Source: Magnolia sinica (taxonomy: Eukaryota > Streptophyta > Magnoliopsida > Magnoliales > Magnoliaceae). Taken from it: 64,000 nt of DNA. The stretch lies in the NCBI RefSeq assembly GCF_029962835.1, contig NC_080574.1, positions 23,410,001 to 23,474,000 of the forward strand, read 5' to 3'. The notes below the pieces were generated by a model, which saw nothing but the letters and a program-made list of their open reading frames with translations, did not search any database and was not told where the DNA came from. A program made the translations under genes and the position numbers. This document shows positions 1-64,000 of this stretch, in pieces (the stretch's first letter is position 1; every line of letters begins with the position of its first letter).

Positions 1-574
1 TTATAGTCTCCTCACTATGGCGCATAGTTTTTACGAGACTCTCATAAAACTCTGGAAGAGAGTTCAACAAAATTAAGGCTTGGTCTTCCTCATTAATCTT
101 CACTTTCATACTTATCAACTTGCAAAGTAATTGATTAAACATGCTGATGTATTCATTAATATCAGACTCTTTCGTCATCTTTAGTTTATAGAATTTCTTT
201 TTCAGATACAGACGATTTAAGATTGATTAATTTCGTCGTGTACAAGCTTTCTAAATTCGTCAAAAGCCCTGTGGTGGTCTTTCGATTAAGGACATTATAA
301 AGGATCTCGTTGGATGACATAATTGAATCAAGGTTTTCGCTCTCTCATCTAGTTCTTTCCACTCTTCATTGCTCATAATCGCAGGACTCTTCGCTACACC
401 AAAGAGTACCTGTTGCAATCCTTATTGAACTATAAGGCTTCTCATCTTTACCTTCCATAGTTTAAAATTATTATTTTTTCGGTGAACTTATATGTCTTAC
501 ACTTTACATTAGTTCCCTTTATCGTTATGTTTCATATTCAGAGTCAAATTCCAATGTATAGATCAAATACCACT
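1..574 (-). mobile_element. Copia LTR retrotransposon, gag-side internal fragment (fossil)
   Basis: Read on the minus strand, this stretch resembles the gag polyprotein region of plant Ty1/Copia elements (UBN2-type), with recognisable short blocks around a LESLYTTK-like segment and an NFVELSSRVL-like segment. Just next to the LTR at 575 the minus strand reads TGGTATTTGATC, close to the initiator-Met tRNA primer-binding site usual for Copia. The element runs off the left edge of the window. It is broken and carries several disruptions. The family call is from remembered motif patterns, not a search. Confidence 0.6.
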
Positions 575-1113
575 TGTTGGGGAATCGCGGAAGTAATACT
601 CTGAATTCAAATCATACAGCGAAAGATAAATACAAACAAAATATGTATAAAAACACACGATTTTACATGAAAAATCCTTGCGGGAAGAAACCACGGTACA
701 AAGCAACGAGCAAATCCATTATGAAAACGAAAGTACAAGAAATGAATCACTTACATATATGAGAACCATTATTTTCTCCATTCTAAACCCTAGAATTGAT
801 TTAGTCATTCTTTTTCTACCCAAATCGTGCAATTATGCAAAACTGCATATGCCGTCAATCTAAAAATTGATCGATCAACATCAATTAAGTCCCCATGTTC
901 GATTAATCGAACATGACCAAAAGTATCCAGATAGTTAACATGAATTTTTCAAGTCACATTAATTGATTGATCCGCCAAGTTCAATTAATTGAACATATCC
1001 AAAACTATCTAGATATCAATTCGTTTAATCTGAAATTTGCTCAATTGATCAACTAGGTTATTTAATTGATCGAGATCCCCTGTTTATGACATATTAAAGA
1101 CATCCAAACAACA
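575..1113 (-). mobile_element. Copia-type LTR (5' LTR of the minus-strand element)
   Basis: The block begins TGTTGGGG and ends AAACAACA on the plus strand, giving the TG...CA ends of an LTR, and it abuts the primer-binding-like site and gag fragment at 1-574. Its end resembles the ends of two further LTRs in the window (7347 and 43842), which share an AAGACAT...CAACA tail. The other LTR of this element is outside the window, so the target-site duplication cannot be checked. Length is about 539 bp. Confidence 0.6.
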
Positions 1114-2457
1114 ATGCACATTACAACAAGGGCACATAAGATGCACTTTTCCCTTTCTACGAGTCCTAAACCATTTTAAAGCTGAACGTAGACTTGGGTG
1201 ACATTGGGTTCATGTGACCTCCAATTAAAGTAGTTTCTTAATTAGATAGTAAAGGGGCCTTGAACAATCACGTGACTATTTAAAGTTAGATAAGAAAAAC
1301 TCATTCTAATGTACATATTTTTTTATTATTTTTTTTAAAATAGAAAAATTAGAGAGAGATGGGTTTTGCAAATTCAAACAAGTTTCATTTATTAGAAATT
1401 ATGATCTTCTATGTCATCTACTAACTCTCAAATTTCTACCGTCATTTTCATTGATTTTAGATGGATATCATGTTGTTGCAGATGTAAATAACAAACTTGT
1501 CTTTTCTAGAGCTATTCATTATGATTTGATTGACGCTCGGCACGAAGATCTTGGCTTCAATGTAGAAGGAGGATGAATCGTTAATCACCTAGTTGTGGAT
1601 TGGGATTTTAAATGTGGTGGGGGGCAAACACCTTAAAACTGTTAGAAATAGTAATTTGTTAAATAATTTTTTTAGAAAATCAGTCACTGCAAAGATCAAC
1701 TGCTGACTAATAGTGTGATGTAGCCCAAACATCCTATATATAAACAATCTCAACCATCCAATTTATAAGTTATTGTTTGGATTGTGATATATTTTCATGG
1801 TCCCCATAGAATGGGTCCTGGGCCTAATGAGGATTGGAGGACTGGACTGTCCAAGTGTTCATGTGATCATTTCCGTACAACACATTCACATTCGTGCAGT
1901 GGTTTGTATATGTAAAGCCATATTATGTGGTGCAACGTACACTCTCTGGGATGACAGAGCCTTTAATAACACCAACGGCATGACATGATCTTGGCATTAT
2001 GTAGGGAGCCAAGGTGTACTCGGCCACTTGAGATGACAGGCCATTCATCAGGTGGGGCCCACCACAAACATCCCTAGCGCAAAAAAATTGGACTGGTCCA
2101 TTCATCATGTAGGCTCAAAATCACGCAAATCTGACAGTCTGACAACAAGACTAAACATGACACGGTAGAAATCCTATCAATTATTGAAATTGCAAAGCTG
2201 CTAGCTAGAAAATAGAAAATGCATGAAAGATCATATTTCAAGTGAAGAAAAAAAAAAAAACTAAAAGCTGTAAGAATCCAACAACATGGATATTGATAAA
2301 TAGAACTTGAATTTATGTGCTGAATAGGCAAAGCAGATGACAAAACCATAACTATACTTAGCAATGAAAAATTAGGAAAAGCCCACAATCGAAGGGAGCT
2401 AAAATGGTATCTAACAGTTATGCTACATTCTCAAGTTCTTAATCCTGGGGTTTTTAA
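1114..2457. other. Gene-free spacer
   Basis: AT-rich sequence with no convincing coding potential. Short open frames have no recognisable domains. The part around 1797-2110 carries GTGGGGCCCACC-like wording typical of the fold-back repeats elsewhere in the window, without clear ends. Confidence 0.5.
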
Positions 2458-2527
2458 GGGTGCGTTTGGTTGCACTAAATATCCTGAAATTTCAAGTTTA
2501 TGATGTTTGGTGCAACCAAACACACCC
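2458..2527. mobile_element. Very short (70 bp) Tourist/Harbinger-like MITE remnant
   Basis: The left arm GGGTGCGTTTGGTTGCAC and the reverse complement of the right arm, GGGTGTGTTTGGTTGCAC, differ at one of 18 positions and enclose a loop of about 34 bp. The GGG(T)G(T)GTTTGGT wording is typical of PIF/Harbinger (Tourist) MITE ends. No clear TAA/TTA target duplication is left. It may be an internally deleted copy. Confidence 0.6.
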
Positions 2528-2718
2528 GAAAATAGAAATGCATGAAACATTAATGCATTTAGAGAAGAAAAAGAAAAAGAAAAAGAAATGAGAGAAACAA
2601 TAGCAATGAAAAAGGAAAGAAAGGGAAGAGATGTTGTATGAGTATGAAGTGAGCCAAAATGATAGTTTGGCGGTCTTGCTGTCCAAGCACGTCTTCAGTA
2701 CACATGTGGAATCTAAAA

Positions 2719-2720
<2 letters not shown>

Positions 2721-2770
<50 letters not shown>
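2721..2770. repeat. (AT)n microsatellite
   Basis: About 25 uninterrupted AT units, directly visible. Confidence 0.95.
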
Positions 2771-2773
<3 letters not shown>

Positions 2774-3997
2774 CTTCCAAGAGAAATGCTAAGGAGACTC
2801 GCCCCTTCTGGCACACCAAGGCAATATCCATACCGCTCATTTTGAATGTCCAACAGTAGATGGGCCACACGACACCAATGTCACACATCAGGGATCCCCC
2901 AATCCATAGAAAGGTGACTTCAAAACAGTTGGCAGGAAAATCAGTAGAATTTCTCCTTTACTACAAGGAAAATTTAAAGGAAAAATGATTTTTTATCACG
3001 AAATTTCTTGGGAGTTGTCATTTCATCCTATAATGCTATCAGGGCAGTGTTTTTTGGGAGAGAAACGGCCAAAATGCCTTCATTATTATTATTATTATTT
3101 TTTTTTTTAAATAGGGAAAAATCAAAATTTGTGGGGCCCATGTGGCATATATATGACATCCAACCCGTTCATCATATGAGTTACATGTGAATTTTGAATA
3201 GATAGGGTGTTGTATATTTTTGTGGACTCGCCTTATGATTAAATCATACATATTTTTAGTTCATCGGATTGTCTTGGTGGATTGTATTTGTTGGACGGAT
3301 TAGATGTCATACATATACTATACAGCCCAAAATTCTCGATTTTACTACTTTGTTAAAATCAGAATTACTATAGAATTTTGAGGTAAAAATGCCAAGGAGT
3401 TATGTAGGATACTCTCTTGGTTGCTGGAGAGTATAATGATTCATATACATGCACTAAGAACTTAAATATTCTAATATGCATAACTCAAGTTAAACTGTCC
3501 AAATCTACATACCAACTGTAGATTGGTCATAATTTCAAAATTAGATTGATCAAAGAGCTCTAAACTCTGATTAATGGACCATTTGTTCAGTGAATAAGGA
3601 CCATTGGTTATATTTCATTTTAACCGTATTAAATTCACAGCAATAAGCCGTTCAGGTGAGGATGTAATTTCTTTATTTTAATGACAAGTTTGAAGTGGGG
3701 TCCATGATTTGGACGAATTAAATTGACTTACATACATGCTACTGGTACAACTTGTTAGTGAATGCCTGAGTAGTCAATTCACTGAAGGGTATGAAAGCTT
3801 TTCACCAAAATTACAAAATGGTAAGGCGAAAGTACGTACGATATGTTTCCATTTTTATCTTGTACTGGCCGAGGGCAGCGGAGGGAAAGGGTCCGAGCAA
3901 TGCACGGTATTGATGTTTGATGCACATCACGGTGGGGCCACACAACTCGACCTCATGGGAAGTTCCCATGAGGTCATCCTCATATATAGTACCATTT

Positions 3998-4064
<67 letters not shown>

Positions 4065-5442
4065 TGGGTCCACTGTGCTGTCTGTGTGACATCCAATCTG
4101 TCCATCGGGTGCGTTACTCGTTGCTAGGCCGCACTGCCAAAAATTAGCCAGATACACAACCCAGGTGAGCCACACCACAGTAAACAATGGGGACGAGTTT
4201 CTAACTATGGGTTTGTATGTGGGGCCACCATGGTTTGTATCTTCTATCAAACCCGTTCATCAGGCATGGTTCGCTGGGATGAAGTTAATAACGGAAAAGA
4301 GCTTGATCCAAAACTCAGGCAGGCCACACCATGTGAATGTAGAGTTTTAGCCCATCTAAGTTTCTTTATCCGGCTGATCTTTCGTCCTTTGAATCATCCC
4401 ATTTGGATTCCTCCAATCACCCCTTCGGATTTAAAGGCCACTAAGTCCTTATGCTAACAATATAAAGATAGAGCACTCTTTTTAAGTTGTGGGCTGCTAG
4501 TTGCCTGCACTGGGACACTTAAGTCTAATCCATTAAACTATACAATTCATTAGGTTCACTGCCCTTTAATGGATTACCATACATGCCCATCTTAACTATC
4601 TAATCAATCATTTAATATTGAAGGCCAAGATCATTTACACACAAACGTACAAACATTTGGAATTCGAAGATTTCACCAACATCTTTGCTGGGGTTTATCA
4701 TGGTTTGTTGCATTTTAAAATAAATTAGTGTTTTTGAAAATTTCCGTTGGGCCGGGCCAAGGCTATAGCCATGGATGTGTGCAAGTCTATGGACATGTCT
4801 TTTCACACAAGTTGGAAAGTTAGTACCCTTTCATTTTTATTTTGAAAAGTTGTCTTCTCAAACCTGGGGACACCAATTGGGTTTCAACTCAATAGTCACA
4901 ACTCCTTTTAAAAGGGCATATCTACACTTTCAAGGGTGTCTTCATAAAGTCTATAAATAGACTTCTTTTGTCTAGCCTTCAAGCATAAAATAAATAAATA
5001 AATAAATAAATAAAAGAAAAAGTCTAATTTTACCTTTAAAGTGTGGTTACATGTTTTTTCATTTAGGTTAAAACTACAAATGATTAAAGCCCATATACAG
5101 TGAGTGCATTGTTGGCATTAGGTGAGAGTTATTATATCCTGATGATCGATTGCATGAAAAGTTATGTTACACTTGGGAGGTGGTCCATGGATGGCAAATT
5201 CAGTTTCAAGTTAGAGTGATTCTAAATCGCACCTCGACTTCTTCGAACTAATAATTTTTCTTTCTTATTTTACTTTTATAAATACAATTGAAATAGTTTT
5301 TCAAAACTCAAATTTCAACATGATTTACTTAGGATGGTAAATGATCCGTATTGTTAGATAATTCTAACTATTCTATTAAAGAATGGCTAAAAAATTGTCC
5401 AAATTAAATATGGATTGGATCATCAAATTAGTGTCATCCAAA
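2771..5442. other. Gene-free spacer with fold-back repeat pieces
   Basis: No gene seen. It contains a GTGGGGCCCAT segment near 3131 and a terminal piece of a fold-back repeat at 3915-3993. The internal palindrome near 3953-3976 (CCTCATGGGAAGTTCCCATGAGG core) matches, in opposite orientation, the segment at 8862-8910. Another fold-back-like stretch lies at 4064-4340. The long open frames around 3.8-4.2 kb are translations of the TA repeat. Confidence 0.5.
4001..4062. repeat. (TA)n microsatellite
   Basis: About 31 TA units directly after a fold-back repeat end. It generates spurious TIR-IYIYIY-type translations in several frames. Confidence 0.95.
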
Positions 5443-5640
5443 CAAATATCCTTTTCACACCCAGATCCATAGCTCAACTGGCAGACTGAGTGGAGATACC
5501 TCATTTCAACACTTGAGGTCTTGGTATCGATCCCTAGCGGGGGTGGCTAACATGGAGTGTGTGTACTGACATGGGTGTGTACTAACAAGTTAACCCAAAA
5601 ATAATAATAATAATAATAAATAAATAATCAAATACCCTTT
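5443..5640 (+). mobile_element. tRNA-derived SINE with target-site duplication
   Basis: The body at 5455-5628 has an RNA polymerase III A box (TAGCTCAACTGGCAGACTGAG-like, near 5473), a B box (GGTATCGATCCC, near 5522), a tRNA-unrelated body and an (AAT)n/(AAAT)n tail. Flanking direct repeats CAAATATCCTTT (5443-5454) and CAAATACCCTTT (5629-5640) differ at one position and fit a 12-bp target duplication. It resembles Au-like plant SINEs. Confidence 0.8.
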
Positions 5641-5972
5641 AAATGTCAGTCTCTAGAAAAATAATTAACCCTTAAACGTTTAGTGTGTTCTCGAAAAATG
5701 GGCCTCTACATGTGTCCTGAGCACTGTTTTAAGACTTTTCCTAGGCCGATCATCCAAATTGACTCCGACTCAGTCGGACCAGCTTGATACTTGAGTCACC
5801 CCATCTCAAGAGCCGGGCTGAAAGATATGTATGTATACATGATGCATGCAGAGTACTTGACCTTTGCCCTAGCCATTCAGACCCCTACTGTTGCAACATG
5901 TAGGTCATGGGCTCCATCATAGCCATCCGCCATGATATAACTAAAATACATACTTTATATGTTGATATATGT

Positions 5973-7347
5973 TGTTGGGAGACCATGGAAGCACAGGGAG
6001 ATGAATCAAGTGAAGTAATCTAATCACACCAAGCAAACACAACGCAAAAACCCCGAATTTAACGTAGAAAAATATTTACGGAAAAAAACAACGGCACAAA
6101 GTGATAAAAAGCACTATAAAAGTAGAAATTATAAGAAATAGAGATAAAACTAATTCAAACAAGCCATGAATCTCCCTTTACAAGCTATTAAAATCGTAGA
6201 AACAAATTAAAAAGCCTTAGGTATCTCCCAATCCCGATTATACCCAAATATATAGCCTTTACGAGAATTCCAATCAAAATCATAAACAAATTTTGCAAAT
6301 TTGCAGATCTGTGTAAAATCGTTCGATGACATTGAACACACTTCGATGTCATCAAAATTTAACATTCGATGACCTCGAAGCCATTTAGATGTGATGTAGA
6401 GTAGGTAGCGGACAGTTTCATGGCCAAGATGGATTAGAAAAGGCCTAGTCGACGACAGAAGTGATCCGGACCATCGGACCTTAGATCGGGCGTATCTCGC
6501 AATCCGGAATGAGTTATCTGACATAAAATATATGATTTTGGGGTAGAATGAGCTACTTTAGCCAACCAACCCTATTATGCCCGGTTGCGCAGCCCAGAAT
6601 TGCGAAAAACCCCTTGATCGATGGTCGTTTCCCTATTTTAATTCCGTTTTTACTATAAATAGTAAGTTTTAGTTTGATTATAACTCTTCATCCGTCGGGC
6701 TTTAGGAGTTGTGCCCAACGTGAAAAGAGCTTAGAATAATTAGGAGAACGGTTTGGTGAAGCCAAATAGGACACTTACTATTTTTTGCCGAAAACCTTAC
6801 GCACTAGTAGACATCAGGACCGTCTATAAATAGTAAGTTTACTATTTATAGTAAGTCGCGGATTCTAGGAGTTTGAGTTGTAGTTTGATTCTGATTTCTT
6901 TCCCATTGCTTGGTACCCTTATAAGGGCTGTGAACTCGTTTTTAAGAATTCATCAATCAATTTCGAATTTTTTCGAATTTATTAGAATTTATTTCTATTT
7001 TCTGCTTTCTTTCCTCGTGGATTCGAGAAGTCTCTGTGAGGAGTCCAGAGAAGTTCCGTGGATTCAGAATAGTTATCCTCTTGAGGAAGATGGTGCTCGA
7101 CCTCACGTCCTCCCCTGCGTCAAGATGACATCGAAAAATTACCAAAATGTTCCAGGGACCAAATATGAAAATCCGGACATTACTGATGACACCGACCAAA
7201 CCTTTGATGACATCGAATGGTCTTCGATGGCATCGTAAAGGCACCAAAGTGTCCAGCAATCAAATCGATTAATTCAAAAAAATCTCAATGGTATCGACCT
7301 TGTCATCGACAGACAGATGATTTATAGATTTAAGACATCTATCAACA
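5973..7347 (-). mobile_element. Solo LTR, Copia-like family, carrying a nested solo LTR
   Basis: The ends are TGTTGGGAG at 5973 and ATCAACA at 7347, flanked by a perfect 5-bp target duplication TATGT (5968-5972 and 7348-7352). Leaving out the nested element at 6392-7122 the LTR is about 640 bp. Its end and its repeated GATGACATCGA-type words are shared with the LTR at 43299-43842. Orientation is inferred from the related LTR at 575-1113, which is attached to a gag fragment. No internal region remains. A solo LTR cannot be dated from its own sequence. Confidence 0.8.
6392..7122 (+). mobile_element. Solo LTR (Gypsy-like family, copy 1) nested in a Copia-like solo LTR
   Basis: The ends are TGATGTAGAG and CTGCGTCA, with a perfect 5-bp target duplication AGATG at 6387-6391 and 7123-7127. 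Two more copies of this family lie at 44436-45129 (plus) and 46046-46693 (minus). All share a segment containing CTACTTTAGCCAACCAAC and the palindromic TTACTATTTATAGTAA block. No protein-coding region is attached to any copy, so the superfamily assignment is tentative. Confidence 0.8.
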
Positions 7348-7352
7348 TATGT

Positions 7353-8566
7353 ATACGCAGCTTATACATGTATGTTGGTCATAGTGTAATTTGGATAGGA
7401 AAGAAAAGAAAGCCAAAAAAAAAAAAAAAAGGGGACTTACGTGAAAATTTTGAGACTTTTTCTACAAAAAACATTATTAGAAAATGGTTTTCACCAAAAA
7501 AATGAATTCTAAATAATGAGAAATGACATTTTCTTGGAAAGTGTTTCCCACACCCAAATACCTTCCAAACATCCAAACAGGAAATAGCTTATAACTTGGC
7601 TTGGGTAAAAGAAGCCAGCTCTTCTACATGTCATAGTAGAATAAGCTTAATCAGCACCGGTTATATGTATGAGGCTTACCTTAATGTGTATAAGACATTT
7701 AATCTATATATCTAGTGGGATAGCTTTACTATTAAAATTTATATTTGAAAGAATTTTAGGATAACCTAACTATAATGTGGTATGGCTTATAAGTTTGAAA
7801 GTTTCTGTTTGGTTGTTCGTAATTTTTTATTGTGTGCCTATCTAGTGATTAGATAAGACTGATTTTTATGTGATCCCATCATCATCTTGGGGCTGGCTTA
7901 ATGCACAGGTTGGATGCATATGCACAATATGGTGGGCCCCACACAGGAAATAATGTATTAGCAGAAAAAAAAAAAAAAACAACTCAGAGAATAAACTTTG
8001 GCCTGTAGGTAAAATCTACTGTAACCCAACGAGCGGTCATTAACTTGTACGTGTGCATGTATTTATGTGGGTGTATGTGTACGTACATCTGAATGGTGTA
8101 CGTGTGATCAGAACGGTCGCTGTGAAGTGAATGTTGAGTGCACCCCACAGGTGACACATGGTGTAAATGGGCGTACAAGCTCAAGTGCACAGAATCAATC
8201 AATGTACGCACACGTGCAGAGCGATGGCATGCATTAGTGCTTGATTATTGATGGGAGCTTGCAACGAAGATTCTCCCTCTCTCATTCCATAGTAGAACAG
8301 ACGAAAATAGAAAAACCAAAAAAAGAAGAAAATAAAAATGTTTTCGCAAATTTGTAATGGAAATTTTGTGAGAAAGGATTTTACTAAATAATGCCTCCAC
8401 GTACCGAAATTACAAAGTAATGCTTATTGAAGAGAGATATTACTTAATTGCCTCATTTTAACTTTTCTTTTTAAAAGTAGAGAATCGAGAATCGTGAGGT
8501 AACTAATAGAAGGACCAAATTTCTGGTTGCTAACTGCGTCCTACCCCCGCACGTTCCTGGCCAGAG
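7353..8566. other. Gene-free spacer
   Basis: AT-rich, with poly-A runs at about 7417-7431 and 7964-7979. Nothing coding is recognised. Confidence 0.5.
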
Positions 8567-8805
8567 ACGGGCAGATCTGTGTGTGGGCCCACCTTGATGT
8601 ATCGTTTATCCACGTTCCTTGTCCATCCCTTTTCTTGGATCATTTTAAGAGATGAACCGAATAATGAGATAGGTCCAACGCTCAAGTCTACTTGAGCGTT
8701 GCATCTGCCTCATTTTTTAGCTCATACATTAAAATGATATAAGAAAAGGGATAGACAGCCTGAATAAACAAATACATCACAGTGCGCCCAAAATTCTAGC
8801 AGATC
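8567..8805. mobile_element. Fold-back MITE-like repeat
   Basis: The sequence is a long imperfect palindrome. Its centre is a perfect 10-bp arm pair AACGCTCAAG / CTTGAGCGTT at 8677-8700, and outer arms include a CCCTTTTCTTGGATCATTTTAA-like segment and its complement near 8757. A related fold-back repeat with the same word order is at 53887-54179. The outer limits are approximate and no target duplication was found. Confidence 0.6.
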
Positions 8806-9640
8806 AAAGGACAAGATGGGTATTTTATATATATATATATATATATATATGGAATTATTACTATGAGGTCGATCTCATCGGAACTTCCCATGAGATCGAG
8901 TTGTGTGGGCCCCACCATGATGTGTGTGGGACATCAACACCGTGCATTTGATGGGAACCCTTTAGATTATGGGTTATCACAAAAATCAGCCGTATACAGA
9001 ACTCAAGTGGGTCATACCATCTAAAATTATGTGAAGACATGCGTAAAACATATAAAAACACTTGGTGGGGGCCTCGTGAGTTTTGGATGCGGCTGAAACT
9101 TGGTCTGACCGCTCATCTAAGTACAACACACAATGAATGGGCTAGATTTTAAAACCACATCTCGGTGGGCCCAATAAATGATTATGAATGTTTTAATGGG
9201 GGGGTAATCCCTCTCAACTGTTATATGTGGTGTGGCCTGTCCAAGTCATGGGTTGAATTGATTTTTAGGCCCATCACCCACCATGGAATGGTGCTTCTTG
9301 ACTGATGGAGTAGATGTTTGACGCATTTCACTTGCGTATCTTTGCACGTGTCATGGGTGTCTAATCTGAACAGTCCATGTGATGTGGCATCCCATGAAAC
9401 CCCAAGGGACCAATTTTCACCTTGATCTAAAACTCTAGTGGGCCATAGCAAGGAGACATGCAAACCAAAGGAGGAAGTTATTTTCTTTTTTCATGGCCCA
9501 CCAAGTTTTGAGTTAAAGTAGAAGTTGGGCCTTGGAGTTTCATGGGGGTGTTGCATCACGTGGACCATTTCAGATTTTGGACTCATATCACATGTGATGA
9601 GTTCTCAAAAAATCCGCACCAGTTCAATGCAAACGGGTGC

Positions 9641-9703
<63 letters not shown>

Positions 9704-9768
9704 AAGCATCTAAATTCTTGTGCAGCTGATATGGTAATTGGGTGGGCCAGATTTTAGGTGGTGTGAAC
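8806..9768. repeat. Interspersed GTGGGGCC-type repeat region with (AT)n and (CA)n
   Basis: An AT run at about 8828-8850 is followed by a repeat that starts with a CCCATGAGATCGAGTTGTGTGG-like end, the reverse counterpart of the piece at 3915-3993. The rest keeps alternating ACAACACACAATG, GGGCCCA and CATGGGTT words typical of these repeats. A (CA)n run of about 28 units is at 9644-9699. No gene. Confidence 0.55.
9644..9699. repeat. (CA)n microsatellite
   Basis: About 28 CA units, directly visible. They account for the THTHTH-type open frames here. Confidence 0.95.
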
Positions 9769-10313
9769 TTCATAGCGGAAGCGGATTGGCTACTCCCCCT
9801 GCCACCAGCCCTGTGGCTGATGGTCGGTGCTCTATGGGCCCCACCATGATGTATTTGTTTCATCCATTTTTACAGATCATTTTATGGCTTGATACAAAAA
9901 ATTAGAGGGATATAAATATCATGTAGACCATACCACATGAAAATAACAGTGAATGGATATCCATCATTAAAATCCTCCTAAGGTCCACTGTACTGTTTAT
10001 TTGACATCCAATCTATTTATTAGGTCATATAGGCCTAGATGAAGGGGAAAAGCAAAAATCAGCTTGATCCAAAACTTTTATGGCCCCCAAAATGTTTTTA
10101 ATGGTTGATGCTCATTCAAAATTGTTTCCTGTAATGTGGTTCAGTTGAGATTGGGATATAGCTCATTTTTGGTCTCATATTGTAAAATGATTTGTAAAAA
10201 TATATGGACGGCATGGATGAAACAAATACATCATGGTGGGGCCCACAGAGCACTGATCACTAGCCATTGGCTGGTGTCAGGGGGAGTAGCCAATCCGTTT
10301 CCCTTCATAGCGG
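9769..10313. mobile_element. Mutator-like fold-back MITE with target-site duplication
   Basis: The element at about 9779-10303 has terminal inverted repeats. The left end AAGCGGATTGGCTACTCCCC matches the reverse complement of the right end (GGGAAACGGATTGGCTACTC...), and the arms continue as a long imperfect palindrome with GGGCCCCACCATGATGTATT. Direct repeats TTCATAGCGG at 9769-9778 and 10304-10313 flank it. An 8-10 bp duplication suits Mutator-like elements. It encodes no transposase. Confidence 0.85.
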
Positions 10314-10411
10314 GCTTCATATTACACGTATCATGTGTGGGCTCCATAATTTTCGACTTCACTGCTTTCAAAGAAATGAGCTAAATAAAGGCATTTTTGG
10401 TACTTTCATCC

Positions 10412-10997
10412 CTTAATAGTAGAGCTAGGCATTTCAGATCCGATCCGGTGGATCCGACCCGATTTGAACCGAATTGACGGTCTGTATCAGTGCGGATCAG
10501 GTAGCTCCATCCAGATCCGAAATCTTTTCGAGTCGAGTTCGAATTGGGCCTAATCTGACCCGATTCGATCCGGTATCTGATTCAATTGGATCTGATTCGA
10601 TCCGATCCGGACCTTGCTCTCAATGTAACAGCTACTTTAAAGCTCTAACATGGAGAAGATACCACCGATAAGTGGTAGCACCAACTATCGATTTCTACAG
10701 CAGATAAAATACAACAACCATCAGATGCATCAAAGCGTATACAACTCCAGTGCTGCTAATTAACAACAAGAATCTCAGTCATCAAAGCATACAAGCTCTA
10801 CGTCCGCCACCTTCCAACGATCAAATTCCAAAACAATATCCCCAAAAAAAAAAAAAAATCATCTCAGCAATCAATTTCTCACACCCAAATCACGTTAATT
10901 CAGAGTAGAAATTAAAAAAAAAAAATCCAAATCAAATATCAAAAGAACCCGAACAGCGACGACAATGAAACGATACTCTCATCAATCTACAGCAATA

Positions 10998-11048
<51 letters not shown>

Positions 11049-11571
11049 CAGCGATGTACCGATGGAGCATCGATAGCTTGACTGATGATTCCATCTTCTA
11101 CCAACTAGAAATGGAACATCTATTGGATTTCTGAGCTAGGGTTTCCTTTCTCCATTTTGGACGGAAAGCAAAAGAGAAAATGACACCTGGAAAGGAGGAG
11201 AGAGAAAGAAGGAAAAACGATTGAAAAAGAGGAAAAAACGGATGAGAGCTTGCTTTTCTTGCTTTTCTTGTATGATACTCCCGCTCCGTATGACATTTGA
11301 TACACAGGCACTCCAATATTACACACGTGATATATAATAACTCACATCTGGACCGATCCGAACCTAGCCCAATCCGATCCGACTCGGTTTTCCTGACCGA
11401 GTCAGGCTCGGATCGGATCAGACAATCTACATTTTGGATCAGTCCAAGTCAGGTGACCTAGACTCGGTAACAGATTGGTTCGAGTTCGGGTCAGACCAAT
11501 GGGATTTCGGATCGGATCGAGTTGGCTCGGTTCCGATCCAATCCGGACAGATGCCCAGCTCTACTTAATAG
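10412..11571. mobile_element. Non-autonomous hAT-type element (family A, copy 1)
   Basis: The ends TAGAGCTAGGCAT (10420) and the reverse complement of ATGCCCAGCTCTA (ending 11563) are inverted. A perfect 8-bp duplication CTTAATAG lies at 10412-10419 and 11564-11571, diagnostic of hAT insertion. About 170-200 bp at each end is packed with GATCCGATCCG / CGGATCGGATC-like subterminal repeats. The interior (about 10.64-11.3 kb) has a different composition, with a (GA)n run and a GAGCTAGGGTTTCC 5'-leader-like segment. This may be captured host sequence that I could not identify. Confidence 0.85.
11001..11044. repeat. (GA)n microsatellite inside the hAT-type element
   Basis: About 22 GA units, directly visible, within the interior of the element at 10420-11563. 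Confidence 0.95.
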
Positions 11572-13255
11572 CATCTCCCCCAGCAATGAAGAAGGAAAAG
11601 CAATGTCTTTGGTTTCAGGTATGTACAATAAGACCATTATTCTACAGTTCAAACCATTCATTTGATGGGCCTCACCATGGATGGGTCATTAACCAAAAAT
11701 CTCTCACATTAAAAGATCCTAGCCATTCAATCCTTAGCCATATTTTTTAAACATGTATTTACATGTCACATCAAGATTAGGGACGTCCAAGAAAAAATTT
11801 CGATCACCTCAGGGCCCATTAGATCAACCATCTTGATCACCAATACATGGACCTCATTCCCACATACTAAGGATCTAAGAGTACTCTGCATGTCTTCTTA
11901 AGGTTGAAGATCATGTGATTTTGCAAATGAGAAACCATCCTTCCGATAAGAATTTTGGGGTGGGAATTATGTCACGTGTTAGTGATATCTAGGCCATTTA
12001 GTAAGTGGATTCTATTGTAGTTTAATCAAACACGAGACCACGTGTGTTAACAAGTGGTCCTTATTTGATCAAACAAGTACAATTAAGATAGTGTGAGTGT
12101 GCTAGAATTATACTCAACTCAAGTTTAATTGAAACGCTTACAACCCTCGATGCCAAATGATTCATACGATCAGACGTATGAAGCTTTATTTGAATGTCCA
12201 ACCACCAATGTTGCAGCGATCGAGTAATTTAGATGATGAGAGTTAATCTTTGTGAATAAGATTTTTTTTTTTTTGTCTTTGAGCTAAGAACTTTTCATTC
12301 AATGGTGATCGTAGGCCTTATGTTTCTCAGTAATACACTAATAGAGTAAGAGAATAAAAAATTAAGATTGGTCATCAATTTTTATTGATTTACTTTGAAG
12401 ATCATTATAATCAGCATAAACATAAAATAAGTAAATAAAAATAAAAGATGAATACATGCGATCACTTGTGTGGACAAATAATTGAGGTGAATGGTTAGCA
12501 GGATGTAACCGAGGTGATCTTCCAAGTATGGACTCAGTTGATTGGAATCTGACAATGGTAGGTCATTGATATTTACAGTAATTTTATGCATATTGTAGCC
12601 ATTGCATTAGATAACAATGATCAAAACTATGCTAAACTCCATACATTCTATAGCAAGGTTGGACATAAGTTGAGGGATCTAAAACTAAAACTTAGACAAG
12701 ACAACATTATACATTAAGAGGTTGTGTGTGATGTCTCATTTAGTGCTTAAGCTCTTCATTGTGTGCTTGTTATATAGATTGGGAGGGCAGCAACTATAAT
12801 TGGTTTTCCTTGCCAGCTCAAGATCTTTAAAGTTTACAGGATCAATCCATATTACCCTCGGACACATATTCCTCATCACATCCCTTGAAGTATTTTTAAT
12901 TTGGGAGAAACCCACTTCTTGAACCTTGTAGTCGTTATGAAGGCACTAATCATCTCTAGAAAGTTTTATTATTATTATTTTAGTATTTGATTTTGTGAGA
13001 TGGCCTTGCCAAGCATATCTGAATTGCGATGTGTTTCTTATCTCGGTAGATCTTTATAAACTTGTCAAGCATACTGCTTGACCACATATGTCACTCATGC
13101 GAAGGTTGTATGTCCTTTATTGTAGTGTCTCATCTAGTTGTTCTGCTTTTGGTAGGTTACTCTGAACAGTCCTATTTTTTATAAGTTAAGTGTCGTTGAA
13201 TGATATTGGGGAACATATCATCTAAGCGTGACTAAAATTTCTTCCATTATTTATA
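11572..13255. other. Gene-free spacer
   Basis: Moderately AT-rich sequence with no recognisable protein, RNA gene or clear element ends. 11272-11316, at the edge of the preceding element, contains a TGATACACAGGCACT word also found in the MITE family at 47014 and 52521. Confidence 0.45.
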
Positions 13256-13449
13256 CATAGTATTAGAGCTCGGCATGGGACGACTCGACTTGACTAACTC
13301 GACTTGTCCGACTCTTTCGAACCCGACTCGATGAGAACTGAATGGGTGAGTCGGTCTGAATCGAGTACGCTTTGCCCAATCCAAACTCGAACCAAGTCGA
13401 GTCCGAGTTACCAAGTAACTCGATCCAAAACCCGACTCGACTCGGATTC

Positions 13450-13497
<48 letters not shown>

Positions 13498-13894
13498 CCC
13501 TAGTTTTTAAGTATCCCTAAACCTACCCCCACACCCAACCCTAATCTAAACCCAAACTCTCTGTCTCCCTCCCTCATCCTCCTCTTCTTCAAAATCTGGT
13601 GGCTACCCACCACCCTCCTCATCCTCCTCCTCCTCTCTCTCTCTCTCTCTCCTCTCCACTCCCTCCCTCCCTCCCTTGATCCGACTCGGTGCCAACTCAA
13701 CTTGACTTGTACTTTTGATCGGTTCAAACTTGGTCCGGATCAGTCTAGGGCATACCAGACACGGATTGGGTCAGGCTTGCTGGACTTGGTATCGAGTCGA
13801 TTCGAGTTCGGGTCAAGCATATTTCAAAACCAAATCGAGTTGGGTCAGCCCTAACTCAGTCTGACTTGACTCGATGCCCAACTCTACATAGTAC
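13256..13894. mobile_element. Non-autonomous hAT-type element (family A, copy 2)
   Basis: The ends TAGAGCTCGGCATG (13264) and the reverse complement of ATGCCCAACTCTA (ending 13886) match family A. The 8-bp flanks CATAGTAT (13256-13263) and CATAGTAC (13887-13894) differ at one base. The subterminal zones are dense in ACTCGACTCG/TCGAGTCGAG-type words. The core holds a (TG)n run and a CT-rich tract. The length of about 623 bp makes it a shorter sibling of the 10420-11563 element. Confidence 0.8.
13452..13495. repeat. (GT)n microsatellite
   Basis: About 22 GT units within the hAT-type element. A shorter (CT)n run follows near 13631-13651. Confidence 0.95.
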
Positions 13895-14599
13895 CATCAC
13901 GGGTGTAAACAAGTTACATCATAAATGGCCAAAAGATTAGGTTGGTTCATTCCCAGGGTAAACGACACATACACATTGAAATAGACAATACCAGTCTTCT
14001 CTTTTTTTCACAGCGATACATTTTTCTCATAAGCATGACCCATCTGTTGACCTTACCTGCGCGTTTCCTTGACCCAGAGCACGTCCACAGTAGAAACTAA
14101 CTTATGAATGATCCAGATCTCATACACGTGTGAGACATTGGCATTTGTGCTATGAAAAGGATATGACCTATCTTAGGGGCCATGTTCCCATTGCAAGGAA
14201 TTCCTGTAGGCACTCGTGTCACCTTAACATCCGTACCTCATTTTTCACCGGAACAACCTGGTTTTCGTTATAGGGCACTCCTGATTCTCATCAATGTTTA
14301 TGGTCTATTCATTTGCTTTCAGTCCTTACAGAAACGGTGATCAACACCATTGATCTGATGGACCTGGCCACAAATTAACCAACCCCTGCTTGAATTATAC
14401 AATTATAACATTTTCATGTGCAAGCCACAAAATTGAAATTTAATGGATTAGAGAACAATACAGTAATGATTCCATATTCCATCTGAGGAAGGCCAAACTT
14501 GTGTTTCAGTCAGGGAGATTTTGACATGGTCCATCACGGTAGGGATCATCAAATCAACCGTTTGGATGGGAGAACGATAGGTCCCAATTATGCAAACGG
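13895..14599. other. Gene-free spacer
   Basis: No gene or element ends recognised between the hAT-type element and the next fold-back element. Confidence 0.45.
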
Positions 14600-16167
14600 G
14601 TCCATCAGGAGCGGATTAGGTGTGGTCCGGCCTCACGCAAGACAGTGTAGCCCTTACCGTGGGGCCCACTATGATGGATGTATGCTATATCCACGCCATC
14701 CATCCATTTTTTCAGATCATTTTACATCTTCCAAAAAGATCCAATTCTCAGGTGGACCATAAAATAGGAAACAATGATGATCGACCTTTAATGGGTTACG
14801 AAAGTTTTGGATCAAGTTGATATTTATATTTTCCTTTCATCCAGGTTTCTGTGACCTTATCAATACAGTTGTGTGCAAATAAACATTCCAAAACATTACA
14901 TTGGGTCCTAGGAAGTTTTTAAGGGCGTGTTTAGATCACAGGCCCAAAACGTACTATATTGTTTTATTTTAAAATAATACATTATCTTGTGTTTGAATTA
15001 GATTTGAAATCCGATATACATTAGCAGCCCATATACATCTCCGAACCAAAAACGGATGGGCACGCATCTCTGTTCTAACATGTACTCAGACAACGAATCT
15101 GCAAAGAACCCCAATTTACTATCAGAACCTTAGTCTTCAAAGAAAAACCCAAATTTTTGTAACCAATCAAACCCATTACAAGACCATAATCCCACTTTGC
15201 CCCATCACACTCTCAATCAACCAAAGACGCTAAAACAAATCAAATCTAATCCCGCTTTGCCCCATCACACTCTCAATCATCCAAAGAGGGATTTTGAATT
15301 CCACCCCCTTCAAATAGCTACTTCCATCTCAAAAAGGCAGCTTGTTCATAGCAGAAATTTGCGAAAGCAATCAAAGGAAACAATGATATTTTTTAACGAA
15401 TTCAGCAATGTTGGGGTGGAATTATCAACATTAAGGGTTTAAATGCCAGAAAAAACAAGGAATTAGGGTTTTTTCAATGGAGAGACCTGCTCGGACTTTG
15501 GAATCAAGCTCCTTGTGCTGGAGGAGCTTTTTCCGATACTAACTGACGACGTTGCGGCGACGCACTGCCTCTTCTCCATCGTTCATCTTCAGATCGATGT
15601 TTAATAATTAATCATATTTTTAAAAAAAAAAATTGAGAGACAGAGAGGTTGCTTTGGAGAAGGGTAACGAAAGAAGAAAAGCAGGGCTGTTGGAATATTT
15701 TTAGAGGGGATGAGATACAGTAGAGCCAGAAGAACTGTGAAATGGTAGAGCCATCTCTCCACAGGATAAATGATTAGAAGATGTGCAAATCAGGGGACTT
15801 TTCGCATTAGGGAGTCCGTTCCTTGAACAAACATTGAATTTGGTGAATCCATTGATTACATTAATTTCCATACCAAACATTCTACTGATCAATGATAATG
15901 CTCATGGATACAGTGTACAATGTCCGGAGTATATGCATTATACAGTATTACATCGCAATACAATACTATACGCGAATCCAAACATGCCCTAATGGTAGGG
16001 TGTTCAAGCAACACTGTTTCCTATGGTATGGTCCACCTGAGAATTAGATCTTCTTCATTTTTGGTCTCATGCCATATCTGGAAAAACGGATGGATGGCAT
16101 GGATATAGAATGGATGCATCAAGGTGGGCCCCATGGCAAGGGCCGCACCTAATCTGCACCCGCCATC
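14600..16167. mobile_element. Fold-back MITE interrupted by a nested Harbinger-type element
   Basis: The left end (GAGCGGATTAGGTGTGG near 14609) and the reverse complement of the right end (GGGTGCAGATTAGGTGCGG near 16161) are inverted, and CCATCAG follows both flanks (about 14602 and 16162). The arms carry the GTGGGGCCCACTATGATGG and CATCAAGGTGGGCCCC blocks of the fold-back class. Joining the sequence across the nested insert at 14923-15989 restores the usual arm wording (GAAGTTTTTAA then TGGTAGGGTGTTCAA), which confirms the nesting order. Confidence 0.7.
14920..15992. mobile_element. PIF/Harbinger-type non-autonomous element, nested
   Basis: The ends GGGCGTGTTTAGAT (14923) and the reverse complement of the right end, GGGCATGTTTGGATTC (ending 15989), are inverted, with the 3-bp duplication TAA at 14920-14922 and 15990-15992. 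That duplication is the hallmark of PIF/Harbinger. It is about 1067 bp long with no transposase frame. The interior contains a partly repeated CCCATCACACTCTCAATCA segment (about 15200 and 15260) and a GAATTAGGGTTTTTTC leader-like stretch near 15460 that could be captured sequence. That last point is speculative. Confidence 0.8.
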
Positions 16168-18480
16168 AGACAACCTACATGCCCGGAGGCTCGAGGCCAT
16201 ATCTCCTTTTACGCTTCATTTCTCTAAAAAAAAATTAGTAATAAATTAACCGCCCGTAGATTTATACACAAACCTAACCAGCTCCAAGGGTCGGGTTGGT
16301 TCCAATAGAAGTTCGTTCAAACCAAAAAGCTTGGCTTGGTTTAGCTCAGATAGACTCCACTTGATATGGCTCATAGATTACATGTACACTGTTTTCTATG
16401 TTGTTATCCATTAGAGCTTTAGATATAATTCAATTTTGAGATCATGTCCTAAAATGACATGCAAAACCGGATAGACATAGATCGCATGGATTATATATAT
16501 ATATGGCGACATGAATAATACATGATACATATACATAATGCATACTATTTGCTCATTTTGTCCACTCAAACTTTGAATACGATTCAATTTTGGATAATGT
16601 CTTAAAATAATACACAGAAAAGGACGAACATGGTGGTGTGTGTGTGTGTGTGTGATGGCGGGCCCACAAAGTTTAATCAGTATGTTAAAGCAGGATTGAA
16701 TTGGCTAGTGACCCCATAGCGGGTGTCCAAGCTCCATGGCCCCATTATGATATTGTTTATTTAACAAAAGAAATAAGTACCAATTTGAACTTTGCTCAAT
16801 TTGGCTCAACTCGGATAATTGAACCAAATCAAATCAAACTTAAGCTTGTATAATGTGGACCAAATCAAGTTTAGGCTCGAAGCTCGGCTCATGTAAAGCT
16901 CAAAGAAGGCGTGACATAAATAAATGAAACCAAAATTGGTTCAAACTCGTCTCTGCCCACCCCTGCATACAAGTGGGCCCTACCTTTCAGTAATAGGAGC
17001 CATTCATCTGGAGGGCCACACCATAAGATGGGGTATACTTCGGCATGCCTGCTACCGCTATCCCAGCCATCAGATTTGGGCTTTCCCAGTGGAACATGCA
17101 CCCACGGTTCCCATTTACCGGGGGCACAATCAGACGGTTAAGATCATCTAATGGAGCAAACCACACGAGGCTTACTTGAGTATTGGATCTACCTCGTTTG
17201 GACTCGTGTCTTTGCATGATCTGGCAAAATGGATGGACAAAGTCGATCTCACAAACACCCCGGTGTTCCCACCAATCTTCCCACTGCAGGAATTTCTTAT
17301 AATCGAGATCGCAGGCAATCCACGTCCCTTCGGATGAAGGGACACCATGAAACTCGGGCCATTCCAAAACTCATGTGGGCCACACCACGTGAATATATTC
17401 ATATTGTACATTGCTAACTGAATTGGTTTCCACCTGAGTTACAGGATGAGATGAGGATCTAAGATGAACAGAAAAATTCATACCAGATGCACGGTTTGGA
17501 TTCCACATAGACATCATGGGTGGGCCCCACACATCTCCAACGTATGATTACATTCAAACATGTGTGACCACTCTGCCCATCAGTGGGATGTTGCATCCCA
17601 CCATGGCCAAAGAATCATATGGGATTTGTAACTTTTTAATTTGTGGAATACAAATGGACGGCCAGGAAGCGACTTATCAACTTGAGTCCCACTCACAGAA
17701 TTTCAAAGTTGCGTCAAATGGGCCACAAGCACTGATTCAAATGAACACTTCTTAAGATAATTGAAAAGCAATCCCTTCGATAAAAATTGGGTTTTGTTTA
17801 AGTCCATATGCATTTCCCTTTTTGACTTAATCACATTACAAAATTAGATGGGATGGCTTAAAAGAAGAGGAAGATCTTTCCCTAAGCTTGGGTTTGTCTA
17901 TTTCCTCCCTTTCAAGCAACCCCTTGTAATTGCTTTTTGAAGCCTAAGTATGAAATTTGATATAATTGCATTTCCATAAAGTGAGATTCTTTTAATAATT
18001 AATGAATTAACTAGTCCAAAACATCATAAATCAAAGTAAGGACGGTTCAAATAATACAGATTTTCTTCCATGTCATTATCCTTGGGGAATATTTTAATGG
18101 CGACGTAGACGTAATCAACCATAGTCTAAGCATATATCATTAAATCTATAACAATCAAGTCTTTCCATCTTTTTTCTTCAAGAAAAGAAAAAGGGAGGAT
18201 AGATGAATGGTCAAGATTTATGGAGGAATAAATAATATATATGAGAAATTATATGATCAAATCCACACAAATCAAGATTACCCATTGAGTGAAAGGTCTG
18301 TTTTGAGAGTTGTGATGGCTAGAAAACTAATTAAATCACCCTTATTTCCATGATGAGATATAGACCATGTTTTGATGTAACCACAGTTTAAAAACTCGGT
18401 TAAAAATTTTATTTATTTATTATTATTTTTTTAAAAGACTCAATCAGATTTCTTGGCAACTAGAGAGACTACATCTGGTA
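16168..18480. other. Gene-free repeat-rich spacer
   Basis: The region contains a GGCTTGGTTTAGCTCAG / CTCGAAGCTCGGCTC-type zone (16270-16900), a short (TG)n at about 16631-16652, and GTGGGCCC-type fold-back pieces at 16970-17150 and 17380-17540. The 126-residue minus-strand frame at 16987-17367 has no recognisable domain and lies within repeat sequence. Confidence 0.45.
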
Positions 18481-18790
18481 ATGACTAGGTCAAAACTGGA
18501 GTTTACCCGCACTCGACTCGACAGAACTCAAAAAAAAAAATTCTATTACTTGACTCGACTTGACACAACTCGATATTATTTATATATTATCTATTTTTGT
18601 AAATATCTAATAACTTTAATAAAAAAAAAAAAAGAAAGAAAGAAAGAAAGAAAGAAAAAGAAAGAAAGAAAGAAACTAAACTAGTACTAGTACTAGTAGT
18701 AGTATTAGCTTTGGAGAAACTCGCCCGAGTTTTTTGAGTAGCCTGGACTCGACTAGGTTTGATAAGAGTCAAGGTTTTTTTTTTTTTTTA
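18481..18790. repeat. ACTCGACTCGAC-rich repeat with (AAAG)n
   Basis: Short ACTCGACTCG words at both sides resemble the subterminal zone of the family A hAT-type elements, and the middle is an A-run followed by (AAAG)n at 18621-18675. Proper terminal repeats and a target duplication were not found, so it may be a degraded relative. Confidence 0.5.
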
Positions 18791-18849
18791 AAAAAAACTA
18801 TAGAGAAACGTGCCAATGTACAGGCTCATACACATGTTAGGATAAATAC

Positions 18850-18996
18850 ATGTGTACAACCCCGCAGCTGTTTATAGCTTATGGCTCAACATGAGCTCAT
18901 GGGTTCGAGCACCCTTTGTGGTGTGAGTGCATGGGCATTTGTAGGTTGTACGAGTTCGTGTGGAAATAGAAAAGAAAAGAAAAGAAAAGAAAAACA
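18850..18996 (+). mobile_element. Probable tRNA-derived SINE
   Basis: A weak A box (TAGCTTATGGCTCAACATGAG region, about 18871) and a good B box (GGGTTCGAGCACC, about 18901) precede a 3' (AAAAG)n tail at about 18967-18991. No target duplication was found. Boundaries are approximate. Confidence 0.55.
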
Positions 18997-21900
18997 CCTT
19001 AAAGCTATCTCAATGGAATACACGTGATTTCCAGCTTGACCCATAATTCAGATAAGGGAACAATGGGGGACATTGTGGAGGAAGTGCCCACCATAGAAAC
19101 TTTCAGATGGAATGTCATGGTATTGTGTATATGTCATCCAATCCAATCATCAGGTGGACGTGACGTGAATGAAGTGGCCCAATGAAAAGCAAGCCATTTC
19201 AAAATGTAGGTGGGCCACAGCAAGTGAATAAATAGTTTTTGTACGTGACTGTAGATTGCTCCATGTGGTATGTTCTACCTGAGTTTTTGATGCAGATGAT
19301 TCTTGGGATGACTGGGCCCCACACAGCTTGAGCATTCCCCTCTTAAAAGAATGAAATAAAAAGGCAGAATACTTAAAAGTTATGGTAGAAAGATGTGGAT
19401 AAAAGGAAAATTCTAAGAAGGTATGTAAGTTGTGTTATGGATAATGGGTGTATTGAAATGCGTGGTGCAAAGGAGAGAGAGATAGATAGGTAGGTAGATG
19501 CATGGATATCCATAATAAAGATAAATACGGGCTGTCACTGATTGAGATGGATGTATGTTGATAAGGGATTCGGATTCGGGTTTTTGAAAAGTGTGATCTA
19601 AGTGTCATCAAAACCATTTATTTTGGTGGCCCAGCTCACTCCAATTGCTGCAGTACATCTCTCTCTCTCTCTCTCTCTCTCTCTCAGATTCCCATCACCA
19701 AAATGTATGTCCTTGTTACAATTAAAATACGTGCCATGTTTTAACCGTACATTCAAATGTAGGTTGTCCTGGCTATCCAAATCTGTGTTCTTGTACCCAA
19801 ACAAATTGCTTCCATCTCATCCAGACCGTCCACGTTGTAGGGCCTATTCTGGATGAAAAACACACTGAATTGAACGATTCTAACCATCAAATAGATGGTT
19901 TAAAATAATCTGGAAGGATCATTCTATAGCTGTGAATTTAGCACGACGGTCCATTCATAGCAGAACCCATGATTTGGGTTGCCATGCATGTAAATACTAC
20001 TTTTATCCTCTAACGGTGGATATGACCAAGCATACCCAGGCCCTCCGTTCATACAAGTGGGGTCCGCTTTTAAGTGATCCACACGGTTGATCAGATGGGC
20101 GGTATAGTGGATACATAATGCCACAAAAATCTTATTCACCGGGCAATCCAGCGATTCCTCTGGTGCCCTGAAAATAGACGGTTGAGAAAAGGCCTAAAGC
20201 AAAACTTCCACGGTAGACTGGTGGAAGGCCAAAGATCAGTGTCTATCTTCGAATGCAAACTCTATTCAATGAGTGATCCATTAGATCAACAATCTGAACC
20301 GTCCGTTAGGTTCAACCCACTTTTAGTGGGCTACCTAAAAAACCTCAGATCGATAAGAGAAATATTTACATCCGATCAATGCCGTACATTAAATAGAGTT
20401 CACTTAGGATGGGCTTGGATCCATCCGATCCATGCCGTACATTCAACAGAGTACATTCAATCTCGAGGGCCCATTTTGATCGGATGACCACAACCATCCA
20501 TCAGTAATAGGCCAATGTTTGGAAGGTGAGCATCCTCCAATGACTATGAGCTTTCCAAAAAGACCTCATGAATACTGTGGCGAATCTAATAGCGGTCCAG
20601 ATCACTGGTTAGACTGTCCACGTGTTCTGTAGTGCACCAAGAGCCTCGATTGCACACTTGCCACTGAGGTCTGAGGACCACGACGAGATATTCCCAGATC
20701 TTATATTGAAAGGGATGTTAATAACAAGAAAATTCCAAGCTCTTTTCTTTTAATCTATTTAATTAAATTATAGGGTTATTTATTTTGTGTTGAAAAGGGA
20801 AGATTCGAATTAGAAAAGTTAAAAATAAAAATAAAAAAAACATTTAAATGATCACGTTAGAGAAATGCTCCAATGCTCTCATGTTACTGTATAAGTTATT
20901 GTGCTCCTATTTGCATCGGTTCACTTGGACACTCTGATCTACTGATCTAAACTGTCCATTAAGTCCAGAGGACATTTCATGCACTTTCACACAAAAATTG
21001 TACCGATTAGATGATCCAATCCAACCTTAATTTGGCCTCTTTTTTTTATATAGCCATCCTTTTTTCCCAGCATAACAAGGTCATTCTTTAGAATCCTAAG
21101 AATCAATGATGGGCCTAAAAATAGATGGATCAAATTGTGGATTGGACATATTTTTGTGTGAACAGTCTTGACTGTCCATATTAAAGGTCATTGATCAGAT
21201 GGTTAATATTTGTTGAATTAGTGTGGTGTTTACATGGCCATCCATAAAATGTTTATTGGACATAACGAACGATCTAGATCAATGTTTTGGACCATTGAAG
21301 TGTTCCATTGCAACTATAAGCCCTATAACTTATAAATGCTCTGCGAGCACTAGAACATTTCTCATTAGTTCTTTTAAAAAAAAAAAAAAAAAAATCTAAC
21401 GAAAGGTGGTAGTTTAATGTGTGTTTCGTTACTCCAAATTACAAGAAATATTATGAAATTTTGCACCGACTGATTAGTCATGAAATATCATATATTTCAC
21501 CCTTAAACATAGCATATCCACCACCAAATAAAAACATAATCAATTCATTTATGATGATATGGTGAAAATTTTAGCCAGGATTCCATAATGGGACTTATTA
21601 GTGGACAAAAAGGTAAAAAATCAGATAAAAAGGGACTTTAAATGAAGTGTTGTCGAATAAAGTATGAAGAATAAAATACTTTGGACGAAATCAAAGTGTC
21701 TTAGTGTGTGGTGATAGTTCACACCTTATACATGGACATCCAAGATTGTCCAAACATAGGCAGGTGACAGCACAAACTTTCCATTACCAAAGAAAAATGT
21801 TTATCTTTTACGTCTCCTTTGGATTGTAAGTTGCTTAAGATAAGTTACAAACGCCACAAATGACCTATCTTAGTTTTTACTTATTAAGAAAATAAATATG

Positions 21901-22290
21901 TTGGGTAAACAACTTACTTTTTAGCTTCTCCTCTCTTTCATCTTGCCTATGCCTCTCTTCAGCAACTTATGAAAAGTAGAAAATCTAAATAAATGAACTT
22001 TAAGTGCATAAGTAATTTTATGTAAAAAAGTTACTTATTGACTTTATTATAAATCAAATTTACTTATCTCAAATAAGCTACTTATCGTCAAGGTCTAAAT
22101 AAATCTTAACTGTAACTTTAACCTAGAAACCCTTGGAGTCTTAACATCTGTCATGAACATCATTGCCAATGAAAACGTAGCGTTTCACACTATTGGCTTG
22201 TCAATTCCTTGTAAACCATTGCATGGAATTTGAAATGTGAGTGGTAGCTCCTAAATCCAGCCACCTACAATTTTCAGGTGCATTAATTAG
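18997..22290. other. Gene-free spacer with microsatellite and repeat fragments
   Basis: No gene is seen. It holds GTGGGCCC-type fragments at 19060-19330, a (TC)n run at about 19659-19684, and a repeated word pair around GATCCATGCCGTACATT / GATCAATGCCGTACATT at 20374 and 20426. A poly-A run is near 21376-21393. Confidence 0.45.
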
Positions 22291-22985
22291 ACTTAAGGGC
22301 CATTTAGATGGGAGTAAATGAAGGTAAATGGAGTAAATAGGAGTAAATAGAGTTAAATGAAGTATGTTTGGAGGAGAATAAATGCATGGAAATAAAATGA
22401 AATAAGAGTAAGAGAGGATTTGAAAGTAAATGGGGTGCAATGCCTTTTTGAGCTCCTTGGAAAGTTACACGAGTGCCACTACGTATACGTCCACCATACA
22501 TATGGCGCACACAAATGACACTCCCAAACAATCTAATTATCAACTAGATTACCAAAATCACACCAATAAAATGATCCAAACCGCCCAAAGGTTAACTATC
22601 TAAATGGATGGTTAAAAAAATGTTAACAAGTTGCTTGTTCATGATCCTTAAAGTTGTGGCCTACCTGAAGCTCAAAATTTCTTCTTTTTTAAGCTAAAGT
22701 AAATATTTCAATGGGCTTATCATAATCATTTTATAAAGTATCACATATGTACAATGTTTTGAAATATTAAAGTTGCTTTGGAATATCATATAAAGTCCCA
22801 TTAATATATTGAAAAATTCCAATGCATTCTAATTCTTTTCATTTACTCTCATCCAAACATAATATTTGGATTTAAAATGCATTTCATTTACTCCCATCCA
22901 AACACAACTAGGTAAGCCATTTACTTCCAATTCATTTTCCTCTAATTTAATTTCTTATTCACCTCCATTTACAAGCTCCTAATCA
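22291..22985. mobile_element. MITE-like element rich in GGAGTAAATG words
   Basis: The left zone repeats GGAGTAAATG/AGTAAATAGG units (22308-22375) and the right zone repeats the complement, CATTTACTCCCATCC and CCATTTAC (22840-22975). The outer ends GGGCCATTTAGATGGGAG and GGAGCTTGTAAATGG (reverse complement) are weakly inverted. A longer relative in the opposite orientation is at 53180-54300. The family (possibly hAT) is uncertain, and no clean target duplication was found. Confidence 0.55.
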
Positions 22986-23818
22986 AGCTCATTCAAAATA
23001 GATGAGTGCATCATCCTTATATTTTACTACTAGTTTCCTTTTTACGGACATGATCCCACTGATAACTTTTAAAATGAAATATATGGTTCTTGATGATCTC
23101 ATCTCACTTTTGAAAGTTAAAACTGAAAGATACGTGGTGGACTGCATTTAATTTGGAAGATAATTGACACGACATGCATGTTTGTGACAGGAAATTTAAA
23201 AGCTCACATTAGAAAAATATCTCATTATGTTAAGCATGAATAAATTCCTCATATTATAAAATAATGCTAATCTTTATCCACTCAACGTGGTAGTCAATTA
23301 GATTACTCACGATGATGAGCTTAAATGTCAAACCTGATGTGAACCTAGTATAACGTCATAATCCATTTCTTTAAGCCGAGATTGCAACACGTGAATGGGT
23401 CTCATAACATGGGATTGGGTAGATGATAATAACACGGGCCCAAATAGCTCAGCATCTTTGTAGTAAGATGAATCCTTTGACATGATGCATTTAACATCAT
23501 CCGCCCCATTTTGTTTGACTCCTACCAAATGGTGAAATCCTTTGAATCCAACACCACCTATTTGGAAACAAATGTCACCTTATTGACCCTTAATGCATAG
23601 TAACAACAAAATTAAAGATTCCCTGTTCTTTCAATATAAGAAGAGGCGTGTTTCCTTAACTCTCACCATTTTAGTGGAGCACATAAACCATTTGATCCTC
23701 AAATCCCCATAAACTAGTATTCTACCTACTCCATTGCTTCTAGTGGACATTATCAATGTCCTTGGACAAGGAGACGGGGTTGTTGGGTCAATTGGGGTCA
23801 CTACACTTAAATTTTTGT
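22986..23818. other. Gene-free spacer
   Basis: No recognisable gene. Short minus-strand frames (23328-23528 and 23631-23876) lack domain signals. Confidence 0.45.
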
Positions 23819-23991
23819 CAGCATATAGTCTTTTTTTTTTTTTTTTTTTTTTACACACGCACACACCACCACACACTTACGCCATGGTGGGATTTCACCA
23901 CCTATGGGTACTGGAACCCTCAACCAGGTGTTGAAACTCCTGAGAGTCTACCACTGGAGTAAGAGTAAGGACCCTTTGCCAACATATAGTC
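23819..23991 (-). mobile_element. tRNA-derived SINE (family B copy 1) with target-site duplication
   Basis: Minus strand: GGGTCCTTACTC, an A box (CTCCAGTGGTAGACTC), a B box (GGGTTCCAGTACCC), then a TGGTGAAATCCCACC body and a GTGTGTGCGTGTGT-poly(A) end (poly-T at 23831-23852). Flanks CAGCATATAGTC (23819-23830) and CAACATATAGTC (23980-23991) differ at one base, giving a 12-bp duplication. Copies 2 and 3 are at 34652-34800 and 36971-37105. Confidence 0.8.
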
Positions 23992-24705
23992 AATCCCCAT
24001 ATAACCCTTTCAAGCTGCAACATGTCGCAAGTGACACCATGAGACATGATGGTGAAAGCACAACATAAAGATGTGTAGAAGCATCACACCATGAGCTGTG
24101 GTGATGAAAGCATAGTTGGTGATGTGGTGGTAACAGCATCACACCATGAAGGTATAAGATGCTAGATACAAGTGTCTCAATGAATTATTGCCATATGCAA
24201 AACACCTTATACCAAGTGGTTGAGATATTTAATAAACAGGCCATTAATTTCTCAATCCACTGCAAGTGATATAGGTTACAGCCTCTGTTCTTTGACGATT
24301 ATCAGTCCAAAAAGTAGGATAGGACAACATAGAATGCCACTATCAAACATATTAGCTATAGCTTTGAGTGATGTGCTCATGGTATCCAAGATCATGACGG
24401 TTCCTCCTCATTGATTTTTCATGGGATTCTTTAACGTGAATTGGTCATGAACCAATCTCCATCACTGAAAAAGAAAAGAAAAAGAATACAATGAAGCTGT
24501 AGATTATGCAAATTTGTAGGGTTTAACGGTTCTCAAATCGCAATGAAAGCATGTGCGATCCAAACCATCAGAAACCACACAGGTACTTGAAGGAAGAGGG
24601 ACGTGATCTAACACAATCCTCCATTAATTTATACTTAGCTCTTATACCAAATATTAATGTTTATTCCATAGGATCTTGTGCATGAGATTAGAGTAGATCT
24701 GATTT
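23992..24705. other. Gene-free spacer before the LINE
   Basis: No gene recognised. The sequence has repeated CACCATGA... words near 24035-24150. Confidence 0.45.
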
Positions 24706-24794
24706 TTCACATATATCATGCACACACTATATCTCAAATTCGTAATGGATGATCTCCACTCACTAATCATTAGGGTTTGTTGCGCCGCTCTCTC

Positions 24795-27700
24795 ATGAGG
24801 GGTCGTTCCCCTCGCCGCAGATTTAGGGGAACAACTCAGCGGCCTGCGAGACCTCCTTCCCCCTTCCTTCCTCAGAGATTTTCCCCTGTTCTAAGATCTC
24901 GATCAAAGCGACGGGGATTGTCCTTGACTTCTCGGCCTCCCACAATCCCCAAATCAGATTTCAGTCTCTTCGTTGGGAACATCTCCTTTGATACTACAAG
25001 CAAGGATCTGTGGGGTATCTTCAACAGATACCGACGGCTGCTGGATGTATACATCCCAACAAGACCTAGCACTAGGAAACCCTGGGGATATGGATTTGTG
25101 AGATTTGCATACGAGCAAGATGCAGCGAATGCGATAGCCATTCTCAATGAACGACGAGTAGATGGCAAAATCATCAATGTGAGTTGGGCAAAGCACAAAA
25201 ACAGGGAGGTGGGGTCGTTAAATCAGGGCCCCTGTCCGGCCAAGGGTTCGACGGATCAAGTGAGCCCCCCTTTTGTCGTCGAATCTGATGGGGGGCAGAG
25301 ATCGTATTTGGCAGTGGCAGCCTCCGATTAGAGCAAAAAGATTCACAGAGTTTTCATTCCCAATATCCCATCATCAATGGTGGATCCAAGGGCGGTGAAG
25401 CAAAATCTGAAGAGACTACAGCTGGGGCTTATCTGTAGGATTACCCTGCCGTCCATCTCCATCCTCCATTTAATTGATGGTTTACGGGAGTCCACGTACA
25501 CGGTGGATTCGATTGATATCTCCAGGTTATCCCCTTACCATTTCCTTCTAGTTTTTAAATCCAAACAATGTTGAGGGTCAAATATTGCATATCAGACCCT
25601 ATTATTGCCGGGATTTTCAAACATGATACTGTTTAAAGGCCCGATTTAAATCGTGTTTGTGTTGCAGGGCGTGTTCACGAGCCTGGACTAGGAAAAGGTA
25701 CTAAAAGCATGGATTTAACGGTCTAAAATCACCAAGGCAAGCGACGGACCCCAGGAGACCAAGATCGACGGATGTGCATGCCAGAGATTCAAGGAAATCG
25801 AGAAACTGAAGCTCAAATGGCCCGAAAGACATCCAGAATGCAAGATCACAGGGTTCCCACCATCCGTTCAGATCAAAAATTCTTACATCGCCCGAGGACC
25901 ATAAATTAACCGTACATGTCAAATTTCATCCGTTTAATCCCTGTGCAAGTGTCCCAACGGACAGATCAGCCACTAAAATCATGATTTGGGACCCACTAGA
26001 TCTTTGGATATGTCTCAATTTTGGTCTCAACCACGTAAATGAGGTTCTAACGAGGATGGACAGAGCAGATTTGTCACAAACATCTCCGTGGGACCTACAT
26101 GTACAATGTGTGCACATAAACTGAAGTGCACCGGCCGTGCATCGGACGGTCAGCCCGGTCAAAGACGGGCTGACCCATCTTCTTCTCCCGCAACAACAAC
26201 GGACGGACAGCGTCCGTCCGTTTTTCAGCAGTGGGCCCCACTCGCTCTCCAGATGACAAATCTGGACCATTCATCATATTCCCATGGTCCATATTACCAA
26301 GGCCTAGGTGGAAGAGTTTCAAAATACCAACGACAATGGCGTCTCAACCATTTCAACGCAGGTTGAACGGCTTAAGATTGATCACGTGGGCCGCACCAAC
26401 GGACGGCAAAAACCATTCTTTCCCGATCGAAATTCCGAGAGAAATCCGATGAACGGCTTGGATTTCTCATTTGAAATGGATTGTGGACCCCACCATCGTC
26501 ACAGCGTAACGACTACGCAAGCTCTGTTTACGCAGTCCGGAGAAACCCAGATTTTTCGGGCTATTGCATATCCATAAAGAGGGTCGGATGGCCAATCCGA
26601 ACCGTCCAAACTCTACAAAGCTGGGCCTTCAACCTCGCCATGCAGTCAGATTCCAAGGTGGGGAGGTTCGCTGTTCCAGAAATCAATCCAAAAATCAGGC
26701 TGTTTGCGGTTTCGCTGCGAAAGAGGAGTGCGTGAGTCCTTGTTCTCTTCTAACCTACTTATGCACCGATTCCAGCATCCACCAGGGGATCTTTGTTGTT
26801 TATAAAAGAAGAAGAAAGAAAGGGAAAGGGGGGGAGTTGGATGTCAGGGAGCTTGGAGGAAGAATCAGCTTGGTTTTTTTGAAAGAAAAAAAATGAAGGA
26901 AGCTGGAAGTGATATGGGACAGGGCTGGAGGTAGCTGCACGGGAGCACATGGAGAGAGAGAGTTAGTACTTGTTTTTCTTCTTCTTCTCTTCTCTTGTTA
27001 TTTTTTGAACCTAGCTTAATCATGGTCGGCTAAACCTCTTAGCTAGGGCTAAGAGGTGAAGCTTGTAGTCTGATGGGAGAGATGTTGCTTGTGGCTTTTT
27101 GTTTAAATTGAAGAGGTTTTTCATGTAATTTTAATATAAGAATATTTTTAGTTTTTAATGGCCTGTTGTAACTGAAATTACAATGGGTTTGCAATGGCTT
27201 TGAGTATTTCTTTTTCCTTATTTTGATTATGACGTCAGGAAGCCCTGTTGTTCGCCATCGTCTCCTGGGCATGGTTGGATGACGGTACCCTTCCTGACCT
27301 TCATAGCATGTTGATTGGTTGGTAATCAGTTTAATTCTTTTGTTAACTTTGTCTCCTGGGCATGATGTGGTGATGGAATCCATTCTAATTTATATACCTT
27401 TCATCTCTTTAAAATTATATCAGAAGAAGTTCAGTTTAATTTTCATGATTTTTGAAGCAGGCATAAAATTTCCCTGATCTCTACAAGTGGATCCTCTGAA
27501 TCCCTAGTTTCCTTCCTCTGAATTCCTTAAAGTTTTAGATAATTATTCCACAATTATTCCTTAAATTCTATTTGGTTTAGATCACATCTTAGTCCAGTTC
27601 TAGTTCTACTTGGTTTCAGATAACGTATAGGTATTAGTCTCTGTGGATTCGACCTCGGTCTTACCGAGTTTATTACTACATCACAACCCTATACTTGGGG

Positions 27701-29168
27701 AGTGAACAAACAACACTTCATACAATTTCAAGAAGATAAGTCTCTTCAGACCCGCATGGGTATAGTGTCTACCTCCCCCTGGTCTTCAAATCGGAACCCA
27801 TCTGAAGATGGATGCTGGATAAGGTTATTCGGCATTCCCACTCACGCATGGTTTGAGGCAGTGATTATTGATTTAGCTAATTACTTTGTTAATTAAGGTA
27901 ATCCAAGTGGATGCCAATGTGAGGCTTGGGCTCTTCCAGGTGTTTGCTAGACTGAAAGTTAAGCTGCGCCCAAGGGTGGACTTAAGCCGAGTATTGGGTC
28001 TGCGGGTTCTGGACAAGGACTTCCCTATTTATGCTGTTTTGGAGCCGATGGAAGCTATTCAGGGCCAGCGCACGCCCCTTCCCGTAGCTAAGGAAGTGGG
28101 CAACACAAAAGAATGGGTGGAAAGATCGTTCTATTCCATGGTCCAGCCCTACAGAACTCAGACACGAATTCAGGAGGAGAGGAGTCTGGTTTAACTGGAT
28201 TAACAGGGGAATTGCAGCAAAACAACCAGTTGATCCCCTTTCAGCCTCAGCCGTTAGTAATAGTAGGCGCCTTGGAACGCACTCCAACTATTCAAAAATC
28301 TGTCCCACTCCGACTCTCAGAGCAGATGGAAGATTTGGCAGGCAATTCCCAGCCTCGCCTAAGGGAGGCTTCTGGTCTGCTCACATCAGACTTTGCGGTG
28401 GTGGCGCCCTCATCTCATTGTCCTCTTCTCCCTTTAGTCAAATTTGCCCCAACTCAGGATCTTAGTTCGCTGAGGGAGGTGGCTGAGCAGAAAATGTCGG
28501 CCGGGTAGCCTCGTAAGGAGCCACAGGTTCTTATGCTGCTTCAGGTCAAAGGGGCATTGCTCCGATTTAATAGTCACAAGACTATGGTCTATCATCGATC
28601 CAGATCCGTTGGTTGTTCCCCTCTATCCACCGTTGGGATGCAATGCAGCAGAGACCGCCCTGTTGAAATCAGTAATAACAGTCTACCTGAAGATCGTATT
28701 CCTGATATTCGTAGTCAGGAGTATCTGGTTAATACTGTTGCTGTTGGAGAGCCAGCAGAGGATGACGACCCCACCGGCCTCTTCACAACCCCTAAACACT
28801 CGCCTCGCAGCACGGAACTGGAAATTGATCTGTCTCCATTCTTCTCTCCCGAGGTCAGGATGGAGAGACATTGAACTGAGCACCCTCAGGTTGTATCTTC
28901 TCTTTTTCAAGTTGGGTCACCGGTAATTTTGGGCTCAGCCACTGATCCTAAGCAGCCCTCAGCAGATTGCATCGCAACGCCCTCTCAGTTGGTTCCACAG
29001 CCTCATATAGGACAACTCTCTCCAAGCTCAACGGTAGCCCAGAAGGATACTAGGAAACCTTGCTCATTGAGGCGGACTAGGGTGTTATACTCAAAAGGAG
29101 ATTGGGGATCTCGGCTCAGAAGACTAAAGAGAATGGCGGTTAATTCAGGCTGTGTTACTGATGGATAA
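24795..29168 (+). pseudogene. LINE ORF1 (RRM-containing nucleic-acid-binding protein), interrupted
   Basis: The first in-frame ATG is at 24795; the frame is also open upstream from a TTG at 24777. The protein opens with an Arg/Ser-rich stretch (residues 1-45) and a canonical RRM at about residues 57-133: RNP2 is LFVGNI (58-63) and RNP1 is WGYGFVRF (97-104). A TAG at 25329 interrupts the frame, which continues to 25568. There a solo LTR (25569-27708) splits it, and the same frame resumes at 27714 with a DUF4283-like WIRLFGIPTHAWFEA block. Further stops occur at 27894, 28506 and 28872, with a local frame change near 27.9-28.1 kb. It ends in TAA at 29166. I saw no CCHC knuckle. Such proteins bind the LINE RNA in the ribonucleoprotein. 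Confidence 0.85.
25564..27713 (+). mobile_element. Large solo LTR (Gypsy-like) inserted in LINE ORF1
   Basis: The LTR at 25569-27708 (2140 bp) starts TGTTGAGGG and ends GGGGAGTGAACA. A perfect 5-bp target duplication AACAA is at 25564-25568 and 27709-27713. The LINE reading frame on both sides continues in register when the LTR and one duplication copy are ignored, which fixes the boundaries. A TATAAAAG motif at 26801 is a plausible LTR promoter element. The length and the GATTCGACCTCGG...TTACCGAG 3' wording suggest an Athila/Tat-like Ty3/Gypsy family, but no coding region remains to test this. Confidence 0.88.
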
Positions 29169-32100
29169 AGTCATCGTTTGGAACGTGCGCGGTATCGGAA
29201 ATCGCTGCTCTGTGTTCTCTGCTAAGTGTCTCATTCAAAAGTTCGATCCTCTCATTGTGGCCCTCCTTGAACTTATGCTCTCAGATAATAAGAGAGTGGG
29301 GGTTGGCTTATCGCTGGGCTTTTACCAATCTTTCTCTAACGCCGCTTGTGGAGGAAAGATTTGGGTCTTTTGCAGATCTCAGATTTCAACTTCCCTTATT
29401 CATTCTACTAACCAATCATTATCTATTACATTTACTCTGCAGCAATTTTCTTTGCCTATTACGATGACTTCGTTTATGCGAGTTGTGTCAGGCTCCAAAG
29501 ACGTGGCCTATGGAGTGATTTAGCATCTCTATCTTTGGCCATTCATAGCCCCTGGCCAGTTTCTGGTGATTTTAACGCAACCTCTGCTGCAGATGAAAGG
29601 TGTAGTCGGACTGTCCCAGACACTGCGAGTTCGGCTGACTTTGTGGCTGCTATTGACTATGCGGGCCTGCAGGATGCCAGTTTCTCTGGCAACCAGTTCA
29701 CGTGGAGTAACAATAGAGGCGGTTTGGCCCATGGGTGGGCCAGATTGGACAGAGTCTTATTGAATGCGGCCTGGTCCGTATCTTTTCCTGGTTTTCATGT
29801 TACCTATCTTCCTCGAATTAACTCAGATCATGCTCCGCTCTTACTCCAGTGCCCCCCACTTTCGCCCAGCATTGTGAAGCCTTTTCGGTTCCTAAATATG
29901 TGGATTCGTCACGAATCTTTCCATCAGGTGGTAAACTCAGCCTGGGTTTCAACCGGTTCCAATCACCCAATACACAACGTCATAGCGAAATTAAAAAGTG
30001 TCAAGCAGGCTTTGAAGGTGTGGAATAGAGATGTCTTTAGGAATATTTTCTCTCATGTTGGCTCTGGCAGAACTAGAAGTCGAGAAATGTGAAAGATTGG
30101 TTCAACATCATCCGGATGGGCTCCTATCAAATGGCGACTTGCAGCTGAATTTGATGCAGCGGTCTCGAACCTCTCCTGCCTTCAACTCCTAGAGGAATCC
30201 TTTTGGCAGCAAAAATCTAGGGTGGTGTGGCTCGCTGCGGATGACAAGAACACTAGGTTTTTCCACGCTATAGCGAAAGAAAAGCATCGAAAATCAGTCA
30301 TTCATAGCATTACCCTTGATTCGGGGTAGACTCTTGTTGTAAATGCAGACATCAAACGTATAGCGGTGGTCCATTTCTCTGGTTTGTTTGAGGCGAAACC
30401 GAGTGTCATGTGTAATGACCTGTTTGATGTCATCCCTTCTACAATTTCCCCTGACCAAAATGCGTTGCTGACGGCCCCCCCATCGGAATTGGAGATTCAG
30501 CAAGCGTTAAAGTCAATTCCTGTGAAAAGTGCGGTTGGCCCCGATGGTTTTACAGCCTCCTTCTTCTCTGCCTGCTGGAGCATTGTGAGCAGAGATCTGT
30601 TTGAGGTTATCTCCTTCCTGTTTCAAGGTGGCAATCTCCCTCGAGCGATCTCCGCATCTCTGATTTGTCTGCTTCCCAAAGCGGCGACACCGAATAAATT
30701 CTCCGACTTTAGGCCAATCAGTCTTTGTAGCATTCTGTACAAGCTGTTTTCTAAGCTTATTGCAAACAAGTTGAACCAGCTTATGTCGCTCCTCATCTCG
30801 GAAGAACAAGGTGCCTTTGTGCAAGGAACATCGATTGCGAATAACATTGCTCTCGCTCAAGAGTTTTTCAGAGATTTAAACAGAAAGGTTCAGGGAGGTA
30901 ATATTGTGCTCAAGTTGGATATAGAAAAAGCATATGATAGGCTCAATTAGATTTTCCTTAAACAGGTCTTGGCTAAGTTCGGCTTCTGTTCCACGTGGAT
31001 CAAGTTGGTTGAGAAACGTTGGGCAAATTCCTGGTTCTCGGTTCTAGTTAACGAGGAGGTTTCTGGTTTCTTTAAGTCCTCGAGAGGGCTGAGGCAGGGG
31101 GATCTGATCTCGCCTAGTCTCTTCATTATTGCTACAGAAGTTCTGAGAAAAGGTCTCAAATCTTTAGGCATCAACAGTCGTTTTAAGCAGTATCAGACTA
31201 GGAGTGGTTGCCCTATAGTCTCCCACCTTCTGTACGCGAATGACACACTGTTGTTTCTCAACGATGGGCTCTCGTCGTTAAGGATTTTAAAGTCATTCCT
31301 CGACAGTTATCAGCAGGGATCGGGGCAGAAAGTTAATCTATAAAAAAGCGCGTTCATCCATTCCACCAAGCTGGGTGAACCGAGGGTGCGCACCATTGAG
31401 TCGGTCCTTGGGATTACTAGAGCGACAGGGGTGTTTACTTATTTAGGGGTCCCTTTGGTCATAGGGAGACTGAAGGCTTCCTTTTTTTGCCCTCTGATAG
31501 ACAGGGTAGAAGGGAGCATCAGGGGCTGGCAGTTAAGATGTTTATCGCAAGCGAGGAAGGCGGTCTTGATCGAGCATGTATTGACCAGCATTCCCATTCA
31601 CACCTTGGCAGCCGTCCATATCCTGTCCATTGTTCTGAAAGACCTTGAGAAGAGGTTTGCGGCATTTTTCTAGGGCCGGAAAGATGGTAAAAGCAAATGT
31701 CATTGGGAGAGCTGGAAGTCTATTGCTTCCCCCAAAGAAGAGGGGGGCCTGGGGATTAGGAAGCTGAAGGATATCATGTCTGCATATCGGCTAAAGATGG
31801 CCTGGGAGATCAGAGTTGTGGCAGAAAAAAGTCTTTGGTGCTCCTTCATTGCTGCCAAATATAGTCATGATCTATCCGTGCCCGACTTACTTCAACCGGC
31901 TACGTTCGCGTCCTCAATCTGGAAAAAAAAATTCGCTGAGATCCCTGCTATGGATTCCTTCGTTCAGTGGCATTTGGGCGAAGGTAGCTGCAAATTCTGG
32001 TTGGACAATTGGACTGGTCTCAGCCCACTCCACTTATTATCTTCAGCCCCCTGTTCCGGCCTCCCTCCTTCAGCTGAAGACAAAAATGGCCCCCTAGCCC

Positions 32101-33300
32101 CCTCAGCGTCTTTCAATTTCCTGCCTCAGTGGGTCATCAACTTTATTTTTCAACGTGGTTTCTGCATCTCTGAAGGGATTGATTCCCCTATATGGCCTTT
32201 TTCCGCGTTGGGTTGGTTTTCCCTGGCGTCGGCCTGGGAGAAATGCCATTCTCCGTTGCCTAACAGAAGTTGGGCGCGTGGGGTGTGGCATGGCAAACTC
32301 TCGCCGAGGATCGCTTTGCTCTCCTGGAGGTTGTTATCGAAAGCAATTGCAGTCGACGAAGCTATCCAATCTCATGAAGTTAGTTTGGCATCCAAATGTG
32401 TCTGTTGCTGTCGTAATTCTCGGCAAGGCCACTCCTCTAAATCCAGTTCCCATCTTTTCCTGAACAGCCAGCTTGCAACTGTGGCCTGGTCCTTCTTCAG
32501 CAGGCTGTTTGGCGTCCATGTCTTGGAGACTGACTCGGTCAAGGCCAGATTGGCCCAGTGGTGGGCTGCCACTGCTTCTGGCTCGGCGAGATCTACATTG
32601 CATAAGTTGGCCCCGTCCATCATTTTATGGTGCATCTGGAAGTGTAGGAACACTGCTCTCTTTGATGACATAACTCCTTTGACTAATTTTGTGATTGCCA
32701 GAGATAATTGGTGGTTTTCCCTCATCAATGGCGAATTGGGGGAGGGAGCATTACTGGGTTTTCACGGCAGCACGGCCCATGTTGCTCGTTCAGCGGCCAC
32801 TGCTGGAATTCATGTCAGGCTCGCCCCTCTCTCTCTCTGCCTGCCGTTGAAGCCCCCATCTTGGCCCCTCCCACCAGCCCAAGGTGGTGAGATGGGTCAA
32901 ACCGCAACTAGGTTGGGTGAAGATTAATGTGGACGGTTTGTCTCTCGGCAATCCAGGTAACTCAGGTGGGGGAGGTGTGTGTAGAGACGATAAAGGTAAT
33001 TTTCAATTCGCCTTCTCCATTGGATATGGGATGGGCTCGAATGTCAATGCAGAGCTGAGAGCAATCGTGGATGGAATGGATCTATGCATTCGTAGCGGTT
33101 TTACGATTGTGATTGTGGAATCAGATTCGCAGCTGGCGGTCAATTTCCTATCTGACGTTCATAACCTCGGCTGGAAATGGGGGTATTGGATCCAGAGGAT
33201 CCACCACATTAGGCAATGTAGAAATTTTATTTTCCAACATATCTTCAGGGAAGGAAACGCCGTGGCTGACCAGATGGCCCGTTTGGGGAGTTCGGGATAA
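29161..33300 (+). pseudogene. LINE ORF2 (endonuclease-reverse transcriptase-RNase H), decayed
   Basis: It starts at ATG 29161, overlapping the ORF1 stop. The endonuclease part shows WNVRGIG, LLELM, SGDFNAT (near 29569) and NSDHAPL (near 29819). The frame shifts once at about 29490-29507. A local double shift lies at about 30057-30160. In-frame stops are at 30327 (TAG), 30948 (TAG), 31341 (TAA) and 31671 (TAG). The reverse transcriptase part shows SAVGPDGFTASFF, FRPISLCSILYKLFSKLIA, motif A LKLDIEKAYDRLN, motif B RGLRQGDLISPSLF and motif C YANDTLLF at 31233, where the family has YADD. A WHGKLSPRIALLSWRLL segment with a CVCC cysteine cluster follows (zf-RVT). The last part, in another frame, is RNase H. 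Confidence 0.92.
32884..33300 (+). pseudogene. RNase H domain at the C-terminus of LINE ORF2
   Basis: In a frame shifted relative to the reverse transcriptase part, the sequence reads GWVKINVDGLSLGNPGNSGG, then AELRAIVDGMDLC, ESDSQLAVNFL and GNAVADQMARLG. These carry the four acidic residues expected for RNase H1-like domains (Asp in NVDG, Glu in AELRA, Asp in ESDS, Asp in VADQ). The domain itself is open. Acquisition of RNase H by a plant L1 lineage is known. This is therefore the element's own C-terminus and not a host gene. Confidence 0.9.
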
Positions 33301-33608
33301 GACAGTGTGCTGATTCATTGCCATGGGAACCTTCCTGCTAAGGTTAGAGGTTTGTTATTCCTTGACAAGGTGGGGCTCGAGTCCATTAGGGATGGTTCGA
33401 GAGTCGAGATGGGTCGTCACTAGGATGCGGGTTCTCTCTATTTTTGTTTCTCTGTATAGAGCTTTGTTTATACTTCGGTCCTATGATAGGAGTCCTTTGG
33501 GTCTTTTTTCTCTTGGGGGCCTCCTGAATGTAATTGGCCATTTTGTTTAATGGAAAGCTCTCCTTTTCTTTTTTTCTTAAAAAAAAAAAAAAAAAAATTC
33601 ACATATAT

Positions 33609-34651
33609 TTCTATACTTATATGTTCATATATAAAAGCAATTGAATAGTTTGTCTTTGGATCTTCCTCCTCTTCCTTGGTGGAATGCACTTCTCAATGGG
33701 AAGAAACTATGCCAGAAAAAATCTAAGGAGAGCTGGTGACCAAGACTATTTTTATAGATGAACTTTGACTCCGAAGCATCATCCTAGCTACTCCAAATTC
33801 ATAGTCTCCACACCTCTTATTTAGAAGAGAGAAGTCCTTCAACTTAACTTTTACATAGGTAAAAGTATGGTACATGTGGTCTTATTATAGTGTGCATGCA
33901 ATTAATCACCTCCTTGTGAGCCCCATCAAGTACTGCTCTTTTAGATTATTCAAACCATCTAAAAACTTATCCAAACACTAATACCATATGTGGCCCATTT
34001 TCTGATAAATGCTAACATTACAAGTCATCGATCATGTGCCAAAATCTCAAAATTTATGATAGACTAGATGTAGTAGGACCATGACAACTAGGGGGCAAAA
34101 TGTTTCATTATGATTTGAACAACTCCATGTGGTCTACCACTACATATTCCAAGAAAGGAAGAAAGGGCTTCAATTGATGGGAAAGAAGGTGTGAGGCAAC
34201 CTTCCACAACTCGATTTTACAGTATTTAAGATTATTTAGAATTTAGCTTTAGCTTGTTACTGGTAGATAAATGAACTAAAGAATAAATAAAGTAGAACTA
34301 CAATGGGAGGGTGTATGAGACAAGAAATGTAGCAATACAATAAGCAAAAAGTAGAGGATCTTTTAGATCTTCAAATCTACTTTGTAAAATCTTTAGTCAC
34401 AAGACGAGAAACCCTAATCAATGATGCGAGTAGAGAAAGAAGAACCTTGATTAAAGAAAATAAGTAGAGCTCTTTGATCCGCACCCTACCCTTATGACCT
34501 TCTCACATGAAGCTTGGAGGATAAATCTTAGAGAGAAATGGAAACATTTTACCCTTTTCTCTAAGACTTCCTCACCCCGTCTTCATAACTTAGACACATA
34601 GCGGTGAAAATGTTGTCATAATTGGGTCGTCTTCAAGAAGCAAACATTTTT
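33609..34651. other. Gene-free spacer
   Basis: No gene or repeat ends recognised downstream of the LINE. Confidence 0.45.
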
Positions 34652-34800
34652 ATAAAAAAGTTTACACACGTGCGCACTCACACCACACACACACCACACA
34701 CACCCCAACAGTAGAATTTCACCACAATGGGTTCTGGACCCCATGACCTCGTGTTGAAACTCTTGTGAGTCTTTCATCAAGGCATGAGTAAGGACCCATT
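34652..34800 (-). mobile_element. tRNA-derived SINE (family B copy 2)
   Basis: Minus strand: GGGTCCTTACTC, a B box-like GGGGTCCAGAACCC, a TGTGGTGAAATTCTAC body and a GTGTGTGTG-rich 3' part ending in an A-run. The wording parallels 23831-23979. Target duplication was not found, and boundaries are approximate. Confidence 0.7.
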
Positions 34801-35189
34801 TAAGTTTTGCTCCTTATATTTAACATACTCTTGACATTTGATTGATTGGTTGTTGATTGCGTAAATACTTGAGAGCGTCCCGAGAAGAAAAATGTAGGAG
34901 CAAACTTGCTTTTCTGCCAAATTGTTAATTTAGCTCTATTTTGAGGTTTAGATTACTTACATTAAGATCTAGATTGATTCTTATTGAATTGCGTGTGCTT
35001 TTGGTATATTTATATTGACTTATACAGACTTGGACCATGGCATGTGGTTCAATATTCCCCTGTGCGAAGTAATCGTTTAAAATGTGACCGGTCGATTGCT
35101 CCATTAGCAGGTGAAGCAGCTTCAATGACTGATTATCAAATGTGTAATAGAAAAAGGAAGAATCTAAAGATGGACCCACATTGTCCACA

Positions 35190-35438
35190 TTAATGATGGG
35201 ACTCCCTATTACAATCAATAAGAACCATCCATTTTCCTAGCTATTGATTGGAAGCCTAAGGTCATCTGTTAAAGTGACATTTAGGAGGGACAGGTGGGCT
35301 CACGTTTTGGAAGATGTTGTCAGTGACCAAACCTTCTTTGTTATAATCAATGTGGACAATCCATTTTATTAATAGTTGATCCTATGGTTAGGATATTACC
35401 ACCAAAATGACATTCAGAGGCATGGGCAATCAAAGATG

Positions 35439-35477
<39 letters not shown>

Positions 35478-36135
35478 TAATAGGCCAGATCAATGATTGG
35501 ATCTTATCTCTTATCAACAATATGTATTGCTCATTTTATAAATCATTGATTGGATGTTTAGGACCATATCCAATCAAAAACACTTTCAATAGGGATGGGC
35601 GTGGCCACTCATGATGGATGGTCCCATTCAGTGACTAAACCTTCTATATTATAACATGGACCATTCATTTGTAGCCATTGATTGGATTGTCCACTTTTGT
35701 AGCCATGGATTGGATGGTCAGAATCATGTAGTCAAAGTGTGGTGATCAGTAATCAGAGGCGGCCCCATGTGATAGATGGTCAAGACCACTTAGTGAATCT
35801 TTTCTAGACAATAAAAATAAATCCTCCATTAATTTCCTATACATTGATTGGATGGTTAAGATCATCAAATTAAAGTCAGCTTTTTTAGGATGATTGAACA
35901 TTTTCTATTATAACAAATATGGATATTCCATTTTGTATTCATTGATCAGATGGTTAGGATGATCATATCAAAATATTTTGTGCAAGGATCCTCCAATTCT
36001 TTTATATTGATTGGATGGTCAAGATCATCAAATCAAAGTGATTTTTAGGATGATTGAACCTTTTCTATTATAACAAGATCTTCCATTTTGTATTCATCGA
36101 TCAGATGGTTGGATATCAAAGTGATTTAGTGCATG
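35190..36135. repeat. Degenerate tandem repeat (ATTGATTGGATGG units) with (AT)n
   Basis: The words ATTGATTGGATGGT(T/C)A, TTCTATTATAACAA and CCATTTTGTATTCAT recur with irregular spacing of roughly 100-200 bp, best preserved at 35820-36130. A (TA)n run interrupts the block at about 35443-35474. No coding potential. Confidence 0.6.
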
Positions 36136-36970
36136 CATGATTTGATGGCCATATCATTAACGGACAATGGGGGAAAAGATCTCTTATTGAGAAGATGTTT
36201 GCATCATGGTCCACTACCAGCATCTCATGGACTGAAAAAATCCTAGCCATGGATCTAAGAAATGTAGGCAGACGATTTCACCATAACTAATTCTAAAAAT
36301 AACCAACAAACAATCGAGAAGATTTTTTTTAATTTCTTCAAATTTAAATTATAAGATAACCAAACATACAATAATCTATTTGAATTGAATATAAATTCGG
36401 AGTACCTTTTTACAATGGTGTAATAGATTCTAAATATAACACTTTCAAGTCTTAAGTTGTCCAACAAGCTTCAATAAAACACAAAAAATATCCTATCTTT
36501 TAAAAGAATATGAATAAAATTATTCTTTTTCACCATCTTAATGAGGCAAAGCTAAATATGCTAAAGGGACTTAAGTTGGAAGATTATTCCAGTTCCAAAA
36601 AAATTGACAACTCACAGAGTTTGGCACCTAGTGCTAGAAAGTTATGATCTCTAAACCCTAATTAACTAGACACTAAGTGGACCCATGATTAAGTGGTCCA
36701 AAACCTTGACATGATGGGACCTACCATGGATGGTCCATGCACTCAAAAGTTCCCCAAAGTGGAAGATACAAGGTCCACATATACAATATTTGGCCTTTTA
36801 CCAGTTAAATAATAAACATCGTCGTGGCTTTAGATTTAGTGTGCAGACAATCCAAAGTGGGCCCAACAAGGTTGACCGTTTGGATCAGTGAATGACGGGC
36901 TTCACTTGTATTAAGATAGAAACCGAAATGGTAGTATAATAACATGGCCTGGTGGTAGTTTGTTTGTTTG
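36136..36970. other. Gene-free spacer
   Basis: Nothing recognisable beyond low-complexity AT-rich stretches. Confidence 0.45.
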
Positions 36971-37105
36971 TTTTTTATTTTTTAACACACGCACCGACGC
37001 ACACACCCATGCACACCGTAGTGGGATTTCACCACGTGTGGATCTGGAACCCAAGACTTTCGTGTTGAAACTCCTTAGAGTCTACCACTGAGGTAATTGA
37101 TGACT
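36971..37105 (-). mobile_element. tRNA-derived SINE (family B copy 3)
   Basis: Minus strand: CTCAGTGGTAGACTCTAAGG (A box), GGGTTCCAGATCC (B box), CGTGGTGAAATCCCAC, then a GTGTGTGCGTCGGTGCG stretch and an A-rich end. The word order is the same as at 23831-23979. No clear target duplication. Confidence 0.7.
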
Positions 37106-38170
37106 CATTAAGGGTATAAATAAGTGCCGGCATTAAGTAGTTTTTCTATGAATTGGGGCACTTGCACCACTCCATTGGTACAAGGAACTTTTAGCCATTG
37201 AATATTCTTAGCCCTCAGGTGCATTGAAAAATAAATATTTAATATATCCGATGATATTACTAGGAGTGGTGCAGGCACCAGTTCTCAATTTTCTTTAAAT
37301 GCATCTTGGACAATTGGGTTGAGTGATTTTTTATACAAAAGCAATTAGAAATTACACATATGGGGCAGACATTAACTCAATTTAAATAGACCATCACTGG
37401 GTCATATTGCCAAATTCAAGGGTGCAGAGCCCAGTGGCAAATGCTCTGCATTTTAAGACTAAAGTCATGGGTTCAAGTGCCCATGTGGATATGTGAGTGT
37501 AAACATGGGTTCAAGTGCCCATGTGGGGGTGAGTGGGTGTAAAAGAAAAAAAGGAGGAAAAGGTACCAAAATCAGATTAGTTGGATAATCATAATATCTG
37601 ACTCATGGGAGCTTCTTTGTTTAAATAGGCCCCTTGGATTTATTTATTTATTATTTTTATTTTTATTTTTCAGTTTTAAGAGTTGAATAAACATTCACCA
37701 ATATTATAATCAGACAAGCTTGATTTTTTGTTTATAACACACTTAAATTAGGACCCGTAATTTGGACAGTTTAGTTCCAATTACTTGTATGCTACTTGAG
37801 CAATTTGTAAGTAATTTTTACAGGTGCCAGTGCGTCATACGTCACAGACTCACAGCATTAAAGTGTATTTTGTGGCTCATCCTCCTCAAATGTGGCAATT
37901 ATGGGCAGCTATCCAGACCGTCTAAATTTGTGAGGCCCATCATGGATGGGGCCATATGTTTAAAAGTCAGACTGATGAATTGATCCCAACCATCCGATTA
38001 ATGGTATGTAATGGATGGTTGTGCTGTATCCGCAGATGGGTCGGAGATTTGGAAAATGGGGATAACCGTACGAACAGGCATGTGTACGGTTGTCATGGAG
38101 TCAATTTCGACATTGACTGGGGCATTTGGGTAAATTGGGCTATTTTATTTTTATTAAAGAATGTTCCGTG
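37106..38170. other. Spacer upstream of the ZF-HD gene
   Basis: Apart from the SINE-like element at 37428-37560, no gene or element is recognised. Confidence 0.4.
37428..37560 (+). mobile_element. tRNA-derived SINE-like element with a duplicated B box
   Basis: An A box-like CAGAGCCCAGTGGCAAATGC (about 37425) is followed by a B box GGGTTCAAGTGCCC at about 37469. A direct copy of the ATGGGTTCAAGTGCCCATGT segment follows about 38 bp later (near 37506), then a (G)TGAGTGGGTGTAAAAG tail with an A-rich end. The related SINE at 18850 has a single B box. Boundaries are approximate. Confidence 0.6.
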
Positions 38171-38174
38171 GGCT

Positions 38175-38211
<37 letters not shown>

Positions 38212-38348
38212 GAGTCTGACAAACACAGCGCTCTGAATGGCGTAAGCCTGATACCGGATAGTGCAAGCAAAGCAAAGCACACCCCACTTTTTATCTTCTT
38301 CTTTCTTTCTTTTTTTTTTTTTTATCTCTTCCCGTAAAAATCCCCTTT

Positions 38349-38394
<46 letters not shown>

Positions 38395-38470
38395 CCCACT
38401 AGTGCTATAAGCTCTAGTTTAGTGCATTTACTAGCAAAACCCACCCACAAAACCTCTCCATTTTCTTCTA

Positions 38471-38514
<44 letters not shown>

Positions 38515-38727
38515 CAAGATAGAACTTAGAAGAAGATAGTTTTTTTTTCTCCTTTGTTTGCTTCAGCTTTGTACAGAGAAACTGATATGGGTAATCAATC
38601 ATGGTTATAATAGAGGAAATACCCATGCTGTTTTGATGGTCTGCATTCCATTTTCTTCCTCCATACTCTATTTCTAAAGTAGGAAAAAATAAGAGGAGCT
38701 TGCTTCTTGTTTTACCTTTCCAACCCA

Positions 38728-38790
<63 letters not shown>
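38171..38790 (+). promoter_or_regulatory. Clustered (CT)n tracts upstream of the ZF-HD gene
   Basis: Four separate (TC)n/(CT)n runs lie at about 38177-38208, 38351-38391, 38476-38511 and 38729-38790, all with the pyrimidine-rich strand in the sense orientation of the gene that starts at 39466. CT-rich tracts near transcription starts and in 5' leaders are common in plant regulatory genes. A promoter or leader role here is inferred from position only. Confidence 0.45.
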
Positions 38791-38794
<4 letters not shown>

Positions 38795-39465
38795 GTTTGA
38801 ATTTGGGAGAAGTCTCCTTACCGACCCACCAGCATTCTGCATTGTAGCAAAACTCCAACTATTCGAAACTACTGTGTCATGTTATCTGGTTTTCTTAGAC
38901 AAAAGGCTCTCAGGAAGGTCAGTATCTCCCACCTTCTAATTCTTTTTTTCTCTTTGTGCTTTTCCTCTCTCATAGCTTCTCCAGAGAAAACAAGATATTG
39001 GTACTTAGCTTAGAGTCTCCAACAATCTCAGACCAGAAGAAACTGCGAATTTAATTAGCCGGGTCCAGTTTTCTAGTCTTTTTCTTTCCTTCTTCCTTCC
39101 TTCAATTGGGCTTACCAGGAAAAGAAAAGGAAAAAAAGAAAAAAGAAATGTGTATGTAGCTTGGTCGCCTAAATCTCAGTCCCAAAATGAAAATCTCTTA
39201 TGGGTTTGTTAGCAAAATTGAAGAAATGGGTATTAAGAAAAGGTTCTTAAGAATCTCAGTTGCTACAGTTCTCTAGTGTGTGTATTTCTACTAGAAAAGT
39301 GTGTTTTTTTGAAGTTATTTTTATTTTTATTTTTAATGTTTATTTGAAAGAGTCAAGAACCTCAGAATCAAAACAACTGCTAATTTATTGGATTGGGTCT
39401 CATTCTCTCTTTTCTTTTGGTCTTTTTTGTCATCCAAACAAAACCCAGAAAGAGGAGAGAAAAAA

Positions 39466-40287
39466 ATGGATATTTCCACTCATGAAGTAGAAATCCCAAT
39501 CCCAATAAGCAGCAGCTATGCAGGTGGTGGACATGGACCTCATGTTCATGCCCACATGATCCATGACCCCCACCACATCATCCCATCATCAGCTACCCAG
39601 CTCCTTCCCTCAAATGGGCCTATCCCTCCTCCAACACTAGTAGTAGAGGACCATACGCCATACAAGAAATCGATCAGGTACAAAGAATGCCTAAAGAACC
39701 ATGCAGCAGCCATGGGTGGGAATGCCACAGATGGGTGTGGTGAGTTCATGCCAGGTGGAGAGGAAGGAACCCTTGAAGCCCTCAAATGCTCAGCCTGCAG
39801 CTGTCACAGGAACTTCCACAGGAAAGACATAGAAGGCGACCCCTCCTGTGACTTGTACCATCATCTCAGGGTGGGGCCCAGGAAGGTAGTTGGCCAGAAG
39901 GGTGTCCTGATTGCTGGGCCAGATGCATTTGGGTACCCCACAGCAGGCAGCCTCATGACCCCCAGGCCCACTACTCAGATGATAATGTCATACAACTTGG
40001 GAGGGCTGCCATCAGAGTCAGATGAACAGGAGGGGGGTGGTGGGGCCCAGGCCAGGCATCCAATGGTGAAGAAGAGGTTTAGGACCAAGTTCACAGCAGA
40101 GCAGAAGGAAAAGATGTTGGAGTTTGCTGACAAGGTTGGGTGGAGGATTCAAAAGCAAGAGGAAGGAGTGGTGCAGCAGTTCTGCCAAGAGATTGGTGTG
40201 AAGAGGAGAGTTCTCAAGGTTTGGATGCACAACAACAAGCATAACCTTGCAAAGAAGGTTTCTACACCTACTTCCACTGAGGGCTGA
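39466..40287 (+). CDS. Zinc-finger homeodomain (ZF-HD / ZHD) transcription factor
   Basis: This is a single uninterrupted frame of 273 residues. I chose the ATG at 39466 (MDISTHEVEIPIPIS) because that opening matches ZHD3/ZHD4-type proteins; the frame is open further upstream only through non-ATG codons. Residues 71-124 are the ZF-HD dimerisation zinc finger: YKECLKNHAAAMGG, then DGCGEFMP and LKCSACSCHRNFHRK, with its Cys/His ligands present. A His-rich stretch lies at 24-37. Residues 202-263 form the homeodomain, from KKRFRTKFTAEQKEKM to the family-typical recognition-helix segment KVWMHNNKH. ZHD proteins are plant-specific, mostly intronless, nuclear, dimerise through the finger and bind ATTA-type sites. 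They act in floral, vascular and stress development. It looks intact and functional. The subgroup assignment is from memory. Confidence 0.96.
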   Translation: MDISTHEVEIPIPISSSYAGGGHGPHVHAHMIHDPHHIIPSSATQLLPSNGPIPPPTLVVEDHTPYKKSIRYKECLKNHAAAMGGNATDGCGEFMPGGEEGTLEALKCSACSCHRNFHRKDIEGDPSCDLYHHLRVGPRKVVGQKGVLIAGPDAFGYPTAGSLMTPRPTTQMIMSYNLGGLPSESDEQEGGGGAQARHPMVKKRFRTKFTAEQKEKMLEFADKVGWRIQKQEEGVVQQFCQEIGVKRRVLKVWMHNNKHNLAKKVSTPTSTEG

Positions 40288-41697
40288 TTTTTTTATTTCC
40301 TTTTTCTAGAAAGATCAATGCAAGATGATGGAGAGAGGTTGGTCTTTTTTTTTTCTTTTTTTTTTTCTTTTTTTGCATTAGGAGGGTGCATGATGTAGTT
40401 TTATTAGGTTTGGTATATTTTTTGAATTGAGTGGTGTATGTGTTCATCTCCAGCGTAGAAAATGATTTAAAATCTTTAACATTAGAATGGGTTTGGGTCT
40501 TACTCTTCTATGGTTGAACTCACTTTATTTTCAAGTTGTTTTACTTTTGTCTTGTTTATCTAGTCCTTTGTCTTGTTTTAATTTTGGGAAAGCTCTCTTA
40601 CACCCTACATTTGTGTTGTAGTGATTTTGGGTGATATTTGTTTGTGTTTAGGCACTGTTTGGGATTTGAGAAAATGGGGTAGGATCTTCATTTCCATGAA
40701 AATGGAAATGGAAAATCCTTAGACTCGACATTTTCTTGGATTTGCTTAGATTTTGGATTTGATAGATTCTGAAACTTTCCATGGAATTTCCAATTCTATT
40801 ATAATGGCAAAAAATTCCAAGAATATGTTAGGGGAAACATATTATTAATGTTGTCTTCAAGTAGTCCATTACATGGGTCTCACTCAAAATCAGGTGAACA
40901 TAGCCGTTCATGGGTGTCCGTACAGGTGAGGTTCATGGTTTGGTGGTCCAAACGATTAATTATCTGACGCAGGCTCCATAATATCTTCTGGATTGGATGA
41001 TCTGGGCCCTACAACCGTTTACCTTTTCAACAGTTACTGTTTTTTCGCTCAGCTATCTATCCGTCCATCATGTGGGTCCAAGCCCATTAATCCAACCATA
41101 CAATAGAGAAACCACCTTGAGCATGGGCAAAAATCGTCCATGTTTAATATTATTTAGTCATTTGTTACTGTGATTTTTTTTTATGGCCCACCAAAGAACT
41201 GATAATATCACTCCATCATTATGATTTAATACACGAAAAAAAAGGATGTAATATATGTTGATTGTGGACCGTCAAATGGTCTAATGTTTTGTTAGCCATC
41301 CGGACGAGTGGACCTCTATCAAAGTTCTACAAGAATTCAAATAGGCAATGCATTGCCTTTTCACTAATAATATAGAAAACAAATGTTCTGACAAACTTCA
41401 CACAGGTGTGTCATTCATTTTTACTTTCTTTTGCCATCGCCACTAAATCTGGCCCCATTGCCCACCACCTCCACCCAAATTTCCACCATCGAAACTTCCA
41501 CCTGCCCCAAACTTATCAGTACCACTAAATTCACCCCCATCACCAATTAGGGATGCACATGATTGGATTGTTGGATTCAGTGGGTCGGGTTTTAGCGTTG
41601 TACCTGTATAGCGCCACATGTGCTATTATTAATCTTTAAGCATTTCACATATGTGTCACCAATCTACAAGCGGCTTGTCCACATAAGCAGTCACTTA
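40288..41697. other. 3' flank of the ZF-HD gene and gene-free spacer
   Basis: The 3' untranslated region presumably begins here, but no poly(A) signal stands out. A GGCACTGTTTGGGATTTGAG stretch near 40652 resembles a MITE end without a partner. GTGGGTCC-type fold-back wording appears at 40860-41330. Confidence 0.4.
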
Positions 41698-42242
41698 TGG
41701 CCCATTTGAGAGCATTGATTTGGAACCCCTTAGATTTGGAAACCTCTGGATTTGAAATCCTTCCATTGTGTTTGGCACCCTGGATTTATAATCAACTTTA
41801 ATCCAAAGTAGTTGTGCATAATATATTTACATGGGTTTGAATTTAATTACTAAATCAACTTTAATATCTCTAATTAGTGAACATATGTAATGTTTGACGC
41901 AATAGTTGTAATAAGCTCATTGAAATATATACTTTGCCCGAAAATGATAAAATTCCAAGTCTCAGATGAGCTACAAGCACAAGATCACGTTCAAGTGACT
42001 AACCAATGATTTTTAACCATTAATTTACATGGACCATGTGTCCAATAGATTAATAGTATAGTGACACATATGTTACACATGCAACTCTTGGAAAGATTTT
42101 AGAGGTAATCCAAACTTTCACTCTCGATTTCTAACACGTGTTTGAGGGGATTTGAAACCTCTAGTTACTTTATGGTGCCAAACAACCAGGGGATTTGAAA
42201 CCCCGTCAAATCCCCCCAAATTCATGGTGCCTAACGTCTCCT
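41698..42242. mobile_element. MITE-like element with ATTTGGAA...CAAATCC ends
   Basis: The left zone (GATTTGGAACCCCTTAGATTTGG, about 41727) and the right zone (reverse complement of CAAATCCCCCCAAATTCATGG, about 42210) are inverted and repeat GGATTTGAAA(C/T)CC units. Outer ends are only weakly matched. The interior shares CATATGTAATG / TTGACGCAATAGTTG-like wording with the 22291 and 53180 elements, suggesting a common superfamily. No target duplication was found. Confidence 0.5.
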
Positions 42243-43298
42243 TAGCTTCTTTATTTATATGACACTTTGGTTATTTTGATAATCTTTTAACAAATAATAC
42301 CTTATGTGACTTGAAAAAACAAGCTGATGTCTACTCAGCTTCCAAATGTTAAGAACTTAACCAATATGTTCTTTTTATGTTTGTCACTTTGGTTATTTAG
42401 ATAACCCTTAACACAAATAATACCTTATGTGACTTGAAAAAGGTAGTGTTGACTCACCCACCGAATGTTAAGAACCTAACCAACATGCCTTTTTTTTATG
42501 GCACCTTGGTTTATACTGGTAAACCATAATCTTTTCAATAAATAGGACTTCATGTGACTCGAGCATATAAGGTACTGTTGACTCGGTCGCCAAATGTTAA
42601 GGATCTAATTAATAGGCTGGTTTTTATGACACTTTGATTATCTAGGTAAACCTTTCGACTAATAATACCTTATGTGACTTGAACAAACAAGGTGGTATTA
42701 ACTCAGCTACCAAATGTTAAAAACATAACCAAATATGTACTTTTCTTTATTACACTTTGGTTATTCAAGTAAACCTTTCTACAAATAGTAACCCATGTGA
42801 CTTGAACAAACAATGTAGTTTTGACTCTACTACCAAATGCTAAGAACCTAACCAATACGCCATTTTTTTCTTTGTAAACCTTCCACAAATAGTACCTTAT
42901 GTGACTTGAACAAATGATCTAGTGTTGACTCTACTACCAAATGTTAAGAATCTAGCTAATACTTCTTTTTTTTTTTATGGCACTTTGGTTATCTAGGTAG
43001 CCTTTCCATAAATAGTAGTACCTAATATGACTTAAACAAACAGTGTAGTGTTGACTTTACTACCAAATGTTAAGAACCTAATCAATATGTTTTTTTATGT
43101 ATGGCAATTTGATTATCCAGGTAAACCTTTCCACAAATAGTATCTTATGATGCTTGAACAAATGATGTAGGGTGGACTCTACTACCAAATGTTAAGAACC
43201 TAACCCATATGCCTTTTTTCCTTTATGGCACTTTGGCTATCCAAGTTAACCTTTCCACAAATAGTACCTTACGTGACTTGAACAAATGATGTAGTGTT
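42243..43298. repeat. Tandem array of about 120-bp units
   Basis: About nine imperfect units each contain CACTTTGGTTAT, GTAAACCTTTCCACAAATAG, CTTATGTGACTTGAACAAA, TTGACTC and CCAAATGTTAAGAACCTAACC. The AATGTTAAGAAC-type motif recurs near 42345, 42466, 42593, 42713, 42837 (variant), 42938, 43064 and 43186. Most units are 120-127 bp and one is about 101 bp. The last unit is cut by the LTR that begins at 43299. No coding potential. Confidence 0.9.
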
Positions 43299-43842
43299 TG
43301 TTGGGTGTCGTGCGGAAGCAAACTTGAATCCAATTAAACAAGATGAAATCAAACAGAAACCAAACATGTGAAGAGCATACAAATTTTACGTAGAAAAATC
43401 CCCACGGGATAGATGGATTTATTGATCTGAACAACCCCAAAAATCATCCTTGAAACCCTAGCAATATTAAGCTCTTGAACTCTTAGGAACGTCTTAGAGA
43501 ACCCTAACTGTGACTTAATCTCAATTACACCAAGCATATATACTACCACAATTGGAATAATAAACAAATCATGCACTTACACAGTTCTGCATGTGCCTTC
43601 AATGAGACCTTTGATGGCATCGACACCCGTCGAGGACCAATTGATGACATCAAAGAACCTTTGATCCCATCAAGTAGCAACTTTTGAAAACTACTATACA
43701 ACAATTAACTTGGATTTTTTCAAATTTTCTCGATGGGATCAAGCATCTGTCGATGGCATCGACATCTGCTCAATAGAATCGAGTATTCTATTAATAACAT
43801 TGACAAACTCTGTTATAAACAAATTTAAGACATTAGACAACA
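43299..43842 (-). mobile_element. Copia-like LTR, same family as 5973-7347
   Basis: It begins TGTTGGGTGTCG and ends AAGACATTAGACAACA on the plus strand and contains GATGGCATCGAC-type words and a TTTACGTAGAAAAAT segment shared with the 5973 LTR. It abuts the tandem array on the left. The five bases on either side do not match, so it may be one end of a larger rearranged copy, not a clean solo LTR. Confidence 0.6.
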
Positions 43843-44435
43843 CCCATAGCCAATGTGTGATGCTTGGGAGTGGTTTTTTAGATTGTGGGGCATAGCACAG
43901 TAGCATTTTGGTAGATTGAACGGTGGAGCATTGAATAGGAATGCATAAAATCTCCTCCATTGATCCCAGGCAAACCCACCTGTGACAACGGTGAGGATTT
44001 AAATGGGCATTGCTCATTGAACTTGTTCCAATACCATCAGGTGATTACAACTAGCTACAAAATAGATTGTGACCTTGATTTATAGCTTCTTAACTGGTTG
44101 AATTCGAACCCAGGTTAAGGCAATTTGTTGGCATCCAACAATCATTGGCGACAATAGGTGAGCCAAAAGTGGGCCCTCCAATCCAAAATGTTGGCCCGTG
44201 TAGAAGGTTGGGCCCACAAACTCACATTGATTGGTTGATCCTTGCTTCCTATCAATGGACATGTTAGTTTAACTTGGACCATCTCCCTTTCATATTAATT
44301 AATGAGACATTAACTAGTGGACTTACTGTAGGGAAATATTTTCATGCCGATTGTAATAAGAGAGTAATTTATAGAAAATTGTTTGTTTATTTATTTATTT
44401 ATTTTTGCTTGTGGTTTAGTGATCCAAACCATTGG
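43843..44435. other. Gene-free spacer
   Basis: Possibly remnant internal sequence of the adjacent LTR element: a CCAATACCAT word at about 44026 resembles a primer-binding-site region on the minus strand. Nothing coding is recognised. Confidence 0.35.
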
Positions 44436-45129
44436 TGATGTAGAGTGGGTCATGGACAATTTCATGGCCAAGATGGACTAGAGAAGGCCTGATCGGAGGC
44501 AGAAGTGATCCGGATTGTCAGAACCTTAAAATAGGCATATACTGCAAACCGTAATGAGTTATTCGACATAGCATATATGATTTTGGGGAGGAGAAGCTAC
44601 TTTAGCCAACCAACCTGCTACGCATTGTTGCCCACACCGAATTTGTGATATTCCATTAGATCGTTGGTCGAAAATCCATTTTATTTCCATTTTTACTATT
44701 TATAATAAGTTTTAGTTCCATCATAACTTTTGATCCATTGAGTTTTAAGAGTCGTGCCCAACATGAAAAGGGCTTCGGAAAATTAGGGGATAATAACGTG
44801 GGTAGGCCAAATTGGAGGCTTATTATTTTTGGCAAAAAATCATGAAGTCTAATATAAATCATGATTGTCAATAAATAGTAATCTTACTATTTATAGTAAG
44901 TCACGATTTTAGGAAGTTTGAGTTGGAGTTTGATTCCAAAACTTCTTTATAGGTTTGATATCACTATTGTAAATATTGTAAACTCATTTTTATTATCAAT
45001 CAATTTATTTTCAGACTTACTAGAAATTATTTTCTATTTTCTTCCCTCATGGATTCAAGGAATCTCTGTGAGAAGTCCAGAGAAACTTCGAAGACAGTGC
45101 TCGACTTCATCACGTCCATCCCTACATCA
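44436..45129 (+). mobile_element. Solo LTR, Gypsy-like family (copy 2)
   Basis: The ends are TGATGTAGAG and CCTACATCA. The body is collinear with copy 1 (6392-7122), including AGTGATCCGGA, ATATATGATTTTGGGG and the TTACTATTTATAGTAAGTC block. Flanks ATTGG and ATTTA match only in part, so the duplication has decayed or the end is offset. Confidence 0.8.
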
Positions 45130-46045
45130 ATTTATCTCTTGGGGCCCACCATGAATGGACCATGCTGAGAAAAATATTTGTATTCGAACGTCCAAATCCC
45201 CACCAACGGCCCTTTTTTGGTGGAATTAACCATATATTTAAAGGTAATCAATTTGAAATGGAGGATAATGTTTTGGGTATGGTAAATCCATGGCGGGGCC
45301 CACCAGATCAATGATCTACATCCTATGGCCCCAGTTGTAACAAACTGAAGATCGATCGAGGATTACAGGCCATGTGTTTGTCAAAATATTATATTCAAAT
45401 GTGGGAGAAAAAATCTCTATAATGTTTGTAATCTGAATCCTGATGGCTGTTTTATTCAACGTATTCTTACTGTTTTTAGGAAGTCTGCTCAGGCCTGTCC
45501 ATCCACACCAAGAACACGTGCGAATATAGCATACGTGTGCAAGATATGAACTTTCCATCAGGTGGACCACACTGCTAAAATTGTGTAGCTGAAAATCAGA
45601 CTTTCTGCTCAGCTGGACCGTCTATCAAACAAACGGATGGTTTGAAAAAATAATGTATTAGATGCCCTTACGTTTTGTATACTGAGGCACACCTGACGAG
45701 TACAAGAGCCTTATTGTAAGGCGAGAGGATCTAAGCAGTGCGGCCCACCTGATGGACAGCTCAGATCGTACAACATGCGCCATATTATTAGATGGTGAGC
45801 TTTTTCCATAACTATTCTTTTTGGGATCCTTTTTCTCTGACTCTCATGTCGACGGGTCATTCAGCCTAATAAAGCTAGTTTATAATTGCTGAATCTGGCT
45901 AATTCGAAAGCACCATAAAGATGTCTATCTACCTACTACCACATGTGCCAATGTGACACACGGGTGTGAGACCCAAGTCTTCCATCTTGCCTACTTCCAC
46001 AAATCTAGCCAATCAACTGATCAGACCGTCCACAGTTTTCACTGT
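45130..46045. other. Gene-free spacer with fold-back repeat pieces
   Basis: GGGGCCCACC-type words occur at 45140-45300 and 45550-45750. No gene is recognised. Confidence 0.4.
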
Positions 46046-46693
46046 CTTCCTTTGGGGATAACTTCTCCGAATCCATGGAGCTTATCTACACTCCTCACGG
46101 AGATACCTCGAATTCACAAGAAAAATAAGAAATAAAAATAATTCTAGAAAAATGAGAATAAATGGCTTGATACTCAAAAACAAATTTATAATCCATTAAA
46201 TAATGCTATGAACCCTGTAGAGAAGTTTTAGAATCAAACTACAACTAAAACTTCAAAAAATCATGACTTATTATAAATAGCAAACGGTGATGACTTCCAC
46301 TAGCCTCGTGGTTTTTGTTAAAAAAAAGTATCCTATTTGGCTCAAACATGATATTCTCCTAATTTTTCTAAGCGCTTTTCATGTCGGAAACAACACTTAA
46401 AGACCAACTGAGTTACAATCAAACTAAAACCTAATACAAACAGTAAAAATGAAATTAAAATCAATTTTCGACTGTTGATATGATAGAATCTCACAAATTC
46501 GGCGTTGGAAACACGGCATAAAAGAATGGGTAGCTAAAGTAGCTTCTCCTACCCAAAATCATATATGGTATGTTGGATAACTCATTTTGTTTTGTAGGGT
46601 AGGTCCCTTTTAATGTTCTAACGATCTGAATCACTTCTATTACTTTCTAGTCCATCTTGGCCATGAAATTGTCCTACGACCCGCTCTACATCA
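46046..46693 (-). mobile_element. Gypsy-like LTR (copy 3), one end missing
   Basis: On the minus strand it begins TGATGTAGAGCGGGTCGTAGG (46693) and follows copies 1 and 2 through the CTACTTTAGCTACCCATT zone and the GACTTATTATAAATAG region to about 46046. The CCTACATCA-type terminus is not found, so it appears truncated. Confidence 0.75.
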
Positions 46694-47013
46694 ACGGCTT
46701 AGATATTACACACCTGCGCCCCGTCAGCACATGTGGTGCCATGCATCTAAATGGAAAATTCCAATGTAATATTATGCGGTGGGTGGGCAAGGGACCCACT
46801 AAAGATATGAAGGGACAAGTGTCTGGTGTGTGGGCCACCATTTCAGCAGCCAATGTGGACTATGATTAATCATATGAACGACATGGTAGATTAATCAAGA
46901 TTTGTAATGATTAATCTTCATCAATCCCTAACACTTTAAGATTCAGAGACTTAATTTAGCTGCCAAGTATATAATTATTTTAATCTTTTGTATTTTATTC
47001 AAAGAGAAAAACT

Positions 47014-47382
47014 TTGATACTCTGGCAGAGTGTGATGGATGATACACAGGCACTTAGAAATCACTATAGATTTTCATACGCGGCACACAATAAACTGTCT
47101 AAATTATGAGTCTTGAAACAAAAAATTACATTTACTGATCATCTGACTGTCGGATTTATGACATTTATTGGACGGTTTAAATGTAAAATATACCAAAGGT
47201 CTTATCTCAACAAGAAAGTGTCCACGAATCAGAGGTCGGTAATGTTTAACAATTCTGATTTTGAGATAATAAGTTGAGAAAAGTGGGGTCCACAATGTCA
47301 ACGGTTTAATTTGAGTTAATGTATGCCACTTGTATAATTTCTAAGTGCCTGTATATCAGGCCTCATATGGCGCCAGAGTACC
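47014..47382. mobile_element. MITE, TTGATACTCTGGC family (copy 1)
   Basis: The left end TTGATACTCTGGCAGAGTG and the reverse complement of the right end, TTGGTACTCTGGCGCCATA, are inverted. The match extends through TGATACACAGGCACTTAGAAAT. It is 369 bp long and no target duplication was found. Copy 2 at 52521-52862 shares both ends and the GTTTAATTTGAGTTAATGTATGCCAC interior. Confidence 0.75.
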
Positions 47383-47882
47383 AAGTAACTCCGCTTTCTC
47401 AAAACGCCAGCCGACAGGGTACAGAAACCGAAGCGTGAAGCCCCACACGCGAGCACAAGGATGCGGATTGCGTGGTTTCACCACGACCACGTATCTACGT
47501 GGTGTAAAGATTATGTGGGGCCCGTCGCAATGTCTGTGTTTTATCCACTCCGTTCATCCTTTTTTCCATATCATTTTAGGCATGATCCCAAAATGGAAGC
47601 AAATTCAAACCCTAAGTGGACCACACCATAGGAAATATTGGGAATAAGGTCTCACAGACATGGATGAAGGGAAAACACAAATATCACCTTGATCCAAAAC
47701 CTCTGTGACTCATGAGAAGTTTTCAACGGTAGTCCTTCAATCCCCTAAAATGAGCTGGCAGAATGGATGGACCGTGTAGATAAAACACACACATAACGGT
47801 GGGCCCCACAGAATCCTGCGTATTGGCACGTGTTTACAAGAGCTGAGATGACGATCAGGTAGGCCAGACAATGTACATTAAA

Positions 47883-47919
<37 letters not shown>

Positions 47920-48417
47920 AACATTTGTTTTGTAGAGTGCAGCCAGGCTGAGGAGGCAAACAGTCCTGATCTTTGAAGCCATAAGATCCAGCAGGTGTGG
48001 CCCACCTGATGGAAAGTTGGGTTCTTGGACACATGTGGCATAATGGCAAGTGTGCTTGCGTGGGGATTTTGTGATGAGACAGATGAAAATGAAATGAATG
48101 ATGCATGAAGACGTTAAAAACATGAGCTGATGATTGTATTGGCGTTTTCACGCGAGTAAGTAAATCCGATGAGGGCCACATGTTCCTCACAAACACCATT
48201 ATTACATGTCTCATGCATTCTTGGGAAACTAACGAGAAACCCGTTAACCGAATTAAATTCTATCAACAAACAACTGTACGCGTCGAGCGTGTACCTAACG
48301 CCACGTGGATCAATCTTTCGTTAGATCCAAACCGTTCATCGGGTACGCTGCTACTCCTTGAGGCTGAAACAGAGAAATCATGATCGTCGAAAATTCAGGT
48401 GGGACACAACAGGTATT
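47383..48417. other. Spacer with a diverged fold-back repeat and (AT)n
   Basis: A diverged GTGGGGCCCGTCGCAATG ... ACGGTGGGCCCCACAG fold-back unit spans about 47510-47812, a relative of the 9779 element without matching termini. An AT run is at about 47887-47914. No gene. Confidence 0.5.
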
Positions 48418-48929
48418 GGATTCGGTAGTGATCCTTCTAGTACCGAGGTCAGTACCGGTAGGTGTTGTGTTGTATCGATGCCGTCCATACATTTTGCCAG
48501 ATTATTTTAGAAATTATCCCGAAAATGAGGCAGATAGAAATCTCAGATGGACCACACGACAGGGAAAAGTAGTGACTGATTGAACGTCCACCATCAAAAA
48601 CTTCTTGGAGACCACAGAGTTTCAGATCAAGATGACATTTGTGTTTTCCCTTCATCAGAGATCTCTGTGACCTGATCAACAGGTTGGATTGCAAATAAAC
48701 ATTACAGTGGGACCTAGGAACTTTTAAATGGTGGGTGTTTAATCAACATAGATTGATGTTGTGTGGTCCACCTGATATTTGGATCTGACTCATTTTTAGC
48801 TTCATGCCCTAAAATAATAATCCAAAAATGGATAGACGGCATGGATAAAACGCATAAATCATGGTAGGGCCCACAGAGATTTTCGAGCACTGCCGTCATC
48901 TGGATGCTGGAGGGATCACTACCGAATCC
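48418..48929. mobile_element. Fold-back MITE with GGATTCGGTAGTGATCC ends
   Basis: The left end GGATTCGGTAGTGATCCTTC and the reverse complement of the right end (GGATTCGGTAGTGATCCCTC) are inverted over about 22 bp. The body carries the CATGGATAAAACGCATAAATC / TGTTGTATCGATGCCGTCC arms of the fold-back class. No convincing target duplication was seen. At 512 bp it encodes nothing. Confidence 0.75.
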
Positions 48930-49198
48930 GAATCTGCATAGGACACGGTGGGTATGGATAGTTTTGTGTAGGGCTCACAATGCTCTCTATATTTCATCCA
49001 ATCCGTTCATCTAACCTTCATCGTGATGATAAGAGCAGTCCCCAAAAAACACGGTATTCCAAATCTCAGGTGGGCTATACTGGGTGAACATAGATGTTTA
49101 TGTACAATCCAGATGGGGTGGCCCACCTGATTATTGAATCATCTTAATTCTTGGTACTAAGTTCAAAAACGTGGTCCTCCAGCTGATGGACGGGGTGG

Positions 49199-49454
49199 AT
49201 CTCATACACGTTAAGTCGTTTACCTTACAGAAGCATTGGGCACGCTATTTCAAGGCTAATGGCAGCCACGCATGAGTTATTCATCAAGAAAACAAGATAT
49301 AGAAAAATAGAAAAATGGAATGTATAAGGTAGACGATGTTGCATATGAAAAGGAAAACCAACCTTAGAATTGAACCCAGTCAAGCTGGGCCTCGGCTCGA
49401 ATTCAGTTCAGCTCGGCTCGGTATTTGAGCCTGATTGGGCAACTCAGCTCAACT
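49199..49454 (+). repeat. Direct repeat, copy 1 (about 256 bp)
   Basis: It runs from ATCTCATACACG to CTCAGCTCAACT and is nearly the same as 49768-50022, with about ten differences by eye. It includes an AAGCTGGGCCTCGGCTCG zone. The two copies are separated by 313 bp containing part of a fold-back repeat (GTGGGGTCC near 49513, CATCATGGTGGGACC near 49607). Confidence 0.85.
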
Positions 49455-49767
49455 CATGTGGCCCCAAAGAAGTTTTCAATGGTAAGTATTCAATCCACTG
49501 TTGCTTTCTATGGTGGGGTCCACTTGAGCTTTAGGCTACCTATTTTTTGGCCCATGCTTTTAAAATGATCTCAAAAATGGGTGGATGGTGTGGATATAGC
49601 CCACACATCATGGTGGGACCTACACAACTTGCTAACATTGAGTGAAACTGGCACGAGACCCAACTCAATTCCATCTTATCAAATTCCAAGCTTTTTTCCA
49701 TTCCTCCCAAACATGGACTGGAATTGGCACAGGACCAGATGAATCCCATCCCACCTAATCCCTTCTA

Positions 49768-50022
49768 ATCTCATACACGTTAAGTCGTTTACCTTACAGA
49801 AGCATTGGGCACGCTATTTCATGGCTAATGGCAGCCACGCAGGACTTATCCATCAAGAAAACAAGATATAGAAAAATAGAAAATGGAATGTATAAGTTAG
49901 ACGATGTTGCATATGAAAAGGAAAACCAACCTTAAAATTGAACCCAGTCAAGCTGGGCCTCAGCTCGAATTCAGTCCAGCTCGGCTCGGTATTTGAGCCT
50001 GATTGGGCAACTCAGCTCAACT
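49768..50022 (+). repeat. Direct repeat, copy 2 (about 255 bp)
   Basis: The second copy of the 49199-49454 block. After it the sequence continues into a GCTCGAGCTTG / TTCGAGTTGAATTC-rich zone up to about 50400, ending near GTTCATGTGCGGCTCTACTCA. That zone resembles subterminal sequence of another hAT-like repeat. Confidence 0.85.
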
Positions 50023-52520
50023 TGGTCAGCAGCTCGAGCTTGTTCAAGCCAATCTTAAGCTCGATTTTTCGAGTTGAATTCAAGTTCGAGCCTACGAATT
50101 GAGTTCGAGTTTTGGTTTTAAAGTTTTTAATATATATAATATAATTTATTTAAATATATAAATATATATAAAATATTTATATTAAGTAAATTGATCTGAA
50201 TCGAATTAATTCGAATTGAGTCAAGTTCCAAGCCGAGTCGAGTCCAATTTGGCCTAACTCGAACTCAGCTCAAAAAAATTTCGAGCTAAAAAAATCGGCT
50301 CAACTCGACTCAAACCTAGTTTCGAACCGAGTCAAGTCATGCTTTTCTAAATAGAGTCGAGGGAGTTAACCAAGCTAACTTGGTTCATGTGCGGCTCTAC
50401 TCACTAAGTCTCTCAATATATCTCCATCTAACCACTTGCTCTTTTACAACATAATTTTTAATAAAAGATTATTTTCAAAATATAAAAAGAATATTTTAAT
50501 TCTTTTAAAATTAAGTTTCCAAGAGAGAGCTAGTCTTCTCAATTTTGAAATGTATGCTCTTATTATTTATAGAGAACCTCCAAACATTTTATTTATTTAT
50601 TTATTTATTTTTATTATTATCATCTCCTACACAACAGTCTATACTACTGTAAGTCTGTAATTGCTGGATGCCAAATAAAATACGAAACAGAATTCCAACA
50701 ACTTGATCTGAGTTTATTTATACTTGGATCAGAACATAGATTTAGCTCAGAGGAATTTAAATAAGATGCGATAATCCTTATAGATTCACCATACCTAATA
50801 CACTATTGGCTCTGATAACAATTGTAAGATTTGATAATGCGGAATTGCCAAAAGACCTCATTGTGCATTAGATATGGAGAACTAAAGGGGCTAGATGGCT
50901 TACCTTTTTATGACGCCATTGCGAGAGATAGGATGCTGAGATCTTCCTCTCCTTACACCCTTTTAGAGAAGTTGTAATGTGACTGTAACTTCTGTCGATG
51001 GTGTTGGATTGAAGACCCAGCCTAGTTTTATAGTTACAGAATGTAGATGAGTTTGAAACCTATCAAAACTCCTCTCCATATGGCTCCACATGAATTTGAT
51101 AATCTTAATTCCTTTAAAACATTGTGTGTATATTACAGTTGTAGCACTCCACCCCTTACATGAATTTCTAAATGTATCACAATCTAATGGAGCTCATTGG
51201 TAAACTTGATCACATTATCCAACTCTTAGAATAATCGAGACCATTGATCAAAAGGCCCACCTTATAGGATTCTTACAATATGCCCATTAGAATTGTCAAT
51301 CAACATGACTTTAGGGTTTGTGGGCGGGCACTCAACTTAAAAGCCATGTGATGAAAGATTCCAACTACCAAATATAGTCATGAGTAGGTTTTATCAGACG
51401 CTAGTAAATAGCTTGTATCTTAACATGCTACTTTCATAGAAAGATTGATTTTTAGCCATGAAATTTTTGGCCATATTCTTCTTTTTGGTTTTTTTTCTTC
51501 TTTTGTTTTATTTATTTATTTATTTTGGCCTCTTGGCTTTTTGTTTAGTTTACTTGTCTTACATTGATCACTGGTGTTTTTTCAGAATAATATTTGTGTA
51601 TTTGTATATATAAAAAAGATTAAAGTACAACTATTTTCATGTATTTGCGTACAAAGGAAGATTAAAGTGCATGCACAAAATCTCATAAAACCCTTAGAAA
51701 AATGAAAAATCATGGATTTCGATTTTCCTTCTATTGTTTGTTTGAATCTGGATTCCAAATTTCCTTCTTTTTTTTTTGGGAAAAGCTGAAAAACAAAAAT
51801 CTGATTTTTCAACATTACCTTTTTTGCCCAAACAAAGGAAAAGTATATTATTTCATTCAAAAGTTTTCCATGTCCCAGCAATTCTTTTAAGAACGTTGAA
51901 AATAGCATAGGACAACAAACATTTCATGAAAATATTTTTAAATTGGGAGTGCTGAATCATATGCCATGTGGCAATTTGAAAGCTCTTTGGGAAAAAAACA
52001 AATCTCTAAAGATTCTTTTGAAAAAATCTGTTAAACACCATCTGTTCCTCTTGTTGGGGGAGATTTTGAAATTATTTTCACCGAATTTTTATTAGACAAT
52101 ATTATTGTGAAAATTTGGTGATATTCTAAAATCTCTGCAGTTTTTATGTTTTTGTGATTTTAGCAGAAAAAAAAATCATTTAGAAATTAAAATAATTCGT
52201 TTAATACTTAAAAATCTCAGGGTTTTATTTAATAATTATTTAGCAGTATGTAATAATATTTTTAAATATTTTATTTTCAGAGAAGAATTTCGTGTGAGAA
52301 AAACATCAAGATCTTAAAATGTCCTGAGAAACTCAGGAGCTGGAAATTGGCAAAAATGAGATTTGTGACAGTAATTGCGCCATGCAACTAAAATAAACAT
52401 CATTATTTTCTCAATAATAGCTACGTACAAAGGAAAAGCAGCGTCAGTGGGTTGTTATGACGTTATAACATGGTGTTTTCAAACCTTGCCTGAGCTAATT
52501 GACAGGGCGGACAAGCTTAT
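50023..52520. other. Gene-free, mostly AT-rich spacer
   Basis: The CTCGA-rich zone to about 50400 is followed by AT-rich sequence with an (ATTT)n run near 50590. No protein domain is recognised in the frames, including the 108-residue minus-strand frame at 51582-51908. Confidence 0.45.
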
Positions 52521-52862
52521 TTGATACTCTGGAAAGTGCGAAAGTTGATACTCAGTCATTTACAATTTCCACGCGTAGCATGGATGGATCAACTCGCATC
52601 AAACTTGTCCAACTTGCGGGACCCACTACAGATAATTGATAAGCGCAAATTGAACAATCTTAACCCTGGCTATTTTCATCTCAGCCGTTCAATGAATGTA
52701 TGCTAATCAATTATTTAAGTAATTGAATTGCACTCAATTTCTGTTTACGGTCTATAGAAAGTGGGTATTAACATTTAGATGGTTAGTTTGAGTTAATTTT
52801 ATGCCACGTTTACAATTTCTTAGTGCCTGTGTATCAGCCATCAAACTCTGCCAGAGTATCAA
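52521..52862. mobile_element. MITE, TTGATACTCTGGC family (copy 2)
   Basis: The ends TTGATACTCTGG and the reverse complement of GCCAGAGTATCAA are inverted. The right arm carries the TGATACACAGGCACTAAGAAATT extension seen in copy 1. It is 342 bp long, with no clear target duplication. Confidence 0.75.
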
Positions 52863-53179
52863 AGTTTTCTATAGTTCCTCATTGAATGGGCAGTTATTGA
52901 TTTGTTACTGTTATTTTCTGAGCAATATTAAAACACACACAGCCCTATTAAATGGCCAATTCTTCGGAGGTTACTAGCGTTTGATAGTCTGTGGAGCCCA
53001 AGTGAACCCGCGCGATATGATCAACACAGACCGTTGGATAGGAAAAATCACAACCACATGAGGTTTTTTTTATTTAGGGTCATTTGCAACTCAATGGTCC
53101 ACATGCATAGTGATTTCTTAGTTACTCCAACAAGCTGAGTGTTGAATTTTATATTTGATTTCTTAGTTAATCGAAGGAG

Positions 53180-54300
53180 ATGAACTCCTCCGAGAGCAAG
53201 GAGATCATATGAGAGCTTGTAATAGGAGGTAAATGGGAAATGAAATTTAAAGTAAATGAATTCAAAATGAAATTGAAAGTAAATGAATTAGAGGATAAAT
53301 GAGTTACACAATTTTGTTTGAATGGAAGTAAAATAAAATGCATTGAACTCTAAATATTTTGTTTGAAGGGAGTAAATGGAGAATTGGAATGCATTTGAGT
53401 TTTTTAATATACTCATAGGAACATATGTGATATCCTAAATTATTGGACATGTATGATATTTGACAAAATGATTGCAATAATCCAATTAAAAAATATACTT
53501 AGTAAAATATTTTTAAAAAAAATAAAAAATTTGAACTTTAGGTGAGCAATAAACATAAAGATCACAAACAAGCAATTTGCCAACGTTTTTTACCAACATT
53601 TAGACGCCCAACCTTTGGATGGTTTTTATCATTCTATTAGTATTATTTTAGTAATATAGTTAATAATTGAATTATTTCGGAGTATAATTAGGCTTTGTTC
53701 AAAAGTGTCTTTCACGCCCATTTACTTCCAAATCTTTTCTCAGATTTCATTTGCTGGCATATTTAATCTTAGCTCATTTCATTTTCATGCATTTACTCCT
53801 ATTCAAACAAATTATTTATGCCTATTAATTTCATTTTCATGCATTTACTCCCATAAGCAAATTACCTCCTACCCCCACCCTCTTCTAGTAGGGAACAGGC
53901 AAATCTATGTGGGGGCCTACCATAATGTATCAATTTATCCACGCCGTTCATCCCTTTTCTCATATCATTTTAAGGTATAAGCCCAAAAATGAGGCAGATC
54001 CAATGCTTGAGTGGACCACACCACAAATGACTCTTGCATTTAATGCAACACAAGGTGATTGTGGTCTACTTGAGCATTGAATCTGCCTCATTTTTGGGCT
54101 CATACCTTAAAATGATATGAGAAATAGGATGGACAGATACATCACGGTGGACCGCCACACAGATCTGCACGTTCCTACTTAGAGACGGGCATGGTAGGAC
54201 ACAATCTGCTTCCAACGCACCTCAGGAGGCCATTTACCTCCATTTACTCCCAATTCCTCCCCTTCGCTCCCATTTAATCCAATTCTAATGACCCCCTCTC
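53180..54300. mobile_element. GTAAATG-rich MITE-like element containing a nested fold-back MITE
   Basis: The left zone repeats AAAGTAAATGAATT and GGGAGTAAATGG units. The right zone repeats CATTTACTCC, including CCATTTACTCCCAATTCC after the nested insert. The interior shares wording with 22291-22985 in reverse orientation. A smaller palindromic MITE is inserted at 53887-54179. Outer limits are approximate. Confidence 0.5.
53887..54179. mobile_element. Nested fold-back MITE
   Basis: The left end AGTAGGGAACAGGCAAATCT and the reverse complement of the right end (AGTAGGAACGTGCAGATCT) are inverted. The arms continue as a near-perfect hairpin with TCATATCATTTTAAGGTATA and its complement. The centre lies near 54038. 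It resembles the repeat at 8567-8805. Confidence 0.7.
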
Positions 54301-55920
54301 CTTAGGCTACTTAATTAAGAAATTTTTTTTTTGTTTTGAAAGTAGAGGTATTATTACAGCAAAACATAGGCAGTATTTGATGTTTCCATCATGGGGTTCT
54401 GTTTACAGCTATATGAGAACCTGTAAATGTAAAACAGGCATGCACATTGCATGCCAACGGAATCAAGCAATTAGTACGCATGGTACATTGGGTGCAAAGT
54501 CCAGTCCATGTTCAAAGGGCCTGAGTCTAGGCCCAGCTCAGCCCATGAGATGAGCTGTCGGGAGCTTGGGTCCACTATCCAAATACCCAAACCATCCATC
54601 AGTGCTAAATAAAATCAGGCTGATGAGGTGACTCATAGCACACGTGCCAGGCCATGTCCAGCCCAACTAATTGCCAGGTCCAACCACAAGCTCAAGCTCA
54701 GCACAGTGCTAGCCCAAAGCTGGAAGAGGGAACCAAAGTAGTAGTTTTTTTTACCTAAGCATGGACTGATGAGGGGACTCATAGCACACGTGACAATAGT
54801 TCCACTGCATCTGAGACCCAGCCCATTCATGATGGCCTCCCATGAACAGGCCAGGCACAGGCCTGGACAGCCCACTCATCATGCGGGCCTTGCATGTTTG
54901 AGAAATATAGGTGGCTCAAAAAAAAAAAAAAGACTATTACTTTCTGCCAGTGCATTTTCAGTGGGACCCACCTGATCAATAGCTCGTATCCTGGACTACC
55001 AAAAGCACATCTTTGATCAAATGCCATGTCGCGTTTGACAGTGCGGGACATAAACCATCCAATAGGAATATAAACCGAAGGGATATATGATTTAGTCGGG
55101 CCCATTTTCTAACATGTAGAACCCTTTTACGTTTTGCAGCAGAAGGGAAGGGGTGTATATGTACAAAATGGTAGCTGTAAATAAAGGCCGGTCATCTCTC
55201 ATATAGGCCACAATGCAGAAAAATGAATTTATCGTTAAAGAAATCACATATATGTGTCGACCGCGCCAGATGACCAGCCGGACTCCTAGGCCAGGCCATC
55301 TACAGTGGGCCCACCTGATGCACCTCTACAGTGGGCCTACCAGTACCAAATTTTATTCCACTGCAGAAGGCATATGAAACAAGTAACATGGGCTGCAAAG
55401 TGTGAAACAACCACTGCAGGTTTCGCGCACTCTTCCAGCTGATTAACCAACATTGGCCCGTCGTTCAGCAACACACTGATCTTCTAAGCCAAAATTGATT
55501 TTATTTTATTTTATTTTTTTAAAAAAAGAAATTACAATTTGGAGATAAGCAAGCAGAAAGATCAAACTCACATATGCAATTTTAGAAAGAAAAGAAAAAA
55601 AAAAACACTCAGAATGAATATTATTAACAGTTGTATTATTAACACCGCCAGAACTGCCCCATGACTTAAATACCAAATCCAAAGAAAAACATTTGGTTAT
55701 GTAATTGAAGGAGAACGTGAGTAGGAGAGAAAAGGATGAACAGTTGTCTACATTCCTATTACTAACTTGAAGATGTCGCTGTGAAAGCAACATTCTAAAA
55801 CTCAAGGATTTGATGATGAGTTGAGGACTCGTTGCCATTTGACAAGAATCAGTCAAGTACTCGGACAGTTGACTGAGTATTTCAAAGTACCAGATCTGTG
55901 TTGAGTCAAAGAGCACTTAC
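54301..55920. other. Gene-free spacer
   Basis: GGCCCAGC/GGGCTG-rich repeat wording is present at 54520-54900, and two copies of an ACTCATAGCACACGTG word are near 54631 and 54777. The 136-residue minus-strand frame at 55506-55916 directly continues the candidate exon at 55921-56051 but has no recognised domain. Confidence 0.4.
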
Positions 55921-56051
55921 CTCCCATCCTTCAACCTCTTGCATCTCTACATCGCCAAATCCCTCACGGTAAAAAGCTTCAAATGCAGCGGGATGCTTCC
56001 TGGCTAATAAGCACAGTTCAGTATTGCCACTGAGATAAAGGTTCCAAGAAA
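55921..56051 (-). other. Candidate unassigned exon downstream of the RUS gene
   Basis: Minus strand: an acceptor-like TTGTGCAG precedes 56051 and a strong donor GTAAGT follows 55921. The 131-bp interval between them is open in a phase that reads SWNLYLSGNTELCLLARKHP, continuing through HPAAFEAFYREGFGDVEMQE. The amino-acid composition looks protein-like, but I do not recognise the family. It lies about 470 bp downstream of the RUS stop on the same strand. It could be an exon of an alternative RUS transcript, of a separate gene, or a remnant. Confidence 0.35.
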
Positions 56052-56523
56052 CTGCACAACAAAACTTCCCACTTCTAACTTGTAAAACCAGAATGCTCAC
56101 AAGCAATGTGTACAGTAACATTGGTACATGAGATTTTGGAAACTCACTAACCCTAGTCTTGTATATAACAAAATGGCTCACAAGCAAAATGTGTCTACCC
56201 ATATAAGAGACTGGAAACTCACTAACCCTAGACTTCATGTATACCAAAAGACTCATGAACTCGTAATGTTCTTTACAGCTTATGGAAACAATTAATTTTT
56301 GAACATTGGAGAATGGACATGCTTGTGAAGTTGAGAGCGCAGATGGCAAGGGTGTTGTAGTGATTGAATACAGCAAAGGAAGAAAAGACCAACTGCACTG
56401 GATCAGCAATATCTACGGCTGGATATCATGCGAGAGTCTGCATATGCCCCACATCTCAACTTTTGGCTAGACCTTCCAAATCCCAGCTCGAAAGTGCATG
56501 AAAGCAAAACCTTTCTGAGGCTT

Positions 56524-59500
56524 TCAAGTCTGCAGTAAACAAAGGCGAGCTCGCCCAGGGTTGAGCAGAGACTCTGACATCACCCATCCCTGCAAAAAAT
56601 AAGACGATGATGCTTTGAAAGAATAAATCCATTGCTGTTTCAATATTAATGGCCAATCAGGAAATATTAAAGATTTAAAAAAAAAATAAAATGCTGTGCG
56701 TTCTTTTAACTGCGCACATGTCCATGTGATGGACATGACCCTATTTTCTTTTTGACAAGGACGATTTATTTTTAAATCAAATTGCTCTCTAAGACGTCAC
56801 CCGGGATGTAAGAAAAGAGCCTTATCATTTTTCATCATTTTGCATAGCTCATATGCTATTTACATAGTTTTCATGCTGCCTATTTTTCTGAATAACTTCT
56901 ACAAAATCCATAACTTGTGTAAAATCATCTTCACACGATGATATTAAAATATAACTGGACAGACAAATCAACTCGATGGCTTTCATAGAATTCCCATCTG
57001 ATAGTGCATTTCAAGTCTACCTTGCATGGTAACTATACTAATTTTTCGTATTTTCTGACTTTTCCTTATCTTTCAGTATTCTTACGCTATATATTTAAGA
57101 TAGATGCACCAGCATATCAGGCATCTCAAAAGCCATCATGTCTAAGACCCTGCATTAGGGTCCAACACTCATGGCTACCTTGAAGTAACATAGAAAGGCA
57201 TGGTTGTTCAAGAGCACCTGTTCTGCAGCTTTCCTTTTAAAGAGCACATATGAAGTTGAAACAATATTGCAAGACTCAGCAATCTGAGACGCAAAATCAA
57301 CAGTTGTAGGCATGAGATGGGTTGATAAGGATCTTTCAGAATCTGATTGGTCCAAGACACCATGCTCCCTTGAAGCCTGCTTCTGATTTGATGAACGGAT
57401 GAAATGTAGAAGTACATGAGCCTGCAACATCGGAAGATTGTAGTGACACATAAAAAGACCAGAGCTTTTGTCTGGAACCAAGCAATATACAGGAGCTAAA
57501 CTCACATGGAAAGCCGCTTTTAGAATATCATCGGACTTTGCTTGATCTTTCAGCAATGCATAAACATTACCTTTTGAAGGATTATAGGTTACCATGTATT
57601 TTTCTCTCTGCAGCACAAATAAAGAAATTGTCAATGCTAAAGATAAGAATGCTGTTTCCTTGAAAGATTGTACAGAGGAGGTTTCTAAGGATACCTCAAA
57701 CAAGGGTTCGATCGAGAGGAATGAAGCCGGTTCTTGAAAGGCATCTCTAAATCTCGGTCCTGCAAAACAGTCCAGACAGACATGAGTTTGACAGACATTA
57801 AAAAAAAAACATAAGAAACAACTGTGAACCACGTACCTAAAACAATAGGTCGGTCTTTTGACCATGGAAGAGTGAAGATGTTTTCCACTGAATTCCCTTC
57901 CTTTAATGAGGGAACGTGCCCTGCAGATTAGAAGAGCAAACAAAGCCATAAGAAATAGGGAAAATCCAAAACTAATGTTAAAAGCAAAAAGAATGACTTG
58001 GGAAATCAGTCATGTCTCTCTACTCGAACCACTCGATGGAGAACTCAGCAGCTTGTCCAAGTGGGGATGAGAAGTGGCTACAATCGAAAGAAAAAGAAGA
58101 AATCATGGAAAACAAAGTAGCAGAGGAAAACCCATGCTATAGAAGAAAGATTTTTATTTACGCATGAACTTTGGCCTTTTTTAAAATTCGAAAAATCAAA
58201 TGCTTTAATGATTGTTTTGCTGTTTTAATCATGCTCATTTGATGTGTTAATCATAGTAGAACATGTTAATGTAGCATTTTACAGATTTGGGGTGCCATTT
58301 ATATATTTTTTAATATTTTTTCTATTTACGCATGAATTTTGGCCCCTTTTTTAAAATTCGAAAAATCAAATTTTAATGGTTGTTTTGCTGTTTTAATCAT
58401 GCCATTTGATGTGTTAATCATAGCAGAACATGTTAATGTGCATTTTACAGATTTGGGGTGCCATTTTATATTTTTAATATTTTTTCTATTTACGCATTTA
58501 TTTTGGCCCTTTTTTTGAAAATTTGAAAAATCATTTTTTAATGATTCTTTTGCTGTTTTAATGACATCATATGATGTGTTAATCATAGTAGAACATGTTA
58601 ATGTGCATTTTACAGATTTGGGGTGCCATTTTATATATTTTTATATTTTTTCTATTTACGCATTTATTTTGGCCCTTTTTTTGAAAATTCGAAAAATAAT
58701 TTTTTAATGATTCTTTTGCTGTTTTAATGATTCCATATGATGTTTTAATCATATTAGAAAATGTTAATATGAATTTTACAGATTTGGGGTGCCATTTTAT
58801 ATTTTTTTATATTTTTTCTATTTACGCATTTATTTCGGCCCTTTTTTGAAAATTCGAAAAATCATTTTTTAATGATTCTTATGATGTATTAATGAAGTCA
58901 TATGAAATCTTAATCATAGTAGAACATGTTAATGTGCATTTTACATATTTGGGGTGCCATTTTATATTTTTTTTAATATTTTTTTCTATTTACGCATTTA
59001 TTTCGGCCCTTTTTTTGAAAATTCGAAAAATCATTTTTTAATGATTCTTTTGCTGTTTTAATGATGTCATATGATGTGTTAATCATAGTAGAACATGTTA
59101 ATGTGCATTTTACATATTTGGGGTGCCATTTTATATTTTTTTTTATATTTTTTTCTATTTACGCATGAATTTTGGCCCTCAAAAATAATTGCAAACACCT
59201 AAATGTAAGATATTTTCATATTACATTCATTCTAATATATCTATCATTGATAGTAGATAGTTAGAAAATTAAATATATGAATTTTGTAGTCAAATTCAGG
59301 TTATCTGGTTCATAAATTCATCAGACAGTCTGATACAACTTCTCACCAAAGAGTGGACCGTTACACCACCATAAACATGTTCCAATTTATAAATGAATGC
59401 ATATTTGGAATGCTTAGAATATTCCGGATTTAATCCATATTTTTCATATTTTTTTGACGAAAAAAAAATTTTGCACCGTTACGGGCTGTTACGCCCCCGT

Positions 59501-60915
59501 ATCACCGTTACGCCCCCAAAGATAAGAATGCTGTTTCCTTGAAAGATTGTACAGAGGAGGTTTCTAAGGATACCTCAAACAAGGGTTCGATCGAGAGGAA
59601 TGAAGCCGGTTCTTGAAAGGCATCTCTAAATCTCGGTCCTGCAAAACAGTCCAGACAGACATGAGTTTGACAGACATTAAAAAAAAAACATAAGAAACAA
59701 CTGTGAACCACGTACCTAAAACAATAGGTCGGTCTTTTGACCATGGAAGAGTGAAGATGTTTTCCACTGAATTCCCTTCCTTTAATGAGGGAACGTGCCC
59801 TGCAGATTAGAAGAGCAAACAAAGCCATAAGAAATAGGGAAAATCCAAAACTAATGTTAAAAGCAAAAAGAATGACTTGGGAAATCAGTCATGTCTCTCT
59901 ACTCGAACCACTCGATGGAGAACTCAGCAGCTTGTCCAAGTGGGGATGAGAAGTGGCTACAATCGAAAGAAAAAGAAGAAATCATGGAAAACAAAGTAGC
60001 AGAGGAAAACCCATGCTATAGAAGAAAGATAGGGAGAATTAGGGCCAGAGAGGGTGATCAGGGTTAGGGTTAGGATTTGGGTTAGGCAAACGGAGGAGGA
60101 AAAAAAGGTTTGAGTTGATTTTGCAGGTTCTGTACAATGGATAAGTAAAGATTTTAAAAGCGTGGAGAGGATGGGTATGAATAGATGTCCATTGTGTTGT
60201 TGTCAAAAAGATGCCAATATACCTGCGAGAGATGAAGAAACGATAGGATTATTCATCATCGGTGCCTTGGAAGGGCCTTGAAATACCACTTCTCATGTTT
60301 CTAACAACATTTTAGTTGACCTTGATACTTTGGCTTTTGTACGTTATATTGTCACTTCGGTAAAACCCAAAAAGCTGATACTGATGTTTTCAACTAACGA
60401 CCGAGTCATGTGTGCCCAACACTGACTCAACCAAGTTAATGGGTTCAAGCCTGTAGCTCAATGGTAGAAAGGGGGTGTTTCAACATTGAGGCCTAGGGTT
60501 CGAGTCCAGAGTACCTATCTCAAAAGGGGAGAGGGGAAAAAAAAAAGTGTGCCCAATACTTGCCTCCAAGATAGCATCTTCAAGAAGCATAATGTCCTGG
60601 TTATACAGGTTTTATGTCCAGTAAACAAGCAAAAAGACTCAACGAACCTGTCTTAAGGAAGGATTCCACGGCCACAGTGAACCTTGCCCTGTTCAAAGTA
60701 TGCAACACAACAGACTTCACCTGGAAAAAACACATGGATTGACAACATTGAGCAGTTTTTAACAAATTTTAAGAGAGAGTAAAAATTAGTACTTCACAGT
60801 AAGCAAGCCAAACCTCTTGATATGAGCTGAGAACATATCCACACGACAGCAGTGCAAAAGTGGTCACCAAGGAAGGGTTTCTTTTTGAGATCATGATGCT
60901 CAGTCCAGTCCCCAG
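56524..60915 (-). CDS. ROOT UVB SENSITIVE (RUS/DUF647) family protein, 3' part, spliced
   Basis: Seven coding exons read on the minus strand with GT/AG junctions and matching phases: 60814-60915, 60648-60720, 57837-57920, 57695-57759, 57506-57607, 57218-57421 and 56524-56589 (TGA at 56524). They total 696 bp, or 231 residues. Diagnostic pieces in order are GLSIMISKRNPSLVTTFALL, VKSVVLHTLNRARFTVAVES, IFTLPWSKDRPIVLG, GPRFRDAFQEPASFLS, REKYMVTYNPSKGNVYALLK, AHVLLHFIRSS, IAESCNIVSTSYVLFKRKAA and GWVMSESLLNPGRARLC. This is the C-terminal half of DUF647, closest in my memory to RUS4-type members. The 5' exons, with the start codon, lie beyond 64000 or were not recognised. RUS1/RUS2 act in early seedling UV-B responses and RUS4 in anther function. 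Exons 3 and 4 exist in a second copy at 59716-59799 and 59574-59638 (149 bp together, not a multiple of three). Whether this allele yields an intact protein depends on skipping one copy. Confidence 0.85.
57639..58151 (-). repeat. 513-bp direct duplication, proximal copy (RUS exons 3-4)
   Basis: It runs from AAAGATAAGAATGC to GAAGAAAGAT and appears identical by eye to 59518-60030, with a constant offset of 1879 bp and the same A-run lengths. It contains RUS exons 3 and 4, the intron between them, part of intron 4 (donor but not the exon 5 acceptor) and part of intron 2. It connects directly to exon 5 on its lower side. Confidence 0.93.
58152..59175. repeat. Tandem array of about 166-bp units between the duplicated RUS blocks
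   Basis: The word TCTATTTACGCAT recurs near 58155, 58319, 58485, 58651, 58817, 58984 and 59153, a spacing of 164-169 bp. Units also share AATTCGAAAAATCA, TGATGTGTTAATCATAGTAG, AACATGTTAATGTGCATTTT and TTTGGGGTGCCATTTTATAT. There are six complete units. There is no long open frame beyond an 86-residue incidental one. Confidence 0.92.
59176..59517. other. Unique tail of the inter-duplication insert
   Basis: AT-rich sequence ends in GCACCGTTACGGGCTGTTACGCCCCC-like wording immediately before the second duplicated block. GTTACGG words also occur at 61676-61920, hinting that both belong to one interspersed repeat family. No gene. Confidence 0.5.
59518..60030 (-). repeat. 513-bp direct duplication, distal copy (RUS exons 3-4)
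   Basis: The second copy of the block at 57639-58151. Its exons correspond to 59716-59799 and 59574-59638, with the same splice sites. It is connected to the upstream RUS exons on its upper side, so on the minus strand it is the first copy reached by a transcript. Confidence 0.93.
60410..60560 (+). mobile_element. tRNA-derived SINE with target-site duplication, in a RUS intron
   Basis: The body at 60424-60546 has an A box (TAGCTCAATGGTAGAAAGGG), a B box (GGGTTCGAGTCCA), a short 3' region and a poly-A end. Flanks GTGTGCCCAACACT (60410-60423) and GTGTGCCCAATACT (60547-60560) differ at one base of 14. It lies in antisense orientation to the gene, between exon 2 and the distal copy of exon 3. 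Confidence 0.85.
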
Positions 60916-61039
60916 CTTCACATGACAGAAAGTTCAAGATGAAATCACTACAACAGCTGAAACAGAGTATCTCATTCGCTAGCTGAAACTGAGTATCTTA
61001 TCTGCTAGAGAAAGAACTAATAATGTTCTCTGCTGTTTG

Positions 61040-61081
<42 letters not shown>

Positions 61082-61675
61082 ATGGTAAACCAGTGTTTTC
61101 AGTATCAGTATTGATGCATGCATTGCACCCTTGGGATACGGAAACACAATATTGGTGTCACATGGAAAATATTGCATGTATCAGGGAATGTATCTCTAAG
61201 CGAAACATTGGGAAAATGATGGAATTTTTCAATGAAGGTTCAGAATATGTTAAAAGGGACATGATTACACACTTAAAACTCAAGACATTACAAAAAACAA
61301 GAATCCATAATAAGTTCCTCAATATAAGGTCCCAAACTAAGCACTGTTTGATAGAAGTGATGCAATTATCAAAAAAGAGTACATATAATTCATAAATCAT
61401 ACAATACAAGTACCAAAACACAAACAATATAACAAAAACCAAAAAAAGAAACAAACATACATCTGTGCCCACTACATCCCAACAAGAGATTTCCCAAAAT
61501 AATCCCTAGAAAAATGCCTTTTTTTTTCAAATTGTCAGTTTTTACCACCCATGTGCTGCCTCGGTATTGTCTCGCATGTAATGATGATATCAGGGGACTT
61601 AATAAAGAAATCCAGAAGATATCTCGCGATATTTCGAAAATATCATGTGATATCATCAACCAAGGTATGCAAAAC
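60916..61675. other. RUS intron or upstream sequence with (TG)n
   Basis: A (TG)n run of about 17 units is at 61047-61080. I found no further DUF647 exon here on the minus strand. Confidence 0.45.
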
Positions 61676-61920
61676 AGTTACATAACAGCCATTACGGCCG
61701 TTACGTAAAGGCAATAGTAGCCACCATTATGCATCACAGGGTCATAACAGCTGTAATGGAAAAAATGGCCCATAACAGGCGTAATGGCCCTGTAAGGGTT
61801 TTTTTCAAAAACATTTAAAAATAAAAAATAAAAAAAAATCCATAATACCCGTTACGGCCCATGTCGTAATGGTAACAGTGATGGCCGTTATGGCCACCAT
61901 TACCGTTATGGAAGACCATT
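61676..61920. repeat. GTTACGG/CCGTAAC-rich interspersed repeat
   Basis: Inverted words CCATTACGGCCGTTACG, CCGTTACGGCCCATG and GATGGCCGTTATGG surround an A-rich core at about 61808-61840. It looks like a fold-back element with degenerate arms. No target duplication was identified. Confidence 0.5.
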
Positions 61921-61947
61921 TCGTTAACAATGCGATATAATCGGCGA

Positions 61948-61975
61948 AACCAGGGAATCTTAGAATTCCCTGGTT
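61948..61975. repeat. Short perfect hairpin
   Basis: Arms AACCAGGGAAT and ATTCCCTGGTT pair perfectly around a 6-nt loop. The related CCCTGGCATC hairpin at 62865-62910 suggests both are parts of interspersed repeats with ATATTATCG-type flanks. Confidence 0.6.
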
Positions 61976-62864
61976 GTTCTGTATCGAGCACCTGCGACAC
62001 AAAAAATATTGGCCAATATTATCGATGCTGAAAACAATGGTACAAACATCATCGATTTCTTTACCACTAACCATGGCTATACAGCCTTGTTGCCTGGATA
62101 ATTCAAAGCTACAGACTGAAGCTGATGCAGTTGAAATTTATAATGAATAGATCGGAGCTCTTCGATTTATAGGCTAATCAAGAGTTCTAGTATAGCCTAG
62201 ATTACTTGTAACTCATTTTTCATTTCCTGAAGTTTGAAGTATTCATTATAATCTTGCACTATATAATTCAGTACTGGCAGGATGAGGCTATAGGCAAATC
62301 TTGCACTATAAAATTCAGCTCCCTTTTTTCTTTGATCAGGTAAACGTGAAATTATATTAGATAAATGGAACAGTCTGGTGAATAGAAAGAGTGTGTGATC
62401 CCTCCAATAGTCTAATTAAAAAATGATGCAGTTTTATCACTAACTTGTTCCAAGACAATCAGCTCAGCCTAAAAAGATTTAAAACATCAAAAGCATTTCA
62501 CTAGTGATGCAGGAAAATATCCAGCCATCAAAACAGGGCTAGAGTGGGCCTCATTGCCTGCATGATTGGCAGATAAGGCTATCATTGAATCTGCTCCAGA
62601 AGCATGACCTACAGTCTGGATCAATATATGGGCCCCAAAATGATGATCAGATGGCCCAAAATAGTATGAAGATCATTTTGTGGGCCCTACACGTGGTCGC
62701 ATACATGTGACAACAAGGGAAGCACAAACCACAAGCTTCTTAGAACCATACTTTTTGAATTTCTGTGTCATTTCTCTTTTATTGCCAATATTTTCAATAT
62801 TATCAGCGATATTTGGCAATATTATCGACTCAATGATATTTGGGGTATATTCTCTCATAAAAGT

Positions 62865-62910
62865 TCCCTGGCATCAGTGATGCCCGCGATGATATCACCG
62901 ATGCCAGGGA
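62865..62910. repeat. Short inverted repeat (TCCCTGGCATC arms)
   Basis: Arms TCCCTGGCATC and GATGCCAGGGA lie about 24 bp apart, within sequence rich in GCAATATTATCG-like words. Confidence 0.6.
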
Positions 62911-63659
62911 TACTTCCATAAATCTGAGAAAATCAAGTTAATAAAATAAAAAACCCCCAAAAAAAAAAAAAAAAAAAAATCTCCATTTTTGTGGGATTTT
63001 TTGGAATTCTGTTCCCTGGGTGATTTCAGCCACTGCCTGCTTTTCGTTGAATCAAAGCTTGGATTTGAGGGAGAAATCTTGACTCGAAGTGAAGACAGCC
63101 CGAAACTCAAAGCTGACAAAAAATCCAAAGGAACTTTTTTTTTCCCAAATGTTAGCATGGATTGCAATGGAAATCCATGACTTTTTTAAGATTAGCTAAA
63201 ATTTTATTCATGCATTGACATGTATTCATGGCTAAGAAATCAACATGTGAGTGGAAAATGGGAGAAATTGGGGAAATCCTAATTTCCTCCATTTTTATCT
63301 CTTAAATAGAGAATGTATATCTGCAAAGTTGATATATTCATCAGTGAAGGCCAATTTATCAATTGCCATAATTTTTAATTTTTCCTTCTTTCAAAAAAAA
63401 TTATTTTTGATATTCAAAAATATAAAAATAAAAATTATATTTATTAGGAAAATAATGTGTTCTTCACTATTAATGTGGAAATCTCATATATTCAAGAGTG
63501 CTGGATAATCTATCAATTGGCTACAAGTTTTTATTTTTTGAAAATAAAAATATACTTTATTCTTATTTTCAATTAAGAAAATGGAAGAAAAATCAATTTA
63601 TGTTGAAAAACTAATTAAGTTGTTTCATTAATGTATCATGTATGATGATTCTATGTAGG

Positions 63660-63795
63660 AATGCATGGATGGATAGATGCATGGATGGATGTACGTGTAT
63701 ATGTATGGACAAATGAATGGATGGACGTTGAATGTATGGCATGGATGGATGGATCGATGTATCCTGTATGTACTATGTATAGAGGGATGCATGGA
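63660..63795. repeat. Imperfect (ATGGATGG)n minisatellite-like tract
   Basis: Repeated GCATGGATGG, ATGGATGGATG and GTATG words occur in irregular tandem over about 135 bp. Confidence 0.75.
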
Positions 63796-64000
63796 TGGTT
63801 ACTAGTTATTTATAGTTCTTTTGGCAATATTTTGATTCCTAAATGTGCAAGCATGTCTTCTAACATCTCCTGAAATTTCACTGAAAAATTCCATTTTTTT
63901 TTCTGATGTTTCCCTCAATCAGCAATATTTTTCCAAGTCCCAGCAATAATATTGACAATATCGATACATCTTTCACATCCCCAATCATTGATACATGTAA

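What the first reader, a model, noticed from the sequence alone, without database searches (positions are those of the whole stretch)
57639..60030. Identical 513-bp duplication of two RUS exons flanking a 1.37-kb insert
Two blocks (57639-58151 and 59518-60030) look identical base for base with a constant 1879-bp offset. The lower copy joins the downstream RUS exons and the upper copy joins the upstream ones, so the ancestral order was upstream, one block, downstream. Identity over intron sequence means either a very recent duplication with a tandem-repeat insert, ongoing gene conversion, or a false duplication made by an assembler from two alleles.
Basis: partly seen in the sequence, partly recalled or inferred. 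Interest (0 to 1): 0.75.

Follow-up and report, generated by a model that had tools for sequence, protein, structure and literature searches.

The report
Trimmed hAT transposon with 513-bp target duplication
In a plant gene of the RUS family, a transposon piece that has lost both of its ends sits between two identical 513-letter copies of the gene segment it landed in, and several other end-trimmed copies of the same transposon are flanked by long duplications too, which points to capture by DNA-break repair rather than normal jumping.

Summary
The segment holds two exons of a RUS-family gene on the minus strand. The 1366 bp between the copies is an internal piece of a high-copy, non-autonomous hAT-like element; 33 of 35 distinct testable intact copies carry an exact 8-bp target duplication. 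Our copy lacks both element ends. Of nine other end-trimmed copies, five have a direct duplication abutting the element (56-429 bp, 94.6-100% identical), against 1 of 35 intact copies (Fisher P 0.0006). I read it as a recent capture of a trimmed element at a widely staggered break, whose fill-in duplicated the target. Recurrence at other loci makes an assembly error unlikely but reads were not available. The duplicated exons add 149 nt: an mRNA keeping all four exons shifts frame and stops at the sixth codon; skipping one pair restores the normal protein. Not known: alleles, transcripts, the source copy.

The parts
57639..58151 (.). Block copy 1 (513 bp); lies next to the downstream RUS exons D and F
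   Evidence: 0 of 513 differences from copy 2
59518..60030 (.). Block copy 2 (513 bp); lies next to the upstream RUS exons U and T
58152..59517 (+). Insert, 1366 bp: internal piece of a hAT-like element, both termini missing (strand as the reference copy L012)
   Evidence: no other hit of the reference element in the window
58152..59179 (+). Tandem array of ~166-bp units (6.2 copies), internal to the element family
   Evidence: array listed as 58151-59179; units 84-98% alike; array present in other copies
59180..59517 (+). Tail of the element, ending 61 bp before the family's right terminus
   Evidence: 2027 first-look candidates, 40 scored at 98-100%; reference position 1713 of 1774
57639..57644 (+). 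AAAGAT at the lower outer edge; copies of the same hexamer at 58146-58151, 59518-59523 and 60025-60030
60814..60915 (-). RUS exon T
60648..60720 (-). RUS exon U
59716..59799 (-). RUS exon A, upper copy (84 nt)
59574..59638 (-). RUS exon B, upper copy (65 nt)
57837..57920 (-). RUS exon A, lower copy (84 nt)
57695..57759 (-). RUS exon B, lower copy (65 nt)
57506..57607 (-). RUS exon D
57218..57421 (-). RUS exon F (last exon modelled; the ends of the gene were not determined)
   Evidence: one-copy splice of six exons gives PF24160 E 3.1e-12 and PF04884 E 3.2e-8, both above the curated cut-offs

Best explanation
A break in a RUS gene, its two strands cut about 513 bp apart, was repaired by joining in a piece of a hAT-like transposon whose ends had been lost. 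Filling in the two long single-stranded ends copied the 513-bp target on both sides of the captured piece. The captured DNA was most likely an excised element that failed to reinsert and was trimmed at its ends, or else a repair-synthesis copy of a resident element. Shown: the fragment, its missing ends, the exact duplication, and an excess of such long duplications around trimmed copies compared with intact ones. Inferred: the break, the fill-in, the origin of the fragment, and that splicing around one exon pair keeps the gene working.
For: Exact, sharply bounded duplication. Insert belongs to a high-copy family with constant termini and an exact 8-bp target duplication in 33 of 35 distinct testable intact copies, yet lacks both termini. 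Right terminus examined in 75 distinct copies; 6 lack it, ours included, and in all 6 a direct repeat of host DNA touches both element edges: 513, 223, 141 and 100 bp at 100%, 56 bp at 94.6%, 88 bp at 70.5%. L027, which lacks only the left end, has 429 bp at 99.5%. Index case left out, duplications of >=40 bp and >=90%: 5 of 9 trimmed against 1 of 35 intact copies (P 0.0006); right-trimmed alone 4 of 5 (P 0.0003). Left edges of the five other right-trimmed copies all lie in the first 185 bp of the element, as expected for trimmed whole elements.
Against: Two of ten trimmed copies (L029, L057) show no duplication; L065 has only 25 bp with foreign filler; the L072 repeat, predicted beforehand, is only 70.5% alike, too diverged for a young insertion. 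L027 keeps one exact terminus, which suits a transposase reaction better. The source copy was not found (best held copy 95%). The AAAGAT borders (and GACC in L034) are not explained by this model. Copies were sampled by similarity to our own tail.
Confidence: 0.6

Rival explanations
1. Abortive or one-ended transposition: the hAT transposase joined one element end to the target, and host repair or replication resolved the rest, truncating the element and duplicating the target.
For: L027 keeps an exact right terminus directly at the start of a 429-bp duplication; aberrant products with one transferred end are discussed for other transposons (PMC3952818, passages).
Against: Our copy and L006, L031, L032 and L072 lack both termini, and no 8-bp duplication borders them.
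Confidence: 0.17
2. Unequal recombination between two copies of the element inserted 513 bp apart on two chromatids left one copy between two blocks.
For: It gives the same block-element-block order; discussed for Ac in maize (PMC4270019, passages).
Against: Needs two neighbouring insertions whose junction element lacks both termini; the reference element has no other hit in the window; the same short-range layout recurs at other loci.
Confidence: 0.06
3. Assembly artefact: two alleles or repeat copies joined falsely.
For: No reads could be inspected; the all-exon reading frame is broken.
Against: No N in the window; only the block itself is duplicated, no more of its flanks; the same layout at other loci of the assembly; contig C2 is 140 Mb long.
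Confidence: 0.07
4. Two steps: a tandem duplication of 507 bp between the two AAAGATA sites first, the element fragment at the junction later.
For: The two outer sites share 7 bp, AAAGATA (chance about 0.001).
Against: The second event would have to hit the junction exactly, here and at the other loci.
Confidence: 0.05
5. An older duplication kept identical by gene conversion.
For: Identity covers introns and exons alike.
Against: Conversion would hardly end at both exact edges; three other loci show the same perfect identity.
Confidence: 0.03

Closest known systems
Tandem duplications by patch repair of adjacent nicks in rice (Vaughn et al. 2021, PMC7971508, passages read; Vaughn & Bennetzen 2014 and Schiml et al. 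2016 seen only in its reference list)
   Same: Perfect direct duplications of target DNA ascribed to repair of nicks; duplications above 1 kb reported there.
   Different: Those are plain tandem duplications; here a transposon fragment lies between the copies.
[quoted passage not shown]
   Same: Non-autonomous hAT elements next to small direct duplications (116-1262 bp), one case with fractured elements.
   Different: There each duplicate is started by its own element copy, and two of the three cases show the 8-bp duplication pattern of the reaction; here there is one element piece without termini and no second element.
Transposed genes with flanking direct repeats in Arabidopsis (Woodhouse et al. 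2010, PMC2869330, passages read)
   Same: Inserted DNA bordered by direct repeats of the target sequence; long target-site duplication is named as one explanation.
   Different: Whole genes rather than transposon fragments.
T-DNA capture at breaks (PMC8395108 and PMC8348815, passages read)
   Same: Trimmed ends, filler DNA, microhomology; target site duplications are mentioned in PMC8348815.
   Different: Foreign DNA; here a resident transposon. A ~158-bp T-DNA target duplication is recalled, not checked.
Filler DNA repair that accompanies transposon insertion (PMC3445842, passages read)
   Same: Break repair by copying while the target duplication is being filled in.
   Different: There a gene fragment is the filler; here the transposon piece itself is what lies between long target duplications.

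Membership tests
hAT superfamily (source family of the insert) | 8-bp target site duplication in intact copies | tested here: met
   33 of 35 distinct testable intact copies exact, one with 1 and one with 4 mismatches
hAT superfamily (source family of the insert) | Short terminal inverted repeats | tested here: met
   Left CAGGGTGTGCCG, right ending CACCTTG (inverse CAAGGTGT) in intact copies; short and imperfect
hAT superfamily (source family of the insert) | hAT transposase | not tested
   The copies are non-autonomous; no partner was looked for
Normal hAT insertion (this copy) | Both termini present and bordered by an 8-bp duplication | tested here: not met
   Right edge at reference 1713 of 1774, left edge inside the array
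Break-repair insertion with long target duplication | Direct target duplication abutting an insert without termini | tested here: met
Break-repair insertion with long target duplication | Dependence on end-joining or gap-filling enzymes | not testable with these tools
   needs experiments
Reversed-ends transposition duplication | hAT termini at the duplication junction and an element copy at each duplicate | tested here: not met
   No termini; no further hit of the element in the window
Non-allelic recombination between two elements | Two neighbouring element insertions in the ancestor | not testable with these tools
   no other allele or relative held
RUS gene family | RUS domains in the encoded protein | tested here: met
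   PF24160 and PF04884 above curated cut-offs; which RUS member was not determined

The most novel reading that the evidence does not exclude
In this plant, hAT elements that fail to reinsert are regularly trimmed and captured at widely staggered breaks, much as T-DNA is, each time duplicating 50-500 bp of target. It would be a second insertion route for a cut-and-paste transposon, one that can duplicate whole exons in one step and leaves a readable record of how far apart the strands of a break were cut.
Probability: 0.35. Interest if true: 0.65.

Novelty: new variant of a known kind. Interest (0 to 1): 0.5.

Why it matters
Exon duplication is usually put down to recombination or slippage. 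Here one capture of a transposon piece appears to have duplicated two exons exactly, and a similar footprint is found at other loci. Because the family is abundant and intact copies are easily told from trimmed ones, the lengths of such duplications could be read genome-wide as natural measurements of break geometry. Locally it predicts that this RUS allele depends on exon skipping or is weakened.

Tried and rejected
AAAGAT as the 6-bp target site duplication of a complete element: given up when intact family members showed 8-bp duplications and our copy proved to lack both ends. In-situ growth of a tandem repeat: rejected, the array belongs to the dispersed element. A frame-neutral exon duplication: rejected, 149 nt is not a multiple of three. 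Kinship of the tail with the GTTACG-rich repeat at 61.7-61.9 kb: shared motif only, no alignment found. RNA families at gathering threshold and tRNA genes: none in the window. Paper search for the terminal motif: 203 papers, 15 listed, none of those about a plant transposon. Paper search for transposon-linked tandem direct duplication by non-allelic recombination: none. Source copy: best held copy 95% alike; the whole-genome search for it did not complete. L059 was listed as truncated but has an exact 8-bp duplication, so it was dropped from the truncated group; it was not added to the 35 intact copies. L027 and L029 were misplaced by that script and were redone. L045 (intact, 8-bp duplication) lies in an older ~990-bp tandem repeat, 96.2% alike, and is the one intact positive; L066 has 73-75% repeats, and L015 and L044 have matches of 21 and 17 bp that are not adjacent. 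Fourteen of the 58 rows had less than 20 bp of left flank and were not testable there; L031 and L013 among them were resolved with wider flanks. The left edge of our insert given as reference 398 is an off-register array match; in register it starts further into the array, so the two figures that use it (left-edge and right-edge tests with our copy included) are replaced. That nothing like this is in print is not claimed; the searches made were made, in an open-licence library only.

Full report
OBSERVATION. The two blocks are identical over 513 bp at an offset of 1879, and the match ends abruptly at 57639/58151 and 59518/60030. Of 41 repeat pairs of 60 bp or more in a window self-comparison it is the only one at 100%. 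The window is C2:23410001-23474000 of a 1.84-Gb assembly in 127 contigs; a search there found the block at these two places and one 72% relative on contig C4, L003. L003 has one copy of the two exons and no insert, and aligns in one piece from the downstream exons across the lower block edge; the upper edge is too diverged there to judge.

GENE. Splice sites and reading frame give minus-strand exons T 60814-60915, U 60648-60720, A 59716-59799 and 57837-57920, B 59574-59638 and 57695-57759, D 57506-57607, F 57218-57421. The one-copy protein matches the RUS C-terminal domain (PF24160, E 3.1e-12) and the end of the RUS domain (PF04884, E 3.2e-8). A plus B is 149 nt. Keeping all four exons gives a frameshift with a stop at the sixth codon after the upper exon B. 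Using either pair, or upper A with lower B, gives the same normal protein. Upper A, lower A, lower B stays in frame with a 28-residue duplication; upper A, upper B, lower B shifts frame. No transcript data were available.

INSERT. The 1366 bp consist of a tandem array of ~166-bp units and a 338-bp tail. The tail has 2027 first-look candidates in the genome, of which 40 were scored, at 98-100% identity. Counts of such repeats are lower bounds by the tool's own statement. In other copies the sequence goes on 61 bp beyond our right edge to a constant end, CACCTTG, and starts at CAGGGTGTGCCG or close variants. Thirteen copies measured from end to end are 1423-1882 bp long. Of 36 testable intact rows (35 distinct copies; L043 is L024), 34 rows (33 copies) have an exact 8-bp target duplication, one has 1 and one has 4 mismatches. 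An 8-bp duplication is the mark of the hAT superfamily (recalled; also stated for Ac/Ds in PMC3744419). Our insert has neither terminus, so it did not arrive by normal transposition, unless both ends were lost afterwards without loss of the flanking blocks.

RECURRENCE. The right end was examined in 75 distinct copies: 40, 7 further ones, and 28 further ones among the 30 loci (10 of the 40 rows were not fetched). 69 keep the right terminus, counting L084 whose last bases differ. Six lack it, ours included. In all six a direct repeat of host DNA touches both element edges: ours 513 bp, L032 223 bp, L006 141 bp and L031 100 bp at 100%, L005 56 bp at 94.6%, and L072 88 bp at only 70.5%. L072 was a prediction written down first: the geometry was met, the recency not, and I count it as a miss. 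Four copies lack the left end but keep the right one: L027 has a 429-bp duplication at 99.5%, starting exactly at the right terminus; L065 has 25 bp at 96% with about 75 bp of foreign filler; L029 and L057 have none. With at least 40 bp and 90% identity as the criterion and the index case left out, 5 of 9 trimmed copies qualify against 1 of 35 intact ones (Fisher P 0.0006); right-trimmed alone 4 of 5 (P 0.0003). The one intact positive, L045, lies in an older ~990-bp tandem repeat, 96.2% alike. The criterion was set after seeing the first cases. Held left flanks of the intact copies are 93-487 bp, so a duplication is seen there only by its end next to the element. Two intact copies seen with wider flanks, L038 and L039, have no abutting duplication.

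SHAPE OF THE FRAGMENTS. The left edges of the five other right-trimmed copies all fall within the first 185 bp of the element (P 4e-5 if uniform over 1374 bp). Three of their five right edges fall within 8 bp of one another (P 0.014), but our query ended there, so this is only suggestive. These pieces look like whole elements trimmed at the ends; L029, cut deep in the array, does not.

MECHANISM. The economical reading is capture of an end-trimmed element at a break whose strands were cut far apart, with fill-in duplicating the target. Repair of adjacent nicks is how the authors of a rice study explain perfect tandem duplications (PMC7971508, passages). In maize, hAT elements are linked to small tandem duplications through a different reaction that uses element termini (PMC3744419, section 10). 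L027, with one exact terminus, leaves room for a one-ended transposase reaction. The AAAGAT borders of our copy and GACC in L034 remain unexplained and may be chance; the three other trimmed copies tested there have no such match.

AGE. Zero differences over 507 bp bound the event, at 95%, to about 0.2-1 million years for assumed rates of 1.5e-8 to 3e-9 per site and year (rates recalled). The array units differ by 2-16%, so the array is older than the duplication.

LIMITS. No reads, alleles or transcripts; species unnamed; source copy not found (best held copy 95%); copies sampled by similarity to ours; the transposase was not looked for.

Noticed in passing
49199-49454 and 49768-50022: A second direct duplication around an insert in the same window: 256 bp, 96.5% alike, 313 bp between, and the middle part resembles seven other places in the window. 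Possibly an older event of the same kind.
   Followed up: partly
L036 (reverse-complement coordinates): 598-2192 and 4560-6154: A 1595-bp direct repeat at 99.3% overlaps the 100-bp duplication around this trimmed copy, so that locus seems to have been duplicated twice.
   Followed up: no
L065: about 139-240: About 75 bp of unrelated filler lies between a 25-bp target duplication and a left-truncated copy of the element, as if two fragments were joined in one repair.
   Followed up: partly
L012 and L042: Two copies on different contigs share the same right flank (GGTAGGACATTG), while the left 8-mer of L042 does not match: perhaps recombination between copies or a segmental duplication.
   Followed up: no
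29412-32927: Broken LINE-type retrotransposon on the + strand: endonuclease-like, reverse transcriptase and zf-RVT matches.
   Followed up: no
42249-43298: Array of ~104-124-bp units, 71-84% alike.
   Followed up: no
60450-60550: By eye, a tRNA-derived SINE-like stretch with an A-rich end, between RUS exon U and the duplication; no tRNA gene is called there.
   Followed up: no
61660-61910: Another repeat rich in CGTTAC/GTTACG motifs; it does not align with the insert.
   Followed up: no
39337-40287: ZF-HD dimerisation domain protein on the + strand (PF04770, E 5.9e-29).
   Followed up: no
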